The notes under the pieces were generated by a model that was given only the letters and a program-made list of their open reading frames with translations, made no database searches and had not been told where the DNA came from. This document shows positions 1 through 61,373 of a stretch of DNA of 61,373 nucleotides, piece after piece. The stretch lies in contig JAPPFM010000024.1 of the NCBI GenBank assembly GCA_028821605.1, forward strand, positions 1 to 61,373, read 5' to 3'. The stretch comes from Candidatus Poribacteria bacterium (lineage in GTDB: Bacteria > Poribacteria > WGA-4E > WGA-3G). Both the position numbers and the translations under genes were made by a program. Within the stretch, counting starts at the first letter, position 1; the number at the start of each line of letters is the position of its first letter.

Positions 1-1958
1 TAGAAGATACGAATACGGGTATCCGTGTTCGGGGGAAGTCCGGCGGTGAACCTGATTTCGGTCCTTGGCAGGATATTCGTGACGGTATAGATGGAGAACC
101 GGGAAAAGATGGGCAGGATGGGGAACCGGGGCAAGACGGAAACGACGGTGAAGATGGCGATGATGGTGAACACGCTGAGATCGAGGTAGAAGATACGAAT
201 ACGGGTATCCGTGTTCGGGGGAAGTCCGGCGGTGAACCTGACTTTGGACCTTGGCAGGATGTCCGCGATGGCATAGATGGTGAACCGGGGCGAGATGGTG
301 AGGATGGTAGGCATGCTGAGATTGAGGTAGAAGATACACCGCCCGATAACGAAAACGCACCCGGTATTCGCGTGCGCGGTAAAAGCGGCGGCGAGACAGA
401 CTTTGGCGGATGGTACTATGTCCAAGATGGGAAAGATGGTGTAGGAAGTGACGGCAACCCACTGGTAACACGTGGAGAACTCATAGCGACATCGGGCTAT
501 ATTCCGCAAACGGCTAATGGGAGTATGGCGCGGACCGTTGCTTGGACACTCAACTCAAAGTCTGGCTATGTAGACACAACACCGGCAACCGAAAGTACTA
601 CTGGTACCGAGGATAAGTTCACTGTTTTAGCGTCCCCGTACAGAGGGATACTCAACGTCCCATATAAACCTGTTACTGACCAAGTGCTTGGGCTGTGGGC
701 GGTTACTGAAGACTTATCACACGCTGAAGGTGATAGAGAAATACGACCAACCTTTATACCATGGGGCGTTGGTGGATTAGAAGATGATGACAACCCAAAC
801 TACTTCACGTCTCGGCATGTTATCCATTTCGGGCGTGAATCTGCATCTTCAACAGCTGGTGCGGATGTAGTTATTGTCTACTTTACTGTCCGAAACAAGG
901 ACTACAAGGCACAAATCGTTATCCGTGCCTATGGCGATTCACTTCCAAGTACGCAGTGTCGAGTGAAAATCTATCTCGCTGGTGCTTTCGGTTCTGTCTA
1001 TGAGAAAGCTGGAGATGATGGCTGGAGTCCGAAATTCGCGACTGTGCCTCATGGTGAGCGGCGCGTGCTACAGGTCGCGGATTGGTTCGGTGGCGGTGGC
1101 ACGAAACCGGATGTTGGGCAGTATATCGGAGAGACAGGATTCGTGGCGGCTATTGCGGAGGGGGTGGATATTCGGGGACCTGCTGGAGAGGATGGTGAGG
1201 ACGGCACAGGAATATGCACCGCGCACACAGTCCTTGACGATGCAGATGGCTCGGAGGATAGGACAAGTGTCCAATTACCTACAAATTACACGGATTTTGA
1301 TAATGTTTACATTGGGGTGTTCGGTAATGATGAATTTCGGGCAAATACGCTGAAAATCAGTCGGCTCGTAGATGGCAGAAAATACCGAGTTGGGGGTATT
1401 AGCGACATCATTTGGACGGAAGCTACCCGAACTTTCAGACTCAACGACGGTAGAGCAAACGGAAACTTCAGAGAGGTAATTCTGACCGGATGTGAAGATG
1501 ACGGGGGCACCCCAAATCCCACGGAGACGTTACAAAGTGGAACAGTGTCGCTCAAGGCAACTCGGTTCGCCTATTGGAAGACGGATGGGGTCAGGCGGAC
1601 GGCACCTGCAGCGGGGAATTCTGAAATTAATATAGGGTCGGGAGGAATAGGGCACTGGATGCAGCATAAAAATAAAGTCTTTTTCACGTTTGCAATGCTG
1701 TTTCAGACGACAACCGATATGAAACAAGCGAGAGTTTATTTTCAGCCGCCCGCGGGCGAGACAATAGCGAATTGCATCGGATCCGCAGCCGTAATGGGTG
1801 GGGGCGAAGTATACGGTGTAAATGTTTTTGGCGCAGACTCAGCCGATGCGGACACCGCGCAGGATGAAATAGAGGTTTCTGCTGTTGCACAAGGTGCCCA
1901 ACCGAGTAGGTTCCCAAACGTCATCGGGGTGTCCTGTGCTTATGAAATTGTCAATTAA
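1..1958 (+). CDS. Collagen-like phage tail fibre or adhesin (5' end outside window)
   Basis: The reading frame is open from base 3 to the stop at 1958 (651 residues visible); the first in-frame GTG at 372 is internal, so the gene starts upstream of the window. The N-terminal part carries Gly-X-Y runs such as GEPGKDGQDGEPGQDGNDG, embedded in a repeat of about 62 residues that also contains the block IRVRGKSGGEPDFGPWQD. The visible copies begin at 3, 189 and 330. Another short collagen-like stretch, GPAGEDGEDGTG, lies near base 1180. Collagen-like triplets are common in phage fibre shafts, and the C-terminal 400 residues may be the receptor-binding head. The fibre call rests on these repeats and on the phage genes downstream; a host surface adhesin is possible. 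Confidence 0.6.
   Translation, partial: EDTNTGIRVRGKSGGEPDFGPWQDIRDGIDGEPGKDGQDGEPGQDGNDGEDGDDGEHAEIEVEDTNTGIRVRGKSGGEPDFGPWQDVRDGIDGEPGRDGEDGRHAEIEVEDTPPDNENAPGIRVRGKSGGETDFGGWYYVQDGKDGVGSDGNPLVTRGELIATSGYIPQTANGSMARTVAWTLNSKSGYVDTTPATESTTGTEDKFTVLASPYRGILNVPYKPVTDQVLGLWAVTEDLSHAEGDREIRPTFIPWGVGGLEDDDNPNYFTSRHVIHFGRESASSTAGADVVIVYFTVRNKDYKAQIVIRAYGDSLPSTQCRVKIYLAGAFGSVYEKAGDDGWSPKFATVPHGERRVLQVADWFGGGGTKPDVGQYIGETGFVAAIAEGVDIRGPAGEDGEDGTGICTAHTVLDDADGSEDRTSVQLPTNYTDFDNVYIGVFGNDEFRANTLKISRLVDGRKYRVGGISDIIWTEATRTFRLNDGRANGNFREVILTGCEDDGGTPNPTETLQSGTVSLKATRFAYWKTDGVRRTAPAAGNSEINIGSGGIGHWMQHKNKVFFTFAMLFQTTTDMKQARVYFQPPAGETIANCIGSAAVMGGGEVYGVNVFGADSADADTAQDEIEVSAVAQGAQPSRFPNVIGVSCAYEIVN
3..371 (+). 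repeat. Coding tandem repeat, about 186-bp period, collagen-like
   Basis: The block starting with the codons for EDTNTGIRVRGKSGG occurs at 3 and again at 189, almost identical at the nucleotide level. A diverged third copy starts at 330. Between the conserved blocks lie Gly-X-Y stretches of unequal length, about 90 bp in the first unit and 45 bp in the second. Confidence 0.8.
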
Positions 1959-1978
1959 TTAATGCGATATTTGGCAGC

Positions 1979-2001
1979 GGGACAGGAAACCTGTCCCCTA
2001 C
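1979..2001 (-). repeat. GTAG-hairpin REP-like element
   Basis: The stem GGGACAGG/CCTGTCCC is followed by CTAC. Read on the - strand this is GTAG followed by a palindrome, the layout of REP sequences mobilised by RAYT (TnpA-REP) transposases. It lies between the fibre gene and the next phage gene. Confidence 0.6.
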
Positions 2002-2065
2002 GAAGGGTAGTGAGTTTATAGGCAGCCACAGGGGAAGAAACCCCCAAGCAAAAACCCCTACAAGT

Positions 2066-2090
2066 GGGCAGGCACAAGACCTGCCCCTAC
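2066..2090 (-). repeat. GTAG-hairpin REP-like element
   Basis: The stem is GGGCAGG/CCTGCCC with a cacaaga loop, followed by CCTAC. The stem sequence differs from the copy at 1979 while complementarity and the CTAC end are kept. A fragment without a clear stem (aaacccctacaag) precedes it at about 2053. Confidence 0.6.
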
Positions 2091-2114
2091 AAGATATAAC
2101 AAACGGAGTAGATT

Positions 2115-2747
2115 ATGCCAATTCCAGCAGCACTCGTAGCATTAGGTAAATGGGCACTTGCGAATCCGCAATGGTCTATCCCGATTGGGACGACATTAAT
2201 CAGCGGCTTGAACCGCTGGATCAATCCGGATCGTGCGCGTGAACTTCAGATGGACGTTTTGGACTCGCAGACGCAATTTCGGGATATGCTAGCGCGGCAG
2301 GCGTTTGGGAATTTCACGGCAGCGGAACGGCAACAGATTGCCGGTGCTGCGGAACCGCAGGTGAATCAGGTTGCGGCGAATGTGGCGCGGCGCGGACTCG
2401 GTGGGTCGGGTGCTGGTGCCCAGATTATTTCGCAAGCACAGCAACGTCCTTTTGAGGTAGCACAACAGCAGGCACTTCAGGCGTTACCGGGTGCTAATCA
2501 ATCGCTTCTGCAAGGCAGTCAACTGCTGATGGATGATGGGAGTTTCTTTGATGATCTGGGCACGATTGCGCGCGATTTGGCGTTAGCGACGGAGGCTGGT
2601 GATGATACTTCTGAACTCGTTGAAGCGATCAAGATGCTTTATGAGGCGATGGGGAGTCCTGAACTTTCTACGACTTCTGCGGGTGTTCCGAACTATGAAG
2701 GGACTGAGTGGCTTAACCGGGGTTGGCAACGGCATATTGGAGGCTGA
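2115..2747 (+). CDS. Putative internal virion (ejection) protein, gp14-like by position
   Basis: A 210-residue protein with a weakly hydrophobic N-terminus (PAALVALGKWALANP) and a Gln/Ala-rich middle (residues about 65 to 140, including ARRGLGGSGAGAQIISQAQQ) likely to be helical. An AACGGAGTAG stretch precedes the ATG. It is the first of three adjacent genes of 210, 726 and 757 codons, a size order resembling T7 gp14 and gp15, and they lie between the fibre and terminase genes. No family motif was recognised; the role is inferred from order, size and composition only. Confidence 0.45.
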   Translation: MPIPAALVALGKWALANPQWSIPIGTTLISGLNRWINPDRARELQMDVLDSQTQFRDMLARQAFGNFTAAERQQIAGAAEPQVNQVAANVARRGLGGSGAGAQIISQAQQRPFEVAQQQALQALPGANQSLLQGSQLLMDDGSFFDDLGTIARDLALATEAGDDTSELVEAIKMLYEAMGSPELSTTSAGVPNYEGTEWLNRGWQRHIGG

Positions 2748-2749
2748 AC

Positions 2750-4930
2750 ATGGCAGAAGAAAAACAATATTCCCACGGCAAACATGTCGCGTCAGATGCG
2801 CTGCGCGGGTTGGCTGTTGGTATCCGGGGTGTACTGGAAGCTAAGCGGATGGCGCGTGAAGCGAAGTCGGGTCGCGAGAGGCGGATCGCGGATCATTATG
2901 TCCGCTTGAAAAGGTTGGATCTCCAGGAGCGTCGACTGGCAATTTCGGAAGATGCCGCGGCAACCGAAATGGAACAGGTGCGTCTCAATTCTCTGCAGGC
3001 AGAACAAGCACATAAAGATGAGTGGCATCAGCGGTTAGCAGAAACGCATGACCGTTTGGAATCGCTTTATCAAGAACGGAACCGAGCTGCTGCCCCGAAA
3101 GAGAGGGAACGGATTGATAACGAGATTGCGATGGAAGGGCGAGCGGTGGTTCGACTCGGTAAGAATCTCGGTTATTCTTATCCACACATCGAGCAGGGGC
3201 TGAAGGAGCGAGAAGATGCGACAATCGAGTTTGAGGGAAAAAGCGGACGTATCGATGCTCTTGATATATCTGATGTACACAAAGCAGCGTTGCACACAGC
3301 ACTTGACAGCGAATATAGCGAATACAGGGGGGGGAAATTCTTTGGTCTCGGGACGGGGGAAGATGCGAAGGTTGATGAGATATTAGGTCAACTTGAAGCG
3401 ATCGAGGCACTTGATGAGACACCTGAGCATAAACAGGGACTCAAGGATTCTTATCTGAATGAAGAATTTGGCGTGGATGCCTCTGGTGCTGAGGCAGCTG
3501 CGGGAAAAGAAGAAGTTTTACAGGTACTCGAAAAAAATAAAGATGCTTTTTCTGAAGAGGAATACGCCAGTATCAAGGAACAGATCGAACTCGGTGAAAT
3601 TACCGATAGCGGGGATTTTATCAAATCGGGGTTGGATAACCCAACCCCTACGATGGATTTCGGTTCTGCTGAAGAGATCGTTGATATTTACGAAGACGTT
3701 CCAAATAGAACCGTTCTCGATTTTATCGGGAGTGCTATCACTTCTAAAAGCGAGTCGGAAAGGTTTCTTCGCTCTGCACATCGCTGGCTTGACGGGCGAC
3801 CTTTTGAGGAGGTGGATGAGACGAGTAAGGAACGGGTTGCCCGGCTTTTCATCAACGAAGTGATGGATAATGTTGCTGGTGGTGATATTGTCAAAGGGCA
3901 TCTGCGGGCGTATAAGATTCTACAGAACCGGCTCCCCGCACTTCTCATGGATGCAGAACGGTTAGCGGCGAGTGGTAAAAGTGTCGGACGTTTGACGCAG
4001 GTAGAGGAAGGTAGATGGCATTGGGAAAGTGAATCGTCTGATCCGGAAGTAACGGCACTTCGTGCGCAAGTGACGGATGCGCTCAACGGTTATATGGCAC
4101 TCCGATCGGAAGCAGAAATCAGTGAGGCGGAGCGCGCATTTCACGCCAGTATGTTCGCTGACATTGGAAGCGGCTATGAAGAAAACAAGGCTACCATTGA
4201 AGGGTTGATGACGCATGTGTTAGGCGATCTCTCTGATATATACAAAGGGGTAATGGGCTCCGAATGGGGTGAATACGCGGCGACTTTGACCAAGAACTCG
4301 CGCCTTCGCAAAAGTATCGGTAGACGAGTTCTTAGTCAAGATTTCCAACAGGATATTGCGCCGCCGGAAGTCTGGATTTCTGAAGTTCTGAAGGACTATG
4401 GACTGACAGGTGAAAGTGAGATCGTTGTTCCCAGCGGTGCTGATAGGGGAATAGAACCTTCAGAGATTGTTGATCTCCTTGCTGGAGATGCCGAATCTAT
4501 CATGGAGGCGAAAAATCTGACACCTGAAGGCTATGTCACGTCGGTTGAAGCGCAACTCCGCAAGCGTTATCCGGAACTTTCTGATGAAGAGATCGGTCCT
4601 CTTATGGACGAATTCCGAGAGAAAGCGGATCTCTTAGGGTTGGGGGACCCAACCCCTACGGAGGAAGAGTCTGAAGGGTTGGGGGACCCAACCCCTACGG
4701 AAGACGGCACGTTTGATCGTGCGCCGAAAGAGACAGATTTCAAGCATCGGGATGCCGATGGTGTTGAATATAATCTGCATGCTGAAGTGGCATATATGGT
4801 TGATATAGATGGTTGGTCGCGTGAAAAGATCAAGGCGCAGCTTCAGAAGGATTATCCTGAGTTGTCTGATGAGCAGATAGAAGCCGTCTTGGACGATCCT
4901 GAATTTGAATATCTTGGAGGTGATGAGTAA
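2750..4930 (+). CDS. Putative internal virion protein, large helical, gp15-like by position
   Basis: The ATG at 2750 is chosen because TTGGAGG stands six bases upstream; it starts two bases after the previous stop. The 726-residue product is rich in Glu, Arg and Leu with heptad-like stretches over residues 25 to 170, suggesting long helices. Near the C-terminus two related modules occur, one around RKRYPELSDEEIGPLMDEF and one around QKDYPELSDEQIEAVLDD, separated by repeat-derived peptide. Three short segments (GLDNPTPT once, GLGDPTPT twice) are translations of REP-like palindromes inserted in frame. The stop TAATG overlaps the next start by one base. Function is inferred from the neighbourhood. 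Confidence 0.5.
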   Translation: MAEEKQYSHGKHVASDALRGLAVGIRGVLEAKRMAREAKSGRERRIADHYVRLKRLDLQERRLAISEDAAATEMEQVRLNSLQAEQAHKDEWHQRLAETHDRLESLYQERNRAAAPKERERIDNEIAMEGRAVVRLGKNLGYSYPHIEQGLKEREDATIEFEGKSGRIDALDISDVHKAALHTALDSEYSEYRGGKFFGLGTGEDAKVDEILGQLEAIEALDETPEHKQGLKDSYLNEEFGVDASGAEAAAGKEEVLQVLEKNKDAFSEEEYASIKEQIELGEITDSGDFIKSGLDNPTPTMDFGSAEEIVDIYEDVPNRTVLDFIGSAITSKSESERFLRSAHRWLDGRPFEEVDETSKERVARLFINEVMDNVAGGDIVKGHLRAYKILQNRLPALLMDAERLAASGKSVGRLTQVEEGRWHWESESSDPEVTALRAQVTDALNGYMALRSEAEISEAERAFHASMFADIGSGYEENKATIEGLMTHVLGDLSDIYKGVMGSEWGEYAATLTKNSRLRKSIGRRVLSQDFQQDIAPPEVWISEVLKDYGLTGESEIVVPSGADRGIEPSEIVDLLAGDAESIMEAKNLTPEGYVTSVEAQLRKRYPELSDEEIGPLMDEFREKADLLGLGDPTPTEEESEGLGDPTPTEDGTFDRAPKETDFKHRDADGVEYNLHAEVAYMVDIDGWSREKIKAQLQKDYPELSDEQIEAVLDDPEFEYLGGDE
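3628..3651 (-). repeat. REP-like palindrome inserted in frame in a coding sequence
   Basis: The stem GGGTTGG/CCAACCC is followed by CCTAC. It adds the peptide GLDNPTPT to the large helical phage protein without breaking the frame. Confidence 0.65.
4637..4698 (-). repeat. Two REP-like palindromes in frame inside a phage gene
   Basis: Two identical 23-bp units (4637 to 4659 and 4676 to 4698) with stem GGGTTGGG/CCCAACCC and CCTAC tail are separated by 16 bp. Both are translated as GLGDPTPT. Confidence 0.7.
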
Positions 4931-7203
4931 TGCCGAAACGGATGCCAATACAAACACCAGCGAGTGATGAAGCGACTGATCTTGATGATGTGCTTGAGAG
5001 GGCAGCCTCTACACGGCGGGCAGCCACAAGGGCAGCCCCTACACGGCGGGCAGCCACAAGGGCAGCCCCTACACGGAACTGGACAACGCTTTTCACGAGC
5101 ATGAACCCGCTACGCGCTAAGTTTTGGAAATCTTTGGATAAAAACAGTTGGGATACGCTTGAAGGGTTGTATGAGGCGTTTCGATTCTATCGAGAACCGA
5201 CATCAGAAGAGGAGATGCAGGACGTACGAAAGGGTATGGAAAGAGGTAAGAGCTTTGAGGAGGCACGGAGAGATGTCCCAAAATTCAAATGGCAAATACC
5301 TGCAATCATACCGTCAGCTGCGCAGATAGCCAAAGAGCTTTTGGGTAATAGACCCGTTAAACCTTTTCTTGATCAAGGGATAGAGATAGAGACAGAGACA
5401 CCTGTTCTTGATGAAGTGCTGGATTATGCCGCGAAGACGACCGGAATTGGCGCGCTTTTGGGTGATAATGCAGCGAAACAGGAGTTCTATAAACTCGTTG
5501 AGGAAGACCCGTTTGCATTCTGGGGCTGGATACTCCCTATTATCGGACAGATGAAGAAGGCAAAGATGGCAGGAACAGCAGGTAAAATTACACGTGGCAT
5601 AGGCACGGGTGCTGATTTCCTTGATGCGCCGCTCGTTGAGGGTGCTTCTGATATAAGTAAAAGTCTGCTCAAACATAATAATCTGAAACTTCCAGACGAT
5701 ATGTCTAATGTGCCGTTTAAGGTGAAATATGGACAGGATACGAAAACGGGCAAAGCGTTGGTGTCTACAGTAACATCCGAAGAGATGGCAGAACGCGTTG
5801 AGCTTGATCCCAAAGATGTTCCGCCAATCAATTATCCCAAAGGGGCAGAAGGTAGGGATTCAGCCGTTATGAAACAGCGGTTTGATAAGACAAAGGAAGC
5901 GATCCAGAAAGCCGATCAAAGGTCGTGGAGCATTGAATCTTTTGATATCAGCAAAGTGGGTGATGCGCTTTCTGAGGCTTATGAAGGTGGACAGTATGGA
6001 CTGCATGGCGGATTTCGACATAAATTCGATACACTCGGTAAAGTGTTGATCCGACCGCTGACGTTGGGTGAGGATTTTGCGTTGCTTGGGAGGACCCGCG
6101 TTTTGTTAGAGGAGTTGAGAGCCGGAGTGGGTTCTAAAGCCATGAGTGCTGCCGAAGTTGAGATTATAGACAAGACGCTCGCCCAAACGTTTGATGCGAT
6201 TGTTGATGAGGCAGAGGGTCTATTGACGATTGCTGATATAGATGCACTTCGTTTCCGTTTCCGCCAGAAAGTGAAAGGTGCACTGGAGAAAGAGGGCCTG
6301 TCTGGCGACTCAGCACAGAAAATCTATGGGACATTGACGGAGGATTTCTACGATCTGATCGAGAACGAGGTGAAACTCACACCGGATAACTTCCCGGAGA
6401 ATTTTATCGACGAAGTCATGCAAGCGAAAGCAGACTATCAACGCATCGCGGCACTCGGAGATTCTGCAGCTGCGAAGTTGATACGCAAGCACTATGATAC
6501 ACCGCATAAACTCGTGACGCATATCCTCAACGGCAAGTCCACACGCAAGAGTATCGAGAATATGAAGACACTGCTCGGAGATGAGATGTGGGGGCAACTC
6601 CAAGCGGGATTCCTGCAGCGGCTCTTTGGGGGCATTGGACGGAAAAAGGAATTTGAATGGGACGATCTCAAACGCAAGATTGAAAGCATCAACGCGAGTG
6701 ATGAAAACCGGCTGCGTCTTATCTTTGGTGATGAAAGAGCGAAAGAACTGGCGGAGTTCGGGGAATGGTCGGCGAAATTCGCACCGGAAGCAGTCTCGTC
6801 GAAAGGCGCGCGAATGAAGTTCATCAATAAACTTATTGAGGAAGACGGGCAACCACAAGGGATGCCCCTACTACCCGATTTACTTCATCGGCTTGTGGAC
6901 ATCGTAGATTTGAGAGGCACTGGGATTGAACCGAAGGGTGTTTCTGTTACGACTGCTGCTGTTATATATCTGGGTAAACACGCATGGCAACAATACCTTG
7001 AGTCGGATGAGGGACTCGAATGGTTACGCGAAGGTCGCCATTGGAGAGTTGCAACCAAGGATAATGAGGTTATTACGATTACACCGGATGATTTCGTTGA
7101 AGTGATCGAACGACTGAAGAGTCGAGAACAGGTGCCGGAGAATATCAGAAAAAAGAAAGACCCTCGCAAACGTGTAATGTATAAGAAAACAGGTGGTCGG
7201 TAG
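4930..7203 (+). CDS. Putative internal virion protein, gp16-like by position
   Basis: A 757-residue protein whose ATG overlaps the stop of the upstream gene (TAATG), indicating translational coupling. After about 20 residues it has an Arg/Ala/Thr-rich insert (RRAATRAAPT twice) that is the translation of tandem REP-like palindromes. Around residue 195 there is a hydrophobic stretch (FAFWGWILPIIGQM). The rest is mixed and probably helical. No lysozyme or transglycosylase motif was seen, unlike T7 gp16. As the third and largest gene before the terminase it may be an ejection protein; this is positional inference, and it could instead be another minor structural protein. Confidence 0.45.
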   Translation: MPKRMPIQTPASDEATDLDDVLERAASTRRAATRAAPTRRAATRAAPTRNWTTLFTSMNPLRAKFWKSLDKNSWDTLEGLYEAFRFYREPTSEEEMQDVRKGMERGKSFEEARRDVPKFKWQIPAIIPSAAQIAKELLGNRPVKPFLDQGIEIETETPVLDEVLDYAAKTTGIGALLGDNAAKQEFYKLVEEDPFAFWGWILPIIGQMKKAKMAGTAGKITRGIGTGADFLDAPLVEGASDISKSLLKHNNLKLPDDMSNVPFKVKYGQDTKTGKALVSTVTSEEMAERVELDPKDVPPINYPKGAEGRDSAVMKQRFDKTKEAIQKADQRSWSIESFDISKVGDALSEAYEGGQYGLHGGFRHKFDTLGKVLIRPLTLGEDFALLGRTRVLLEELRAGVGSKAMSAAEVEIIDKTLAQTFDAIVDEAEGLLTIADIDALRFRFRQKVKGALEKEGLSGDSAQKIYGTLTEDFYDLIENEVKLTPDNFPENFIDEVMQAKADYQRIAALGDSAAAKLIRKHYDTPHKLVTHILNGKSTRKSIENMKTLLGDEMWGQLQAGFLQRLFGGIGRKKEFEWDDLKRKIESINASDENRLRLIFGDERAKELAEFGEWSAKFAPEAVSSKGARMKFINKLIEEDGQPQGMPLLPDLLHRLVDIVDLRGTGIEPKGVSVTTAAVIYLGKHAWQQYLESDEGLEWLREGRHWRVATKDNEVITITPDDFVEVIERLKSREQVPENIRKKKDPRKRVMYKKTGGR
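5000..5075 (-). repeat. Tandem REP-derived 30-bp repeats inside a coding sequence
   Basis: Two 30-bp units containing ggcagccacaagggcagccc, preceded by a partial unit (ggcagcctctacac), lie near the start of the gene. Each ends in CCTAC. The unit length is a multiple of three, so the frame is kept and Arg/Ala/Thr/Pro peptides are added. Confidence 0.7.
6847..6871 (-). repeat. Degenerate REP-like palindrome in frame
   Basis: The imperfect stem GGGCAACC/GGGATGCCC is followed by CCTAC. It is translated as GQPQGMPLL in the third internal-virion candidate. Confidence 0.5.
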
Positions 7204-7205
7204 AT

Positions 7206-7745
7206 GTGGCTTTTAAAGCTTCTCGAAAACTTAAAGAATGGTTTGCGGAGCGGTGTGGTGAGTTGCTCGTCGAGCTTTTCACGAGAAATATCTCTGAGGT
7301 ATATGACGAGGTATCGAAAGAGCATCCGGATGTGCCACGAAAGGAATTTTATTCGGCATTCCGCACAGCGAATCCGAACAGTTGCCAGTACGCCCCAAAG
7401 ACATATCACTGTCTTTATGAGCGGGGTGCTGAGAAAAATAATCTTGAGATCACAAATAATAACAGAACGCTTGGCTATCTCGAAATTGACCGCCAAATCA
7501 GGCTGCAGGGGGTTCGGAAAGCGATTGCAGATGCGATTATTGAGGGTCCAATTTCTGTGATAGATTCGTTGGGTAGAATCTCAACGATTGACCCGAAACT
7601 GCTCGATGTTTTTGATAAAGACCATGAACTACGCGAAACTCGTAACCAAGGCAGACCTTCAGACAGCGATGACGGAAGCCGAGTCGAAGAGCTTGACAAC
7701 GCTTTTGAAAGAGCTGAAGAAGAAGCGCGAGATGACCCAGAATAA
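7206..7745 (+). CDS. Candidate small terminase subunit (positional)
   Basis: A 179-residue charged protein beginning with GTG three bases after the previous stop; a purine-rich GGTGGTCGG lies just upstream. The N-terminal third (FKASRKLKEWFAERCGELLV) could form helices, and the C-terminus is strongly acidic (AFERAEEEARDDPE). Its 3' end overlaps the likely start of the large terminase, the usual place for a small subunit. No clear HTH motif was identified, so the assignment depends on position and size. Confidence 0.4.
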   Translation: MAFKASRKLKEWFAERCGELLVELFTRNISEVYDEVSKEHPDVPRKEFYSAFRTANPNSCQYAPKTYHCLYERGAEKNNLEITNNNRTLGYLEIDRQIRLQGVRKAIADAIIEGPISVIDSLGRISTIDPKLLDVFDKDHELRETRNQGRPSDSDDGSRVEELDNAFERAEEEARDDPE

Positions 7746-9435
7746 AGATCTACGCGTCCGTATGACCCTCGCGCTTGCATTTGCCCATGTAGGTGTGTTC
7801 GCTAAATACTTTCTGCCTGAATACGTCTCGGCACCGTTCGGAAAGCACCACGATCCGCTCTTCCGCGCTATCGGACGCGGCGAGACCGGCAAGCAAATGA
7901 ATATCCTTGCACCACGTGGGAGCGCAAAAAGCACGTGTATGGCAGTCATCTATCCGCTCCATTGTATTTTCTTTAAATGGGCTTACGAGAAGCTCGGTAT
8001 GAAGCCACATAATTTCATCGTTATCGTCTCGAAATCACACACAATGGCGAAATCGCGGGTACAAGACATCAAGCGGAAAATAGACAGAGATGTAAGGTTC
8101 AAAGAAGTAGTAGGCGATGCGACATGGGGCGAGCAACGTCTCATCACCGATAATCAAATTATGATTGTTCCAAACTCACGCGGTGGACAGATTCGGGGTT
8201 CGTTGTTCGGTGCGGAGCGTCCTGATCTCATTATTTCTGACGACCTCGATGACCCGGAGACGGTTCGGAACCCAGCTGTGCGGGAGAAGGATCAGCTGTG
8301 GTTCGATTCGGATTTTATTCGGGCGGGTCGACCTGACGGTAAGACGAATTTTATCAATATCGATACGGTGAAGCATGCGGAAAGCACGGCGAATCTGCTG
8401 CGTCAACGTTCTGGCTGGGATACGAAGTTTTTTCAGGCGATCGAATATCCCGCGGACCTGTGGCATCCGACAGCAGAGCGGCTTTGGCAAGAGTGGGAGA
8501 AGTTGTACACGGATATGGATGTCGAGGAAACTGAACGGCACACACAGGCACAGGCGTTCTATGCGGAAAATGAAGGGGCGATGATGGCAGATGTTGAGGA
8601 ATTGTGGCCGGAGGTTATCACGTATCTCGCTGTTCGTAAGGAGGTTTGTGATGTTGGATACTACCCTGTGCTTCGCGAACTCCAGAACAGCACTCATGAC
8701 CCTTCACAGGCACTTTTCGATATGGCGAGTGCTATGCGGTTCGAGAAGACGAAAGAGGGCTTTCTGCGGGCGGATAAACGCCTTATTCGGTGGGAGGAGA
8801 TGGCAGGGGCGACGGTTTTTCTGGATTGGGCAGGCGGTAAGGATATTGCGGATAACGCGTTTGCGGCGGTGGTCTCTGTTATTTGGGTGCCGCTGCCGGG
8901 GAGTCGGCAGGATAAGACAGATTCGTTGATGGACGGTGTGCATGGGTATGTATTCTCGGCGGAGTTGAAGCGGGCGGGTGCTACTGAGCAGATAGCGATG
9001 TGTTTCGATGCGATCCAGCAGATTCGGCGTGAGATCCCGAAACCGGATCTTCGGTTACGGTTAGGCGTTGAGGGGTTTGTACAGGATACCTGGCAGGCTC
9101 AGAAACAGGTGATTGAGCGGGATTATCGCGCACAACGCGAGGCTCGGAACGTTCGAGATTACCCGGTGCTGGAGTTCCTGACGCGGCAGCGCAACAAATT
9201 TGATCGGATTGACGCACTCCAACCGATTATTCGGAATGGGTGGCTCTCGTTCGCGAAGGGGTTGCCGGGTGAATTTATGAAGCAGATGTCGCTTTATCCG
9301 ACAGGCGATTTTGTTGATGGTCCTGATGCACTTGAGGGGGCGTGTGAGTTACGGGTTTCGCGGTTTGAATCGGAGCGTCGGGAACGCCGTGAACGGGTTG
9401 CACAACGGAATAGGAATTTTAAGGTGAGGGTTTGA
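7624..9435 (+). CDS. terL: Phage terminase large subunit (ATPase/nuclease)
   Basis: TerL is the motor that translocates DNA into the prohead and cuts concatemers. From the ATG at 7624 (603 residues), a Walker A-like APRGSAKST lies at 96 to 104 and a Walker B-like DLIISDDLDD at 201 to 210. A nuclease-type acidic motif follows (FLDWAGGKD, Asp401), and near the C-terminus GDFVDGPDALEGA resembles the late Asp motif of TerL nucleases. The start is uncertain. The frame is open from TTG at 7588, and ATG at 7732 has a GAAGAAG stretch upstream and would leave only a 14-base overlap with the upstream gene. With 7624 the overlap is 122 bases. Confidence 0.85.
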   Translation: MNYAKLVTKADLQTAMTEAESKSLTTLLKELKKKREMTQNKDLRVRMTLALAFAHVGVFAKYFLPEYVSAPFGKHHDPLFRAIGRGETGKQMNILAPRGSAKSTCMAVIYPLHCIFFKWAYEKLGMKPHNFIVIVSKSHTMAKSRVQDIKRKIDRDVRFKEVVGDATWGEQRLITDNQIMIVPNSRGGQIRGSLFGAERPDLIISDDLDDPETVRNPAVREKDQLWFDSDFIRAGRPDGKTNFINIDTVKHAESTANLLRQRSGWDTKFFQAIEYPADLWHPTAERLWQEWEKLYTDMDVEETERHTQAQAFYAENEGAMMADVEELWPEVITYLAVRKEVCDVGYYPVLRELQNSTHDPSQALFDMASAMRFEKTKEGFLRADKRLIRWEEMAGATVFLDWAGGKDIADNAFAAVVSVIWVPLPGSRQDKTDSLMDGVHGYVFSAELKRAGATEQIAMCFDAIQQIRREIPKPDLRLRLGVEGFVQDTWQAQKQVIERDYRAQREARNVRDYPVLEFLTRQRNKFDRIDALQPIIRNGWLSFAKGLPGEFMKQMSLYPTGDFVDGPDALEGACELRVSRFESERRERRERVAQRNRNFKVRV

Positions 9436-9462
9436 TAGTTGTTAGTTACCAGTTAAAGAGTC

Positions 9463-9484
9463 GGGAATCGGAGTTCCGTTCTAC
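9463..9484 (-). repeat. REP-like hairpin with CTAC end plus AGTTACC-type repeats
   Basis: GGGAATCGGAGTTCCG forms an imperfect hairpin ending in TTCTAC. Immediately upstream (9436 to 9460) lies a run of the AGTTACCAGTTA heptamer-like repeat, also seen near 12540, 13740 and 15421. Confidence 0.45.
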
Positions 9485-9496
9485 AGGAAGCGTAAT

Positions 9497-9600
9497 TGTC
9501 TGAATCGCGGATGACACGGAGGACGCGGAAAGTGAGGCGGGCGCGGTGTTCATTGTCTGAAGCGGGATTTTCAGGATTCAAGGATGGACAGGATTGAGGA
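9497..9600 (+). repeat. Interspersed TGTCTGAA repeat family
   Basis: Two units begin with TTGTCTGAA (about 9497 and 9554), followed by GCGGATGACACGGAGGACGC-type and GGATTTTCAGGATTCAAGGA-type segments. Related units occur at about 12612, 14499, 14550, 14635 and 29861. No coding potential is seen; the family appears to be a non-coding interspersed repeat. Confidence 0.55.
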
Positions 9601-9624
9601 GGCAGCCACAAGGGCTGCCCCTAC
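9601..9624 (-). repeat. GTAG-hairpin REP-like element
   Basis: GGCAGCC/GGCTGCC stem with acaag loop and CCTAC end, immediately upstream of the zinc-ribbon miniprotein leader. Confidence 0.65.
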
Positions 9625-9659
9625 AGTCAAAATTTATTAGGAAGGAGAGAGGTTTAGAT

Positions 9660-9863
9660 ATGCCGACGATTTCTCAATTTTGTCTGACTTGTGGCGAAGA
9701 GAATTTGTTTGATTTGACGGAAAAGGAGGTAGATCAGTTTTTGGATGGACTGAATCTACCGCCGGTTGAGGATTATTCGGACGTTATACAGGTGCCGCCG
9801 GATGATTGCGATTTTTGTAATATGCATTATTACGGAGACCCAGACGACGAGGACTGGGGCTGA
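9660..9863 (+). CDS. Zinc-ribbon miniprotein
   Basis: A 67-residue acidic protein. The ATG at 9660 is preferred over upstream in-frame starts because AGGAAGGAGAGAGG precedes it and the upstream part is repeat DNA. Two CxxC knuckles (Cys8/Cys11 and Cys50/Cys53) suggest one bound zinc. The C-terminus is very acidic (DPDDEDWG). It sits between TerL and the portal in the virion operon. A similar 55-residue CxxC/CxxC protein lies at 13190. Function is unknown; a DNA- or protein-binding packaging accessory is possible. Confidence 0.65.
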   Translation: MPTISQFCLTCGEENLFDLTEKEVDQFLDGLNLPPVEDYSDVIQVPPDDCDFCNMHYYGDPDDEDWG

Positions 9864-9900
9864 CGCGAGAAGGGTTCGCACTTTTGAGAAGCAAAAAGAA

Positions 9901-10365
9901 CTATTTATCCGGTTCCACGTCTTCAGGTTTTGAGGAATTTGCAGGCGATTCGTTATTCAACTTAGAAAGCTCTTGACGTAATTTCTCATTCGATCGTCTG
10001 AGTTCTTCATTCGATTGCCTAAGTTTCTCTAACTCGTCTTTTTCTGCTTTGAACTGTTTTCTTTCTTCTCTGAGTTTTGCACGTTCTTCGCGAGCGCGTC
10101 GTAAAAACATAAGACTGATTCCTTCTTCAAAAAGTGTTAGCAAAGTTGCGGCTGACAGGATACTTGAGACATTGACTGCAACAGTATAAAGAAAACTCAC
10201 AATGTTATTACGCTTGAGAACAATTTCATACAAGAAAATTCCAACAATAACCGCGATTGCGAAGATTGTGAACGTCATCATCGCGATTTCGGCATCCCGA
10301 ACGGTGAACACTGAGGAGCGGTTATCTTTGTCGTTCAAAACTATCTGTTGGCTATCACATATCAC
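9901..10365 (-). CDS. Membrane/coiled-coil protein, candidate phage moron
   Basis: It reads against all its phage neighbours. The GTG start at 10365 is chosen because AGGGGAT stands seven bases upstream and because the longer frame would run back through its own promoter. The 154-residue product has one hydrophobic segment around residues 30 to 47 (MMTFTIFAIAVIVGIFLYEI) and a second around 58 to 82. A cytosolic heptad-rich tail follows (LEKLRQSNEELRRSNEKLRQ), then an acidic end. A private strong promoter and reversed orientation inside a late operon are typical of prophage genes expressed in the lysogen, for example superinfection-exclusion genes. That role is inferred; no family was recognised. 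Confidence 0.65.
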   Translation of the reverse strand: MICDSQQIVLNDKDNRSSVFTVRDAEIAMMTFTIFAIAVIVGIFLYEIVLKRNNIVSFLYTVAVNVSSILSAATLLTLFEEGISLMFLRRAREERAKLREERKQFKAEKDELEKLRQSNEELRRSNEKLRQELSKLNNESPANSSKPEDVEPDK

Positions 10366-10376
10366 GCTTTTATCCC

Positions 10377-10440
10377 CTATCGAGTGGGAGGCAGACACGT
10401 CACCGAGGGGTGACGCTCGATATGTCTGCCAACGTGATAG
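10377..10440 (-). promoter_or_regulatory. Nested inverted repeats in the 5' leader of the moron
   Basis: Three concentric complementary pairs occur: CTATC (10377) with GATAG (10440), GGCAGACA (10390) with TGTCTGCC (10430), and GTCACC (10399) with GGTGAC (10414). The ribosome-binding sequence lies at the edge of the outer stem. It could be an operator, a structured leader or a REP-type insertion. Confidence 0.55.
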
Positions 10441-10444
10441 GTAT

Positions 10445-10473
10445 AGTATAGCATCTTTGACCCGGTGTGTCAA
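10445..10473 (-). promoter_or_regulatory. Near-consensus sigma-70 promoter for the moron
   Basis: On the - strand TTGACA (10473 to 10468) and TATACT (10450 to 10445) are separated by exactly 17 bases. Transcription would start near 10438, about 73 bases before the GTG. Confidence 0.8.
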
Positions 10474-10604
10474 GAAAATTTGTGCGGAGAAGCAGGGTCA
10501 TTTAGTTTTAATAAATTATCTGGTTGGATGTCCTTCTTTAACAATCCGGTGCGGTTAGGAAACCGCGCCTACCGGACCTGGGGACCGAAAGGTGAAGGTT
10601 TAGT

Positions 10605-10826
10605 ATGCCGTATTTTATCAAAAAGCCTATACCTATTGAAGCTGTGCAACAGACAGGACCTTTCAAAACGCAAACGTTAGAAGGGGAATTGGAAGGTAAA
10701 GCTGGAGACTATCTCGTGACGGGTGTCAATGGTGAACAATATCCTGTCGATCGCGAGATTTTTGAAAAAACTTATTACGAAGTAACAAAAGACGTATATG
10801 ACGACTATTACAACAAAAGGGAATAG
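10605..10826 (+). CDS. Small phage protein, PGDYG-like
   Basis: A 73-residue protein starting MPYFIKKPIPIEAVQQTG and continuing through TLEGELEGKAGDYLVTGVNG and YPVDREIFEKTYYEV. This order (KKP-x-I-EA-x-Q, then GD-x-L-x-x-G-x-x-G-E, then Y-P-x-x-x-x-I-F-x-x-T-Y) matches small phage proteins of unknown function with a PGDYG-type fold. AAGGTGAAGG precedes the ATG. It lies just before the portal gene. The biochemical role of this family is not known to me. Confidence 0.65.
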   Translation: MPYFIKKPIPIEAVQQTGPFKTQTLEGELEGKAGDYLVTGVNGEQYPVDREIFEKTYYEVTKDVYDDYYNKRE

Positions 10827-10931
10827 TTTTCAGTTAATAGTTTTCAGTTCTCAGTTAAGAGGTTTTCGTTTAACAGAGGTTTCCCCTTGTAACTGATAAC
10901 TGATAATCATCTTGAAGGTAAATCAAAAAAA

Positions 10932-12539
10932 ATGGCATCACTTTTACAACTCAGAGATGAGGCGTTTCAAGAATCTGAACATGCGCATAACCGGCTCCGG
11001 CATGAGCTGGCGGTCTTCCGAAACGAGGGTTATGAGGAAGGGACTCGGGTAGGTGCGTCCTACGCCCTTGTTGAGGAGTCGCTGATGCCACAGATCCAGA
11101 TCGGGTGTCTGCGTCTCGTGCCGGCGTTCCGGGAGCAGATTGCGAGGATAAATGTTGAGCCGGATGGCAATGACCCGACTGTTCAGGAAGTGCTTTTTTC
11201 TGAGGGTATTGCGAACTGGAATAAGATGTATGAGGAGGTCGATGACGAGGGCGGACGGATGCGGTCTAATATCTATTGGAACCTCGTCTGCGGGAACGCG
11301 TTGTCGAAGATTCGGTGGGACCCTGTGAAGAAACTGGTCCGCGCGGAGTCTATCAATCCGACGAGCTTCGCGCCGGATCCGGCATGCACGCAGTCGAACT
11401 TCTCTGATGCTGGTTATGTCGTCCACAGGAACTTTCATAATCGGGCGTATATGAGGAAGCATTACCCGGATTGGTCGCCGCCTGCGCTGGCGTGGAGCGA
11501 GTCTTCGCGTGCGTCGTCGCGGCGACCGGATTCTCGGCACTGTGTTGATGAGATCTGGATGCACCGCGATGTGGCGGAGGATTGCGGCATACGTGTGAGC
11601 GACACGAAGCGTGAAGTTATCCTCGTGAAGTTGATTGATGATACTCTCTACAAGGCTCAGGGTAGCCCTTATTGGTTTCCGGGTTTTCCGTTCGCGCATT
11701 GGCGGAACTTCGTTGATTTGCTGGATGAGGGGAAACCGCATGGGTTCTGGGGCTACGGCTACGGGACGCTGGCGTGGCCGCAACAGAAGATGCTCGATGA
11801 GTTTATCTCGAACTTCATTCTGATTTTGCGGAACTTGGGTATCGGTCGGTTTATCGCGAAGGATGGGGCGATTGATGAGGATCAGATCTCGCCACTTCAA
11901 GGTGCGATTCTACGGATGAATGAGGGGTTCGATATCGGTGATCTTCAGCATCTGCCGCCGGAGATTGTGCCGCCGGTGTTGATTGAATTCATCCAGTTTA
12001 TTTCGGGGATCATGACGGATATGATGCCGTCGCTCTCAAGCATCTTTTCGGGTGAACCGCCCTACGCTGGCGCGTCGGGGCGTGCAGTTGAGTCTCTTCG
12101 GTTTGCGAATTTCAATCAACTCTCAGACAATATCCGGGAGATGAATGAGTTCCGGTTGCGGCGGATGCGGATTAAGGTTGCGGTGCTGCAGCAGTTCGCA
12201 CGTCGTCCGTTGAGACCGCATCTCTGGCGCGGGGGTCTCGATATGCAAGATCCGTTCCCTGAAGAGGCACGGCATGTCGGTTACCGGTTGAGTATGCCGG
12301 ATTTGACGGCGTTGCCGAATACGCCTGCTGGGAAACTTCAAATGCTACAGGTGCTTGGGTCGCTCGGTCTGCAGCCGAAGGATCCGCTGGATATTCTTGG
12401 GTTGACGAAGGGGTATGGGTGGACTTCGGAGGATTTTACGATGGTGCCGCACGGGTTGGGTAACCCAACCCCTACAAACGGACAGGTTGATGAAGAGGTT
12501 TTGTCTGGGCAGGAGATGGCGATGCGGGCGGAGCGATAG
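10932..12539 (+). CDS. Phage portal protein
   Basis: A 535-residue protein; the portal is the dodecameric ring at the capsid vertex through which DNA enters and leaves. The N-terminal half has a portal-like layout: an early helical region, then SNIYWNLVCGNALSKIRWDP and ESINPTSFAPDPACTQSNF, followed by YVVHRNFHNRAYMRKHYPDW. Podovirus-type portals describe a wing and a conserved Pro-Asp step in this way. The middle carries KPHGFWGYGYGTLAWPQQKM, typical of the stem region. The C-terminal part includes a REP-derived peptide, HGLGNPTPT. GAAGGTAA lies 12 bases upstream of the ATG. Confidence 0.75.
   Translation: MASLLQLRDEAFQESEHAHNRLRHELAVFRNEGYEEGTRVGASYALVEESLMPQIQIGCLRLVPAFREQIARINVEPDGNDPTVQEVLFSEGIANWNKMYEEVDDEGGRMRSNIYWNLVCGNALSKIRWDPVKKLVRAESINPTSFAPDPACTQSNFSDAGYVVHRNFHNRAYMRKHYPDWSPPALAWSESSRASSRRPDSRHCVDEIWMHRDVAEDCGIRVSDTKREVILVKLIDDTLYKAQGSPYWFPGFPFAHWRNFVDLLDEGKPHGFWGYGYGTLAWPQQKMLDEFISNFILILRNLGIGRFIAKDGAIDEDQISPLQGAILRMNEGFDIGDLQHLPPEIVPPVLIEFIQFISGIMTDMMPSLSSIFSGEPPYAGASGRAVESLRFANFNQLSDNIREMNEFRLRRMRIKVAVLQQFARRPLRPHLWRGGLDMQDPFPEEARHVGYRLSMPDLTALPNTPAGKLQMLQVLGSLGLQPKDPLDILGLTKGYGWTSEDFTMVPHGLGNPTPTNGQVDEEVLSGQEMAMRAER
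12453..12475 (-). repeat. REP-like palindrome in frame in the portal gene
   Basis: GGGTTGGG/CCCAACCC stem with a taa loop and CCTAC end, translated as GLGNPTPT close to the portal C-terminus. Confidence 0.7.
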
Positions 12540-12664
12540 TTGTTAGTTACCAGTTACTGGTTACCAGTTTTTAGTTAAGAGGGTTTGGGAGATCACTTCT
12601 ATAGGAAGGGTAATTGTCTGAAGCAGGATTCTCAGGATTGGAAGAAGGGAAAAGAGGAACAGGT

Positions 12665-13063
12665 ATGAAACATGCTTTATTTCCAGGGATTTGGGATTTG
12701 TTGCATCCGGGCGATCTTTACGCTCTTGATTGGGCAAGTAAACGTTGCGATCATTTGACAGTCGCGATCAATATAGATCCAACGATTGATGACCGGACTT
12801 TAGAAGAACCTATTGAATCCGATATTGATAGGTTTGTTCGGCTGTTGTGTTGTAAATTCGTTGATAGTGTTGTCTATTATGAGGGTGGACAGGAGTTGGA
12901 AACCCTTTTTCGGTCTGGATATTACAATATCGCTTTTATTTCTGAGGATATGCGGGATACCGACACAGAGACGCATGGTGTGGAAAAAATTTATGTGCCG
13001 CGGTTAAGTGACCATTCATTGGAGAAACTCATCGAAAGAATAGCGATGCGACGGAAAAGTTAG
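12665..13063 (+). CDS. Nucleotidyltransferase-like protein with altered HxGH motif
   Basis: The ATG at 12665 follows AGAGGAACAGGT; the longer frame upstream is repeat DNA. The 132-residue product begins MKHALFPGIWDLLHPGDLYA, matching the G-x-[FW]-D-x-x-H-x-G-H start of TagD/RfaE-type cytidylyltransferases. The second His of the motif is Asp, and no clear C-terminal ISSTxI motif is seen. It may have a changed activity or only bind a ligand. A canonical relative lies at 27154 in the glycan cassette. It sits between the portal and a zinc-ribbon gene. Confidence 0.6.
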   Translation: MKHALFPGIWDLLHPGDLYALDWASKRCDHLTVAINIDPTIDDRTLEEPIESDIDRFVRLLCCKFVDSVVYYEGGQELETLFRSGYYNIAFISEDMRDTDTETHGVEKIYVPRLSDHSLEKLIERIAMRRKS

Positions 13064-13065
13064 TA

Positions 13066-13089
13066 GGGACGGGATAACCCCGCCCCTAC
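13066..13089 (-). repeat. GTAG-hairpin REP-like element
   Basis: GGGACGGG and CCCCGCCC form an imperfect stem with CCTAC end, starting two bases after the preceding stop codon. Confidence 0.55.
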
Positions 13090-13189
13090 AACCAGTTTTC
13101 AGTTAAGTCGCGATCGGGCGGTTGCTTTTATAGGAAGAGACTCGCCAGCGGGCAGGGAATGGAAACCATGCCAGCGGAAAGGTAGACAG

Positions 13190-13357
13190 ATGATAGAAAC
13201 CACGATTTGCTTGAATTGTCAAGAAGAATTTGAGTACCGACCAAATCAAAGTACTATAGAAGATTTTAATGACTGGGACATAAATGCGAGGTTCGGGATA
13301 GATGCCCCTGCTCTCTGTGAATATTGCGAGGTGGATGATGAAGACTATATGCATTGA
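13190..13357 (+). CDS. Second zinc-ribbon miniprotein
   Basis: A 55-residue ORF beginning MIETTICLNCQEEFEYRP and ending YCEVDDEDYMH. Cys7/Cys10 and Cys43/Cys46 form two CxxC knuckles and the C-terminus is acidic, the same plan as the protein at 9660. GCGGAAAGG precedes the ATG. Its end overlaps the start of the HAD-like gene by 20 bases, suggesting translational coupling. Function unknown. Confidence 0.65.
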   Translation: MIETTICLNCQEEFEYRPNQSTIEDFNDWDINARFGIDAPALCEYCEVDDEDYMH

Positions 13358-13739
13358 TTTTGATGGGGTTGTCCATCGTTATGATAGTGGCTGGGAGGGG
13401 GCAACTGAAATACCGGATCTGCCGGTAGGTGGTGCGCTTGAAGGGCTACATAGGCTCTGTGATGATCCCGAAATAGAAGTGGCTATCCATAGCGCGAGGT
13501 CGGCTCAGCCGGGTGGTATCCGCGCGATGAAGGAGTGGTTGGATTACTGGGAAGGTGTGTGGCGAGAAGAGAACCAGATCGCTCCTAACGATGGGAGCTG
13601 GCTAACGGAACGATGTCAATTTCCGAAGGATAAACCGGCTGCGATGGTTTATGTCGATGATCGGGGCATCAATTTTGATGGGGATTGGTCGAAGATTACA
13701 ACGGAATTGAAGGACTATCAGCCGTGGAATAGGCGTTAG
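13338..13739 (+). CDS. HAD-superfamily phosphatase-like protein
   Basis: The start at 13338 (or the adjacent ATG at 13335) is preferred because GAGGTGG precedes it. The 133-residue product begins MKTICIDFDGVVHRYDSGW, containing the HAD motif I DxDGV (first Asp the usual nucleophile). Motif II-like IHSARS and a late VYVDDRGINFDG with the acidic pair follow. The size fits cap-less HAD proteins found in phages and next to polynucleotide kinases. The substrate is unknown; sugar-phosphate or nucleotide dephosphorylation is conceivable. Confidence 0.7.
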   Translation: MKTICIDFDGVVHRYDSGWEGATEIPDLPVGGALEGLHRLCDDPEIEVAIHSARSAQPGGIRAMKEWLDYWEGVWREENQIAPNDGSWLTERCQFPKDKPAAMVYVDDRGINFDGDWSKITTELKDYQPWNRR

Positions 13740-13805
13740 TTTTTAGTTACCAGTTACTGGTCAGTTAAGTCGCGACTGGGAGGTCGCTCCTGCAAATGTG
13801 GATAG

Positions 13806-13880
13806 ACAGGCATAGGAAACCAACGGGCTCCTATACTACAAAGATACACAGGCTAACGGCATAAGCTACAAAGGAGGATT
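13806..13880 (+). repeat. Interspersed CATAGGAAACC repeat
   Basis: GCATAGGAAACCAACGGGCTCCTATACTACAAAG-type sequence with an imperfect AGGAAACC/GGGCTCCT hairpin and a distal GCATAAGCTACAAAGG. Related units are at about 29740 (complete) and 30348 (partial). It sits just upstream of the nuclease gene and supplies its AAGGAGG ribosome-binding site. Confidence 0.5.
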
Positions 13881-13884
13881 TATC

Positions 13885-14496
13885 GTGAAGCGGATTTTAA
13901 TTTTATTTTCCATATTAATTGGAATTTTGTTGGTCGGGGGCATCGTGTTTTTGTTTGCTGAATCTGGGGATTTGCCGTCGTACCCGTCGAAACTGACATC
14001 GGAGAAGCAGGTTTATGATGGGGATACGCTGAAAGATGTTCGTATCCAGATTCTTGATATGGGGTCGGGGTTGAAAATCCCGTCCACACGGAGGGAGCTC
14101 TGGCCGGGCGTTTTTTTGACACCACAGGCGACGATCGAAGTTGAGACGGATATCCGTCTCAGCGGCATTGACACGCCGGAGAAACGACCTTTGCGAAAGA
14201 AGCGGGATGGAACGCCCCGTTCCGAGAAGAGTCGCTGGAATGAGAAGTATGCGGCGGCGCAGTCGAGGCTCGCGCTCCTGAGGTTATTGAAAGATAATGC
14301 CCTTGAGTTTACTGTTTCAAATCCGACAATTGGTAAATATGCCGGTCGGATCGTCGCGGGTGTCAGTGTCGATGGTGTTGATGCGGCGCAATTCCTTATC
14401 GAGAACGGGAACGCTCTGCCTTATGACGGTGGGCGAAAGGTTGAACTCGATTGGGAGAATTTATCTGGTGGTAAGATGAAAGATGGCGGTCAGTAG
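13885..14496 (+). CDS. Membrane-anchored thermonuclease-family (SNase) protein
   Basis: A 203-residue protein with GTG start preceded by AAAGGAGGA. Residues 4 to 25 form a hydrophobic signal anchor (ILILFSILIGILLVGGIVFLF). The staphylococcal-nuclease-like core has VYDGDTLKDV around residue 43, DIRLSGIDTPEKRP near 90 (Arg and Asp of the active site) and KYAGRIVAGVSVDG near 150. These match the D-G-D-T, R-x-x-x-I-D-T-P-E and G-R motifs of the family. The enzyme would be outside the membrane and could cut nucleic acid at the cell surface. It lies in the phage module between HAD and scaffold-like genes. Confidence 0.8.
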   Translation: MKRILILFSILIGILLVGGIVFLFAESGDLPSYPSKLTSEKQVYDGDTLKDVRIQILDMGSGLKIPSTRRELWPGVFLTPQATIEVETDIRLSGIDTPEKRPLRKKRDGTPRSEKSRWNEKYAAAQSRLALLRLLKDNALEFTVSNPTIGKYAGRIVAGVSVDGVDAAQFLIENGNALPYDGGRKVELDWENLSGGKMKDGGQ

Positions 14497-14906
14497 TCAA
14501 TTGTCTGAATCGCGGAGAACGCGGAAATTCAGGCGGGCACGTGGTGTTTATTGTCTGAACTGTGATTTCTGTGATTCAAGGATTCACAGGATTAGAGATG
14601 CGGCTTGGTTGAGAATGTCTCTTGCTTGTCTGAATCGCGGATTTTCGCGGATTACGCGGAGGACACGGATTATAGATTTCTTGGTTGAAAGGTGTCTTTC
14701 ATAGAATTACCGAACTATTTAAACTTCATTTAGATTGTGCCTGATAAGCCGCAAACTAAAAGTTTGCGCTACAAATAGGGAATTCACGTTAACGTTAAGT
14801 TTTTTAATCATGGGCGTAAGCCCAAGCATCGCGCTGGGAAACCGGATATATGGAGAAGAGTGCTCCTATGAAACCAGCCTTACCAAACCGAAAGGAAAAT
14901 TAAAAA
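14497..14906 (+). repeat. Gene-free stretch made of interspersed repeats
   Basis: It contains at least three TTGTCTGAA-type units (14499, 14550, 14635) with GCGGAttacGCGGA-like segments. There is a hairpin GCAAACT/AGTTTGC ending in GCTAC at 14751 to 14772, and a GGGCGTAAGCCCAAGC hairpin near 14812. No convincing coding sequence is seen. AAAGGAAA before 14907 serves the next gene. Confidence 0.6.
14751..14772 (-). repeat. GTAG-hairpin REP-like element, second stem family
   Basis: GCAAACT aaa AGTTTGC followed by GCTAC; on the - strand it reads GTAGC plus palindrome. The stem sequence is unrelated to the G-rich copies, but the architecture is the same. Confidence 0.55.
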
Positions 14907-15419
14907 ATGAACGAACAGGAAATTTTGGAACAGGAACAGCAGACCGGTGGCGGGACACCTCCCGGTGAAAATCCAAGTGGTGAGCAGACGCAAACGGATC
15001 TGACACCGCAACAGATGATTGACTCGCTTATCGAGGCGCGCGGTGGACTGCCATCTGCCCCGGAAGGCGACGACGCACCCTCCGAGCGCGAACAAGCCTT
15101 AATCGAGTCAAATTTCCAGATGGAGACGCGGTTTATGCTGCAGGATATGCAGCGTGTGGTTGATTCTAAGATCCCGAATGCGTCGGATCAGCAGTCGTTT
15201 GCGATTGCGGCGGCGATGACGAAGGGTGATCTCGGTGACGTGATTGATGCTGTCATCGCGGCACAGCAACGCGCGCAAGAGATGGATGATAAGAATGAAG
15301 ACCTCAAGGAGCTACACGTTGAGGGTGGTGCCTCTGGTAAAGATGAGGATAAGGGTAAGAACCTGGGTATCGCGGGTATCTTTGAGGGGATTTCACGGCG
15401 GTATTCTAAGCCTGCTTAA
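14907..15419 (+). CDS. Scaffold-like acidic phage protein
   Basis: A 170-residue acidic, Gln/Glu-rich protein: EQEILEQEQQTGGGTPPGEN at the N-terminus, a predicted helical centre, and a C-terminal KDEDKGKNLGIAGIFEGISR with a basic end (RRYSKPA). Acidic disordered N-terminus, helical core and basic C-terminus are usual for podovirus scaffolding proteins, which sit after the portal gene and before the capsid gene. Here no capsid gene follows. The ATG is preceded by AAAGGAAAATTAAAA. Confidence 0.45.
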   Translation: MNEQEILEQEQQTGGGTPPGENPSGEQTQTDLTPQQMIDSLIEARGGLPSAPEGDDAPSEREQALIESNFQMETRFMLQDMQRVVDSKIPNASDQQSFAIAAAMTKGDLGDVIDAVIAAQQRAQEMDDKNEDLKELHVEGGASGKDEDKGKNLGIAGIFEGISRRYSKPA

Positions 15420-15681
15420 ATAGTTTTCAGTTTTCAGTTGCCAGTTAAGAGTAAGAAGTCGGGAAGCGGAGTTCCTTCAATCCCCTATAAGAAATACCCC
15501 AGCAAAAACACCCCCTTATCAGGGCGGAATAAGAAGTCGGGAAACGGAGTTTCCTCCTACCAAGATGGGTCGGGAAGAAAATTGGGCAGCCACAAGGGCT
15601 GCCCCTACAAGAAGAGGGTGTCAGGGTCTGCTCTTAACTGGTGATTGATAACTATTAAATAATAAGTAATAATTTTTTTAC

Positions 15682-15710
15682 TTGTATATTTTGAGTATTT
15701 TTTGTATAAT
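15682..15710 (+). promoter_or_regulatory. Likely promoter of the glycan cassette
   Basis: TTGTAT (15682 to 15687) and a perfect TATAAT (15705 to 15710) are separated by 17 bases in AT-rich DNA; a TG precedes the -10 box. It would drive the Arg-rich miniprotein and the kinase/neuB/neuA series. Confidence 0.65.
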
Positions 15711-15717
15711 ATTAAGG

Positions 15718-15743
15718 GTGGGGAATTGACGACGGTTCCCCAC
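15718..15743 (+). promoter_or_regulatory. Leader hairpin downstream of the cassette promoter
   Basis: GTGGGGAA and TTCCCCAC form a perfect 8-bp stem with a 10-base loop, starting about eight bases after the -10 box and 12 bases before the first ORF. It could stabilise the mRNA or attenuate transcription. Confidence 0.5.
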
Positions 15744-15754
15744 GCGAAAAAATC

Positions 15755-15913
15755 ATGAAACGCAAACTCAAGCGTCCATTTTCATTTAGAATAAGATTCG
15801 GAAGCCGAGCACGGCGATTCGGGAGGACTCTCACTGGATCACGGAATCGCTTATTCTCTACGCCGTATAATTATTACTCTGGTGGAGGGGGTAATTCATG
15901 GAGGAGCGCGTAA
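15755..15913 (+). CDS. Arg-rich miniprotein at the head of the cassette
   Basis: A 52-codon ORF beginning MKRKLKRPFSFRIRFGSRAR and ending YYSGGGGNSWRSA. It has about 13 Arg/Lys in the first 32 residues and a Gly-rich end. Its stop TAA directly abuts the TTG start of the kinase gene, so the two could be translationally coupled. There is no clear ribosome-binding site besides the adenine run GCGAAAAAATC. It could be a small DNA-packaging or nucleic-acid-binding protein, or a leader peptide. Function unknown. Confidence 0.45.
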   Translation: MKRKLKRPFSFRIRFGSRARRFGRTLTGSRNRLFSTPYNYYSGGGGNSWRSA

Positions 15914-16990
15914 TTGGAAAACATACTTATCCTTGATGTTGGAAACTCAAATACGAAATGCTTTATTTACCAAGTTGATCGGATAAATCGGGAGCCTCGT
16001 GGTGTCGATTATGAGGCGACACCAATCTATGAAGAGCAACAGAGAACGAATCGCGGACATCCATGGGATTTGATAGATACGTGTAGATGCTTGCTTGCGC
16101 GCGCCATAAAAGCACACGCGCCTAAATATGGAATGCTTACGGCATTCGGTGATGCGTTTGTCTATTACGATCCGGTAACGAATAACCGTCCGCGCTTTGT
16201 CTTTGCGGATGAGCCTGTGCCGGATAACATCACACACGATCTCGATATAGATTACGAGACAGCAGGGTTCCCGACAGGTAATATCGAAATTAGGGGTGTG
16301 CGGGCACTACGCGCGAAACATAAAGCGGCGTGGAAATCCATTGTCCCTGTCAATGTTTTTTTGGGCGCAGAACTCTGCCGTAAAGAGGCGTGGCGAAACT
16401 GGGACATCACCCAAGCATCCGCAACAGGCGACTATAACATATCAAATGGGGACTGGGTATCAGACGGAATTCCGGTGTGTCAACCATCAGACGAAATCGG
16501 TACCTTTAAGGACGATCCGATCTCGGTTCGCACACCACCTGCCTTTCAGGAAATGACTCTGCTCGCAGGCGGGCTTGATAATGCCTTCCTTGATACAACT
16601 GAACAGACACCCTATATCGTTGCTGGCACATGGCTTGTCGTCTCTACGATTCATGACGAGTTCAGACCGACAGAGACACAGCGTCAGCATGGCGTACGCT
16701 GGTTTATCTCTGGGAACGGTCGATACCTCGCACAGACAGTGCGGCGTTCGGAACGTCCGTTGACGGATCAGCGGGTACACGATATCTTCAGCGATTTTCA
16801 GGCGATGGGACTCAACGGTGGCGACTATCAGAAAATTCGTGTCACCGGTGCCTATGCGAAGGAATTGACTGCGAAATTGAATCGCTTCTCAACCGAGAAT
16901 TATTTCAACTTCCAATTTATGGATCACGGCGAGCAATTCAAACAATCTGCTATCTACGTCTATAAGCACAAGGAAGCAACTATGGAGTGA
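15914..16990 (+). CDS. FGGY-type sugar kinase-like ATPase
   Basis: A 358-residue protein starting at TTG; GGAGGAGCG lies upstream. The opening ENILILDVGNSNTKCFIYQ resembles the phosphate-1 loop (DxGxSxTK) of actin-fold kinases. AGGLDNAFLD and YIVAGTWLVVST resemble the region around the catalytic Asp and the G-T-W segment of rhamnulokinase/xylulokinase relatives. It is shorter than typical FGGY kinases (about 480 to 500), so one subdomain may be reduced. As first enzyme before neuB-like and neuA-like genes it may phosphorylate a sugar precursor. A duplicate of its C-terminal end lies at 18721. Confidence 0.6.
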   Translation: MENILILDVGNSNTKCFIYQVDRINREPRGVDYEATPIYEEQQRTNRGHPWDLIDTCRCLLARAIKAHAPKYGMLTAFGDAFVYYDPVTNNRPRFVFADEPVPDNITHDLDIDYETAGFPTGNIEIRGVRALRAKHKAAWKSIVPVNVFLGAELCRKEAWRNWDITQASATGDYNISNGDWVSDGIPVCQPSDEIGTFKDDPISVRTPPAFQEMTLLAGGLDNAFLDTTEQTPYIVAGTWLVVSTIHDEFRPTETQRQHGVRWFISGNGRYLAQTVRRSERPLTDQRVHDIFSDFQAMGLNGGDYQKIRVTGAYAKELTAKLNRFSTENYFNFQFMDHGEQFKQSAIYVYKHKEATME

Positions 16991-17000
16991 AGGGACAATT

Positions 17001-17870
17001 ATGCACGTACAACTTGGGGATATGACTATTGATACGAATGGCTCGCCTGCCTACATTATTGCTGAGATAGGGATCAACCATAACGGCAGTCTTAAGGTTG
17101 CGAAAGAATTGATTGATGTTGCTGTGCATGCGGGTTGTGATGCGGTCAAGTTCCAAAAACGCACGCCGGAAATATGTGTGCCCGAAAACCAACGCGATAA
17201 ACGCCGGGATACGCCTTGGGGCGAGATGTCCTATATGGCGTACCGAGAACGCGTTGAGTTCGGTGAGCAGGAATATGCTGAGATAGACGAACACTGTAAG
17301 AAAAAAGAGATTGCGTGGTTCGCTTCGTGTTGGGATGCACCCTCTATAGCGTTTATCGAGATGTTCTCACCGCCCTGTCATAAGATTCCATCTGCGATGA
17401 TTACGGATTACATGCTTCTAAAGGCGTTCGGCGCGACCGAGCGACTCCTCATCATGTCTACTGGAATGTCCACAAGAGGACAAATTCGGAGAGCCGTGAA
17501 ACAACTCGGACAAGGGAATCTCATCGTGATGCACTGCAACTCGGAATACCCGTGTCCAGTAGAGCATCTGAATCTTAGAGGTATCCAGACGCTTCAGACG
17601 GCGTTTCCTGTGTGTCCGATCGGTTATTCAGGACATGAATTGGGTTTTCAACCGACGCTGACAGCCGTCGCGCTGGGTGCGGTTGTCGTTGAACGGCATA
17701 TCACACTTGATAAAAATATGTGGGGGTCGGATCAGGCGTGTTCACTCGAACCGGCGGAACTCACAGAAATGGTGCAGGGGATTCGGTCTGTTGAAAAATC
17801 GCTGGGCACGAGTACAATCGTTGTGACACCAGCAGAGAAAGAGATCAGGGAAAAACTGCGGAGGATATGA
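17001..17870 (+). CDS. neuB: NeuB-like nonulosonate synthase lacking the SAF domain
   Basis: NeuB enzymes condense phosphoenolpyruvate with a hexosamine derivative to make sialic, legionaminic or pseudaminic acid. The 289-residue product has AEIGINHNG at 21 to 29, DAVKFQKRTP at 47 to 56, KIPSAMITDYMLLKAFGATE, MSTGMST, HCNSEYPCP, GYSGHELG and ERHITLDKNMWGSDQACSLE. Together these cover the whole TIM-barrel domain. The usual C-terminal antifreeze-like SAF domain (about 60 residues) is absent; the protein ends soon after the barrel. It follows the kinase by ten bases and overlaps the next gene at ATGA. Confidence 0.8.
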   Translation: MHVQLGDMTIDTNGSPAYIIAEIGINHNGSLKVAKELIDVAVHAGCDAVKFQKRTPEICVPENQRDKRRDTPWGEMSYMAYRERVEFGEQEYAEIDEHCKKKEIAWFASCWDAPSIAFIEMFSPPCHKIPSAMITDYMLLKAFGATERLLIMSTGMSTRGQIRRAVKQLGQGNLIVMHCNSEYPCPVEHLNLRGIQTLQTAFPVCPIGYSGHELGFQPTLTAVALGAVVVERHITLDKNMWGSDQACSLEPAELTEMVQGIRSVEKSLGTSTIVVTPAEKEIREKLRRI

Positions 17871-18757
17871 TGGGAGAAAAAGTTCTTATTATCATACCTG
17901 CTCGGAGCGGTTCTAAAGGCTTTGAGAACAAGAATATCCGTCCGTTCGCTGGACACCCATTGATTGCCTATTCCATCACAGCTGCGTTGTTCTGTCGATA
18001 TGCCTCACGGGTTGTTGTGTCAACAGATTCTGATGAGATCGCAGAGGTTGCTAAACGCTATGGGGCTGAAGTGCCGTTCTTGCGTCCAGCAGAGCTGGCA
18101 ACCGATGCCAGTCGGGATATTGAGTTTTGTGAGCATGTCCTCGCTAACATTGATGAAGCAGACGCTTATGGCTACATCGTTATTCTCCGTCCGACTTCGC
18201 CGATCCGACCATACGGGTTTATTGACGCTGGCATTTTGAAACTTATGGGCACGCCTGATGCAGATTCATTGCGTGCTGTTACGGATGCCCCCGCTACACC
18301 GTATAAGATGTGGCATCGACGGGGCGGGCGGCTCGCACCTGTATTATCTGATCCTGATATTCCTGAAGCGTATAACGCACCTCGACAGGAGTTACCAAAA
18401 GTCTATTGGCAAACGGGTCATCTCGATGTGATTCGCCGGGAGACGATAGAAAAAGGGAGCATTACAGGTGGATATGTGCTCCCGCAGTACATTGCGCCGA
18501 AGTATTGTGTGGACATCGATACCCCTAAAGATTTTAAGAATGCAGAGCAGGTTTATAAACAATTTAAATCAACCAAGATAGTGATGTCGTGCGATCAGTT
18601 ATCTGCCTCTGATAAAAAAGATGCTTTTGATGCGGTTGAGATTTCTACAAAACTGGCTGCGGAAACCGCCAAGCACGAAGGAAAGCGAAATCTAACAGGT
18701 GATGAGATGGTGAATATCGAATGTTCAGCGGAACAAAGGAATTCAATAACATTTTAG
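17867..18757 (+). CDS. neuA: NeuA-like acylneuraminate cytidylyltransferase
   Basis: It activates a nonulosonic acid (or related sugar acid) with CTP to the CMP-sugar. IPARSGSKGFENKNIRPFAG at residues 10 to 29 is the nucleotide-binding motif. STDSDEIAEVA, LRPTSPIR, YWQTGHLDV and DIDTPKDF follow in the family order. It starts at ATGATG overlapping the neuB stop; the second ATG (17870) has better spacing to GGAGG. Residues after about 233 form a charged 60-residue extension beyond the normal family end. The last 37 bases overlap a small frame that is a duplicate of the kinase C-terminus. Confidence 0.85.
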   Translation: MMGEKVLIIIPARSGSKGFENKNIRPFAGHPLIAYSITAALFCRYASRVVVSTDSDEIAEVAKRYGAEVPFLRPAELATDASRDIEFCEHVLANIDEADAYGYIVILRPTSPIRPYGFIDAGILKLMGTPDADSLRAVTDAPATPYKMWHRRGGRLAPVLSDPDIPEAYNAPRQELPKVYWQTGHLDVIRRETIEKGSITGGYVLPQYIAPKYCVDIDTPKDFKNAEQVYKQFKSTKIVMSCDQLSASDKKDAFDAVEISTKLAAETAKHEGKRNLTGDEMVNIECSAEQRNSITF

Positions 18758-18855
18758 CGGAAACTCACTTCAGTTTCCAATTTGAAGATAGAGGCGAGCA
18801 ATTCAAACAAACGGCTATCTACGTTTATAAACATAAGGAGAGTCTCCTCGAATGA
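18721..18855 (+). pseudogene. Duplicated C-terminal fragment of the FGGY-type kinase
   Basis: The +1 frame relative to neuA reads MFSGTKEFNNILAETHFSFQ and then FEDRGEQFKQTAIYVYKHKE. The kinase ends with NFQFMDHGEQFKQSAIYVYK followed by HKEATME. The match extends about 44 codons. It is headed by an ATG, and its TGA overlaps the next ORF at ATGA. It may be the scar of a deleted second kinase gene or a surviving mini-gene; the missing ATPase core excludes kinase activity. Confidence 0.7.
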
Positions 18856-19082
18856 CACATAATGACGTTATGCTATCAGGTCCTGGGTGTTCTGTGACAC
18901 TCAAACGGGCATCCCGCACGAACATAACGGATGTCATGAAGGCACTCAGCCAACTCTCAGCCAAATGTGTTGGGCTTCAGGATAGAGAGATTCAGGCATA
19001 CATTGACAGCGAATTAGAAGTGCTCTCAGGCGATGGTCATGATTTTACATGGGAGTTAGATTTTAATTCTGCGATAAACTGA
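18852..19082 (+). CDS. Small hypothetical protein of the glycan cassette
   Basis: A 76-residue protein (MTHNDVMLSGPGCSVTLKRA at the start) with no recognised motif. Its ATG overlaps the stop of the kinase fragment and AAGGAG lies 14 bases upstream. It is followed 28 bases later by a glycosyltransferase-like gene, so it is probably co-transcribed. Function unknown. Confidence 0.5.
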   Translation: MTHNDVMLSGPGCSVTLKRASRTNITDVMKALSQLSAKCVGLQDREIQAYIDSELEVLSGDGHDFTWELDFNSAIN

Positions 19083-19110
19083 TTATACATTTTAAAGGGG
19101 TAGAAGAACC

Positions 19111-20196
19111 ATGTCTGAATTATTAGTAAATATACCGAAAGACAGCTGGGAATACATATTTAGACGAGGCATCGGCGATGGCGGCGCGTCTCTAAGATCG
19201 GTTGACGCATCTTTGCCTCTTGATAGATTTCCTGTAAAGAAATCCTTAGATATTCCCAAAGCGAGTGGCAAAGATAATATTGCATATATTGGGCTTTATT
19301 TTAATGGGGATATAGCACAAGCAGAAAGATACTTTCGATCTGCACCTTGGACGATGCAGTCTTTTCTGAGAAATTCGGACGCGCAGGATTTCACAGACGC
19401 GGTAGATTTTATGTTTTTGGTTCAGGATATAGCGTACGAAAAGTTTGGGGCGTATCTCAAAACAGCGAGAGTCCCACAAGAAAACATAAAAATCATATCA
19501 CTGCCGAGCGATATTGACACAGCGTTGGGTGAGAATGATCCGGAAACGGCTATCGTCAAGGATAGGAAATATCCCGGCACAAACGCTTTAAAAATTCTCA
19601 TGAATGTATCGCCGTATGTGCTTGAACATGAGCGGGTTATGTCGATAGATGCCGATTTCCTATTGTGCCGTCCGACAGGCTGTTTGAAATCAAAACTCTT
19701 TGAAAAGTTGTTAGACCCCGCTCTCGAAAATCCATTGATGCGAGGCGGATGGGGAGAAGGGCTTCCTGATCGCTACCGAGCCGGTAAGATTCGGGGCGTT
19801 TCGATGTCGAGATCAGAGATAGGAAAAGAAATTTCACGGCTGGCAAATATGCCACAATCTCATATTGAAAAGATTTTTTATGAAGAAAATAGGTCTTGGA
19901 GAGCGAGTAGTTCTATCTCTCTATTGCCTGTTAAAAAATATACAGAGACCTATCCTGAATATGTGGAATTCTTTGAAAATGCTGCGCGTTCTACCTTGGG
20001 TCGCAGTGATGAAATGGCATGGTCGGTATGGGCATACTATCTTGATTATCATTATGGGTATCCCAAAAAGTGGGGTCCGGGCGTAGGTTTTGAAAAATGG
20101 GAACGGGATAAAATGCCTGATGTTTACTATGGTGGCGACGCTTTTGAGGTAGATATGCTCAGTTTATCACAAACGACATTGGTGCATGTTAATTAG
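19111..20196 (+). CDS. Glycosyltransferase-like protein
   Basis: A 361-residue protein; AAAGGGG lies upstream. The segment YVLEHERVMSIDADFLLCRP carries a DAD motif after a hydrophobic strand, as in the metal- and nucleotide-sugar-binding DxD site of GT-A glycosyltransferases. Later GRSDEMAWSVWAYYLDYHYG could be an acceptor-side region. No specific CAZy family was recognised. It lies between neuA and an epimerase gene, which supports a role in building the glycan. Confidence 0.5.
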   Translation: MSELLVNIPKDSWEYIFRRGIGDGGASLRSVDASLPLDRFPVKKSLDIPKASGKDNIAYIGLYFNGDIAQAERYFRSAPWTMQSFLRNSDAQDFTDAVDFMFLVQDIAYEKFGAYLKTARVPQENIKIISLPSDIDTALGENDPETAIVKDRKYPGTNALKILMNVSPYVLEHERVMSIDADFLLCRPTGCLKSKLFEKLLDPALENPLMRGGWGEGLPDRYRAGKIRGVSMSRSEIGKEISRLANMPQSHIEKIFYEENRSWRASSSISLLPVKKYTETYPEYVEFFENAARSTLGRSDEMAWSVWAYYLDYHYGYPKKWGPGVGFEKWERDKMPDVYYGGDAFEVDMLSLSQTTLVHVN

Positions 20197-20208
20197 GGAA
20201 GGTATCAA

Positions 20209-20928
20209 ATGATACTCATTATTGGACAAGGCTTTATCGGTAGCAGTATAGCGGCATTTATGACAGGAAAAGCTCGGAAACTTGTTTCTCACACAGATGA
20301 CTGGCGAACACTGATAGCGACGCTATCTCCATCCCTCGTTGTCAATGCGGCAGGCATTGTAGGTCAGAAAAAATGCAATGCGGCAGGCTGGGATGCTACC
20401 TTGGCTGCCAATGTAGATTTCGCTCGTGAGGTTGCAGAGACTGCATTAAATTATAAGAGTCAATGCCTGCTTTTCTCGACTGGAGCGGTCTATGCAAAAC
20501 CGAATTCTACGCCGAAGCCTGAACACGCGGAGCTCTCTAAAATCGACAATCCGTATGTCCAGAGTAAGATACAGATGGAAGTTGCCGTCAAAGATATGGA
20601 TGTAATCGTTTTCAGGATACCATCGGTTGTTGGAGCTGGATATCATAAGTGGGATTATCTCAACCGTATTCGGGAATGCATGTGGGTGGAAGACTGCTAT
20701 ACGAGTCTGCTGGGAATGTCCACACTTTACCAAGCGATAGGACATGTAAACCAGCACAAAGTGAGCGGTATTTTCAACATAGCCGATCCCGGGTTCGTAC
20801 ATATACCGAGTTATGTAAAACAACACTACAAGGAACTTCCAGTACGGCAAGACGACCAGATGCCTGAAAATTATGCACTGGCTCATATTCTGGATACAAC
20901 CAAAGCACAATTGGCGGGAATACTGTGA
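20209..20928 (+). CDS. NAD-dependent epimerase/dehydratase (RmlD-like)
   Basis: A 239-residue extended-SDR protein. ILIIGQGFIGSSIAAFM at the N-terminus holds the GxGxxG Rossmann motif. VVNAAGIVGQKKC is the second nucleotide-binding segment, LFSTGAVYAKP the catalytic Ser region, and NPYVQSKIQME gives the YxxxK pair. It is shorter than full dTDP-4-dehydrorhamnose reductases (about 300) and lacks part of the C-terminal substrate domain. It probably reduces or epimerises a nucleotide-sugar. The stop overlaps the GTG of the next gene (GTGA). Confidence 0.75.
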   Translation: MILIIGQGFIGSSIAAFMTGKARKLVSHTDDWRTLIATLSPSLVVNAAGIVGQKKCNAAGWDATLAANVDFAREVAETALNYKSQCLLFSTGAVYAKPNSTPKPEHAELSKIDNPYVQSKIQMEVAVKDMDVIVFRIPSVVGAGYHKWDYLNRIRECMWVEDCYTSLLGMSTLYQAIGHVNQHKVSGIFNIADPGFVHIPSYVKQHYKELPVRQDDQMPENYALAHILDTTKAQLAGIL

Positions 20929-21641
20929 AAATCACACAAAAAGAGATACAATTCTTTAACGAAAACGGGTATCTTATCCAACGCAATGTTCTTGACAAGG
21001 CGTTGATAGCGCAATGCCTTGATCATTATTGGAAATCTGCGCCAGAAGGGTTCTACAGGTCGGATCCGAACACATGGCGAGGCATGATTTCCCAAAACGC
21101 TTTTACACGGGAAGGCATACACCACCAAGACTATGACTGGAAAGATCATACTTTGAAAGATACGCCGTGTGGGCGTTCACTTATCGCTGAAAATGCCAGT
21201 ATCATAGAAGCTGTTGGTGCCTTAGCACCGTTTCCTATTCAACGCTCACATACCCGCGGTATCTTTGGTGTTTTGCCGGGATCCGCAGGGCGTCCATTTC
21301 ATATCGATGGGCCGCGTGTTTTACCTTTTATTGGCGTTACGGGGCTTCTTGCAGATTCTTCTCTAAACGCGGGGTGCTTCACATTTTACCCCAAAAGCCA
21401 TCATCGGGTGTCAGAACTCATAGAAAATGGGACCTTGGATGTGCTCAAAAACAAGAGTCAGGATATGTACAAGATGGACCTGTGGAAGGACGCACTCATC
21501 GAAGATCCGGTTCAGTTTACGGGGCGTGCTGGCGATATTGTTTTTTGGCATGATTCGTTGGTGCATCAGTATACGCACAACCTATCTAACAACATTAGAA
21601 TCGCAATGTTTGTCGATTTTTATATAGAGATGAATTTATGA
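20925..21641 (+). CDS. PhyH-type Fe(II)/2-oxoglutarate dioxygenase
   Basis: A 238-residue protein starting at GTG and overlapping the epimerase stop. The iron-binding HxD is seen in RPFHIDGPR, the distal His in WHDSLVHQYTHN, and a candidate 2-oxoglutarate Arg in NNIRIAMF. This is the phytanoyl-CoA dioxygenase family layout. Inside a glycan operon it may hydroxylate or oxidise a sugar or a lipid carrier; the substrate cannot be read from sequence. It overlaps the next gene by ATGA. Confidence 0.75.
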   Translation: MKITQKEIQFFNENGYLIQRNVLDKALIAQCLDHYWKSAPEGFYRSDPNTWRGMISQNAFTREGIHHQDYDWKDHTLKDTPCGRSLIAENASIIEAVGALAPFPIQRSHTRGIFGVLPGSAGRPFHIDGPRVLPFIGVTGLLADSSLNAGCFTFYPKSHHRVSELIENGTLDVLKNKSQDMYKMDLWKDALIEDPVQFTGRAGDIVFWHDSLVHQYTHNLSNNIRIAMFVDFYIEMNL

Positions 21642-22687
21642 ACACCTATAATTTCAATTTTGCCTTCTCATGGGATATACCGCGTCTGTGTTTCTGTGAG
21701 ATGCCGATTTTAGAAAAATCGGTTGCTGATGCTTTTCGGTATAATGCCGATTCTGATATTGCTGTCATTGTCCCTGTTTTCTTTTCAAAGCAGATTGGCA
21801 AATATGATTCAGCATCAGAATTTTTGCTGCATGGGTTCATGAAACGCGCGATGTGGCAGGCGTATGAATTGCTTAATTTCACGGACCTACGGGCGCAAGG
21901 AATTTCGTATTACATCGTTGCGGAGGAAACAATTAAGGGTCAGTTTCGCCCGTATCTTGAGGCTTGCGAGTTTCCAGGGGATCATATTATCTGGTCAACT
22001 GAAAGTACAGAGAACTACCCCGGACATCTCATCAAGTTTCCGTTTATGCGTGAAGTCCTACGTGAGAAAAACATCAACAAAGTGCTTGTATTTGACAGTG
22101 CTGTCTATTTTGTTAAAGCGCGTGCCAATCAGGTTTTTTCACGGATTCAAGAGAGCTGGAAACACGCCCCGATTGTGAATCTCACGGATGTGTGGAAAGG
22201 CGCGCGGAGGGGTATTTCAAGCGATAGGGTGATAAGTTATGAAGATGCTGTGTGCCGGTATCCACTCACGGAGACGCTTTCTGAGGACATATACTACGAC
22301 CAAGTTTCAACAGCTGTCGGTTATTCAGTCGAATTTTTTAAGCGTCTTGGAACACCACAGGCTCCTATCTATATCCCCGACATTGAAGGGCGGGTCCAAG
22401 GTTTTCAACGTCCAGTTTTGGGGTCCCCTGAGTTTTGGAATCTTCTTGAGACGCTGAAAGAGATTACATGGAACGACCAAGCTGTCACTGCGCTCTATTG
22501 GCTGAAATATCTGGGTCAGGAGAATGATATTCTGGTGCCGCCGGGTGTCGAGTGGTATCCTAAACATCCGTTTGATATTACCGAAGGAAACATCGGATTT
22601 TTGGATTCAAGCAAATCTGTCGGCAGTGAAGCACGAAAAAAATGGATAGAAAGGTGTGAAATCCTACAAGAGATAACGCATCTATGA
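21638..22687 (+). CDS. Putative glycosyltransferase, paralogue A
   Basis: A 349-residue protein coupled by ATGA to both neighbours. It begins with CFCEMPILEKSVADAFRYN, then VIVPVFF, FLLHGFMKRAMWQAYEL and YYIVAEETIKGQFRPYLEAC. The same series occurs in the protein at 23942 (LEMPCLKHSLASLFDYDVD, FIKRTFWLAYEL, FYILVDEEVRPLLEPYRQLC), so these are paralogues. VLVFDSAVYFV is at the position where GT-A enzymes carry the DxD motif. No named family was recognised; the transferase role is inferred from context. Confidence 0.45.
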   Translation: MNTYNFNFAFSWDIPRLCFCEMPILEKSVADAFRYNADSDIAVIVPVFFSKQIGKYDSASEFLLHGFMKRAMWQAYELLNFTDLRAQGISYYIVAEETIKGQFRPYLEACEFPGDHIIWSTESTENYPGHLIKFPFMREVLREKNINKVLVFDSAVYFVKARANQVFSRIQESWKHAPIVNLTDVWKGARRGISSDRVISYEDAVCRYPLTETLSEDIYYDQVSTAVGYSVEFFKRLGTPQAPIYIPDIEGRVQGFQRPVLGSPEFWNLLETLKEITWNDQAVTALYWLKYLGQENDILVPPGVEWYPKHPFDITEGNIGFLDSSKSVGSEARKKWIERCEILQEITHL

Positions 22688-23262
22688 AAATAAATCCCAC
22701 CGACTACTTCAGAAAGACAGACACAGATAAGGTCGGACAAAGACACTATTACGGCACGGTCTATGATTTTGTAATGGCGTCCCTTTACCATATAAATGGT
22801 GCCCACCCCCTTCGAGTCCTTGAAATTGGAGTTTCTGATTTTTGTGTCGGCAGTGGTCATGCTTTCTGCCAGATGCCTTTTGTGGAAAAATATGTAGGCA
22901 TTGATATAAAAGACTTGCAGTCACCTTTGCCGGAAAAGGGATTCTTTATCAAAGCGGATGCTTATAGAGAAGAAACATTGCTTGAAGTCTCAATGCACGG
23001 CACCTTTCACCTGCTTATAGATGATGGCACACATAAATATGAAGATCAAATTTACTTTTTCAAAAAATATCAACGATTTTGCGCACCGAATGGTATTATG
23101 ATATGTGAGGATGTTGAGAATAACCCGGGAGCCATTAATCGTCGTTTAGAGGAAATAAATGACAAATCTTTACTCACATTAACAGTGCCACCTACTGACG
23201 GTTTGGATAACGTGATACTTTTGAAATGGAACACTTACTGCTTGAATGAAGGGAACAGATGA
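22684..23262 (+). CDS. Class I SAM-dependent methyltransferase
   Basis: A 192-residue protein. RVLEIGVSDF is the glycine-motif I strand/loop, KYVGIDIKD the acidic motif II, FHLLIDDGTHKYEDQ motif IV-like, and FCAPNGIMICEDVEN the post-motif strand. This resembles small O-methyltransferases in polysaccharide and macrolide operons. It starts inside the stop of the upstream gene (ATGA). It probably methylates a sugar hydroxyl of the glycan. Confidence 0.7.
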   Translation: MKINPTDYFRKTDTDKVGQRHYYGTVYDFVMASLYHINGAHPLRVLEIGVSDFCVGSGHAFCQMPFVEKYVGIDIKDLQSPLPEKGFFIKADAYREETLLEVSMHGTFHLLIDDGTHKYEDQIYFFKKYQRFCAPNGIMICEDVENNPGAINRRLEEINDKSLLTLTVPPTDGLDNVILLKWNTYCLNEGNR

Positions 23263-23263
23263 T

Positions 23264-23929
23264 ATGAAGTTGTTTCTTATCTCTGAAGAACGCAGTGGAA
23301 CACATCTATTTGAAGATTTAATCAATCTCTGCTTCCCAGGGTTTTCTCTCACCAATACATGGGACTTTTTAAAACAGAATCCGACTTATAGAGACTTGAT
23401 GGCATTAAATCACTGCACGCATTATCGCTTTTTTTCACATATTGAATCACACTGTCAATCAAATTATAATCAGTCTTTTTTTGAACCATACTTGGAGCGT
23501 CATCCGAACACAAAATTCGTTCATTTGATACGTGGAAACAAAATTCGTCAAGCCATATCACTTACGAAACTCAAGATAGATGGAGGCGCGCCGTTTTCTA
23601 ACAAGGTTGTTGAAGAAAAGGCTGAAGATATGGCGGGAATTGACCCGCACAACGTTAACGGTTTCCTGAGAAGATTGGTTATTGAGCAAGCGTTGGCTTT
23701 CGAGTTTTTTGATACTCATGAGATACATCCGCTGCGCTTGATCTACGAGGCGGATTTGAGAGATAGCGATTCCTGGCTAAACACAATGAGACGGGTAAGC
23801 GATTATTTGGGTAATTCGTTGGAACAGGTAGATTTCAGTAAGATAAAGAAACAGAAAATATCAGGCACTTATACAGATGAATTTTATGAGGATTTTGTGT
23901 CCAAAAGTTGGGCTGAATTTGATAAGTAA
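23264..23929 (+). CDS. Stf0-like sulfotransferase
   Basis: The ATG at 23264 gives the normal beginning MKLFLISEERSGTHLFEDLI, in which SEERSGTHLFEDL is the PAPS 5'-phosphosulfate loop. KFVHLIRGNKIRQAISLTK is the 3'-phosphate-binding motif (R with downstream Ser). GAAGGGA lies ten bases upstream. Length (221) and the C-terminal RLIYEADLRDSDSWLN segment fit bacterial Stf0-type enzymes. It would add sulfate to the glycan. No PAPS synthesis genes are in the window. Confidence 0.75.
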   Translation: MKLFLISEERSGTHLFEDLINLCFPGFSLTNTWDFLKQNPTYRDLMALNHCTHYRFFSHIESHCQSNYNQSFFEPYLERHPNTKFVHLIRGNKIRQAISLTKLKIDGGAPFSNKVVEEKAEDMAGIDPHNVNGFLRRLVIEQALAFEFFDTHEIHPLRLIYEADLRDSDSWLNTMRRVSDYLGNSLEQVDFSKIKKQKISGTYTDEFYEDFVSKSWAEFDK

Positions 23930-23941
23930 GGGAGATATGAA

Positions 23942-24979
23942 ATGGAAATTCAATGGCATCAACCGAATACAACCACGACGCTGAAGATAAAAGGTTACCC
24001 TCCAAACATGCGTGAATGGCTATTTTTAGAGATGCCGTGTTTAAAGCATTCGTTAGCATCTCTGTTTGACTATGATGTTGATGCATCGAAGATGGCCTGT
24101 TGTGTGCCGCTCTTTTTTGTCAATGGCGACTTTCGGAGAAGTCGGCATCTGGCTTTACAAGGATTCATCAAACGCACATTCTGGTTAGCTTATGAATTAG
24201 CGACATATACCGATCTTATTAAAACACAGACGGGGTTTTATATTCTTGTAGATGAAGAAGTCCGTCCGCTTCTTGAACCCTATCGACAGTTGTGCGAGTT
24301 TCCTGAGGATCGTATCATTTCTGTGTCCGGGTTAGAAACATGGAGATGGTACATGCCGATGATAGCGATGCTGAAGCATCTATCTGATCAGACAGCGTAC
24401 GCGTATTACCTCAAGTTGAATACACAGGTTTTCTTTAATGCCCCTTTCCCACTCTGTCAAAATCTCCTAACGCATTGGGAATCCCATCCAGATCATGTTA
24501 CGCTCATAGATTATCCTGCGCAGAACCCAGAATATAGTTTCAGGTGTCCACGCGGTACAGACCCAGCAAAGTTTTACGTTGAAACTCCTAAATTTTTCGG
24601 CTATGACTCCTACGACTTTTTCAAAAACGATATGATGGCGAATCCTTACAATATGCTTGTCAATGACAGGTGGATGGGGATGCCGCGGACGCATCTGAAA
24701 TCAAAAGAATTTGAAGACTTCTACAATTTTGTTAAGGATAAAGATTGTAATCATCATTCCGAATCCTTTTTAGTCCTTTACTGGTATCGATACTACAGGG
24801 ATCGACCAGATATTTACAAAAAACCGAAGAGTATGGATTTTATAGAGCCGAACTTACCGGAGACACCCTCACCGTTCTATACTTTGGAACGGAGTATTGA
24901 ACCACAACTTTATGAAGATGTGCTAAAATACTACACACACGCGAATGAAGGTCATGCATGGAAAGGAGCGCATCGGTAA
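23942..24979 (+). CDS. Putative glycosyltransferase, paralogue B
   Basis: A 345-residue paralogue of the product at 21638, preceded by AAGGGAGATATGAA. AYAYYLKLNTQVFFNAPFP takes the place of the acidic strand in paralogue A. MMANPYNMLVNDRWMGMPRT and HHSESFLVLYWYRYYRD follow. Both copies have an aromatic-rich C-terminal half. No classical DxD is visible in this copy, so the activity is uncertain. Its stop overlaps the next start (TAATG). Confidence 0.45.
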   Translation: MEIQWHQPNTTTTLKIKGYPPNMREWLFLEMPCLKHSLASLFDYDVDASKMACCVPLFFVNGDFRRSRHLALQGFIKRTFWLAYELATYTDLIKTQTGFYILVDEEVRPLLEPYRQLCEFPEDRIISVSGLETWRWYMPMIAMLKHLSDQTAYAYYLKLNTQVFFNAPFPLCQNLLTHWESHPDHVTLIDYPAQNPEYSFRCPRGTDPAKFYVETPKFFGYDSYDFFKNDMMANPYNMLVNDRWMGMPRTHLKSKEFEDFYNFVKDKDCNHHSESFLVLYWYRYYRDRPDIYKKPKSMDFIEPNLPETPSPFYTLERSIEPQLYEDVLKYYTHANEGHAWKGAHR

Positions 24980-25584
24980 TGGATCCACAAAGAAGGTCGA
25001 CAGGGATATGTGTCCAAATGGGTTTACTGAGAACCGCAGAATACCTGTATCTCGTAGATCCCAAATATAGCGTCGCGTCAGAACAGCCAGTAGATATACC
25101 CAAAACATTAGAATTTGACACGTGGCAGTACTATGGCATCGATGCCGATCCATGTAGTATTGCGAAAATGGTAGAGGAATATCACGAGTGCAGTCCAAAT
25201 GCAAATTGGATACTTGCCTTTATCAATGAGGGGCGGCCCGTGTCGTTGAAACATCATAATACTTTTTGGGTTCCCTACGAACAGCGTCAAAACAATTGTT
25301 ATGTACCCAGTATGTCGCTTGATTTTTTAATCAAAGCACTTGAACTCCCTAAAATTGATGTACTTGCTGTGGATATAGAAGGTTTTGAGCTGTCTATGTT
25401 TAAATCGTACTCGTGGGATTTGAAACCCTCATTTATTGCTGTTGAAACCCATTTTGAGCGGCACGAAGAAGTGGTTCCTATGATAATCGCACAAGGGTAT
25501 AGGAACACACTCAGCATGCCCACAAACTTCGATAAAAAAGAACAGAAATTTCTAACAAGAGAGCTTAAGTTCGTCCGTCTTTAG
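24979..25584 (+). CDS. FkbM-family methyltransferase
   Basis: The ATG at 24979 overlaps the previous stop by one base and has AAAGGAGCG upstream, making it better than the ATG at 24958. The 201-residue product has SMSLDFLIKALELPKIDVLA and VDIEGFELSMFKS, the typical FkbM S-x-D-x-L ... D-x-x-x-x-D-x-E-G-x-E sequence, and later PSFIAVETH. The N-terminal SAM-binding part (GIDADPCSIAKM) is short. FkbM enzymes methylate sugar hydroxyls in many glycan clusters. Confidence 0.7.
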   Translation: MDPQRRSTGICVQMGLLRTAEYLYLVDPKYSVASEQPVDIPKTLEFDTWQYYGIDADPCSIAKMVEEYHECSPNANWILAFINEGRPVSLKHHNTFWVPYEQRQNNCYVPSMSLDFLIKALELPKIDVLAVDIEGFELSMFKSYSWDLKPSFIAVETHFERHEEVVPMIIAQGYRNTLSMPTNFDKKEQKFLTRELKFVRL

Positions 25585-25593
25585 GAGAGCTTC

Positions 25594-26376
25594 ATGGAGA
25601 TTCAAGAACACTACGTCCTCAATTTGAAACGTCGTCCAGAGCGTTTGTATACATGGCTCGGCTGCCAGTGGCATGCAGGGTTCGACTTCTCCAAGTTGAC
25701 TGTTTTCCAAGCGTTCGATGCGTCCGAATACCCACATATTGGTGCGATGTTGCTTAATGTAAAAGACATCTTCCTACAGAACGGGTTGGATTATCGGAAA
25801 GGGTTCATGAATCGGCTGAGCAGTGTGGAGGGTAAAGGTCTCGTTGGCAATATGATCTCGAAACTTCTGATGCTCATAGAGATCGAAAAACACCCATCGG
25901 ATGCGTACTTCATGCTCTGGGAAGACGATATAGTACTCAACAGAGAAAGGACTTATCAAGAACTTATCTCAACCGAAGTGCCGTCCGATGCGGAAATGAT
26001 TGCGTTTCATACTCGAGAAAAGGAGAAAGAGAAACTTCACGGGCTCCCAAAGCACCCGACACTCCCATTTTGGAAAGGCACGCACGGCATTAAAGCGAAT
26101 CAGGCACTGATGCTCACGAAGCGGGGCGCGAAAACGATACTCGATATCTACAGGCAAGATACACCGCTGCTCGAATTAGAATTTTTTATTGACAGATACC
26201 GAGATTTACCTGGACTTTGGACATCCGATAAAAACTTTGCAGACATCGTTTACATCGTAGGCATAGAATCTGATATTCATCCGCACGAAAGAAATGAAAA
26301 TAACACGTATATTGAGTTCAAAGAGCAGTCGATGGAGGATATTTATGGAAACCAACGAACTTTGGATCAATCCTGA
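25594..26376 (+). CDS. Glycosyltransferase family 25-like protein
   Basis: A 260-residue protein. It starts MEIQEHYVLNLKRRPERLYT, matching the GT25 opening (V-x-N-L-x-x-R-x-x-R). It continues with GLVGNMISKLLMLIEIEKHP and YFMLWEDDIVLNRE, the strand plus EDD motif that binds metal and nucleotide-sugar. GAGAGC lies upstream of the ATG. GT25 members include LPS galactosyltransferases and collagen galactosyltransferases. It is the first of three such genes here. Confidence 0.7.
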   Translation: MEIQEHYVLNLKRRPERLYTWLGCQWHAGFDFSKLTVFQAFDASEYPHIGAMLLNVKDIFLQNGLDYRKGFMNRLSSVEGKGLVGNMISKLLMLIEIEKHPSDAYFMLWEDDIVLNRERTYQELISTEVPSDAEMIAFHTREKEKEKLHGLPKHPTLPFWKGTHGIKANQALMLTKRGAKTILDIYRQDTPLLELEFFIDRYRDLPGLWTSDKNFADIVYIVGIESDIHPHERNENNTYIEFKEQSMEDIYGNQRTLDQS

Positions 26377-27157
26377 ATCCGCAATTCTGTCGCTCCCTCG
26401 ACGTACTGATCGTCGGAACGTCGCGATTAGTTCCATGATGTGGAGCGGGTTCAATGTCGCACATGTTCGCTTCATTGATGCGATGGACGCTGCGGATTAC
26501 ACAACTGTCGATGACCTTATTCGGGATGCGGTCGGTGATGGGTTCCCGGGGTTTGAAGCACTCTATGGTTTTGAATCAGATGAGACAGGTATGGGGTTTG
26601 CACCTATCGCGTATGCGTGGTCATTGTGTCGGTATTTCCGGGAACTCTCAAACTCGAAAAAAGACGAAAACGAATTCTTTATCCAAGACGACATGCACGG
26701 GATCGTACACTCACACTTTATAGCAAACAATAAACTTATCAGGGAAATCTATAACGCCCCAGTGATTACAAACCACTGTGCGGGAAAAAAAGTGTCCTTC
26801 AAGTGCTTATTGCTGAGCACCCGATCGGAAGGGCTACCCTCCGTTCAACGCAGTGTCTTTGAAGAAGTCGTTGTCGGCACAACACGGCTGAATCTGAAGG
26901 CGGGGTATTTCTCACCGGAAGGGGCGGACCTGATACTAAAGAGACTCTTGCATCAAATATCGCTCGGTATACGGACACCGAAAGCATTTCTGGCCACACT
27001 TGAAGATGTATCCGGGTGGGAACCCGAAGGTGTTTTTAGCATGGCAGACCCGTTGCTTGTGGAGTATCCTATAGAATTCCTCGGTAGTGATGTGCAGGGC
27101 ATCCCGAAACTACAAGGGCACCTCGGCAAACTCTTTTCGGAGATAAAACCGTCATGA
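26345..27157 (+). CDS. GT25-like glycosyltransferase
   Basis: The ATG at 26345 follows GGAGGATATTT; the preceding gene continues for 32 bases beyond this start. The 270-residue product has SAILSLPRRTDRRNVAISSM, the Arg-rich GT25-like opening, and NEFFIQDDMHGI, where QDD replaces EDD. PEGADLILKRLLHQ is a later helix. The divergence in the acidic motif lowers certainty. It overlaps the cytidylyltransferase gene by ATGA. Confidence 0.55.
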   Translation: METNELWINPESAILSLPRRTDRRNVAISSMMWSGFNVAHVRFIDAMDAADYTTVDDLIRDAVGDGFPGFEALYGFESDETGMGFAPIAYAWSLCRYFRELSNSKKDENEFFIQDDMHGIVHSHFIANNKLIREIYNAPVITNHCAGKKVSFKCLLLSTRSEGLPSVQRSVFEEVVVGTTRLNLKAGYFSPEGADLILKRLLHQISLGIRTPKAFLATLEDVSGWEPEGVFSMADPLLVEYPIEFLGSDVQGIPKLQGHLGKLFSEIKPS

Positions 27158-27597
27158 AAAAAGGTCTTATTAGTGGATCTTTCGACTTATACCATGTTGG
27201 ACATGTCTCTTTTATTCATGCGGCACGTCAGCAGTGCGATTGGCTCACGTGTGCAGTTTCTACAGATGAACACATACGGGCTGTCAAAGGCAGCTGCCGC
27301 CCGATTATACCCTTAGAACATCGCTTAGCAATCCTCAAGGCGAATAGGTATATAGACCGGACAGTTATAATTCCGGGCGAAACGGATGAAGCCGTCCGAG
27401 AAGGTCTCGAAAGGATTGTCCAAAAGGAGCAGCCAACCTTCGTTTTTTGTGGTGCAGACCGAACAGCGGATAAGAATTTTCTGCCGATCCAGGATAAATA
27501 TGGATTCACATACGAGGTGCTGGAGAGTGGGATGTCCGAAAGGACGAGTGGAATTATAGAACGTATCCTGACCCTTTATCAAGGAGAAAGAATATGA
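27154..27597 (+). CDS. RfaE/TagD-like cytidylyltransferase
   Basis: A 147-residue protein beginning MKKGLISGSFDLYHVGHVSF with the canonical G-x-F-D-x-x-H-x-G-H motif. TCAVSTDEHIRAVKG and FCGADRT follow, and near the C-terminus ERTSGIIERIL corresponds to the S-T-x-I region. These enzymes join CTP or ATP to a sugar- or polyol-phosphate. Start and stop overlap both GT25-like neighbours by ATGA. It may prepare an activated residue for the same glycan. Confidence 0.8.
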   Translation: MKKGLISGSFDLYHVGHVSFIHAARQQCDWLTCAVSTDEHIRAVKGSCRPIIPLEHRLAILKANRYIDRTVIIPGETDEAVREGLERIVQKEQPTFVFCGADRTADKNFLPIQDKYGFTYEVLESGMSERTSGIIERILTLYQGERI

Positions 27598-28253
27598 TAG
27601 AAAAAATAATGTACGTCAATTTAGAACGGCGCTCGGATCGTCGTGAGTGGATAGAAAATCAGTTCTCGCAGAAGGGGGTGCCTCCAGATATTATCCATCG
27701 ATTTGTAGCACGAGATCATAGAGATTTTACGGATTTCAAGAGTATCTCCCAAGCGATAAATGAAGATGGTTTTCAGCCCCCCCCTTACAGAGGCGTGTAT
27801 CAAACCACCGCGTTTGCAGGCTGCAACTGGAGTCAACTTCGTATGTTGCGTGAGATCGCCAACGGGTCTGCAGTGACATGTGTTTTTGAAGACGATTGGT
27901 GCTTCCGTTATCCATGGAATGATACCCTCAACTATTTAGCGTTGTTAACACCATATCGCCCAGATATAGTGCAACTCGCTGGTACTTCGAGGGCAGAAGT
28001 ACTCAAAGACCTTCCGAAGACCCCTCATGAAGTGCCAGGCTGGTATAAAGATGGAGTCGGAAGGCACTGGGGTGTTATCTATACCCCCAAAGGTGCCGAG
28101 CGAATGCTAACCTTTCAGGAAGAACGCAAGCTTCCAGTGGAAGTTTGCTTAAAAGTATTAGGAGCAGAAGTCTGTCGTTCCGGCAGCGACCTTCTTATAG
28201 GGATGCCAGGCGGAAAATCCGAAGTCTCTGCGAGTGCAGGGCTATCAAAATAA
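27594..28253 (+). CDS. GT25-like glycosyltransferase, last cassette gene
   Basis: A 219-residue protein starting MIEKIMYVNLERRSDRREWI, with GCNWSQLRMLREIANGS and VTCVFEDDWCF (the EDD motif). HWGVIYTPKGAERML and PVEVCLKVLG follow. It overlaps the upstream gene at ATGA and is the last gene of the coupled series; the next gene starts 42 bases later with its own AGGAGA site. Confidence 0.7.
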   Translation: MIEKIMYVNLERRSDRREWIENQFSQKGVPPDIIHRFVARDHRDFTDFKSISQAINEDGFQPPPYRGVYQTTAFAGCNWSQLRMLREIANGSAVTCVFEDDWCFRYPWNDTLNYLALLTPYRPDIVQLAGTSRAEVLKDLPKTPHEVPGWYKDGVGRHWGVIYTPKGAERMLTFQEERKLPVEVCLKVLGAEVCRSGSDLLIGMPGGKSEVSASAGLSK

Positions 28254-28295
28254 CCTCAGGCGTAATATTGACTCTGACACCATTAGGAGAACGAA

Positions 28296-29705
28296 ATGAA
28301 ACGCTTTCTGATAGTATTTTTGCTATGCGTGGCAACAGGCATCCCTGCGGAAGAAAAGGTTTGTGAGGTGGATAGACCGAGTATCGTAGACCGAGTCGTC
28401 AATCGGTCATATCCCTCGGTCTTTACACTAGACGAACATGAAATCGCAAACGAGTCACTCCCCGAAAATGTGTGGGAATGGTCGTACTATAAAAAGGCAC
28501 TCTCACGCCGAGATCTGCATTGGCAGGGAGGCTTTCGTGCACAGATTACATTTCAATATAGTGCAGGTGACGGTACCCAGGTAGTCTTCCGCAGCGGCAG
28601 GTCGGATAAAATAGATTGGGTTATGGATCTAAGAAAGCAGCTACAGGATCTCAATCCAGATTTCCTGTTTTTGGCAGGGTTCCATTATTATGCTGCTCAC
28701 CCCTCAGACTACTATCCCGAGGGTTGGCAATATTGGCTCAGGGATGAAGAAGGAAACAGAATTCAAGATGTTCCCTACGGTGAAATGCTTATAGACTACA
28801 CCCTTCCGGGTGCGGAAGAGCATTTCGTCCAAATGGCGGTTTCGGTAGCGAAGTGTGGTATCTTTGACGGTATTTTCATGGATTTGTGGAGTGAAGATGA
28901 AGCAGAGATACCGGGGGTAGATTCTGCGGCGCATCTGTATCACGGCAATCGTGTAGAGGCACTCATTTCACTGGTAAAGCGTATCCGTGAAGCCGTCGGA
29001 GACGAGTTTCTCATCATTGTCAATGCGCGTACCCAGCATATCCCACGTTCCGCACCGTATGTAAATGGTGCAGCCATGGAAACGTTTGATAAAGCGTATC
29101 CTCGCGAACGGCTGATTGAAATTGAGAACGCTTTGTCGTGGAATGAAGCAAACCTCAGATACCCGCAAATCAACGCTTTGGAGATTAGGATAAATACAAA
29201 CGAACCGTGGAACTCGCCAGCGAATCAGCAATTGGCACGCGCCACCACAACCCTCACACTAACGCATTCTAACGGCTATATTCTGATTGTCGGGCAGAAT
29301 AAGCTCCCGTACTGGTATCCGTTCTGGGATGCGCCCCTCGGTCACCCGATCGGAGTGAAAGGTGAAACTTACGAGAATAGGGATGGGCTGTTTATCCGCG
29401 AGTTCACCAACGGCTGGGCGGTGTATAACCGGTCGGGCAAAGCACAGGAGATAGAACTTCCGCAGGCGGTCTCTGGCTGGGCAAGCGGTGTAGAGAATCA
29501 ACGCCGGCATACGTTGGCAGATTTGGATGGTGAGATTTATTTGAAGGCGGAAGCCCCTCCTACTGCGGATGTCAATGGTGATGGTGTGGTGAATATACAG
29601 GATTTGGTGATTGTCGCAAATGCGCTTGGGGAAGCGACACCTGATCTTAACGGTGATGGCGTTGTGAATATACAAGACTTGGTGATTGTCGCAAATGCGT
29701 TTTGA
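28296..29705 (+). CDS. Secreted putative glycosidase with dockerin-type repeats
   Basis: A 469-residue protein with a signal peptide (MKRFLIVFLLCVATGIPAEE). The central part looks like a TIM-barrel glycosidase-like domain: KIDWVMDLRKQL, FLFLAGFHYYAAHPSDYYPE, CGIFDGIFMDLWSEDEAEIP, FLIIVNARTQHIPRSAPYVN and NGAAMETFDKAYP. MDLWSEDE may contain catalytic acids. The last 45 residues hold two copies of NGDGVVNIQDLVIVANA, a calcium-binding EF-hand of the dockerin type I kind. No cohesin or scaffoldin is visible in the window, so the repeats may act as a simple calcium module. AGGAGA precedes the ATG. Confidence 0.65.
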   Translation: MKRFLIVFLLCVATGIPAEEKVCEVDRPSIVDRVVNRSYPSVFTLDEHEIANESLPENVWEWSYYKKALSRRDLHWQGGFRAQITFQYSAGDGTQVVFRSGRSDKIDWVMDLRKQLQDLNPDFLFLAGFHYYAAHPSDYYPEGWQYWLRDEEGNRIQDVPYGEMLIDYTLPGAEEHFVQMAVSVAKCGIFDGIFMDLWSEDEAEIPGVDSAAHLYHGNRVEALISLVKRIREAVGDEFLIIVNARTQHIPRSAPYVNGAAMETFDKAYPRERLIEIENALSWNEANLRYPQINALEIRINTNEPWNSPANQQLARATTTLTLTHSNGYILIVGQNKLPYWYPFWDAPLGHPIGVKGETYENRDGLFIREFTNGWAVYNRSGKAQEIELPQAVSGWASGVENQRRHTLADLDGEIYLKAEAPPTADVNGDGVVNIQDLVIVANALGEATPDLNGDGVVNIQDLVIVANAF

Positions 29706-30022
29706 AAACCGCTTGTGCTAATTGTTTGACAGAGGCATTATGTAGCATAGGAAACCGTTGGTCTCCTGTGCCATAAGACGCACAATCTCACAAATGATGC
29801 TACAAAGTCAACGATAGGGCACATCTTTAAAGAACCCAAGCCAATTAACTGAGGGGGTTTCATTGTCTGAAAACCCTTCATTACAAGCAAATTTCATCTT
29901 TGATCTTTCCCATCGTCAATATTTTGGTGCTTGCCCTCATTTCGTCCTTACCTCGTTCTTATCTCATTCTCATTACTCAACATTTATAGTAAAATCCGAA
30001 AATCAGTTTACACTTTCCGCTC

Positions 30023-30045
30023 GTAGGGGTTGGGTTACCCAAACC
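30023..30045 (+). repeat. GTAG-hairpin REP-like element, opposite orientation
   Basis: GTAGGGGTTGGGTTACCCAA reads with GTAG on the + strand; the other copies noted in the window have GTAG on the - strand. Confidence 0.6.
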
Positions 30046-30210
30046 ATACGGTTTCTCCAGTGTGCAAATAATTACGGGTTCTACTATAATTGGATGGAAA
30101 TAAGAACGTCTGTAGCGTTGTGTGCTAACACTTCCGGACTTTACATAATTGGTGGTTTATCATGTACCTGAAACCCAACCTTTCTTCGGGATAACTGTTA
30201 AAAAAACAGA

Positions 30211-30312
30211 AATTTTCATTTTTTTTTCAGATTATGCACGTTTTCCCTACCCAAATTACGTCTTTAGAAATCAAGCGGTAAAAAAATCGGTTTGTTTACT
30301 GATTTTCGTTTA
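30211..30312 (+). repeat. 102-bp direct repeat, copy 1
   Basis: It starts AATTTTCATTTTTTTTTCAG and ends TTTACTGATTTTCGTTTA. It is nearly identical to 30862 to 30963 and lies 83 bases upstream of a small membrane-protein gene. Confidence 0.85.
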
Positions 30313-30395
30313 TAGTAAAATCCAAAAATAAGTTTACACTTGTCCCATAGAAAACTGTTGGTTTCCTGTGCCATTTCATAAAGGTTATTATAAAT

Positions 30396-30647
30396 ATGTT
30401 TCTGAAAACAAACGCCCTCATCACCAAACGATCCAAACTTCTGCTTGGGGTCTTTATATTTTTCAATATGTGTGTGTTTAGATTTGCTTCAGGACCTGTC
30501 GAAGCTGTTAGTGGCGGTTTAGTTGCTGTCGGCATATTGGTACTCATGATTATGGAGTCCAAGATCGGTATGATTGTCGTAGGATCGCTGATAGCCGGTA
30601 GCGGATCATTTCTGTTCGGACACATGCTCGGAAGACTTTTAGGATGA
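30396..30647 (+). CDS. Small membrane protein
   Basis: An 83-residue protein with hydrophobic segments at about residues 15 to 32 and 36 to 78 (GLVAVGILVLMIMESKIGMI and VVGSLIAGSGSFLFGHMLG). The preceding AAAGG lies 14 bases upstream of the ATG. The stop overlaps an ATG (ATGA) of a second short frame. It sits between the two copies of the 102-bp repeat. No family was recognised. Confidence 0.5.
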   Translation: MFLKTNALITKRSKLLLGVFIFFNMCVFRFASGPVEAVSGGLVAVGILVLMIMESKIGMIVVGSLIAGSGSFLFGHMLGRLLG

Positions 30648-30775
30648 AGAAAACAACTCTAACCATTCTCATTATTGCTTCTCTAATCTGATTTATTGCT
30701 GGATACTTCACAGCTGTACTGCCCTGTGATCATTGCAAAATTGTAGTTTTGAAGGTAGGAAGGCAGCGGGTTTAG
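30644..30775 (+). pseudogene. Small coupled membrane-peptide frame interrupted by TGA
   Basis: An ATG overlapping the upstream stop opens a frame reading MKKTTLTILIIASLI, then TGA (30689 to 30691), then FIAGYFTAVLPCDHCKIVVL in the same frame to TAG at 30775. Trp would suit the stop position in the membrane segment. It could be a decayed 43-residue protein. Confidence 0.35.
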
Positions 30776-30861
30776 GTGGGAAGATTTGAGAACACGGGCA
30801 ATCATGTGTGTTGGTTACAGTTTAAAATGTGTTATACTTCATGATTACGACAACCATAAAT

Positions 30862-30963
30862 AATTTTCATTTTTTTTTCAGATTATGCACGTTTTTCGCA
30901 TCAAAATTACGTCTTTAGAAATCAAGCGATAAAACAATCGCTCTGTTTACTGATTTTCGTTTA
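30862..30963 (+). repeat. 102-bp direct repeat, copy 2
   Basis: Matches 30211 to 30312 with a small number of substitutions (for example TTTTTCGCATCAAAATTACG versus TTTTCCCTACCCAAATTACG). It ends 46 bases before the next gene. Confidence 0.85.
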
Positions 30964-31009
30964 AGGTTTTAAAGGCTTAACATTACGGTTGTATGCAGAG
31001 GAGAAAAAG

Positions 31010-31585
31010 ATGTCAAAAACTTTTAGTTCGGAAACTTTCAAAAAAACGTTTGACGCGTACATCCTAAGGTGGCATATATCGGAAGCGGTCTTATTGATTT
31101 TGGCGTTCTTGCCTTTCTTGGCGTACGGTATAGCGACATATTTGGAACTTGTAAAAACCGAAATTACGCCATTTCTATTGGGTGACATAACTTTTGGCGC
31201 AATTTCATCCGGTATTGTCTCTTTCGGAGCGGTCTCTTTTGGAGTTGTTTCGATTGGTTCTGTTTCTTGTGGTGTAATTGCTATTGGCACCGTATCTTGC
31301 GGGATCATCTCGATCGGTGTAATATCCGCAGGGGGTTTCGCTTTTGGAAATGCCGCTGCTGTTGGACTTATCGCTATTTCTACAGGTTCAACTGGCGTAA
31401 CCCCTCGGGTTGGCGGCACTGCTTTTGGCGTTATAGCGATCGGTCGACAGGCAAGTGGAGTATACGCGCTTTCTTATGAGAGGAAAGACAATAGTGTTTA
31501 TCAGTTTTCACCGGAACGCCAAGATATAGAGGCTGTCGCACTGTTTACCCGCTGTCTCCGAAAGTTTAAGAAAGTGTATGCATAA
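31010..31585 (+). CDS. Membrane-associated protein with five-residue xGxxS repeats
   Basis: The ATG at 31010 follows GAGGAGAAAAAG. The 191-residue product has a hydrophobic segment at about 22 to 45 (WHISEAVLLILAFLPFLAYG). Then comes an array of about eleven pentads with Gly at position 2 and Ser/Ala at position 5 (FGAIS, SGIVS, FGAVS, FGVVS, IGSVS, CGVIA, IGTVS, CGIIS, IGVIS and more). Such arrays may form a regular beta-helix-like fold. It is not the classical A[DN]Lxx pentapeptide repeat. The C-terminus is soluble and basic. Function unknown. Confidence 0.55.
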   Translation: MSKTFSSETFKKTFDAYILRWHISEAVLLILAFLPFLAYGIATYLELVKTEITPFLLGDITFGAISSGIVSFGAVSFGVVSIGSVSCGVIAIGTVSCGIISIGVISAGGFAFGNAAAVGLIAISTGSTGVTPRVGGTAFGVIAIGRQASGVYALSYERKDNSVYQFSPERQDIEAVALFTRCLRKFKKVYA

Positions 31586-31656
31586 CCCCTCGTAAACTGG
31601 CATGCGGAACAATCGCTCAAAGTTTTTGAAGACCTAACACTTGGAGGTAATTAAAG

Positions 31657-32964
31657 ATGATTAGCAGAATTAAACACGCCATCGTGGTATTATTTATCCT
31701 TGGTAATTTTTCTCTCGCCGCCGCTGCACCGCCTAAGGTGACGCGCTTTACATTAAACAACGGCATTAAGGTTGTCAATCTCTACGTTGAGGATTCCACG
31801 GATGTGGGGATTTTCAGTTATTTGCCCCTTGGACTTGTTGCTGATGGAAAGGCAAAAACACAGTGGAGCCATCTCATTGAGCATCTGGTATTACGCACCA
31901 CGGGACCCATTAGCAATTATATGGAACGTAATGGGCAAACAACGTACCATGGGATGCATCTGGACTTTATGGGCACAACAGACAATTGGAAGCAGGGTTT
32001 AGAATTGCAAACCCAATGGCTGTCCAATTCTCCACTTTCAGAGACGGATTTAGTTGAAGAATTACCCAAAGCCTTGAGTGAACTCGACTTTGTTACCAAT
32101 AATTTGCATACCGGGCTCTTCGCTATGGCAGCGTGGAACCAAGTTTTTCGGCATGGTGAGACCGACATAGCGATGCGCGGCGCGATTGAATCCGCCGAGT
32201 TGAGTGAACTACAAGCCTATAGAAACCGCCACTTGGTCCACGCAGATCGTGTACTTTTATGTGTCATCGGTGGGCTTGCATCCGAAACATTGCAAGCAGC
32301 AATGGAAGCACAACTCGGGCAAATTAACTTAACCGCTAACACGCTTCCGAGTGCAACAACACCAACAGCAGAAAAAAATCGGCGTGCTACTTGGGACGTG
32401 AATGTAACGCATTATATGGAAACTTATGCAATTCCTAACGTAACACATGAACACTACCCTGCGTTTTTTGTAGCGAATGTGCTTTTGAATCAATCACTCA
32501 TGATGGATTCAGAACTCAAGCAGCTGACGGGTAGTATTTTCTGCGGTGTAGATCTCATCACGCCCGAACAGACTTATTTATTCGTAACAGCGGCACTCAA
32601 ACCGGATTCAGATATAGAAAAAGTTAAGCAGCGGATTGGGCAGCTGATAAACCAGTTGAAGCAACCAGAGAATAACTGGCAGGTCGCCATGGCGGCTCCA
32701 GCACTCTCGCAGCAATTCAGTGCACCCATGGATATAGAGATGGTAATGCAGCAGCACAAACCTGCAGGTATGACAGAAGCTATGATGCTCGGGAACCTGG
32801 GTTTACAGTGGGGTTTGTTTGAATACCAACATGGTGATGCCTTACCTAAGTTTGCGAGCGCGCTTGCCAGTGTCTCCGCGGATGATGTCGCCGATGTTGT
32901 TAATCGGCATCTAACCGAAGATGAGCGGATGACGTTAGTTCTCACGCCGCGTGTGTCGGAGTGA
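31657..32964 (+). CDS. Secreted M16-family peptidase homologue
   Basis: A 435-residue protein with a signal peptide (MISRIKHAIVVLFILGNFSL, then AAAAPP). VTRFTLNNGIKVVNLYVEDS is the M16 N-terminal beta region. HLIEH at 72 to 76 matches the inverted zinc motif HxxEH. The later glutamate ligand is not placed with certainty; Glu134, Glu135 and Glu142 are candidates. HADRVLLCVIGGLASETLQA and the C-terminal ALASVSADDVADVVNRHLTE fit the family. TTGGAGG precedes the ATG. The C-terminal domain of the next gene is a close paralogue. Confidence 0.7.
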   Translation: MISRIKHAIVVLFILGNFSLAAAAPPKVTRFTLNNGIKVVNLYVEDSTDVGIFSYLPLGLVADGKAKTQWSHLIEHLVLRTTGPISNYMERNGQTTYHGMHLDFMGTTDNWKQGLELQTQWLSNSPLSETDLVEELPKALSELDFVTNNLHTGLFAMAAWNQVFRHGETDIAMRGAIESAELSELQAYRNRHLVHADRVLLCVIGGLASETLQAAMEAQLGQINLTANTLPSATTPTAEKNRRATWDVNVTHYMETYAIPNVTHEHYPAFFVANVLLNQSLMMDSELKQLTGSIFCGVDLITPEQTYLFVTAALKPDSDIEKVKQRIGQLINQLKQPENNWQVAMAAPALSQQFSAPMDIEMVMQQHKPAGMTEAMMLGNLGLQWGLFEYQHGDALPKFASALASVSADDVADVVNRHLTEDERMTLVLTPRVSE

Positions 32965-33020
32965 TATGAGGGATTAGTAGAGATTCAGTCGTTTGTGTTG
33001 ACGTATTATGGAGAGTCCTG

Positions 33021-35228
33021 ATGGATAAAGACGACGTTCAGTTAATTCATAACATCTTATCTGGCGACGATGAGGCGTTTAGCACCTTGGTTCAAAGATA
33101 CCAAAAGAGTGTTCACGCCCTCGCGTGGCGGAAGATCGGTGATTTTCACTATGCTGAGGAAATTACGCAAGACACCTTCCTCCAAGCTTATGAGAAACTC
33201 CCGACCCTCAAAAATCGCAATCAGTTTGCGGGGTGGCTGTATGTCATTACGAATAATCTATGCACCGATTGGCTCCGAAAGAAGAGACCTGCGATGCAAT
33301 CGCTGGGGGACGCGTCTGTGAAAGCTATAGATAAGTTAACCTATGAGCGTTATATATTGGAACAACGCGAGACAGAAGCAACTGAACGTCGTCATGAAAT
33401 CGTCAAGCAACTTCTGGAAAAATTACCAGAGAGCGAACGCACGGTGGTGACGCTCTACTATCTCGGTGAGATGACCACGAAGGAAATTGGTAAGTTTCTG
33501 GGTGTATCGGTGAACACCATTACAAGTCGGCTTCAACGCGCGCGGGAGCGTTTACAAACATCAGATGAACACTTGATTAACGAAACGCTTGGCGGTTGGC
33601 AATTGTCTGGTAACCTCCTTGAGAACATCATGCGGCAAGTTGCTGACATAAAACCCGTATCACCGCCAACGGGAAAACCGTTGTTGCCATGGATGGCTCT
33701 TGGTACAGCGACGGTTTTGGTTATCTTGCTGCTCGGTGTGAGTCATCAATATCTTGCCAGATTTCAGAGACCGTATAGTTTCGAGGCACAGTCTGAACCG
33801 ACTATTGAAATTATTGAGGCAGTTGTCGTTCTTGAAACCGATGCAAAACCGGATACGCGCAATCAAATCGGACAGGCTACCACTCCCGGTAAAAACAGTA
33901 GCGTCGGCTCAGAGGTCTCTGAGGAGGTCATAGTCCCTACGACATCAGAGGATTTCCCTAATCTTTTTACTTCTAATGTTGTCCCTAAAGTGACACGCTT
34001 TACGCTAAGCAACGGTATCCGGATTGTCAACCTCCATGTCGAAAATTCCAGGGATGTCGGTATTTTCAGTTATTTACCCCTTGGACTCGTCACAGATGGC
34101 AAAGCAAAGGCACAGTGGAGCCATCTCGTTAGTTCCCTGACATTCCGAACAGCAGGTCCTATTGACTACAACACAAGTAACGCAGAGACAATGGCTGACA
34201 ATATGCGCCTGGATTTCATCGGTAATACGGATACATGGACGCAGGGTTTAGCGTTACACGCGAAATGGCTTGCCGGTCTACCTTTTTCGGCAGAAAGTCT
34301 CGCTGAGGCACGCCCGAACGTTTTGTCCCAGATTGACTATATTGAAGCCAACTTAGTAACGCATAAGTTGGCACAAATTGCGTGGAACCAAGTCTTCCGG
34401 CACGGTGAAACCGATATAGCGATGCGCAAGGACATTCAATCGGCGCAACTCAGTGAACTCGAAGAATATCGCGATCAACATTTGGTCCAAGCAGATCGCG
34501 TGCTTTTGTGTGTCATTGGCGGCGTTGATCCGGAAACACTGAAAGAGACTCTGGAGAAACAACTCGGAGCTATCCGCTTAACCGAGAAAACGCTTCCGCG
34601 GCCGACAGCCCCTCCAAAGATAGCGAAAGATCAAAACGCTACTTGGGATGTCAATGTAACGCATTATATGGAAGCCTACCCGATTCCTCGCCCTGAAAAC
34701 GGAGATTATCCTGCGCTCTTTGTAGCGAGTCTGCTTTGGCGGTTAGCTTGCACACAGGATGCCCAATTGAAGGGATTGACAGGTTACATTCACTGTGGCG
34801 TTGATCTCGTCACGCCTGAGCAGGTATACTTATATGTCAGTGCTTCGCTCAAACCGGGTGCAGATATAGAAAAGGTTAAACAGCGGATTGAACAACTGAT
34901 GAATCCGTTAAAGCAACCGGAGAACAACACGCAGGTACCTGCGATTGCGCAGTCCGTTTCGATGGAACTCAGCGCGCCGCCCGATATGAAAACACTGATG
35001 CAACATAAACCTGAGAATATGCCAGAGCACCTGATGTTCCTGCAGCTGGGTGTGAGTTGGGGTTTGGTTGAATATCAATACGGCGATAAGTTGCCGCAGC
35101 TTGCGAGTGCATTCGCCGATGTTGCCGCGACTGATGTTGCCAGCGTCGTCAACCGATACCTCACTGAAGACCGTCGGATGACGTTACTTCTCACGCCACA
35201 AGCGGGCGTTAATCCCCAAGCCCGGTAG
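33021..35228 (+). CDS. ECF sigma factor fused by a membrane span to an inactive M16-like domain
   Basis: A 735-residue fusion. Residues about 18 to 88 are sigma region 2 (FSTLVQRYQKSVHALAWRKI, EEITQDTFLQAYEKL, WLYVITNNLCTDWLRKKRP). Residues about 125 to 180 are region 4 (LPESERTVVTLYYLGEMTTK, FLGVSVNTITSRLQRARERL). Residues 221 to 241 form one membrane span (LLPWMALGTATVLVILLLGV). From about 320 to the end the protein closely matches the neighbouring M16 homologue, except that HLIEH has become HLVSS (368 to 372), so zinc binding is lost. The layout suggests a membrane-tethered transcription factor with an extracytoplasmic sensor. GGAGAG precedes the ATG. Confidence 0.8.
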   Translation: MDKDDVQLIHNILSGDDEAFSTLVQRYQKSVHALAWRKIGDFHYAEEITQDTFLQAYEKLPTLKNRNQFAGWLYVITNNLCTDWLRKKRPAMQSLGDASVKAIDKLTYERYILEQRETEATERRHEIVKQLLEKLPESERTVVTLYYLGEMTTKEIGKFLGVSVNTITSRLQRARERLQTSDEHLINETLGGWQLSGNLLENIMRQVADIKPVSPPTGKPLLPWMALGTATVLVILLLGVSHQYLARFQRPYSFEAQSEPTIEIIEAVVVLETDAKPDTRNQIGQATTPGKNSSVGSEVSEEVIVPTTSEDFPNLFTSNVVPKVTRFTLSNGIRIVNLHVENSRDVGIFSYLPLGLVTDGKAKAQWSHLVSSLTFRTAGPIDYNTSNAETMADNMRLDFIGNTDTWTQGLALHAKWLAGLPFSAESLAEARPNVLSQIDYIEANLVTHKLAQIAWNQVFRHGETDIAMRKDIQSAQLSELEEYRDQHLVQADRVLLCVIGGVDPETLKETLEKQLGAIRLTEKTLPRPTAPPKIAKDQNATWDVNVTHYMEAYPIPRPENGDYPALFVASLLWRLACTQDAQLKGLTGYIHCGVDLVTPEQVYLYVSASLKPGADIEKVKQRIEQLMNPLKQPENNTQVPAIAQSVSMELSAPPDMKTLMQHKPENMPEHLMFLQLGVSWGLVEYQYGDKLPQLASAFADVAATDVASVVNRYLTEDRRMTLLLTPQAGVNPQAR

Positions 35229-35345
35229 GGTGTTTCGCGTATTTCTGCGGATTTCTCCACAGCTTCCTAACCCCACCGGAACTGAAAGGGGAAGATTAAA
35301 CATCTATGAAATCCAATAATTTATCTAAACTAAATACCCCTACAC

Positions 35346-36494
35346 TTACTCATTTACTTTTACAACAGTGTGCTGCTCCGGTTGACCCTCAACAATTTTC
35401 AACACGCGGATACCGGCAGCAGGTTTGATAGGATGACGGTTCTCATCAAAGCCGGAAATAGCTGTTGCACCTTGGTAGTCAGCGATAGCAGCAACTGCAT
35501 CCCGAATCATAACAGGGTCGGTTGATTGCACCTTTTCAATCGCTATTGCCAATAACTTCATGGCATCGTACCCCAACGGCGCAATACCAATAGCCTGATT
35601 TTTAAACATTGTTTCATAAGCAACAATAAAATCTGCAGCAAGCTCATCCGAGATACTACAATAATAGGAATTCTCAAGCGGCGAGTTATCCTCTAAAATC
35701 TCTAACATCAACGCATCATCCCAACCATCGCTGCCGATAAAGGTGGACTTAATCCCCATCTCCCGCGCCTGCTCCACTATGACAGGGTTCTCTGGCGGAA
35801 AACTTGCCAAAAGCAGAACATCAGGGCTCGCCTCTTTGATGATCCCAAGTTGTCCATCAAACATTGTATCACCTTGTTCATAGATTTGATTGGCAACAAT
35901 GCGACCGCCAAGCTCCTTGAAAATCGCATCAAATGTGTTAACGAAACCTTTAGAGTAGACATCCCCGTTCTGCCACATCAGTGCTGCAGTTTTCTTCCGG
36001 AGGTCGTTCACCACAAAACCTGCCATCACTTTTGCTTGTAACGCATTTGAATTCGCCACCAGAAACAGAAAATCTCTCGGATCATTCCCAGTATTCGTCA
36101 CATCGGCACCTGTTGCCCCTACAATGACGGGGATATTGATGATCGGTCCAACTTTAACAGCACTACTCGAAAACATCGGACCTAATATAGCCACAACATT
36201 TTCCTTTTCCGCTAATTCTCTTGCAGAATCAGCAATGCTTCCTGTTTCTACTTTATAGATAAGCTCTACCTGTTTCCCAAGGACACCGCCTGCCTGGTTG
36301 ATTTCTGCTAAGGCGAGTTTTGCACCATCGCCAAAAGTGGCGTAATTTAGCAACGGATGAATCAACCCCACTTTAAGTGTCGGCATCGGTTCTTCAGTTA
36401 TTTTAACATCTTCCGTTCTCTCCGCCAAAGAAAAATAAACAACTGAGAGGACGAGTAATACGCATAGTGCTAACCTAAAAATTTTCGGATTCAT
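35346..36494 (-). CDS. Periplasmic ligand-binding protein, branched-chain amino acid type
   Basis: A 382-residue protein with a signal sequence (FRLALCVLLVLSVVYFSLAE). LKVGLIHPLLNYATFGDGAK, AEINQAGGVLGKQVELIYKV, VVAILGPMFSSSAVKVGPII and FDENRHPIKPAAGIRVLKI follow the LivK/Peripla_BP_6 pattern. AAAGGAG precedes the ATG. No permease or ATPase gene is nearby, so it is an orphan binding protein. A paralogue lies at 39281 on the other strand. Confidence 0.75.
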   Translation of the reverse strand: MNPKIFRLALCVLLVLSVVYFSLAERTEDVKITEEPMPTLKVGLIHPLLNYATFGDGAKLALAEINQAGGVLGKQVELIYKVETGSIADSARELAEKENVVAILGPMFSSSAVKVGPIINIPVIVGATGADVTNTGNDPRDFLFLVANSNALQAKVMAGFVVNDLRKKTAALMWQNGDVYSKGFVNTFDAIFKELGGRIVANQIYEQGDTMFDGQLGIIKEASPDVLLLASFPPENPVIVEQAREMGIKSTFIGSDGWDDALMLEILEDNSPLENSYYCSISDELAADFIVAYETMFKNQAIGIAPLGYDAMKLLAIAIEKVQSTDPVMIRDAVAAIADYQGATAISGFDENRHPIKPAAGIRVLKIVEGQPEQHTVVKVNE

Positions 36495-36665
36495 GAATTA
36501 CTCCTTTGTTTTTAGACCAACGCATTCAGCGCAGGACAGTCTAATATTCTGTAATTTAGACAATGCGAACACAACCTAAACTTTTTCAAACACACGTTAA
36601 TATGTACTATAGTTTGGACAATTTTAAGGTGACCAAAGGTTTACGATCAGACCACAAATGTATAG

Positions 36666-37910
36666 TTAAGCGTGGTCTTTAAGTCGCGCCAACAGATCCG
36701 TCATCTCCACATGAATCTGTGCTTCAACTGACGGCAACAACGCCAACCGATACGGACCACTAAGCGCATGGTTCCGCGGTCCCGCTTCATAGCCTGCCTT
36801 CAAACCTAAATCGTAAGCCGCTTTTGCCGCGATATAGACTTCGCTGCCGTTCGTGTATCCAAAAACGAATGTATGCGAGAAGGGGGAGGTTTCGTCGGCG
36901 AAGCGTTGATATTCCGAAAAGAGTTCGTGCGATACAGACAGGAAGCAGAGCGCGTCGCCAACCGCAAATGCACGCATTGGAAAAGGTAAGGTGCGTTTCT
37001 CACCACTTTTAGCGACTTCTAACAAAGCAACATAACGATCATCATCAGGGAATTCTTTTATTAACTGTTCGCACTCCGCAACCGAGGGCGGATCCCGGAA
37101 CGGCAAGTTAACAAGCACAGAACACGCCTTAAGGGGTGCTGCAGGAATTTCTTCCGCAGTCTTTAACGCTTGGTGTGTCGCAAATGCAAGGGCAAATCCA
37201 GCGACATCGCACGCAGTGAAACCACCTCGTAACGGATACCCGTTGATGTCTGCTGCGCAGCCTTGCGCGAATAGCAAAACGCTTTCTGGCTTCAGTTCTA
37301 AGAAATTGCGTAAGTGTTCAACGGCATAGCCCGGGTAATCAGCACCCATCTCCTCGCTCGACCAGTGGACAATCACCGGATGCGCGGCATGTGAGAACAA
37401 TACAGCAATGATCTCTCCATTTTCGTCGTAAGTCCCCAACACATCAACCCACGGCACAACAGACCCTTCCGGGTTCGGTGCCATTGTAATATAACCTTCG
37501 TCATTCATCAAGCGACGGTTATAACCGATTTGGACAGGCGCGCGTCCAACCCGTAATGTTGCGGGTTCAAGCGCATCTACTGCGTCTTTCACTAACTCGG
37601 CAAGACAGGTCGCCAACCACGCCTCGGATGCCTCGGTAATCCATCGTCCATCAACCCCCGGCGCGTTATGTGTATGGCTGCAGTTAATGACAATATGTTC
37701 TGGCGGTATGCCTGTGGTTTCGTGGATTGCATCGAGCAGCACACTATTATATTGGAGTGGAAACTGCCCGTAGTCGGCTGTTACAATAGCGAGCTGTTTT
37801 TCGCCATCGGCAAGCACCAACGCGCGTGCATAGAGTTCAGCGTAAACGTCGGGTCTGTCCTTGATGGCGGTAATCACAGTCTCTGCTGCACCTGCCCTGA
37901 GGGTATGCAT
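36666..37910 (-). CDS. Neutral/alkaline ceramidase-like protein
   Basis: The ATG at 37910 is chosen because GGAGACATCTT precedes it and because MHTLRAGAAETVITA matches the family opening. The 414-residue product has IPPEHIVINCSHTHNAPGVD (the His-rich zinc segment), VLFSHAAHPVIVHW and LLFAQGCAADINGYPLRGG, as in the N-terminal domain of neutral ceramidase-like proteins. There is no signal peptide, and it is shorter than true ceramidases (over 600 residues). The substrate is therefore unknown. Confidence 0.65.
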   Translation of the reverse strand: MHTLRAGAAETVITAIKDRPDVYAELYARALVLADGEKQLAIVTADYGQFPLQYNSVLLDAIHETTGIPPEHIVINCSHTHNAPGVDGRWITEASEAWLATCLAELVKDAVDALEPATLRVGRAPVQIGYNRRLMNDEGYITMAPNPEGSVVPWVDVLGTYDENGEIIAVLFSHAAHPVIVHWSSEEMGADYPGYAVEHLRNFLELKPESVLLFAQGCAADINGYPLRGGFTACDVAGFALAFATHQALKTAEEIPAAPLKACSVLVNLPFRDPPSVAECEQLIKEFPDDDRYVALLEVAKSGEKRTLPFPMRAFAVGDALCFLSVSHELFSEYQRFADETSPFSHTFVFGYTNGSEVYIAAKAAYDLGLKAGYEAGPRNHALSGPYRLALLPSVEAQIHVEMTDLLARLKDHA

Positions 37911-37976
37911 AAGATGTCTCCTGATTTCTGTCCACCACAAGTTGTAAGGGTAACAGCGCGCAGCGCGTGCTTGCTA

Positions 37977-39035
37977 CTATGTCAAATCTGCGAGTTGTGG
38001 CATCACTTCGTTCTTGAGGAGTGTCATTGAGTTCAACCACTGCTCTTTGGGATCCCATTCGTGTCCCATGGCGAGTAAGACACCAAAGCCGCCGACTTCG
38101 TCATAAATTTCGCGCAAGCGGTTTGCGACATGATCCGGACTTCCAACAATCCATAAAGTATCTAACAGGTGTTCAAGGCTCATGTCTGCGTCGTCGATAT
38201 CCTGACTCGGTTTGAAGTGCGCCGGGCTAAATAACTTGAACCAATAGTCTCTAAAATCGCGTCCGAGTGTGCCTTCCAATGCCTCTTTACGTGCCTGCTC
38301 GGTGGTATCCGCGACGTAGACCTCACGGGCAATGCGCCACGTTGAACGAGATGGCGATAAACCCGTCTTTTCGGCACCCTCTTCCACTGCGTCCCAGTGG
38401 GTTTTAATGGTAGGCACATGCGCTAAATTAATACTCATCGGAATCCAGCCGCGCTCACCCGCGAAGATTAGCGTGTCCGACCGTGCGGAAGACCCTGCCA
38501 ACGCAATTGGCGGATGCGGTTTCTGATAAGGCTTCATGTGGACACTCACAATGTTCGGACGGTACTCTGGGATCTTAAATTCCCAGAAATCGGTCTTGTA
38601 ATGTCCGGGTTCTGGGTCGGTCCAGATTTTGAGGACAGCATCAATCCCCTCTCGTGTTGATCTACGCCTGTCTTCGCCTGCCATGAACATCTCCGCATCG
38701 CTCGGTGTGGAACTTGAACCGACTCCCCAATGGAAACGTCCGTGCGTTTGATGGTCCAGTTGTGCGATACGATGCGCGACAACGGCAGGATTGTGTATCG
38801 GCATACACGTAATCCCTGTGCCAAAAATAATGTTCTCTGTCAGCGCAGCGGCCTTGGCAATAAACAGATCAGGAGACGGAATATTCTCCCACGTAAACGT
38901 GAAATGCTCACCGACATAAGCTTCTTTGTAGCCCAGTTCATCAAGGACTATCATCTGCTCAAGATCGTCGTCTAATGTCTTAGTCGTGTCACTGCCGGGT
39001 GGATGCAAAGGCATTGTAAAAAATCCAAGTTCCAT
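37977..39035 (-). CDS. LLM-class flavin-dependent oxidoreductase
   Basis: A 352-residue luciferase-like monooxygenase. It begins MELGFFTMPLHPPG and has GYKEAYVGEHFTFTWENIPS, AKAAALTENIIFGTGITCMP, NPAVVAHRIAQLDHQTHGRF and WGVGSSSTPSDAEMFMAG, all typical of bacterial luciferase family members. GSPDHVANRLREIYDEVGGF near the C-terminus is a standard late motif. It probably uses F420 or FMN; the substrate is unknown. It is upstream of the ceramidase-like gene on the same strand, 66 bases apart. Confidence 0.8.
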   Translation of the reverse strand: MELGFFTMPLHPPGSDTTKTLDDDLEQMIVLDELGYKEAYVGEHFTFTWENIPSPDLFIAKAAALTENIIFGTGITCMPIHNPAVVAHRIAQLDHQTHGRFHWGVGSSSTPSDAEMFMAGEDRRRSTREGIDAVLKIWTDPEPGHYKTDFWEFKIPEYRPNIVSVHMKPYQKPHPPIALAGSSARSDTLIFAGERGWIPMSINLAHVPTIKTHWDAVEEGAEKTGLSPSRSTWRIAREVYVADTTEQARKEALEGTLGRDFRDYWFKLFSPAHFKPSQDIDDADMSLEHLLDTLWIVGSPDHVANRLREIYDEVGGFGVLLAMGHEWDPKEQWLNSMTLLKNEVMPQLADLT

Positions 39036-39280
39036 TTTTTAATTTTTCCTTGCGGAGCAATAACGGCAATTTGGATATTGACGATTTTCGCGTTAGAGTC
39101 GCCTGCGCCGTTGTTGCAGGCTGCGCGCTTTTGCTTACGCTCTCAAAAGGATATGTTTCTAAACTTGACAAAATTGGTCGGATGTGTTACTGTTTTTAGG
39201 AAGTTTTGGATATTAGGTAAGAGGTTACCACAAACCCGAATATTTTTCAAGTATTTTGTCAAAAGGAGAAAAGTTACGTT

Positions 39281-40462
39281 ATGTCTATGAGAATTTTTAT
39301 CTTAATTTCAGTTATTCTGCTCACTGCTCTAACAGGGTGCGAACGCGTGAATCAGGTAGTTCAGCCCGATGCTACCACCACCCCGACAGAAGCGACATTA
39401 AAAATTGGTGTGATCCAACCGTCTAACACTTTTACGACCTTCAGCCAAGGTGCTGAAACCGCTCGTGCTCAAATTAATGAAAAGGGCGGGATACTCGGTA
39501 TGCAGGTAGAATTTATCAGTCGAAACAATCAACCCATCGCGAGTGAACCGCCGACACCGGAAGCCAGCGTCACTGCCGCAAAAGAACTCATTGAAATGGA
39601 AGATGTCTTTGCCCTCCTGGGTCCCGTTTACTCCAGCAATTCCGTCGAAGTCGGTCCGATCGCGCAACAGGCACAGCGACTTATGCTTCCGGGTTCCAGC
39701 GGTTCAAATGTGCCAGCAGTCGGGGATTACGTCTTTCTTATTACAGTGCCGAACCCATTTCAAGGGAAAGTGATGGCGGGTTTCGCCATGAACCCGAATG
39801 AGCTTGGCGCGAAAACGGCAGCAACGATTATCGAGGAAGGCGATGCCTACACGATTGATCTCGTAGCGGCGTTCGAGGCGGCTTTTCAGGCAAATGGTGG
39901 AGAAATCGTTTACAGTGGTGCCTATACCGTAGGCGATACCAACTTCACCACACTGCTCACAGAAATTCACGAGGCAACGCCTGATGTTATTTTCTGTCCC
40001 GGTTTTCAACCGGAAGTGCCATCGTTGATAAATGAAGCACGGAAAATCGGTATCACAGGGACCTTCCTCGGTGGGAGCGCGTGGGATGATAGAGAACGCT
40101 TCCTCAGTATCTTAGACGATAACAGTGTATTGGATGGCAGCTACTATCCGACTAATTTCTCGGTTGCGACACAGGACGCGGATGTGCAGGAATTTGTGAG
40201 TGGTTACACTGCCCTCTTCGGAAGTCCACCGGATGGCATCGCCGCGTCGGGCTACGATGCGATGCGACTCTTGGGACGTGCGATAGAGACAGCAGGTTCA
40301 CTTGACCGCGCTGCGGTTCGCGATGCATTCGCTGCAGTCAGCGGCTACAAAGGAGCGACGACCATTTCGCATTACGATGAGAACCGCCACCCCGTCAAAA
40401 GCCTCGCAATTCAAGTGATCCAAAACGGACAGGTTGAACACTACAAAGTTGTGGAACCGTAG
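39281..40462 (+). CDS. Lipoprotein periplasmic binding protein, orphan
   Basis: A 393-residue paralogue of the product at 35346. The lipobox LTGC follows a hydrophobic leader (IFILISVILLTALTGCERV), so the mature protein is lipid-anchored. LKIGVIQPSNTFTTFSQGAE, NEKGGILGMQVEFISRNNQP, VFALLGPVYSSNSVEVGPIA and YDENRHPVKSLAIQVIQNGQ match Peripla_BP_6 proteins. AAAAGGAGAAAA precedes the ATG. No transporter partners are present. Confidence 0.75.
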   Translation: MSMRIFILISVILLTALTGCERVNQVVQPDATTTPTEATLKIGVIQPSNTFTTFSQGAETARAQINEKGGILGMQVEFISRNNQPIASEPPTPEASVTAAKELIEMEDVFALLGPVYSSNSVEVGPIAQQAQRLMLPGSSGSNVPAVGDYVFLITVPNPFQGKVMAGFAMNPNELGAKTAATIIEEGDAYTIDLVAAFEAAFQANGGEIVYSGAYTVGDTNFTTLLTEIHEATPDVIFCPGFQPEVPSLINEARKIGITGTFLGGSAWDDRERFLSILDDNSVLDGSYYPTNFSVATQDADVQEFVSGYTALFGSPPDGIAASGYDAMRLLGRAIETAGSLDRAAVRDAFAAVSGYKGATTISHYDENRHPVKSLAIQVIQNGQVEHYKVVEP

Positions 40463-40476
40463 CACACGAGCGTCTA

Positions 40477-41256
40477 ATGCAGAAAATATCACCAACGCGC
40501 CCTAAGGCTTTTTTGATTGACATGGATGGAACGCTCTATTTTAAAGGCGAACCTTGCCCCGGCGCAATCGAAACTGTCAACTACCTACGTCAGGAGAAAT
40601 ATCAACTCCGGTTTTTGACGAATACAACTGCTAAAACCCCGAAGATGCTTCACGCGCAGATGCAAGCACTCGGTTTCGATATCTACGAAGATGAGATATT
40701 CAATGCAACTTACGCCTGTCTCCAATACTTACGCTCGCGGCCTCGGGCAAGTTGCCACTTCATGGTCGATGATGCCGTCAAAGCGTTTTTCACAGAGATA
40801 CCCGTAGATGACGATGCTCCCGATTTTGTCGTTGTCGGAGACTACGGCGAAGGGTTTGATTTTCACGCTTTAAATCATGCCTTTCGTTTATTGATGAACG
40901 GTGCTGAACTCATAGCGTTGCAGAAGAATCTCTATTGGTTTTCTGCTGAAGGCATGTTCTTGGATTGCGGCGCATTCGTAACACTTCTGGAGGCAGCCGC
41001 AGACAAAACCGCTACGGTCATGGGCAAACCGAGTGAGACGTTTTTCAAAATCGCGCTTGAGAGTCTTCAACTTTCCGCAAGTGAAGCAGTTGTGGTAGGC
41101 GACGACATCACTTCCGACATCGTTGGGGCGCAAACAACGGGGATGCGGAGTATCTTGGTTAAAACTGGAAAGTTTAAACCCAGTCAATTGGAAAACCCTG
41201 TTGTGAAACCGACATGGGTGCTTAATAGCATTGCAGAATTACCCAATATGTTCTAG
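40477..41256 (+). CDS. HAD-IIA family hydrolase (NagD/HDHD2-like)
   Basis: A 259-residue protein starting 15 bases after the upstream gene. AFLIDMDGTLYFKGEPCPGA holds motif I DxDGT, LRFLTNTTAKTPKML motif II, MGKPSETFFKIALESLQLSA with the motif III Lys, and AVVVGDDITSDIVGAQTTGM motif IV. The C2-type cap lies between motifs II and III. Such enzymes dephosphorylate sugars or nucleotides. Confidence 0.85.
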   Translation: MQKISPTRPKAFLIDMDGTLYFKGEPCPGAIETVNYLRQEKYQLRFLTNTTAKTPKMLHAQMQALGFDIYEDEIFNATYACLQYLRSRPRASCHFMVDDAVKAFFTEIPVDDDAPDFVVVGDYGEGFDFHALNHAFRLLMNGAELIALQKNLYWFSAEGMFLDCGAFVTLLEAAADKTATVMGKPSETFFKIALESLQLSASEAVVVGDDITSDIVGAQTTGMRSILVKTGKFKPSQLENPVVKPTWVLNSIAELPNMF

Positions 41257-41303
41257 ACAACATTTCTTTCTACTTTTCGATAGAAGCGTCGGAGGCAACA
41301 CTT

Positions 41304-42344
41304 ATGACGAATCAAATTACGCAACTCGGTGTCGTTGGGTGTGGATGGGCAGGGTGTCGTGCCATTGAGGCTGCGAATGCGACCTCTCGACTGAACGTTA
41401 TCGCGATTGCAGAGCGCGACGCAACCCGTCGCGCGCAGGCTGGCGATGATAATGCCGTGTCACATCGCTACGCTGACTATCGCGATCTCCTTGACAATTC
41501 TGCTGTTGAAGCCGTTTACCTCGCGACTTCTCCTGATGGTCGATTGCAGCAAGTCTTGGATACGCTCAGTGCCGGTAAGCACGTCTTGGTACAAAAGCCG
41601 CATGCCATCCGTGCGCCTGAAATTTTAGAGATGGAGGCGGCGGCACAAGCAGCCGAGAAAACGCTCCAATTCTGCTACTTTATGCGCCACTTTCCGAACA
41701 ATCGAAAGATTCGGCGCGCCGTGCTGAACGGTGCAATCGGGGACCTCTATCACGCCCGCGTCTTTGGGAAATACAATTTCATCCCTGACTTTGATGAGAA
41801 CAGTCGCTGGTTGCATGTCTATGGACAGAAGGGTGGTTCGTTAGGGCAGCACTACTCACACGAACTCAATCTGACGTGGTGGTGGATGGGGTGTCCGAAA
41901 CCGGAGTGGGCGTTTGCTGCGAAGCACGTCCTTTACCCGCAATATGACGGCCCCGAAGGCGCGGCGGAGGACTATTTCACCGGTCTGCTCGGCTGCGAAG
42001 GTGGGAAAACAATTCAGATTGACTGCTCTCGGATGAGTCACTCGGATTCCGGGAGTGTTGTGGAACTTTACGGTACGACCGGGGCAATTACAAACGGCGG
42101 CATATCGCGTTTCAAAGACGGTGAGTTTATCCGGGAAGCAATTGATGAACCGCTTGAGATTGATCACGGTGAGCTGCCTGAAGAGGTACATGTCTTCTAC
42201 TATGAACTCAACCACTTCGGCATGGCGATCGCGGGTGAGGTGGCACCTGATGTCGCTGCGCCAGATGCCTATACTTTTATGCAAATCTTAGATGCACTTT
42301 ACGACAGTGCGAAGAACGGTGAGAAAGTCCACATCTCCTCGTAG
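41304..42344 (+). CDS. Gfo/Idh/MocA family oxidoreductase
   Basis: A 346-residue protein. GVVGCGWAGCRAIEAANA is the Rossmann GxGxxG, and HVLVQKPHAIRAPEILEMEA contains the QKP version of the E-K-P signature. HYSHELNLTWWWMG and YEL-N-HFGMAIAGE-type C-terminal features fit the family. It is not closely related to the five tandem copies at 49170 to 55004. GGAGGCAACACTT precedes the ATG. Confidence 0.85.
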   Translation: MTNQITQLGVVGCGWAGCRAIEAANATSRLNVIAIAERDATRRAQAGDDNAVSHRYADYRDLLDNSAVEAVYLATSPDGRLQQVLDTLSAGKHVLVQKPHAIRAPEILEMEAAAQAAEKTLQFCYFMRHFPNNRKIRRAVLNGAIGDLYHARVFGKYNFIPDFDENSRWLHVYGQKGGSLGQHYSHELNLTWWWMGCPKPEWAFAAKHVLYPQYDGPEGAAEDYFTGLLGCEGGKTIQIDCSRMSHSDSGSVVELYGTTGAITNGGISRFKDGEFIREAIDEPLEIDHGELPEEVHVFYYELNHFGMAIAGEVAPDVAAPDAYTFMQILDALYDSAKNGEKVHISS

Positions 42345-42513
42345 CGAAAATAGCAACAAGGACATAAGACCGAGATTGTTTCACTACCTCTGCTTGCTGA
42401 CTTTGTCGAGCAATTTTTTGAGATAGTTTGGCAGGCCAAGTTGCCTATCATATTGATTAAAAAACTATCCGCACAAATTTCTGCTGCCATAATGAATCCC
42501 CAGTTTTTTCTAC

Positions 42514-43488
42514 TTATTCATAGACCCGTGATTCCACCACACGTAAATCTATCAAATCAAACCATTCTGATAGTAACGCATACAGCAACGGATCTTCCTG
42601 AAGAACCAAATCATGATACACAGGCTCTCTCACTATCCGGTAAAACCAATCCGTTGCAGCCTGCGCCCAGTATTCAGAGGAGTTGTACGTTCTGGTGGCG
42701 GTAAAACTATTGTTTTCTCGCGCAGTATCGTACGCGGCTTTGAGCCGATCATCGAAAGTCGGGTCCAACAACTCAATCGCAAAATGGATAGCATGCGCAA
42801 ACTCGTGCGAAAAGAAATGGTATATCCAGATATCGTTTGAAGATTCAGCATTCCCGACATACGCCCAGGCGTAATTGGTCCCTGCTTCCCCTCCGTACGG
42901 AGCCGTATTATAGTTAACTGTACCGAGGCCGCGATGCTTTTCAGGAATCGATGTGGGAGACATATCTCTCTCTACAAGTATCATACGGAACTTACGACTC
43001 GGTGTATAACGTCTGGTAACATCGTGTATACCGTCGTGCCGCGTCGCACCTGGGCGGTATTCACGCGTAGGTGTAAGCAACGCTCGGAGTTCAGGTCTTT
43101 TCCGTGTCATCCCCAAAACGATGTCCCGTGCCGCATAAAAGACACGGTCATCTATGTGACTATGGCCCATGATCGCAACACCCCCGGCAGAGATGTACTT
43201 CCCATAGTATGCTTCCTGCTCATGCCGTAGACATATCCTGTTGATCTGATGATCTATAACCCCACCATGAACATCTCTATCCATATAATCTTTGAGTTCC
43301 GCCTTGAGCGTGTCCGCATCCGCACCCCAGAGAATTTCTTGGATGTCTTCAGGCACAGGTCCAACATCAACGAGCGGCGAAGGTCCGCTTGGCACAAGCC
43401 CCTCGAGCAACACACCTTCATCGCCACACCCCCAAGCAAAACACAGAAAGAGTATGAGAATTAGAAACGATTGTATCTTCATGTTCAT
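42514..43488 (-). CDS. Lipoprotein metallopeptidase (HExxH)
   Basis: The ATG at 43488 follows AGGAGGACCTCAA; the upstream ATG would include the ribosome-binding site. The 324-residue product has a lipobox AWGC (Cys21). YHFFSHEFAHAIHFAIELLD places HEFAH at 228 to 232, and SSEYWAQAATDWFY offers Glu272 as a third zinc ligand. The 40-residue spacing is compatible with gluzincins. No named family was recognised. The protein would sit in the cell envelope. Confidence 0.65.
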   Translation of the reverse strand: MNMKIQSFLILILFLCFAWGCGDEGVLLEGLVPSGPSPLVDVGPVPEDIQEILWGADADTLKAELKDYMDRDVHGGVIDHQINRICLRHEQEAYYGKYISAGGVAIMGHSHIDDRVFYAARDIVLGMTRKRPELRALLTPTREYRPGATRHDGIHDVTRRYTPSRKFRMILVERDMSPTSIPEKHRGLGTVNYNTAPYGGEAGTNYAWAYVGNAESSNDIWIYHFFSHEFAHAIHFAIELLDPTFDDRLKAAYDTARENNSFTATRTYNSSEYWAQAATDWFYRIVREPVYHDLVLQEDPLLYALLSEWFDLIDLRVVESRVYE

Positions 43489-43505
43489 TTGAGGTCCTCC
43501 TATCA

Positions 43506-44111
43506 TTAATTACCGCTATCGCCGCCACTCTTGCCACTACCATAGATACTGAAACTAAAATCTATCGAATCATCCGGCCTCCCGGACATCGCCACGATCG
43601 GGAAAATAGACGGCTTTATCATAGATGATGAATGCACCGCGGCCGTCGTTCGCGATGCTTGGATTCCAGAAACTATTAAGACTGTGGAAGCTAAAGCTGT
43701 TTCTGCGATTTCCTGTGGTGTTTGTGGCGCGGTCGGCATTGGAGTTGATTTGCCATCTGTTGCGGGATACAGAGAGACATCCCATAAGAGAATAGTGCCG
43801 TCCGAACCTCCACTTGCGAGTGTGTTTCCATCGGAACTGAACGAGACGCTTAAGACCCTACTTGTATGCTCCGTGAGTAAGGCTAATTCTTTGCCTGTCC
43901 GTGCATCATAGAACTAAACGCCGATCAAGCTTGCCACTGCTAAACGACTGCCATCGCGGGAATACGCAATATCGGTTATACTGCCTTTACCCAGACGTGC
44001 TGTAGCACCTTCGGGGAGACTCCATCGGGTGTAATTTTGGGCAAGCCCACTCGGCAAGAACAGGGCCAAGATTAAGAATAAGCAGCTGAGCAATAGGTGT
44101 TTTGTTTTCAT
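43506..44111 (-). pseudogene. Broken WD40-repeat secreted protein
   Basis: The gene starts at 44111 with a signal peptide (MKTKHLLLSCLFLILALFLP) and reads SITDIAYSRDGSRLAVASLI, then GV, then TAG (43916 to 43914). In the same frame it resumes with FYDARTGKELALLTEHTSRV and SVSFSSDGNTLASGGSDGTI followed by LLWD, plain WD40 sequence. The context GV-W-FYDARTG implies a Trp codon changed to TAG. Further on, another frame (43785 to 43570) contains ANDGRGAFIIYDKAVYFPDR, suggesting a frameshift as well. The protein is also much shorter than usual WD40 proteins. Confidence 0.75.
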
Positions 44112-44182
44112 TATATCCATCCGTTTTTTATTTTTAGATTGGTAGTACGTCCCTTCTTCAGAAGCAAAAATCAAAAAAGTTA

Positions 44183-45031
44183 TTAAACTGGAAGAGCACC
44201 ATTGTGTTGAAGGTCGTCACAAATCAATCTATAACACTCATCCACAAAGTTGCCCGTTTCGTCATAAACATTCTGGCAAAAAGCAATCATTTCAGTATTA
44301 GCAGGAGTTGTGTTAGTAGGGAAGAAGGAATTGTGGAAATGCAATTTAGGGGCTGAGGCAGAACCTGATAACGAAATTGCAGAGAAGGAGACCACGACAC
44401 CGTCTATGTCATCATGTGTTAATTGGTTCCTAATTTCCTTCGCAATATTGAAAACGGAACCTGTTTTGTCAGGCGTTCCGCTCTGGTCTACGGCGTGAAA
44501 GGCGCGTAAATGGGAAATCAAGTTCCCTTTCGGCAATTTATTGTCCAATGCTTGGCGTATGTAAGAAGGTCGCTCATCAGAAGGTTTTAAATCATAAACT
44601 ATCTTGATGGTTTCTGCTACATAGTCTTCTAAACTAACGAGGTTAGAAAAGAAACCATTCAAAACAATTAGAACGATCAACGCTAAGTTTTCAAACAGCC
44701 CAGTAGGGTCATCATTATCCAACAGGTTGATTTGAACATGGAAATCGTTATCTGTAAAGTTGACAAACGATTTTGACGCGGACGACCATTCTAATTTTAA
44801 TTCTGTTAGTGAAAGGTTTTGGATTCTCAGATAAAAATCGGAGTCCATGTTTTGAATCGCGTTAAAATAAAATCTTGCAGCATTGAACCGCTGTCGGATG
44901 ATTTGAATAAGTTTCTCAATACTTGATTTCGCCTCTTGAGCAGTTAACCCTACGGAGTCTTGGATTTTCCGGTTTGTAGCTAGAACCTCAATTTCCTGAA
45001 GGAGGCTGGCTTCATGAGTCAGGTTTACCAT
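44183..45031 (-). CDS. HEPN-like protein, partner of the STAND NTPase
   Basis: A 282-residue, mostly helical protein. FNIAKEIRNQLTHDDIDGVV contains R201-N-x3-H206, the R-x4-H ribonuclease motif of HEPN domains with the usual Asn after Arg. The upstream part (AKSSIEKLIQIIRQRFNAAR and the long hydrophobic FENLALIVLIVLNGFFSNLV) may form the other helices. Its ATG lies inside the last codons of the 1303-residue gene (7-base overlap), so the two are co-translated. It may be a toxic RNase or a signalling partner. The helical family could also be a non-catalytic Cthe_2314-like HEPN. Confidence 0.55.
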   Translation of the reverse strand: MVNLTHEASLLQEIEVLATNRKIQDSVGLTAQEAKSSIEKLIQIIRQRFNAARFYFNAIQNMDSDFYLRIQNLSLTELKLEWSSASKSFVNFTDNDFHVQINLLDNDDPTGLFENLALIVLIVLNGFFSNLVSLEDYVAETIKIVYDLKPSDERPSYIRQALDNKLPKGNLISHLRAFHAVDQSGTPDKTGSVFNIAKEIRNQLTHDDIDGVVVSFSAISLSGSASAPKLHFHNSFFPTNTTPANTEMIAFCQNVYDETGNFVDECYRLICDDLQHNGALPV

Positions 45032-48000
45032 TCTTCCCCTTCAAGATATTCTTCATCTTCCTGCGTCAGCCACTCAATTTCCTGCTGTGTTATGTCTATA
45101 TGACGTTCAGCAAACCGCTTAACAATCGGTGAATCAGTTCTGTCGCGCCACGCCTTGAGGTCGTTGATGCGTTTCACAAGATGTGGTGCTGGTTCACCCA
45201 GGCTCCTCGCGGAGACCCCCAAAGAAAGTGCAGCAGTGATTCCACCTTGCACCTGTTCGTCGCCCTTGCTTTTTATGACAAGCGACTCCATAAGAAAATA
45301 AAAGACAGTGTCTGCGTCGAATCCTCTCATTAGATAAGCAGCTTCCCTCATCAGTTCTAAATCTTCTGAGTCTATCCATTCTTCAAGGAGTTTTCGCATT
45401 GGCGGATTAATTTTGACTTTGCTGCTACGCGGATCATCGCCACCGACCATAGATGTGAGCAATCTAGGTGCTTCAAATCTCAAGAGGTTTGAGGAGGTAC
45501 GAACCCAATCTCTCACGCGTTTCAAAGCTGCCAATGCTTTTTGATCATTCCAGTCCACATCCTCAAACAGATAGTGTGGTCGATGTGGAACAGCGTCGTA
45601 TTTAAACAACTCAGTATCATATTCAAATTTTTCAGAACGGTTAGATGCCTCCGCTTTGTAAGTAATGCGCTTTTCAAAAAATGTAATAACCCAGATTGGA
45701 TTATATCTAAAGATAGCGCGGAGTACTTGTTCAGCGTCATAATCAATGTGTTCTAAATGCACACAATTAAGCATCACCTGCTTGTATTTTTCCAAGGGCG
45801 GTTGTGAAATAAGTTCTTTGCTACCAAGTGCATGGATAACTTGCCTCATAACCCGAGACGATCCATCACTTGATAACCTTACCAAAATCTTAAGAACAGT
45901 GTTCACATCTACATCATAGAAATTCGGAAGGCTTTCGGCTACATATAGTCGCAGTTGCGAGTCTGGCGTTTCAGACAACTGATCTAAAATGGACAGATCT
46001 TTTTTTTCAATGCAGCCAACTGTTTTACTTCTCCAAAAATAACTCCCCGCAACGATGCGTTTGGCAAAGATGGTGTTCTGACCCAAGAGACGCTGAGTTG
46101 CCTCGCTCCCTTTATCTTTGCTGACGTAGCGAATGCCGCTGAGCAATCCAGAGGCACATTCCTCTGTCTGCCAAGCAAGGATATAGTCTAATAGATCAGA
46201 ACCGTAAGAGGGGTCGAGTTCACCGATAGATTGCAGCAGCGATGTTGCGGTTCCCGGATTCCACCCTTTTTCTGCCCAGATGCTGTCTCTATTACCGCGA
46301 TACTCCTTGTCTCTTTCAGCAATCTGTATACATTCTTGCATTAGGTTTGAGAGTTGTGCCGGTTTGTATTTCTTAATATACTTTTCCAAAAACACTTGCG
46401 TTTGCTCATCACTCTCCCTCATTTTCCAGTTTTGGAATTTTCCAGTAAATTGACGATGGAAAAGATACCTTTCATAGTTCTCATGTTCTCCGAATGTCGC
46501 GAGCAATTCTGCTGCCTTCTTTTTCGGAAAACCTTCTAAATAGGTATTCTCTGCATATCCGTGCAGACACCGATCTATCGCGTTCAGAATAGTAAAATCG
46601 GTCTCTTTTGATATTTGATAGGTTAATATATTGAAGAACCGCGCCTGCTCTTCTTGTAAAAGACCCTGTTCCTCTTCTGAAATTCCCTGTCGAAATGGGC
46701 TCTCCAAAGGATTTATCGCCCGACTGATAGAGCCTATTGCTTCCGTTTTGACGATACTATGTTGAGACGTTTTCAAGCAATGCTCAATTAGATCAATCGC
46801 CTTCGCCCTGAGGCGGGTTAATTCAGGTGTATATGTTAAATGGTGCCAACCAAACTTCAAAGAACCACCTTCACTGACAGTTTCACTGAAGTCCAGCACC
46901 AGAAGTGAGTCGAGGGCGTTGAGTAGAGCCATGCTCAGTTGCGGTTTATCTTCCGTTTTCCATACCTCAAACACTTCAAGCACTTTAGTTTGAAATACAC
47001 CGGGTTTGCTCGTTTGGAAGCCTGCCATCCTTTTCAATAATTCTTGCGGTGAGTCATAATTGGGGAGCTCCAAATCATTCATTAGGAGAAGTTTTCGGAC
47101 TGTTTCCAGCGTCTTTATAAATCCAGAGAGTGTATTGACAGTTTTCTGTGTTTCTTTGGCAATTTTCTTCACCACGTCCTGATGGGTCCGTGTGGATGTC
47201 CACGCTGTATAGTGCTCCATCGAGTCTTCTTTAGGGGCATCCAAAATAATATTGAAAATATCAATTGCATCATCCGGACGAAAGTAACTGACCCCTTCCA
47301 TCTGTTCCAGAATATCCATCCGAACAAAGTTATCACCTTCCTGGGCCCGAGTTTTAAGTGAGGCGACGTGTTCATCAAGAAGGCTTTTTTCACCAACAAT
47401 GTTCTCCACGCGAGCGAGATTGATGACCACCTTAATAGGAAGAAGTGGTAAAAATTCTTTCAACAGGTTTTTGTGAAAAGAAGACCTTCTCCCGTTGGAA
47501 AGGAAACATACTTTCCGTAAAATATAGTCACTAAGTGCATCAGGAAAGACTCGCTGTTTCGCCCCGTACTGAAAAAGTAAACCATCGGTTTTCAGATCAT
47601 CGCGATACTGCTCTACCTCATAAGGTTCCACTTTGAGAATCTCTGCCAATTTATCGCGTATTTGGTTATTTTCTATGTCAATCGGTGTAATCCCGCTAAG
47701 CCACTCAAGCAATTTCCGCCGCCGCTCGCTGGATTCTGGATATTTTTTAAAGTTGTCGTTTAGGTAGGATTCAAAGGTAAGTTCGATTAATTTATCTTTT
47801 GTTAAGTCCTTTAGCGGACCAATGTCTTCATTAACCAAATCTATCACCATGACAGCGATTAACGGTGTGTCCCGCGCGAGCTTCGCCAATCCAGTCAACA
47901 TAGTATTGTCGGGAATTCGCGTATAGGTGTGGATAAATTCCTTCGTTCTTTCCAGAGAGAGTTTCCCAATTTCAAGTTCATTAACCGCATTATCTGGTAA

Positions 48001-48936
48001 GGCAGCTCGGAAACTACCCTCTAAAAACGCTTTGAATGGCTTCCGCGTTATGAGCACTGCTTTGGATTCACCGTATCCGAGACTATTCAGGAGTATTCTG
48101 ATACCGCCGAGGTTGTCAATAAAGTCATGTGCATCATCTACAAAAAAGATGTACGGACGATTGGGCGGAATGTCTGCTAAGGCACTTTCAAAACTATCGC
48201 CAGCCATCTGAACAAAGAGTGGCTCATAATCCCTATGATCGCGTTCGATTACCTTTGCAAATTCAATAGCGAGTTTGGTTTTTCCAATGCCACCGCTGCC
48301 GTATACCATGAGCAGCCTTTTTTCTCGGTCTTGAACAAAGGTTTGAAATTGACCAATCTCATTCTCTCGTCCGAAGGTATCATAGTCGTATCTCAAAAGT
48401 TGATGTTTACGTGCAATTTGATCTCGGAACATGTCCTGCCAAGAAAGGAACACTGGTAAGTGGGGATCTCGGAATGAATTTAAGAGATAAGGAAACTCGT
48501 CGGTCATCGTGATGAGGTCTTCTGCGTCCCAACATGTCAAAGAAAAGGTATAGCCCTTCTCATTTTTAGCGTCCTCAATTTTACGCTTGTTTCCTGCAGT
48601 AAGCAAGGTGCTGGTCATGAGAACGTAGTGATCACACTGCAACGCATCGGCTTTATCAAGTTCACCCTTTTTACGCTTGCCACCGATTACCGTTGAAAGG
48701 AAATTTCTACGCGCCTGCTGGGTTGTATACCTTGTTGGGTCAAAGAATTTGTACTGGAAGATCCAGGGACCCTCTTTTTCCTTATAAGGCCCGGTATAGT
48801 CCGCGTCAATTCCACCATCGCGTCCTGGCGCGTCGTACACTTTAATGAAGGGAGATACCTCTTTTTTCAAAAATAGATTGCAAAAGCGATTGAAGTCTTC
48901 CTCTGATTTTATGTAGTCTGACAATACTTTTTTCAT
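45025..48936 (-). CDS. Avs-like STAND NTPase with N-terminal Mrr-type nuclease
   Basis: A 1303-residue protein. Residues 1 to about 160 resemble a restriction-type PD-(D/E)xK domain: PGRDGGIDADYTG (Asp44) and WIFQYKFF (Gln61, Lys63) give the G-G-I-D ... Q-x-K signature of Mrr-like nucleases. Residues about 185 to 480 are a STAND/AAA-type NTPase with Walker A YGSGGIGKT (212 to 220), Walker B YIFFVDDAHDF (262 to 272) and a sensor-like AVLITRK. The last 800 residues are helical and repeat-like (for example SRVMRQVIHALGSKELIS), probably the target-sensing part. This architecture matches antiviral STAND (Avs) proteins. AAGGT lies upstream of the ATG. Confidence 0.75.
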   Translation of the reverse strand: MKKVLSDYIKSEEDFNRFCNLFLKKEVSPFIKVYDAPGRDGGIDADYTGPYKEKEGPWIFQYKFFDPTRYTTQQARRNFLSTVIGGKRKKGELDKADALQCDHYVLMTSTLLTAGNKRKIEDAKNEKGYTFSLTCWDAEDLITMTDEFPYLLNSFRDPHLPVFLSWQDMFRDQIARKHQLLRYDYDTFGRENEIGQFQTFVQDREKRLLMVYGSGGIGKTKLAIEFAKVIERDHRDYEPLFVQMAGDSFESALADIPPNRPYIFFVDDAHDFIDNLGGIRILLNSLGYGESKAVLITRKPFKAFLEGSFRAALPDNAVNELEIGKLSLERTKEFIHTYTRIPDNTMLTGLAKLARDTPLIAVMVIDLVNEDIGPLKDLTKDKLIELTFESYLNDNFKKYPESSERRRKLLEWLSGITPIDIENNQIRDKLAEILKVEPYEVEQYRDDLKTDGLLFQYGAKQRVFPDALSDYILRKVCFLSNGRRSSFHKNLLKEFLPLLPIKVVINLARVENIVGEKSLLDEHVASLKTRAQEGDNFVRMDILEQMEGVSYFRPDDAIDIFNIILDAPKEDSMEHYTAWTSTRTHQDVVKKIAKETQKTVNTLSGFIKTLETVRKLLLMNDLELPNYDSPQELLKRMAGFQTSKPGVFQTKVLEVFEVWKTEDKPQLSMALLNALDSLLVLDFSETVSEGGSLKFGWHHLTYTPELTRLRAKAIDLIEHCLKTSQHSIVKTEAIGSISRAINPLESPFRQGISEEEQGLLQEEQARFFNILTYQISKETDFTILNAIDRCLHGYAENTYLEGFPKKKAAELLATFGEHENYERYLFHRQFTGKFQNWKMRESDEQTQVFLEKYIKKYKPAQLSNLMQECIQIAERDKEYRGNRDSIWAEKGWNPGTATSLLQSIGELDPSYGSDLLDYILAWQTEECASGLLSGIRYVSKDKGSEATQRLLGQNTIFAKRIVAGSYFWRSKTVGCIEKKDLSILDQLSETPDSQLRLYVAESLPNFYDVDVNTVLKILVRLSSDGSSRVMRQVIHALGSKELISQPPLEKYKQVMLNCVHLEHIDYDAEQVLRAIFRYNPIWVITFFEKRITYKAEASNRSEKFEYDTELFKYDAVPHRPHYLFEDVDWNDQKALAALKRVRDWVRTSSNLLRFEAPRLLTSMVGGDDPRSSKVKINPPMRKLLEEWIDSEDLELMREAAYLMRGFDADTVFYFLMESLVIKSKGDEQVQGGITAALSLGVSARSLGEPAPHLVKRINDLKAWRDRTDSPIVKRFAERHIDITQQEIEWLTQEDEEYLEGEEW

Positions 48937-49031
48937 TGTAGTTTACCTTCAATGCTAACAGGAATTACTCGGTGGAATAGACATATCTTCTTGAAAATCG
49001 GTTTGGCGCATCAACAAGACTTCATAACAAC

Positions 49032-49060
49032 ATGTTAACATATTTCAAGACAAAAGTCAA
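49032..49060 (-). promoter_or_regulatory. Promoter of the STAND/HEPN operon
   Basis: TTGACT (49060 to 49055) and TAACAT (49037 to 49032) with a 17-base spacer, about 95 bases before the start codon. Confidence 0.55.
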
Positions 49061-49096
49061 ATCGTTTTGCTAATGAATTTAAGGATTTAATAACCT

Positions 49097-49125
49097 TTGA
49101 CAAAAACACACTCTTCTGATAATCT
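49097..49125 (+). promoter_or_regulatory. Promoter of the Gfo/Idh/MocA array
   Basis: Perfect TTGACA at 49097 to 49102, then 17 bases and a weak TAATCT; TGATAAT overlaps the same place. It is divergent from the promoter of the STAND operon. Confidence 0.5.
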
Positions 49126-49169
49126 AATGGCAAAACTGATGATAGATACCACCAATAGGAGCCGGTTCC

Positions 49170-50213
49170 ATGTACAAAACTGCGATGTTAGGGTGTGGCG
49201 GGCGCGCTCGCGGGCACGCAGATGCGTATCGCTTCGTCAAACGCGGCAAACTCGCCGCCATCTGCGATATGGACGAAGAACGCCTCAACACCTTCGGGGA
49301 TAACTTCGGTATATCTTCGCGTTACACCGACTTAGACGAGATGCTTGAAAAAGAGAAACCGGATGTGCTTCACATCGTCACAAGCCCTGTGATTCCGAGT
49401 AGTGAGGAACGTCTCCGGTATCCGTTGATGAAACAGGCATCCGACCACGGTGTCCCAGCGGCGATTATCGAAAAGCCGGTCGCCATTGAAGGCGAGGATT
49501 GGAAACAGATTGCGGGGTTAGCGGAAGAGACAAAAACGAAATTTGTTGTCAATACACAACTCAATTTCCACCCGAAAAACTTGGCGTTAAAAAGAGATGT
49601 CACCGAAGGACGGATCGGCGAAATTCGGTTTATTGATGCCAGTGCGCGTAGTAGAGCCGCCGAGCAGGGCGGACATGTGCTACAATTGGTGTCCTCCTAC
49701 ATTGATGACGCACATCCGGTAAGGGTTCTTGGACAAATCGCTGGCAGCGAGCATTTAAATTCTGCGGGTGGGCATCCCGGTCCGACACATGCTGCCGCTC
49801 AGGTTTTGTATGAGAACGGTGTCCATGTCTCTATTGCGTTTGGTACGGAGATGGCACAAATGGCATCCGATGACCCGGGTATCTACGGGCACAAACGTGT
49901 GCTTGTTGTCGGGACGAAGGGCTTTGTACATTGGCGTTTCAGCAGTTGGGAACGTTCAACATTGGACGGTGGCTATGAGAGCGGTCCACTGAACTACGGG
50001 GAGCAAGATGTTGTTGCACAGGCTAATTTCACCGAAGCCATCTTTGATTGGTTAGAGGATGAGAATAGTGCGCATCCGACGCATCTCAAGCAATCCCTCG
50101 TTGAGAATAACCTCATCTTAGGGATGTACCACAGCGGGATCACAAACGAGATTATCGAACTCCCATTTGAACCCCCCGATGGGTTAATGGACGCGCTTCG
50201 AGAGAAGTTGTAA
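49170..50213 (+). CDS. Gfo/Idh/MocA oxidoreductase, tandem copy 1
   Basis: A 347-residue protein. MYKTAMLGCGGRARGHADAY holds the nucleotide-binding GxGG, AAICDMDEERL the following acidic step, and PAAIIEKPVAIEGEDWKQIA the E-K-P catalytic signature. VVNTQLNFHPKNLALK and THLKQSLVENNLILGMYHSG follow. TAGGAGCCGG precedes the ATG. It is the most diverged of the five (RGH in the loop, Ala-rich LNSAGGHPGPT segment). Confidence 0.85.
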   Translation: MYKTAMLGCGGRARGHADAYRFVKRGKLAAICDMDEERLNTFGDNFGISSRYTDLDEMLEKEKPDVLHIVTSPVIPSSEERLRYPLMKQASDHGVPAAIIEKPVAIEGEDWKQIAGLAEETKTKFVVNTQLNFHPKNLALKRDVTEGRIGEIRFIDASARSRAAEQGGHVLQLVSSYIDDAHPVRVLGQIAGSEHLNSAGGHPGPTHAAAQVLYENGVHVSIAFGTEMAQMASDDPGIYGHKRVLVVGTKGFVHWRFSSWERSTLDGGYESGPLNYGEQDVVAQANFTEAIFDWLEDENSAHPTHLKQSLVENNLILGMYHSGITNEIIELPFEPPDGLMDALREKL

Positions 50214-50314
50214 TTTAAAATGAATCTATATTGTAGGTAGTGGCTTTAGTCTTTGCCCGCTACGTTTGGTGCGCTGCTGGCGTGCTATTGTTAACATTGA
50301 GAGGAAACGATTTA

Positions 50315-51352
50315 ATGTATAAAACTGCGATATTAGGATGTAGGGGTCGCGCCCGTGCACATGCAAATGCTTACCAATTCGTCAAACGCGGTAAACTCGC
50401 GGCAATCTGCGATATGAACGAAGAACGACTCAGCGAATTCGGAGACGAATTCGATATCTCTTCACGCTACACCGATTTAGACGCGATGCTTGAGAAAGAG
50501 AAGCCGGATGTTCTCCATATCGTCACCGCCCCCGTGTTGCGGGGGACAAGTGAACGCATCCGCTATCCGCTGATGAAACAGGCATCCGATCACGGGGTGC
50601 CAGCAGTGATCATTGAAAAACCGATTGCCGTTGAAAGTGAAGATTGGAAGCAAATTGCCGGGTTGGCAGAGGAGACGAAAACGAAGTTTGCCATTAATAC
50701 ACAACTCAACTTCCACCCGAAAAATCTGGAATTAAAACAGGATGTTGCGGAAGGACGGATCGGCGAGATTAAGTTCATCGATGCCAGCGCGCGTAGCACG
50801 CCGGTTGACCAGGGGCCGCATGTGCTGCAATTAGTGTCCTCCTATATTGACAACGCACGTCCGGTTCGGGTGCTTGGACAAATCGCTGGCAGCGAGGGTT
50901 TGGATTCAGATCAACCGTCTCCGATGCATGCCGCTGGACAGGTTTTGTATGAGAACGGTCTTCACGTCTCTGTGGCGTTCGGGACAGGTATGGGGACAAC
51001 GGCATCCGATAACCCGGGTATCTACGGACACAAACGGGTCTTTGTCGTGGGAACAAAAGGCTTCGTGCATTGGCGTTTCAGTAGTTGGGAGCGTGCAACA
51101 CCAGAAGGAGGCTATGAAGGCGGTCCACTCAACTACGGCGAGCAAAATAGCGTTGCGCAGGCGAACCTCACTGAAGCTGTTTTTGATTGGTTAGATGATG
51201 AGAACAACGTGCATCCGACACATCTCAAGCAATCGCTCGCAGAGTTCAACCTGCTTTTAGGACTGTACTATAGTGGCATAACGAACCAGATTATTGACCT
51301 CCCATTTGAACCGCCTGATGGGTTAATGGATTCGCTCCGAGAAAAGTTGTAA
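50315..51352 (+). CDS. Gfo/Idh/MocA oxidoreductase, tandem copy 2, altered GxG
   Basis: The ATG at 50315 aligns with the other copies and follows GAGAGGAAACG; the longer frame from 50240 adds 25 unrelated residues. The 345-residue product has ILGCRGRARAHANAYQF, so the second Gly of the dinucleotide loop is Arg. IIEKPIAVESEDWKQIAGLA and the rest are conserved. NAD(P) binding may be weakened. It is 102 bases after copy 1. Confidence 0.8.
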   Translation: MYKTAILGCRGRARAHANAYQFVKRGKLAAICDMNEERLSEFGDEFDISSRYTDLDAMLEKEKPDVLHIVTAPVLRGTSERIRYPLMKQASDHGVPAVIIEKPIAVESEDWKQIAGLAEETKTKFAINTQLNFHPKNLELKQDVAEGRIGEIKFIDASARSTPVDQGPHVLQLVSSYIDNARPVRVLGQIAGSEGLDSDQPSPMHAAGQVLYENGLHVSVAFGTGMGTTASDNPGIYGHKRVFVVGTKGFVHWRFSSWERATPEGGYEGGPLNYGEQNSVAQANLTEAVFDWLDDENNVHPTHLKQSLAEFNLLLGLYYSGITNQIIDLPFEPPDGLMDSLREKL

Positions 51353-51502
51353 ACCGATTAACGATACACCCATAGAAAGCGGCGGAACAAATCCTGAAGA
51401 AACACCCAAGCAAACCCCTACAATGGGGAAGTTGTTGTTTTCTTAAAGTGTTATTTTATTTTTCGGTTTTACTATAATCAAAGTATTAAAGGAGACATTT
51501 TC

Positions 51503-52546
51503 ATGTACAAAACTGCGTTCTTAGGGTGTGGCGGTCGTGCCCGTGCGCACGCGGATGCTTACCGCTTCGTCAAACGCGGCAAAATCGGTGCAATCTGCGA
51601 TATGAATGAAGAACTACTCAACAGCTTCGGAGACGACTTTGAGATTTCATCACGATATACTGACCTTGATGAGATGCTTGAAAAAGAGAAACCGGATGTG
51701 CTTCACATTGTCACGGCACCGGTGTTACGCGGCACCAACCAACGGATTCGGTATTCGCTGATGAAACAGGCATCCGATGCAGGTGTGCCAGCGGCAATTG
51801 TGGAAAAGCCGATTGCCGTTGAAAGCGAGGACTGGAAACAACTTGCCGGATTAGCGGAAGAGACAGAAACGAAGTTTGTTGTTAACACACAACTCAATTT
51901 CCACCCGAAGAACCTGGAATTGAAGCGGGATGTCGCAGAAGGCAGAATCGGCGACATCAAGTTTATTGATGCCAGCGCACGGAGTACGCCGGTAGACCAG
52001 GCACCCCATGTGCTGCAACTTGTCTCTTCCTACATCGACAACTCACGTCCAGTGCGGGTGCTCGGACAGGTTTCTGGCGGCCAGGATTTGGATTCCACGC
52101 AGCCTTCCCCGATGCATGCTGCCGCTCAGGCTTTATATGCAAACGGTCTTCACGTCTCTCTTGCCTTTGGGACAGGTTTAGGACAGAAAGTGCCTAAAGA
52201 ACCGGATGCGGGTAACCACACGCACAAACGGGTCTTTGTCGTCGGAACGAAAGGGTTCGTGCACTGGCGGTTTAGCAGTTGGGAGCGTGCAACGCCAGAG
52301 GGGGGTTACGAAAGCGGGCCACTTGACTACGGCGAGCAGGATGTCATCGCACAAGGTAACCTCACCGAAGCCGTTTTCGATTGGCTTGACGATGAGAGCA
52401 ATGTGCATCCGACACATCTCAAGCAATCTCTTGCGGAGTTCAACCTACTTTTAGGGATCTACTACAGCGGCGTAACAAATGAGATTATAGATCTACCGTT
52501 TGAACCGCCTGATGGGTTGATTGATATCCTCCGAGAGAAGTTATAA
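51503..52546 (+). CDS. Gfo/Idh/MocA oxidoreductase, tandem copy 3
   Basis: A 347-residue protein with FLGCGGRARAHADAYRFVKR and AAIVEKPIAVESEDWKQLAG. It has a two-residue-longer loop (QKVPKEPDAGNHTHKRVFVV). AAAGGAGACATTTTC precedes the ATG, and an upstream TATAAT (51473 to 51478) could be a local promoter element. The leader is similar to that of copies 4 and 5. Confidence 0.85.
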   Translation: MYKTAFLGCGGRARAHADAYRFVKRGKIGAICDMNEELLNSFGDDFEISSRYTDLDEMLEKEKPDVLHIVTAPVLRGTNQRIRYSLMKQASDAGVPAAIVEKPIAVESEDWKQLAGLAEETETKFVVNTQLNFHPKNLELKRDVAEGRIGDIKFIDASARSTPVDQAPHVLQLVSSYIDNSRPVRVLGQVSGGQDLDSTQPSPMHAAAQALYANGLHVSLAFGTGLGQKVPKEPDAGNHTHKRVFVVGTKGFVHWRFSSWERATPEGGYESGPLDYGEQDVIAQGNLTEAVFDWLDDESNVHPTHLKQSLAEFNLLLGIYYSGVTNEIIDLPFEPPDGLIDILREKL

Positions 52547-52625
52547 AAAGTTAGTCTATGTTTTCCCTGTTAACATCTAACCCATTTCGGCTTGATACTC
52601 GAAATCGTATTGAAGGAGACATTTT

Positions 52626-53663
52626 ATGTATAAAACTGCGTTCTTAGGGTGTGGGGGGCGCGCCCGTGCGCACGCGAGTGCCTACCGTTTTGTCAAACGC
52701 GGCAAAATCGCTGCAATCTGCGATATGAACGAGGAGTTACTCAATAAATTTGGAGACGACTTCGACGTTTCCTCACGCTACACCGACCTTGATGAGATGC
52801 TTGAGAAGGAAAAACCGGATGTGCTTCACATCGTCACTGCGCCGGTGCTGCGGGGGACTAACCAACGGATTCGGTATTCGCTGATGAAACAGGCATCCGA
52901 TCACGGCGTGCCAGCGGCGATCGTCGAAAAACCGATTGCCGTTGAGAGCGAGGATTGGAAACAGATTGCGGGGTTAGCGGAAGAGACGAAAACAAAGTTT
53001 GTCGTCAATACGCAACTTAACTTTCATCCCCAAAACTTGGAATTGAAGCGGGATGTCGCAGAAGGTAGAATCGGTGAGATTAAGTTCATTGATGCCAGTG
53101 CACGCAGCACGCCGGTGGATCAGGCACCGCATGTGCTGCAGTTAGTATCGTCCTACATTGACAACTCGCGTCCGGTCCGTGTGTTGGGTCAAATCTCGGG
53201 GAGAGAGCAGTTGGATTCCGCGCAGCCGTCTCCGATGCATGCCGCTGGACAAGCCATATATGAGAACGGTCTTCACGTCTCTCTTGCGTTTGGTACCGGC
53301 ATGGGGACGTTGGCATCGGACAGTGAGAGTACTGTTGCGCATAAACGTGTCTTTGTTGTGGGAACAAAGGGCTTTGTCCATTGGCGTTTCAGTAGTTGGG
53401 AACGCGCAACGCCTGAAGGTGGCTACGAAGGCGGTCCGCTGAACTATGGCGAACAAGACATAGCTGCACAGGGCAACCTCACGGAGGCTGTCTTTGACTG
53501 GCTCGACGATGAGAACAACGTGCATCCGACACATCTCAAGCAATCCCTCGCGGAGTTCAACCTCCTCTTAGGGCTTTACTACAGCGGGATCACAAACGAA
53601 ATTATTGACCTCCCGTTTGAACCGCCTGATGGTTTGATGGATTCACTCCGAGAAAAGTTGTAA
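52626..53663 (+). CDS. Gfo/Idh/MocA oxidoreductase, tandem copy 4
   Basis: A 345-residue protein nearly the same as copy 3 over the N-terminal 190 residues (FLGCGGRARAHASAYRFVKR, VLRGTNQRIRYSLMKQASD). It ends SGITNEIIDLPFEPPDGLMD followed by SLREKL, as copy 2 does. GAAGGAGACATTTT precedes the ATG, the same ribosome-binding context as copies 3 and 5. Confidence 0.85.
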   Translation: MYKTAFLGCGGRARAHASAYRFVKRGKIAAICDMNEELLNKFGDDFDVSSRYTDLDEMLEKEKPDVLHIVTAPVLRGTNQRIRYSLMKQASDHGVPAAIVEKPIAVESEDWKQIAGLAEETKTKFVVNTQLNFHPQNLELKRDVAEGRIGEIKFIDASARSTPVDQAPHVLQLVSSYIDNSRPVRVLGQISGREQLDSAQPSPMHAAGQAIYENGLHVSLAFGTGMGTLASDSESTVAHKRVFVVGTKGFVHWRFSSWERATPEGGYEGGPLNYGEQDIAAQGNLTEAVFDWLDDENNVHPTHLKQSLAEFNLLLGLYYSGITNEIIDLPFEPPDGLMDSLREKL

Positions 53664-53718
53664 ACCGACAAATGTAGCGGCAGGCGAGATATTCGCTTGC
53701 CGTGAACTACGCCCAAAA

Positions 53719-53748
53719 TTGACACGCCTCCCAAACGTGTGCTATAAT
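53719..53748 (+). promoter_or_regulatory. Consensus sigma-70 promoter inside the oxidoreductase array
   Basis: TTGACA (53719 to 53724), 18-base spacer, TATAAT (53743 to 53748). Both boxes are perfect consensus. It would drive the small ORF at 53788 and copy 5. Confidence 0.75.
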
Positions 53749-53787
53749 TTACAAAAAGAGATGCACTAAAACCGAGAAAGGAATGAG

Positions 53788-53988
53788 ATGGCAAGTTTTG
53801 ATACTGCCTCCCTACGGGGCTGCGAATCGGTGCATCCACGTCTGTTTTTCTGCGAGTTGCGTTTGTCTAAGGAACTTAGAGAAAAAATCAGAGAGGCGTT
53901 GAAAATCCGGCATGAACCTAACCACAATTGTTCAAACTATAGTAAAATATTAAAGGAGACATTTTTGTGTATAAAACCGCAATGTTAG
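53788..53988 (+). CDS. Small ORF ahead of copy 5, unrecognised
   Basis: A 66-codon frame (MASFDTASLRGCESVHPRLF at its start, then a basic helix-like ELRLSKELREKIREALKI) with AAAGGAATGAG upstream and a consensus promoter 40 bases before it. Its last 22 bases overlap the start of copy 5. It may be a leader or a gene remnant; the last residues read the ribosome-binding region of copy 5. Confidence 0.3.
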   Translation: MASFDTASLRGCESVHPRLFFCELRLSKELREKIREALKIRHEPNHNCSNYSKILKETFLCIKPQC

Positions 53989-55004
53989 GGTGTGGGGGCC
54001 GCGCCCGCGCACATGCAGATGCCTACCGCTTCGTTAAAGGTGGTAAACTCGCAGCAGTCTGCGATATGAATGAAGAACTACTCAACAAATTCGGAGACGA
54101 TTTCGGTATCTCCTCGCGTTACACTGATTTAGACGAGATGCTTGAAAAGGAGAAACCCGATGTGCTTCACATCGTCACCGCACCGGTGCTACGAGGTAGT
54201 AACGAGCGTATTCGTTACCCGCTGATGAAACAGGCATCCGATGCAGGTGTGCCAGCAGCAATTGTGGAAAAGCCGATTGCTGTTGAAAGTGAAGACTGGA
54301 AGCAGATCGCAGGGTTGGCAGAAGAGACACAAACGAAGTTCGTCGTCAATACACAACTCAATTTCCACCCCCAAAACTTGGAATTGAAAGCAGATGTCGC
54401 GGCGGGCCGTATCGGCGAGATTAAGTTCATTGATGCCAGTGCACGCAGCACACCGGTTGACCAAGGTCCGCACGTGCTGCAGTTGGTGTCCTCTTATATT
54501 GATAACTCGCGTCCGGTCCGTGTCCTCGGGCAAATCTCTGGCGGTGATCACTTGGATTCAGCCCAACCCTCCCCCCAATATGCCAGCGCACGCGTGCAGT
54601 ACGAAAACGGGCTCCACGTCTCCGTGGCATTCGGGACAGCCATCGCGCCGACTGCGTCCGATGACCCGGTCGTCTTTTTCCACAAACGTGTCTTTGTCGT
54701 AGGGACGACAGGTTTCGTGCATTGGCGTTTCAGCAGTTGGGAACGCTCAACCCATGAAGGCGGTTATGAAGGCGGTCCGCTGAACTATGGTGAGCAGGAT
54801 GTCATTGCACAAGGCAACCTCACCGAGGCAGTCTTTGATTGGCTCGACGACGAGCGTAAAGTTCACCCGACGCATCTCAAACAATCGCTCGCGGAGTTCA
54901 ACTTGCTCTTGGGAATTTACTATAGCGGCATCACCAATGAAGTGATTGAACTCCCGTTTGATCCACCTGATGGATTGATGGATCAACTGAGAGACAGATT
55001 GTAA
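53967..55004 (+). CDS. Gfo/Idh/MocA oxidoreductase, tandem copy 5
   Basis: A 345-residue protein starting at GTG after AAAGGAGACATTTTT. MLGCGGRARAHADAYRFVKG and AAIVEKPIAVESEDWKQIAG are conserved. The middle differs (IAPTASDDPVVFFHKRVFVV). A TATAGTAAAAT stretch just upstream resembles the TATAAT region ahead of copy 3. Four bases separate its stop from the PhyH-type gene, so those two are likely co-transcribed. Confidence 0.85.
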   Translation: MYKTAMLGCGGRARAHADAYRFVKGGKLAAVCDMNEELLNKFGDDFGISSRYTDLDEMLEKEKPDVLHIVTAPVLRGSNERIRYPLMKQASDAGVPAAIVEKPIAVESEDWKQIAGLAEETQTKFVVNTQLNFHPQNLELKADVAAGRIGEIKFIDASARSTPVDQGPHVLQLVSSYIDNSRPVRVLGQISGGDHLDSAQPSPQYASARVQYENGLHVSVAFGTAIAPTASDDPVVFFHKRVFVVGTTGFVHWRFSSWERSTHEGGYEGGPLNYGEQDVIAQGNLTEAVFDWLDDERKVHPTHLKQSLAEFNLLLGIYYSGITNEVIELPFDPPDGLMDQLRDRL

Positions 55005-55008
55005 AACA

Positions 55009-55860
55009 ATGGGAACACATTCTGAAAGATTTGCGGAACAGGGTTATCTTGTCGTGAAATCGGCACTACTTGCAGCGGATCTCGCTCCGTTAATCGCTGT
55101 TGTCTCTGAAGTCGTTGACAAACGCGCCACTGAGCTCTATAACGAAGGGGTCATCTTCGACACCTATGAAGAAATGTCCTTTGAGCATCGCTGGTACGCT
55201 CTGCTAAAGGCGTGTGAAAGGGAAAATGAAGTCTTTGGCTGGCATACGCTTGTCTTTAGCGAAGCCCTCTTCAACCTGATAACCCATCCGAAGATCTTAG
55301 ATGTGTTAGAACTTCTTATCGGGAGCGATATTCAATTCAACGGCGACTTTTGGGTGCGTCCGAAACTCCCGAACGAAAAACTGACGACGCTCCCTTGGCA
55401 CCAAGACAGTGCGTATATGCCGCACACCGAAAATGATACGCATCTGACGGTGTGGCTTCCATTAGTCGATGTCAAAACAGAGAACGGTGCTTTGCAATTC
55501 CTACCCGGTAGCCACAAGTCGGGTTTACAAACGTATCACCGCATTCCGGGTGAAGCGTTTGCTGTCCCCGTTCTTCCACCTACTTCATCAAATACCGATA
55601 TTGATACTTTAGAGATGCAAAAAGGCGACCTGCTCGTTTTTAACAATCTGGTCTTCCATCGGTCGCTGTTCAACCGCAGCGATATGATCCGTTGGTCAGT
55701 AGATTTTCGGTTCAGTCCAACCGGTACTTCATTAGACGGGTTGTGGCACGAAGTGATTGCGTGTCCCGCTCGTGAAAGTGCAACTCGGCAGTGTCCAACA
55801 TCTTGGCAGACGTGGTCCGCACAGTGGGAAGCCAGTCCACACAAGGATCGATTTGTTTAG
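55009..55860 (+). CDS. Phytanoyl-CoA dioxygenase family protein
   Basis: A 283-residue Fe(II)/2-oxoglutarate dioxygenase. FAEQGYLVVKSALLAADLAP is the usual opening. LPWHQDSAYMPHTENDTHLT has the HxD iron ligands, LTVWLPLVDVKTENGALQFL the core strand, LPGSHKSG the conserved loop, and NNLVFHRSLFNRSD the distal His with MIRWSVDFR carrying the 2-oxoglutarate Arg. It differs clearly from the cassette member at 20925. The substrate is unknown. Confidence 0.85.
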   Translation: MGTHSERFAEQGYLVVKSALLAADLAPLIAVVSEVVDKRATELYNEGVIFDTYEEMSFEHRWYALLKACERENEVFGWHTLVFSEALFNLITHPKILDVLELLIGSDIQFNGDFWVRPKLPNEKLTTLPWHQDSAYMPHTENDTHLTVWLPLVDVKTENGALQFLPGSHKSGLQTYHRIPGEAFAVPVLPPTSSNTDIDTLEMQKGDLLVFNNLVFHRSLFNRSDMIRWSVDFRFSPTGTSLDGLWHEVIACPARESATRQCPTSWQTWSAQWEASPHKDRFV

Positions 55861-55894
55861 AGGGTATGCATAATGCCCCTGTTTTAATAAGGAA

Positions 55895-55923
55895 TTGTAT
55901 TTTTGTATTTTTTGTGTTATAAT
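55895..55923 (+). promoter_or_regulatory. Promoter of the first LamG gene
   Basis: TTGTAT (55895 to 55900), 17 bases, TATAAT (55918 to 55923) in a T-rich context, the same box pair as at 15682. About 90 bases of leader separate it from the start codon. Confidence 0.65.
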
Positions 55924-56016
55924 TTTTTTAAATAGAATACAAAGCAAATGTGCTGTACAGAAGTCGGAGCGCGTACAGAGTTTACCGATCCTTCTAACTG
56001 CACATAGGAGGTTACT

Positions 56017-56775
56017 TTGTTAAACGTAAAGGTTATTACAATTGCCCTCAGCCTGATGCTCATGTTGGGTGTGAGTCTAACCGGCTCTGCTGAGATTACT
56101 GAAGATATGATCGCAGCGGCGTGGCTGTTTGATGGTGATGCGGAAGACGTTTCGGGTAACGGATTTGATGGCGAAGTCAAAGGTGGCAAGTTTGTCGGTG
56201 GCAAAATCGGCGATGCGATCGAACTCAACGGCTCAGATGAGTGGATCGAAATTCCGAAACGGATCGGCGAGTTTGAAGAAATTACTTTCGCGCATTGGGT
56301 TAAATCTACAGGACGGGAATCGCAGTGGCGCGTTTTCTTCAACGTCAACGGCTGGAAAGCAGGCGACATCCACTATCAGCTTGCTCCGAACAATAAAGTC
56401 GAATTTTCCATTAACGGTAATCCAGGTGGCAACGACTCCTTCGCGAACTATATGGTAGCAGGTGATGAAATGGATAAATGGGTCCACATCGCAACTGCAT
56501 ACAGTGCGAAGGAGAAGAAAATCCGTTTTTACGCTAACGGTGAACTCGATATCGAACACGAGTGGGGTGGAAACCCTGGTATCCTCGACCCTGCCCGAAT
56601 TGGGGACTGGAATCAACAGAGACAGTGGGAAGGGTTAATAGACGAGTTCATCATCTTCAACACTGTTCTTGATGAAGGCGATATCCAAGCTGTTATGGAT
56701 GACGGTTTGGAAACAACGCTCGCTGTAGACCCAAAAGAGAAATTGGCTGTTACATGGGGCAGTCTAAAAAAATAA
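56017..56775 (+). CDS. Secreted LamG-domain protein 1
   Basis: It starts at TTG with AGGAGG five bases upstream. The 252-residue product has a signal peptide (VITIALSLMLMLGVSLTGSA). A LamG/concanavalin-like domain follows: AAWLFDGDAEDVSGNGFDGE, GDAIELNGSDEWIEIPKRIG, ITFAHWVKS, KWVHIATAYSAKEKKIRFYA and WEGLIDEFIIFNTVLDEGDI. The last 18 residues, LAVDPKEKLAVTWGSLKK, recur in two other proteins here. The domain probably binds glycans or calcium at the cell surface. Confidence 0.8.
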   Translation: MLNVKVITIALSLMLMLGVSLTGSAEITEDMIAAAWLFDGDAEDVSGNGFDGEVKGGKFVGGKIGDAIELNGSDEWIEIPKRIGEFEEITFAHWVKSTGRESQWRVFFNVNGWKAGDIHYQLAPNNKVEFSINGNPGGNDSFANYMVAGDEMDKWVHIATAYSAKEKKIRFYANGELDIEHEWGGNPGILDPARIGDWNQQRQWEGLIDEFIIFNTVLDEGDIQAVMDDGLETTLAVDPKEKLAVTWGSLKK

Positions 56776-56983
56776 GATAGGTGAGGCGAAACCCTGGATC
56801 GCTACGACACAGACACGCGACTTGTAGTTCGTAGGCAGTACATCGAAGATTCTATCAAGTGATTTGAGATATCCGTCAAACCTTGGTAGGCATCCCCTTC
56901 GTTAAGGGGCTGATGTGCGGACTGTTGAAATCAGGACAATAGACTTCTCTAACCAATCGTAGCGCGTAAAGGACACGCAATAT

Positions 56984-57772
56984 ATGGATTTAGGACTCAA
57001 CGGCAAACGCGCAATTGTTACGGGTGGTAGTCGAGGCATCGGTAAGCAGTGCGCACTTGCGCTTGCACGCGAGGGGGTTCATGTCTGTATCGCTGCCCGA
57101 ACTCAAGAAACCCTGAACCAAGCCCTCACGGAAATAAATCAGACTGGACATAAAGGGCACGCCGTTGCCGCAGACTTAACGACACAAGCCAATTGTGAAA
57201 GGGTCGTGCAGGCGACAATTGATCGCTTCGGTGGTGTTGATATCCTCGTCAATAACGTCGGTGCTGCTCGGAATGCCGATATTCTGGAACTGTCGCCGGA
57301 ACTGATTGATGATGCCCTCGCATTGAAAACTTATAGTTATCTACGAATGTCCCAATTAGTGATTCCCTACATGAAAGAAAACCAGTGGGGCAGAATTATC
57401 AATATCGCAGGTTCAGCAGGTACAAGTCCGACCCGCGGGAACATACCGACCGGAGCTGCCAATATCACTATTCTGAATATAACGCGCGCACTCTCGGATG
57501 CCGTCGCCGCGGATGGCATCTTGGTAAATACGGTTTGTCCGGGATTGACCAATACGGGTCGCGCCCGTACACAACAAGGTGCCAGAGCCGAACGTGAAGG
57601 CCGCGATGTTGAAGAATTACTGCAGGCACTTGGACAAGAGCTTCCCGCGGGGCGCATCGCAGAACCGGAGGAGGTTGCAAATGTTGTGACCTTCTTAGCC
57701 TCTGAAACTTGCTCCTATATGTTTGGGACCGCACTTTATATGGATGGTGGTAAGCGACGCGCAACACCGTAA
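56984..57772 (+). CDS. SDR-fold protein without the YxxxK catalytic pair
   Basis: A 262-residue short-chain dehydrogenase-like protein. RAIVTGGSRGIGKQCALALA is the TGxxxGIG motif and DILVNNVGAAR the NNxG motif. IINIAGSAGTSPTRGNIPTG is the catalytic Ser region. Where YxxxK is expected it has TGAAN (IPTGAANITILNITRAL). ILVNTVCPGLTNTGR and CSYMFGTALYMDGGKRR are normal. A subfamily of SDRs with similar substitutions is known; the activity is uncertain. Confidence 0.75.
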   Translation: MDLGLNGKRAIVTGGSRGIGKQCALALAREGVHVCIAARTQETLNQALTEINQTGHKGHAVAADLTTQANCERVVQATIDRFGGVDILVNNVGAARNADILELSPELIDDALALKTYSYLRMSQLVIPYMKENQWGRIINIAGSAGTSPTRGNIPTGAANITILNITRALSDAVAADGILVNTVCPGLTNTGRARTQQGARAEREGRDVEELLQALGQELPAGRIAEPEEVANVVTFLASETCSYMFGTALYMDGGKRRATP

Positions 57773-57807
57773 ACCGAATGCGTTGCCATTCAACCAAAAG
57801 TCTGGAA

Positions 57808-57855
57808 CCCGCACAAAGCGGGCTATTAAAGCATCCCATCCCAACAAGGGATGGG
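57808..57855 (+). terminator. Two hairpins after the SDR gene
   Basis: CCCGC acaaa GCGGG (57808 to 57822) is followed by CTATTAA. CCCATCCC aacaa GGGATGGG (57835 to 57855) is followed by TTAATATAAA. They are good stems without a clear T-run, so termination is likely but not certain. Confidence 0.4.
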
Positions 57856-57927
57856 TTAATATAAACGGCTGCAACTCGGCGCGTTTATATGAAGATTAAC
57901 TAAATATTTCGGTAATCTTTACAGATC

Positions 57928-57948
57928 GCGAGCGCAGCTCGCTCCTAC
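57928..57948 (-). repeat. REP-like hairpin with CCTAC end
   Basis: GCGAGC gca GCTCGC followed by TCCTAC, the same architecture as the phage-region copies with another stem sequence, more than 40 kb away. Confidence 0.5.
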
Positions 57949-58046
57949 CAAGAGGTTTTTGAGGCATTACCGAATTAAATTCTTAAACTTCATTAAAACA
58001 CGCTATGCCGTAATACGTGGATTAACATTCACATCTACATTAACGT

Positions 58047-58214
58047 ATGGGAACGATTTTACTCGTCTTATTCGGGATCTTCATCTTTATTGTATGTATC
58101 CTGATTCTTTTCCAAATTTTGCAAGTAATTTTTGCCTTCGTCTTTTCCGTCGCACTGTTTATCATTGTTGTCGGCGGGGCGTTCCTGATCCTCAGGAAGA
58201 TTTTTAAGGGATGA
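58047..58214 (+). CDS. Small hydrophobic membrane protein
   Basis: A 55-residue ORF almost entirely hydrophobic (MGTILLVLFGIFIFIVCILI at the start, VALFIIVVGGAFLIL near the end) with a basic tail RKIFKG. It could make two membrane spans. No ribosome-binding site is obvious. It ends 69 bases before the second LamG gene. Function unknown. Confidence 0.45.
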   Translation: MGTILLVLFGIFIFIVCILILFQILQVIFAFVFSVALFIIVVGGAFLILRKIFKG

Positions 58215-58282
58215 AGGTGCTACGCTGTGGCATTTCGCTTGCAGATTTCCCATACTTTCAACGAATCAAAGGAGATTTGATT

Positions 58283-59071
58283 GTGCTTCAAAAGGTAATT
58301 TTTGTGTTATTAACACTTGCCATCGCTCTAATCACAACCAACCTCCCTGCCCAAATTGTTGAGGACGGATTGGTCAGTTATTGGAGTTTCGATGCAAACA
58401 AAATCAGTGGAAAAACCGTCACCGACGGGACAGGCAGCTACGACGGGACTATCAAGGGTAGCCCGAAAAAGGTTGCTGGTAAGATTGGTGACGCGTTAGA
58501 ATTTGATGGAAACGAAGCGAACTTCGTCGAAATTGATAAACCTGAAGAATTTGATTTCAATGTCGATTTTACATGGTCGGCATGGATTAAGACCGATAGT
58601 TCTGGTCCCGGCGTAATTTTCGCGAAAACCGGTGGGCCCGGCACGGATGATAAGGGTCCCAAAACCTTATGGGTTCGCAATGGTGTCCTTAACTTGGATA
58701 CCGGCTGGGTTGGTAATGTCGCAGATACAGAAAACATTGCTGATAATAAGTGGCACCACATCGCTGTTACTGGCGCGCCAGAGGATAGTGCGGTTCAGTA
58801 CTATGTAGATGGTAAAGCGACAGGTAAAGGCATACTTAATCTCGCCCAATTCCCTGAAGACGACTGGGAAAACCATGTTTTCATCGGATTAGATGGCAGA
58901 GCGGACGGTGAATTTGGTGTGTTTACCGGCATCGTTGACGAATTTAGTATCTACAACAGAGTTCTTGAAGAAGCCGAAATCAATCAGAATGCTAAGTCTG
59001 AAACGGGGTTGGCAGTTGATCCGAAGGGGAAACTCGCTGCGACATGGGGTGCTATCAAAGCAAGGCGGTAG
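58283..59071 (+). CDS. Secreted LamG-domain protein 2
   Basis: The GTG at 58283 is chosen because AAAGGAG lies eight bases upstream and the signal peptide begins there (LQKVIFVLLTLAIALITTNL). The 262-residue product has LVSYWSFDANKISGKTVTDG, GDALEFDGNEANFVEIDKPE, FTWSAWIKTDSSGPGVIFAK, NKWHHIAVTG and VDEFSIYNRVLEEAEINQ, a complete LamG fold. It ends LAVDPKGKLAATWGAIKARR, related to the ends of the proteins at 56017 and 60541. Confidence 0.8.
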   Translation: MLQKVIFVLLTLAIALITTNLPAQIVEDGLVSYWSFDANKISGKTVTDGTGSYDGTIKGSPKKVAGKIGDALEFDGNEANFVEIDKPEEFDFNVDFTWSAWIKTDSSGPGVIFAKTGGPGTDDKGPKTLWVRNGVLNLDTGWVGNVADTENIADNKWHHIAVTGAPEDSAVQYYVDGKATGKGILNLAQFPEDDWENHVFIGLDGRADGEFGVFTGIVDEFSIYNRVLEEAEINQNAKSETGLAVDPKGKLAATWGAIKARR

Positions 59072-59123
59072 CATCGATAGGCTTCCCAGAGGCGCGTTCT
59101 TGCCAGCGTGCTTTTCTCTTTAT

Positions 59124-59150
59124 GTCGGCGCGTTTTAAAGGCGCGCCGAC
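59124..59150 (+). repeat. Perfect GC-rich hairpin
   Basis: GTCGGCGCG and CGCGCCGAC form a perfect 9-bp stem around ttttaaagg, just before the methyltransferase gene. It could be a terminator for the LamG gene or another palindromic repeat. Confidence 0.45.
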
Positions 59151-59170
59151 ACCACATTGTAGGGAATAGA

Positions 59171-60544
59171 ATGAACGTCAAGAACCGGACCATCTTTGAA
59201 AACGATAATCTTCATGTACTTCGTGGGCTTGACACAGATTCTATTGACTTGATTTATCTGGATCCGCCTTTCAATTCCAATCGGACGTTTGAAGCATCTG
59301 TCGGCACCAAAGCCGCAGGCGCGAGGTTCAAAGATTTTTGGACATTGGAGGATCTGGATAATACATCCCACGGTGAACTCGCTGAGAGAGAGCCCGAACT
59401 CTATCATGCGATCAGTGCTGCCGAGTTCAGTCATGGAAAGTCCATGAAAGCCTATCTTATCATGATGGGCATCCGAATGCTGGAGATGTTCCGAATCCTC
59501 AAACCGACGGGGACACTCTATCTCCATTGTGATGATAACGCCAGCCATTACCTCAAAATCATGATGGATAGCGTCTTTGGAAAGGATAACTTCAGAAATG
59601 AGATTATCTGGCAGCGCGCGATAACCACGAAAGGAAACCTCAAAAAGGGGTTAGCCCGAGATGCCGACATCATCCTCCGATATTCAAAAAGTGATACGTA
59701 TGTCTGGAACGTTGAAGCCGTCACAATTCCCTACGATCTGGCGAATTTGGACGAGAAGACAAAACGCCAATATTATTGTGTTGAACCCGAAACCGGACGC
59801 CGCTTTTCACACACCTCTATAACCGCACAGACCCACAATCCTGATTCTCATCTGACGTATGAGGTGATGGGTGTCATCAGAACATGGCGTTGGGCGGAAG
59901 CGCGTATGCGCAGAGAAATTGCAGCGGGTCGTATCGTGCAAACGCGACCCGGAAATGTGCCACGCTATAAGCGGTATCTTGATGAACAAAAGGGTAAAAG
60001 GCTGAACAATATCTGGGTGGATATTCCAAATTTAACCGCCAGAAGTAAAGAACGTATTGGATATCCTACACAGAAACCGCTTGCCCTGTTAGAGCGCATT
60101 ATTGGCGCAAGTAGTCATAAGGGTGATATGGTGCTTGACCCGTTCTGTGGGTGTGCGACGACGTGCGTCGCTGCTGAACGGTTACAGCGCCAGTGGATCG
60201 GTATTGATTTAAGCCCAAAGTCTTTTGAACTGGTGAAGTCGCGTCTTGAACAGAAGCAGATTATCAAGCAGTTGATCCACCGGACAGATAACCCTAAACT
60301 GGACAAGCAAAATCCAACTTATAAACACACATTGTTTGGGATTCAGGAAGGGAAATGTAACGGCTGTCAAATGTTAGTTCCGTTCCGCAATATGACGATT
60401 GATTATGTTGTGGCGAAATCCAAAGGGGGCACCGATGCCCCTGATAACCTTCAGTTGTTATGCAGTGCTTGCAGTTCAATGAAGGGAAAGCACACGCAGG
60501 AACAAATGATTCAAACGTTGAAAGACGAAGGAAGTTTCCAATGA
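59171..60544 (+). CDS. DNA methyltransferase (DPPF, beta-type order) fused to a degenerate HNH domain
   Basis: The ATG at 59171 follows AGGGAATAGA. In the 457-residue protein SIDLIYLDPPFNSNRTF is catalytic motif IV (DPPF, 31 to 34). GTLYLHCDDNASHYLKIMMD and PTQKPLALLERII follow, and the SAM motif VLDPFCGCATT comes last (from about 321), the beta-class order for N6A/N4C enzymes. From about 394 there is an HNH-like domain: GKCNGCQ (Cys396, Cys399), TIDYVVAKSKGGTDAPDNLQ and LLCSACSSMKG. The usual His of the D-H pair is Tyr412. No separate restriction gene is adjacent. Confidence 0.8.
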   Translation: MNVKNRTIFENDNLHVLRGLDTDSIDLIYLDPPFNSNRTFEASVGTKAAGARFKDFWTLEDLDNTSHGELAEREPELYHAISAAEFSHGKSMKAYLIMMGIRMLEMFRILKPTGTLYLHCDDNASHYLKIMMDSVFGKDNFRNEIIWQRAITTKGNLKKGLARDADIILRYSKSDTYVWNVEAVTIPYDLANLDEKTKRQYYCVEPETGRRFSHTSITAQTHNPDSHLTYEVMGVIRTWRWAEARMRREIAAGRIVQTRPGNVPRYKRYLDEQKGKRLNNIWVDIPNLTARSKERIGYPTQKPLALLERIIGASSHKGDMVLDPFCGCATTCVAAERLQRQWIGIDLSPKSFELVKSRLEQKQIIKQLIHRTDNPKLDKQNPTYKHTLFGIQEGKCNGCQMLVPFRNMTIDYVVAKSKGGTDAPDNLQLLCSACSSMKGKHTQEQMIQTLKDEGSFQ

Positions 60545-61320
60545 AGAAGTATACGAAGTTTAAAATCGCGACCGCTGTAATAACAGCCCTCGCGCTGTTG
60601 TTCTGTACGACGAATTTACCTGTTGAGGCAAAGCGCGATAAGGAATACGTTGCGAAACAGATTCGGAACATTAAGATAGACGGGAAACTCAACGAATGGG
60701 AACGTGCTGAAATTGTTGCCTTTGACGAATTGAAAGATGTCGGCGGGGGTATCCCGAAAGCGAGCGATTTTACCGGTCAGGGTAGAGTCGCATGGAGTGC
60801 ACAGGAGCCGACCCGTATCTATTTCGCTGTCGAGATTACCGACGATGAACTCCAAGATGTCAATCCTCCTGATGCCCGGTGGTGGGAAGATGATAGCGTC
60901 GAGTTTATGTTTGATTTCGATAACGGCATGGTCCGCGACAGCCTCGTTCAGTGGACACTCGGTGCCAACGGTAAGGACCTATCCGCCGCGGCATCAAAGC
61001 AAAACACCGAATGGGTACTTATCAAGGATGGAAATGACTACATCTATGAGGTCGCTATTGACCCGACGAAGCCGCGCGGCAACCCGCAGTTCGCGAATCC
61101 AGGGGTCGGCGATAAATTCAAAGCGGAACACGGATTGACGATTGGACTTAGTTTCCACATGAACGATTGTGAGAACGGCAAACGCGAACACCAGATCGGG
61201 TGGATACCCGGCGGTGCATGGGATGGGCTTGCTTACGGCGACCTCACTTTTGACGATGAGATATTAGCCGTTGAGCCTTCCGGCAAACTCACAGTGGTCT
61301 GGGGTGCCCTTAAACAGTAG
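60541..61320 (+). CDS. Secreted CBM9/DOMON-like carbohydrate-binding protein
   Basis: The ATG at 60541 overlaps the methyltransferase stop (ATGA), with GGAAG upstream. The 259-residue product has a signal peptide (FKIATAVITALALLFCTTNL). IRNIKIDGKLNEWERAEIVA, GRVAWSAQEPTRIYFAVEIT, DARWWEDDSVEFMFDFDN and YIYEVAIDPTKPRGNP form the family 9 carbohydrate-binding beta-sandwich pattern. It ends LAVEPSGKLTVVWGALKQ, the tail shared with the LamG proteins. Coupling to a DNA methyltransferase is probably accidental. Confidence 0.75.
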   Translation: MKKYTKFKIATAVITALALLFCTTNLPVEAKRDKEYVAKQIRNIKIDGKLNEWERAEIVAFDELKDVGGGIPKASDFTGQGRVAWSAQEPTRIYFAVEITDDELQDVNPPDARWWEDDSVEFMFDFDNGMVRDSLVQWTLGANGKDLSAAASKQNTEWVLIKDGNDYIYEVAIDPTKPRGNPQFANPGVGDKFKAEHGLTIGLSFHMNDCENGKREHQIGWIPGGAWDGLAYGDLTFDDEILAVEPSGKLTVVWGALKQ

Positions 61321-61373
61321 AGAGGTTATCAGTTTTGACCGAAAACGCGCGCCACATTTTTAAACATCGGAAA

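Follow-up and report, generated by a model that had tools for sequence, protein, structure and literature searches.

A candidate pseudoknotted RNA leader of Candidatus Poribacteria on TnpB genes, restriction–modification operons and a moron-like prophage gene

Poribacteria are bacteria living in sponges. In a prophage carried by one of them, a single gene runs against its neighbours, behind a consensus promoter and a set of inverted repeats, which raises the question of what this gene is and what the repeats ahead of it do. We analysed the locus within the window, by which we mean the whole stretch of 61,373 nt examined here, an entire contig from a 6-Mb metagenome-assembled genome. The first-pass annotation had described the gene as a reversed moron between the terminase and portal genes. 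The coordinates of all features are collected in Table 1.

Table 1. Features of the reversed gene, its promoter and its RNA leader in the window
Feature	Position	Strand	Remarks
Terminase large subunit (context)	7588..9435	+	PHROG 38, E 6e-53
Reversed CDS	9901..10365	-	GTG 10365 start (154 aa) or TTG 10338 (145 aa); predicted two-TM coiled-coil membrane protein
Tandem a'1 (CGUGAUA) and a'2 (UGUGAUA)	10353..10366	-	GTG start within a'1
Structured RNA leader (pseudoknotted 5' UTR element)	10353..10440	-	R1 match 10349-10440, 107 bits
Shine–Dalgarno AGGGGAU	10372..10378	-	GGGG in helix e
Helix e, 5' strand CCC	10386..10388	-	Pairs with SD; 96.2% of cells paired; five copies with a compensatory CUC/GAG change
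Hairpin d, CGUCACC CCUC GGUGACG	10398..10415	-	6/7 pairs compensatory
Helix c, 5' strand UAUCGAG, pseudoknot	10416..10422	-	Partner 10378-10384; 6/7 pairs compensatory, 98.9% of cells paired
Helix b, 5' strand GGCAGACA	10423..10430	-	Partner 10390-10397
Helix a, 5' strand UAUCACG	10433..10439	-	Pairs with a'1 or a'2; 6/7 pairs compensatory for either partner
-10 box TATACT, TG upstream	10445..10450	-	11 of 12 consensus positions together with the -35 box
-35 box TTGACA	10468..10473	-	Consensus match
Portal protein (context)	10932..12539	+	P22-like portal / PHROG 156, E 3e-13

The lone gene running the opposite way is real, both flanking genes being on the forward strand; a small PGDYG-family protein (PF14083) is encoded at 10605–10826, between it and the portal gene. 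The gene end at 10473 was discarded, because this position is only the first TTG of the open frame, a mechanical ORF start that falls inside the −35 box. Translation is taken to begin at the GTG, 8 nt past the GGGG of the Shine–Dalgarno (SD) sequence, or at the TTG, which is conserved in sister loci. The prediction of a short membrane protein with a coiled coil was borne out by two hydrophobic segments in the 154 aa product (approximately residues 27–50 and 54–80, Kyte–Doolittle) and by a highly charged C-terminal part, with 61% charged residues. Relatives of the product were found in most genomes of the genus, with up to six copies each, and only doubtful ones outside it; as judged from these matches, the family is one of multi-copy, nearly genus-restricted, two-TM coiled-coil proteins. 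Pfam yielded sub-threshold matches only, mostly in the coiled coil, and no family that gives a function. A truncated copy of the gene elsewhere in the same genome (C40) matches it at the DNA level with 94% identity across 189 bp, indicating that the gene was probably moved or copied recently. The possibility that it is cargo of an IS element was set aside, as no IS end was recognized around it.

The prophage was compared with a sister phage region (G017:C2) of the same gene order, whose terminase and portal proteins are 79 and 83% identical to those of the window. The reversed gene is missing from the terminase–portal gap of the sister phage, which consists of 1.3 kb of unrelated repeat-rich DNA. 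This absence argues that the reversed gene is an accessory, moron-like gene of its phage lineage, as seen against one informative sister phage, and the reading as a moron agrees with its reversed orientation and with a promoter of its own, recognized by sequence. Farther along the window, the segment 39281–56775 has a second copy on another contig (L308, G000:C32:46000-65999), with 86–98% protein identity for most genes and 62% for one. That segment copy has a terminase large-subunit gene 56–59% identical to that of the window and no portal gene nearby. Within the window segment, positions 49170–55004 hold a tandem array of similar genes of approximately 345 aa (MYKTA..LGCGGRARAHA...), which, by eye, we take to be probably Gfo/Idh-type oxidoreductases.

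Upstream of the gene, the annotated promoter TTGACA-17-TATACT is present, with 11 of the 12 consensus positions and a 17-nt spacer, a better match than any other site in the region; so strong a consensus promoter suggests expression in the lysogen. The AGGGGAT site was also confirmed (10378–10372). Downstream of the promoter, a leader of three nested inverted repeats had been described. Repeats do exist there (10440–10353), in the form of four repeats, a tandem second a' and a short helix over the SD. The nesting is not a simple one: the arms follow one another as a b c d d' b' c' a', in which arm c crosses arm b, forming a pseudoknot.

Folded alone, the leader had a minimum free energy of −42.9, compared with a mean of −27.7 for shuffled sequences (z = −4.05), and none of 200 shuffles was as stable. 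We then turned to an alignment of 88 distinct leader copies (A1), which are related, so that cell counts in it do not represent independent events. The proposed pairs were standard pairs in 97.8% of the cells, and compensatory changes were detected in 20 of the 29 pairs. The covariation score was 0.440 against 0.151 in shuffles, none of 500 shuffles reaching any of the measures, and control structures slid along the alignment paired in only 25–45% of cells. The second copy, a'2, covaried with helix a as much as a'1 did, suggesting that both pairings may be used. These results indicate a conserved fold in the 5' UTR with covariation support, as would be expected of a structured leader of the IS200 tnpA type.

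Matches to at least 10 of the 12 promoter positions were present in 101 of 115 leader copies, as against 0.5% of shuffles; the spacer was 17 nt in 89 copies; and the −10 box ended 4 nt upstream of the leader in 98 of 111 copies. By these counts, the promoter is locked to the leader element. Because of this constant distance between the −10 box and alignment column 1, standard promoter geometry would place the transcription start at column 3. The pairing of helix a with a'1 reached 98–100% from column 4 onwards and only approximately 86% at columns 2–3. At five loci (L045, L046, L050, L052 and L055), a stretch just upstream of the promoter (YUUUCCACA...) was common to different leader-driven genes, suggesting that promoter and leader are exchanged as one piece.

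A DNA search detected the leader without the gene at no fewer than eight further places in the genome of the window, and in 37 of the 38 genomes of the genus. With a covariance model, it was found in all 38 genomes of the genus and in 48 of the 85 of the phylum, with 24 matches in the genome of the window and at most 48 in any one genome. When the leader core was compared with 84,980 species genomes, all 80 matches listed were from Candidatus Poribacteria, in a sequence-based scan that cannot see divergent leaders of the second type (see below) in other phyla. A cmscan of five loci against Rfam (E ≤ 1) gave nothing above the gathering threshold, the sole weak match being a human lncRNA exon. 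The leader is thus a candidate new RNA family of approximately 92 nt, so far found only in Poribacteria.

Most leader copies stand approximately 92–94 nt before TnpB genes, including approximately 18 copies before TnpB genes or remnants in the genome of the window. TnpB proteins are widespread and regarded as ancestors of Cas12. The leader-carrying TnpBs possess OrfB_IS605 and Cas12f1-like_TNB domains and form four clusters at 40% single linkage; unlike most carriers, the gene of the window is itself not an IS200/IS605 gene. In the sister phage, a separate TnpB gene with the leader is inserted at approximately 175,600 of G017:C2 (L305), shortly after the next gene downstream of the portal gene, and there is no TnpB at the matching place in the window. 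A descriptor of the architecture, which recovers 83 of the 88 known leaders and none of 50 shuffles, detected it in none of 12 foreign TnpBs, a small sample from other organisms or viral contigs at 31–40% identity, and the idea of a general TnpB feature was abandoned on this result. One IMG/VR contig carries a TnpB with the leader (L320). In addition, three TnpBs scored as leaderless by the model (L312, L313 and L314, on G000 C59, C2 and C32) carry a second type of leader with the same arm order and another sequence, for example UUACAUGGUG-GCGGUGG-...-CACCAUGUAA-AGGA. In all three, the c helix differs in sequence and still pairs, and the SD lies just 3' of a', outside the fold. The ribosome-binding site is within the fold in type 1, the type of the window, where helix e covers the GGGG, and not in type 2.

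Carriers other than TnpB were also examined. Most members of the protein family of the window gene are without the leader, which is confined to one clade of the membrane-gene tree that includes the window gene (11 rows, support 91/88; degenerate leaders L020 and L022 scored by eye). In this clade, the leader is absent only from L016 and the 5'-truncated L002. L016 (G024:C160) keeps the same promoter and would produce a nearly leaderless mRNA; since promoter is retained and leader is not, the leader is a separable module. Other membrane-gene loci start to resemble the window close to the −10 box. At two loci in other genomes, the leader and a membrane gene precede modification or restriction genes: an N6/N4 methyltransferase that also carries an HNH domain (L184), and an MvaI/BcnI-type endonuclease with its methyltransferase (L186). 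At L192 and on C6 of the genome of the window, the gene immediately behind the leader encodes a DNA methyltransferase. Signal-peptide coiled-coil proteins with the leader were found at L188, L189, L201 and L202, the last of these being a leader-driven reversed operon of the membrane/coiled-coil type beside the tape-measure gene of a second Poribacteria prophage. The leader-driven protein of L188 gave a sub-threshold match to SieB only (E 0.0012). A neighbour of L191, considered as a defence helicase, proved to be GlnE.

Taken together, we consider it probable that the leader, a Poribacteria-specific RNA with TnpB genes as its main users, is a cis-acting translational brake. Transcription would start at the 5' end of the leader from the strong sigma-70-type promoter, and the RNA would fold into hairpin d on stem b, the pseudoknot c and the short helix e, which pairs with the SD. 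The closing helix a would be formed by the 5' terminus and either of the two tandem a' copies at the initiation region. Such a fold would probably hide the SD and an NTG, resulting in low translation, and a signal or an antisense partner would open it. A brake on translation is the simplest working interpretation because both the SD (helix e) and the NTG (helix a) are paired in the model. In the nested model, the mean unpaired probability was 0.12 for the SD and 0.19 for the NTG, compared with 0.27 and 0.34 after shuffling of the upstream part, so that the accessibility of the real sequence is only approximately twofold lower. The spacing from SD to NTG was 7–8 nt in 98 of 108 copies. In 58 of 108 copies, a uORF from the a'1 NTG would share the sequence ATGA between its stop and the start codon; a strictly conserved uORF is not essential, as the NTG is lost in approximately 10 of 88 copies that keep the covarying helix a. 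Hiding of the SD cannot be the whole function, because the type-2 SD lies outside helix e, and what the two types have in common may be the layout of the message's 5' end, not a hidden SD. More tentatively, the leader could represent a phylum-specific class of RNA switch, in which a common pseudoknot, able to choose between two partners, would follow one shared signal of the host and control a loose regulon of TnpB nucleases, restriction–modification operons and prophage membrane genes.

The brake is compatible with a reading that puts the weight on the protein, namely, that it is a superinfection-exclusion or abortive-infection gene whose level the leader only tunes. The membrane anchor with its coiled coil, the reversed position in a prophage behind its own promoter, and the sister copies that stand first before restriction–modification genes in several genomes (L183, L184 and L186) make this a serious possibility, if still the less probable one, since PADLOC returned nothing for the protein, no relative was detected in the phage and viral collections, and the family is spread over the genus with most members leaderless. 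A role of the protein in protecting the lysogen from other phages or from mobile DNA is a guess.

A ligand-sensing riboswitch or a binding site for a host protein, switching mobile and defence genes together, would also account for a compact pseudoknot over the SD, for a 5' strand a with the alternative partners a'1 and a'2, and for a leader common to unrelated genes (TnpB, methyltransferase and MvaI/BcnI endonuclease operons, membrane coiled-coil genes). We regard it as rather unlikely: no association with a metabolic gene hints at a ligand, the helix sequences vary freely with few conserved unpaired bases, unlike a binding pocket, and, within the range tested, the leader occurs in a single phylum.

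The palindromes had been proposed as repressor-binding DNA, and more broadly the repeats might act as DNA, either as repressor operators or as hairpins of an IS end recognized by a transposase. Most copies are indeed contained in IS605-type elements, with another hairpin close by on the upstream side, and the inverted and tandem a/a' arms resemble operator half-sites. The alignment pointed the other way, with 99 G–U cells against 23 A–C cells, as expected if the transcribed strand is the one that folds. Together with the covariation of the fold, the locked promoter and a pairing that begins near the predicted start, this G–U excess indicates that selection probably acts on the RNA rather than on the DNA. 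The crossing of the pseudoknot, the overlap of the element with the SD and its presence on genes without a recognized IS end, such as that of the window, leave the DNA reading very improbable, and a transcribed, heavily covarying RNA fold that is common to transposon genes takes the place of the proposed operators. A self-cleaving ribozyme of HDV-like topology (b as P1, c as P2 and d as P3), to which the order b c d d' b' c' would correspond as P1 P2 P3 P3' P1' P2', was rejected as the least credible of all, since the five loci gave no Rfam ribozyme match at E ≤ 1, HDV has a P4 ahead of P2' at the place where, in the leader, c' is enclosed by helix e, the 7 pairs of helix d carry a variable tetraloop, and the expected joining segment showed no evident conserved catalytic C in the 88 aligned copies.

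To our knowledge, little has been established on how cells keep TnpB nucleases in check. Here, one folded RNA leader was found on several diverged TnpB lineages across one phylum, and before prophage genes and restriction–modification operons. Covariation of this strength allows structure-restoring mutants to be designed immediately, so that E. coli reporters can be used to test how an uncultivated sponge symbiont controls TnpB and its prophage accessory genes.

Among known systems, phage morons and exclusion proteins such as SieA and SieB of P22 share with the window gene the layout of a reversed prophage accessory gene with its own promoter, and the nature of a small membrane protein; the likeness is one of layout and membrane nature only, with no sequence relationship shown. 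HDV-like ribozymes share with the leader the order of three helices, the leader being without an Rfam match, a P4 or a visible catalytic motif. In Salmonella, the IS200 tnpA transcript starts with a stable stem–loop in its 5' UTR, by which the ribosome-binding site is concealed and translation reduced (PMC12594629). In most of its copies, the leader likewise starts the message of an IS200/IS605-superfamily gene, and its type-1 fold is predicted to lie over the ribosome-binding site. In the transposase mRNA of ISPpu9 from Pseudomonas putida, a 5' UTR fold likely covers the ribosome-binding site, mutations that weaken it raise translation, and an antisense sRNA, Asr9, is proposed to unfold it (PMC8450116). 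The predicted fold over the ribosome-binding site is again the common feature, ISPpu9 being an unrelated IS, with no pseudoknot mentioned in the abstract of that study. The Poribacteria leader differs from the stem–loop of IS200, which is on tnpA, in being pseudoknotted and in having two alternative 3' partners; its carriers are tnpB genes from several lineages as well as non-transposon genes.
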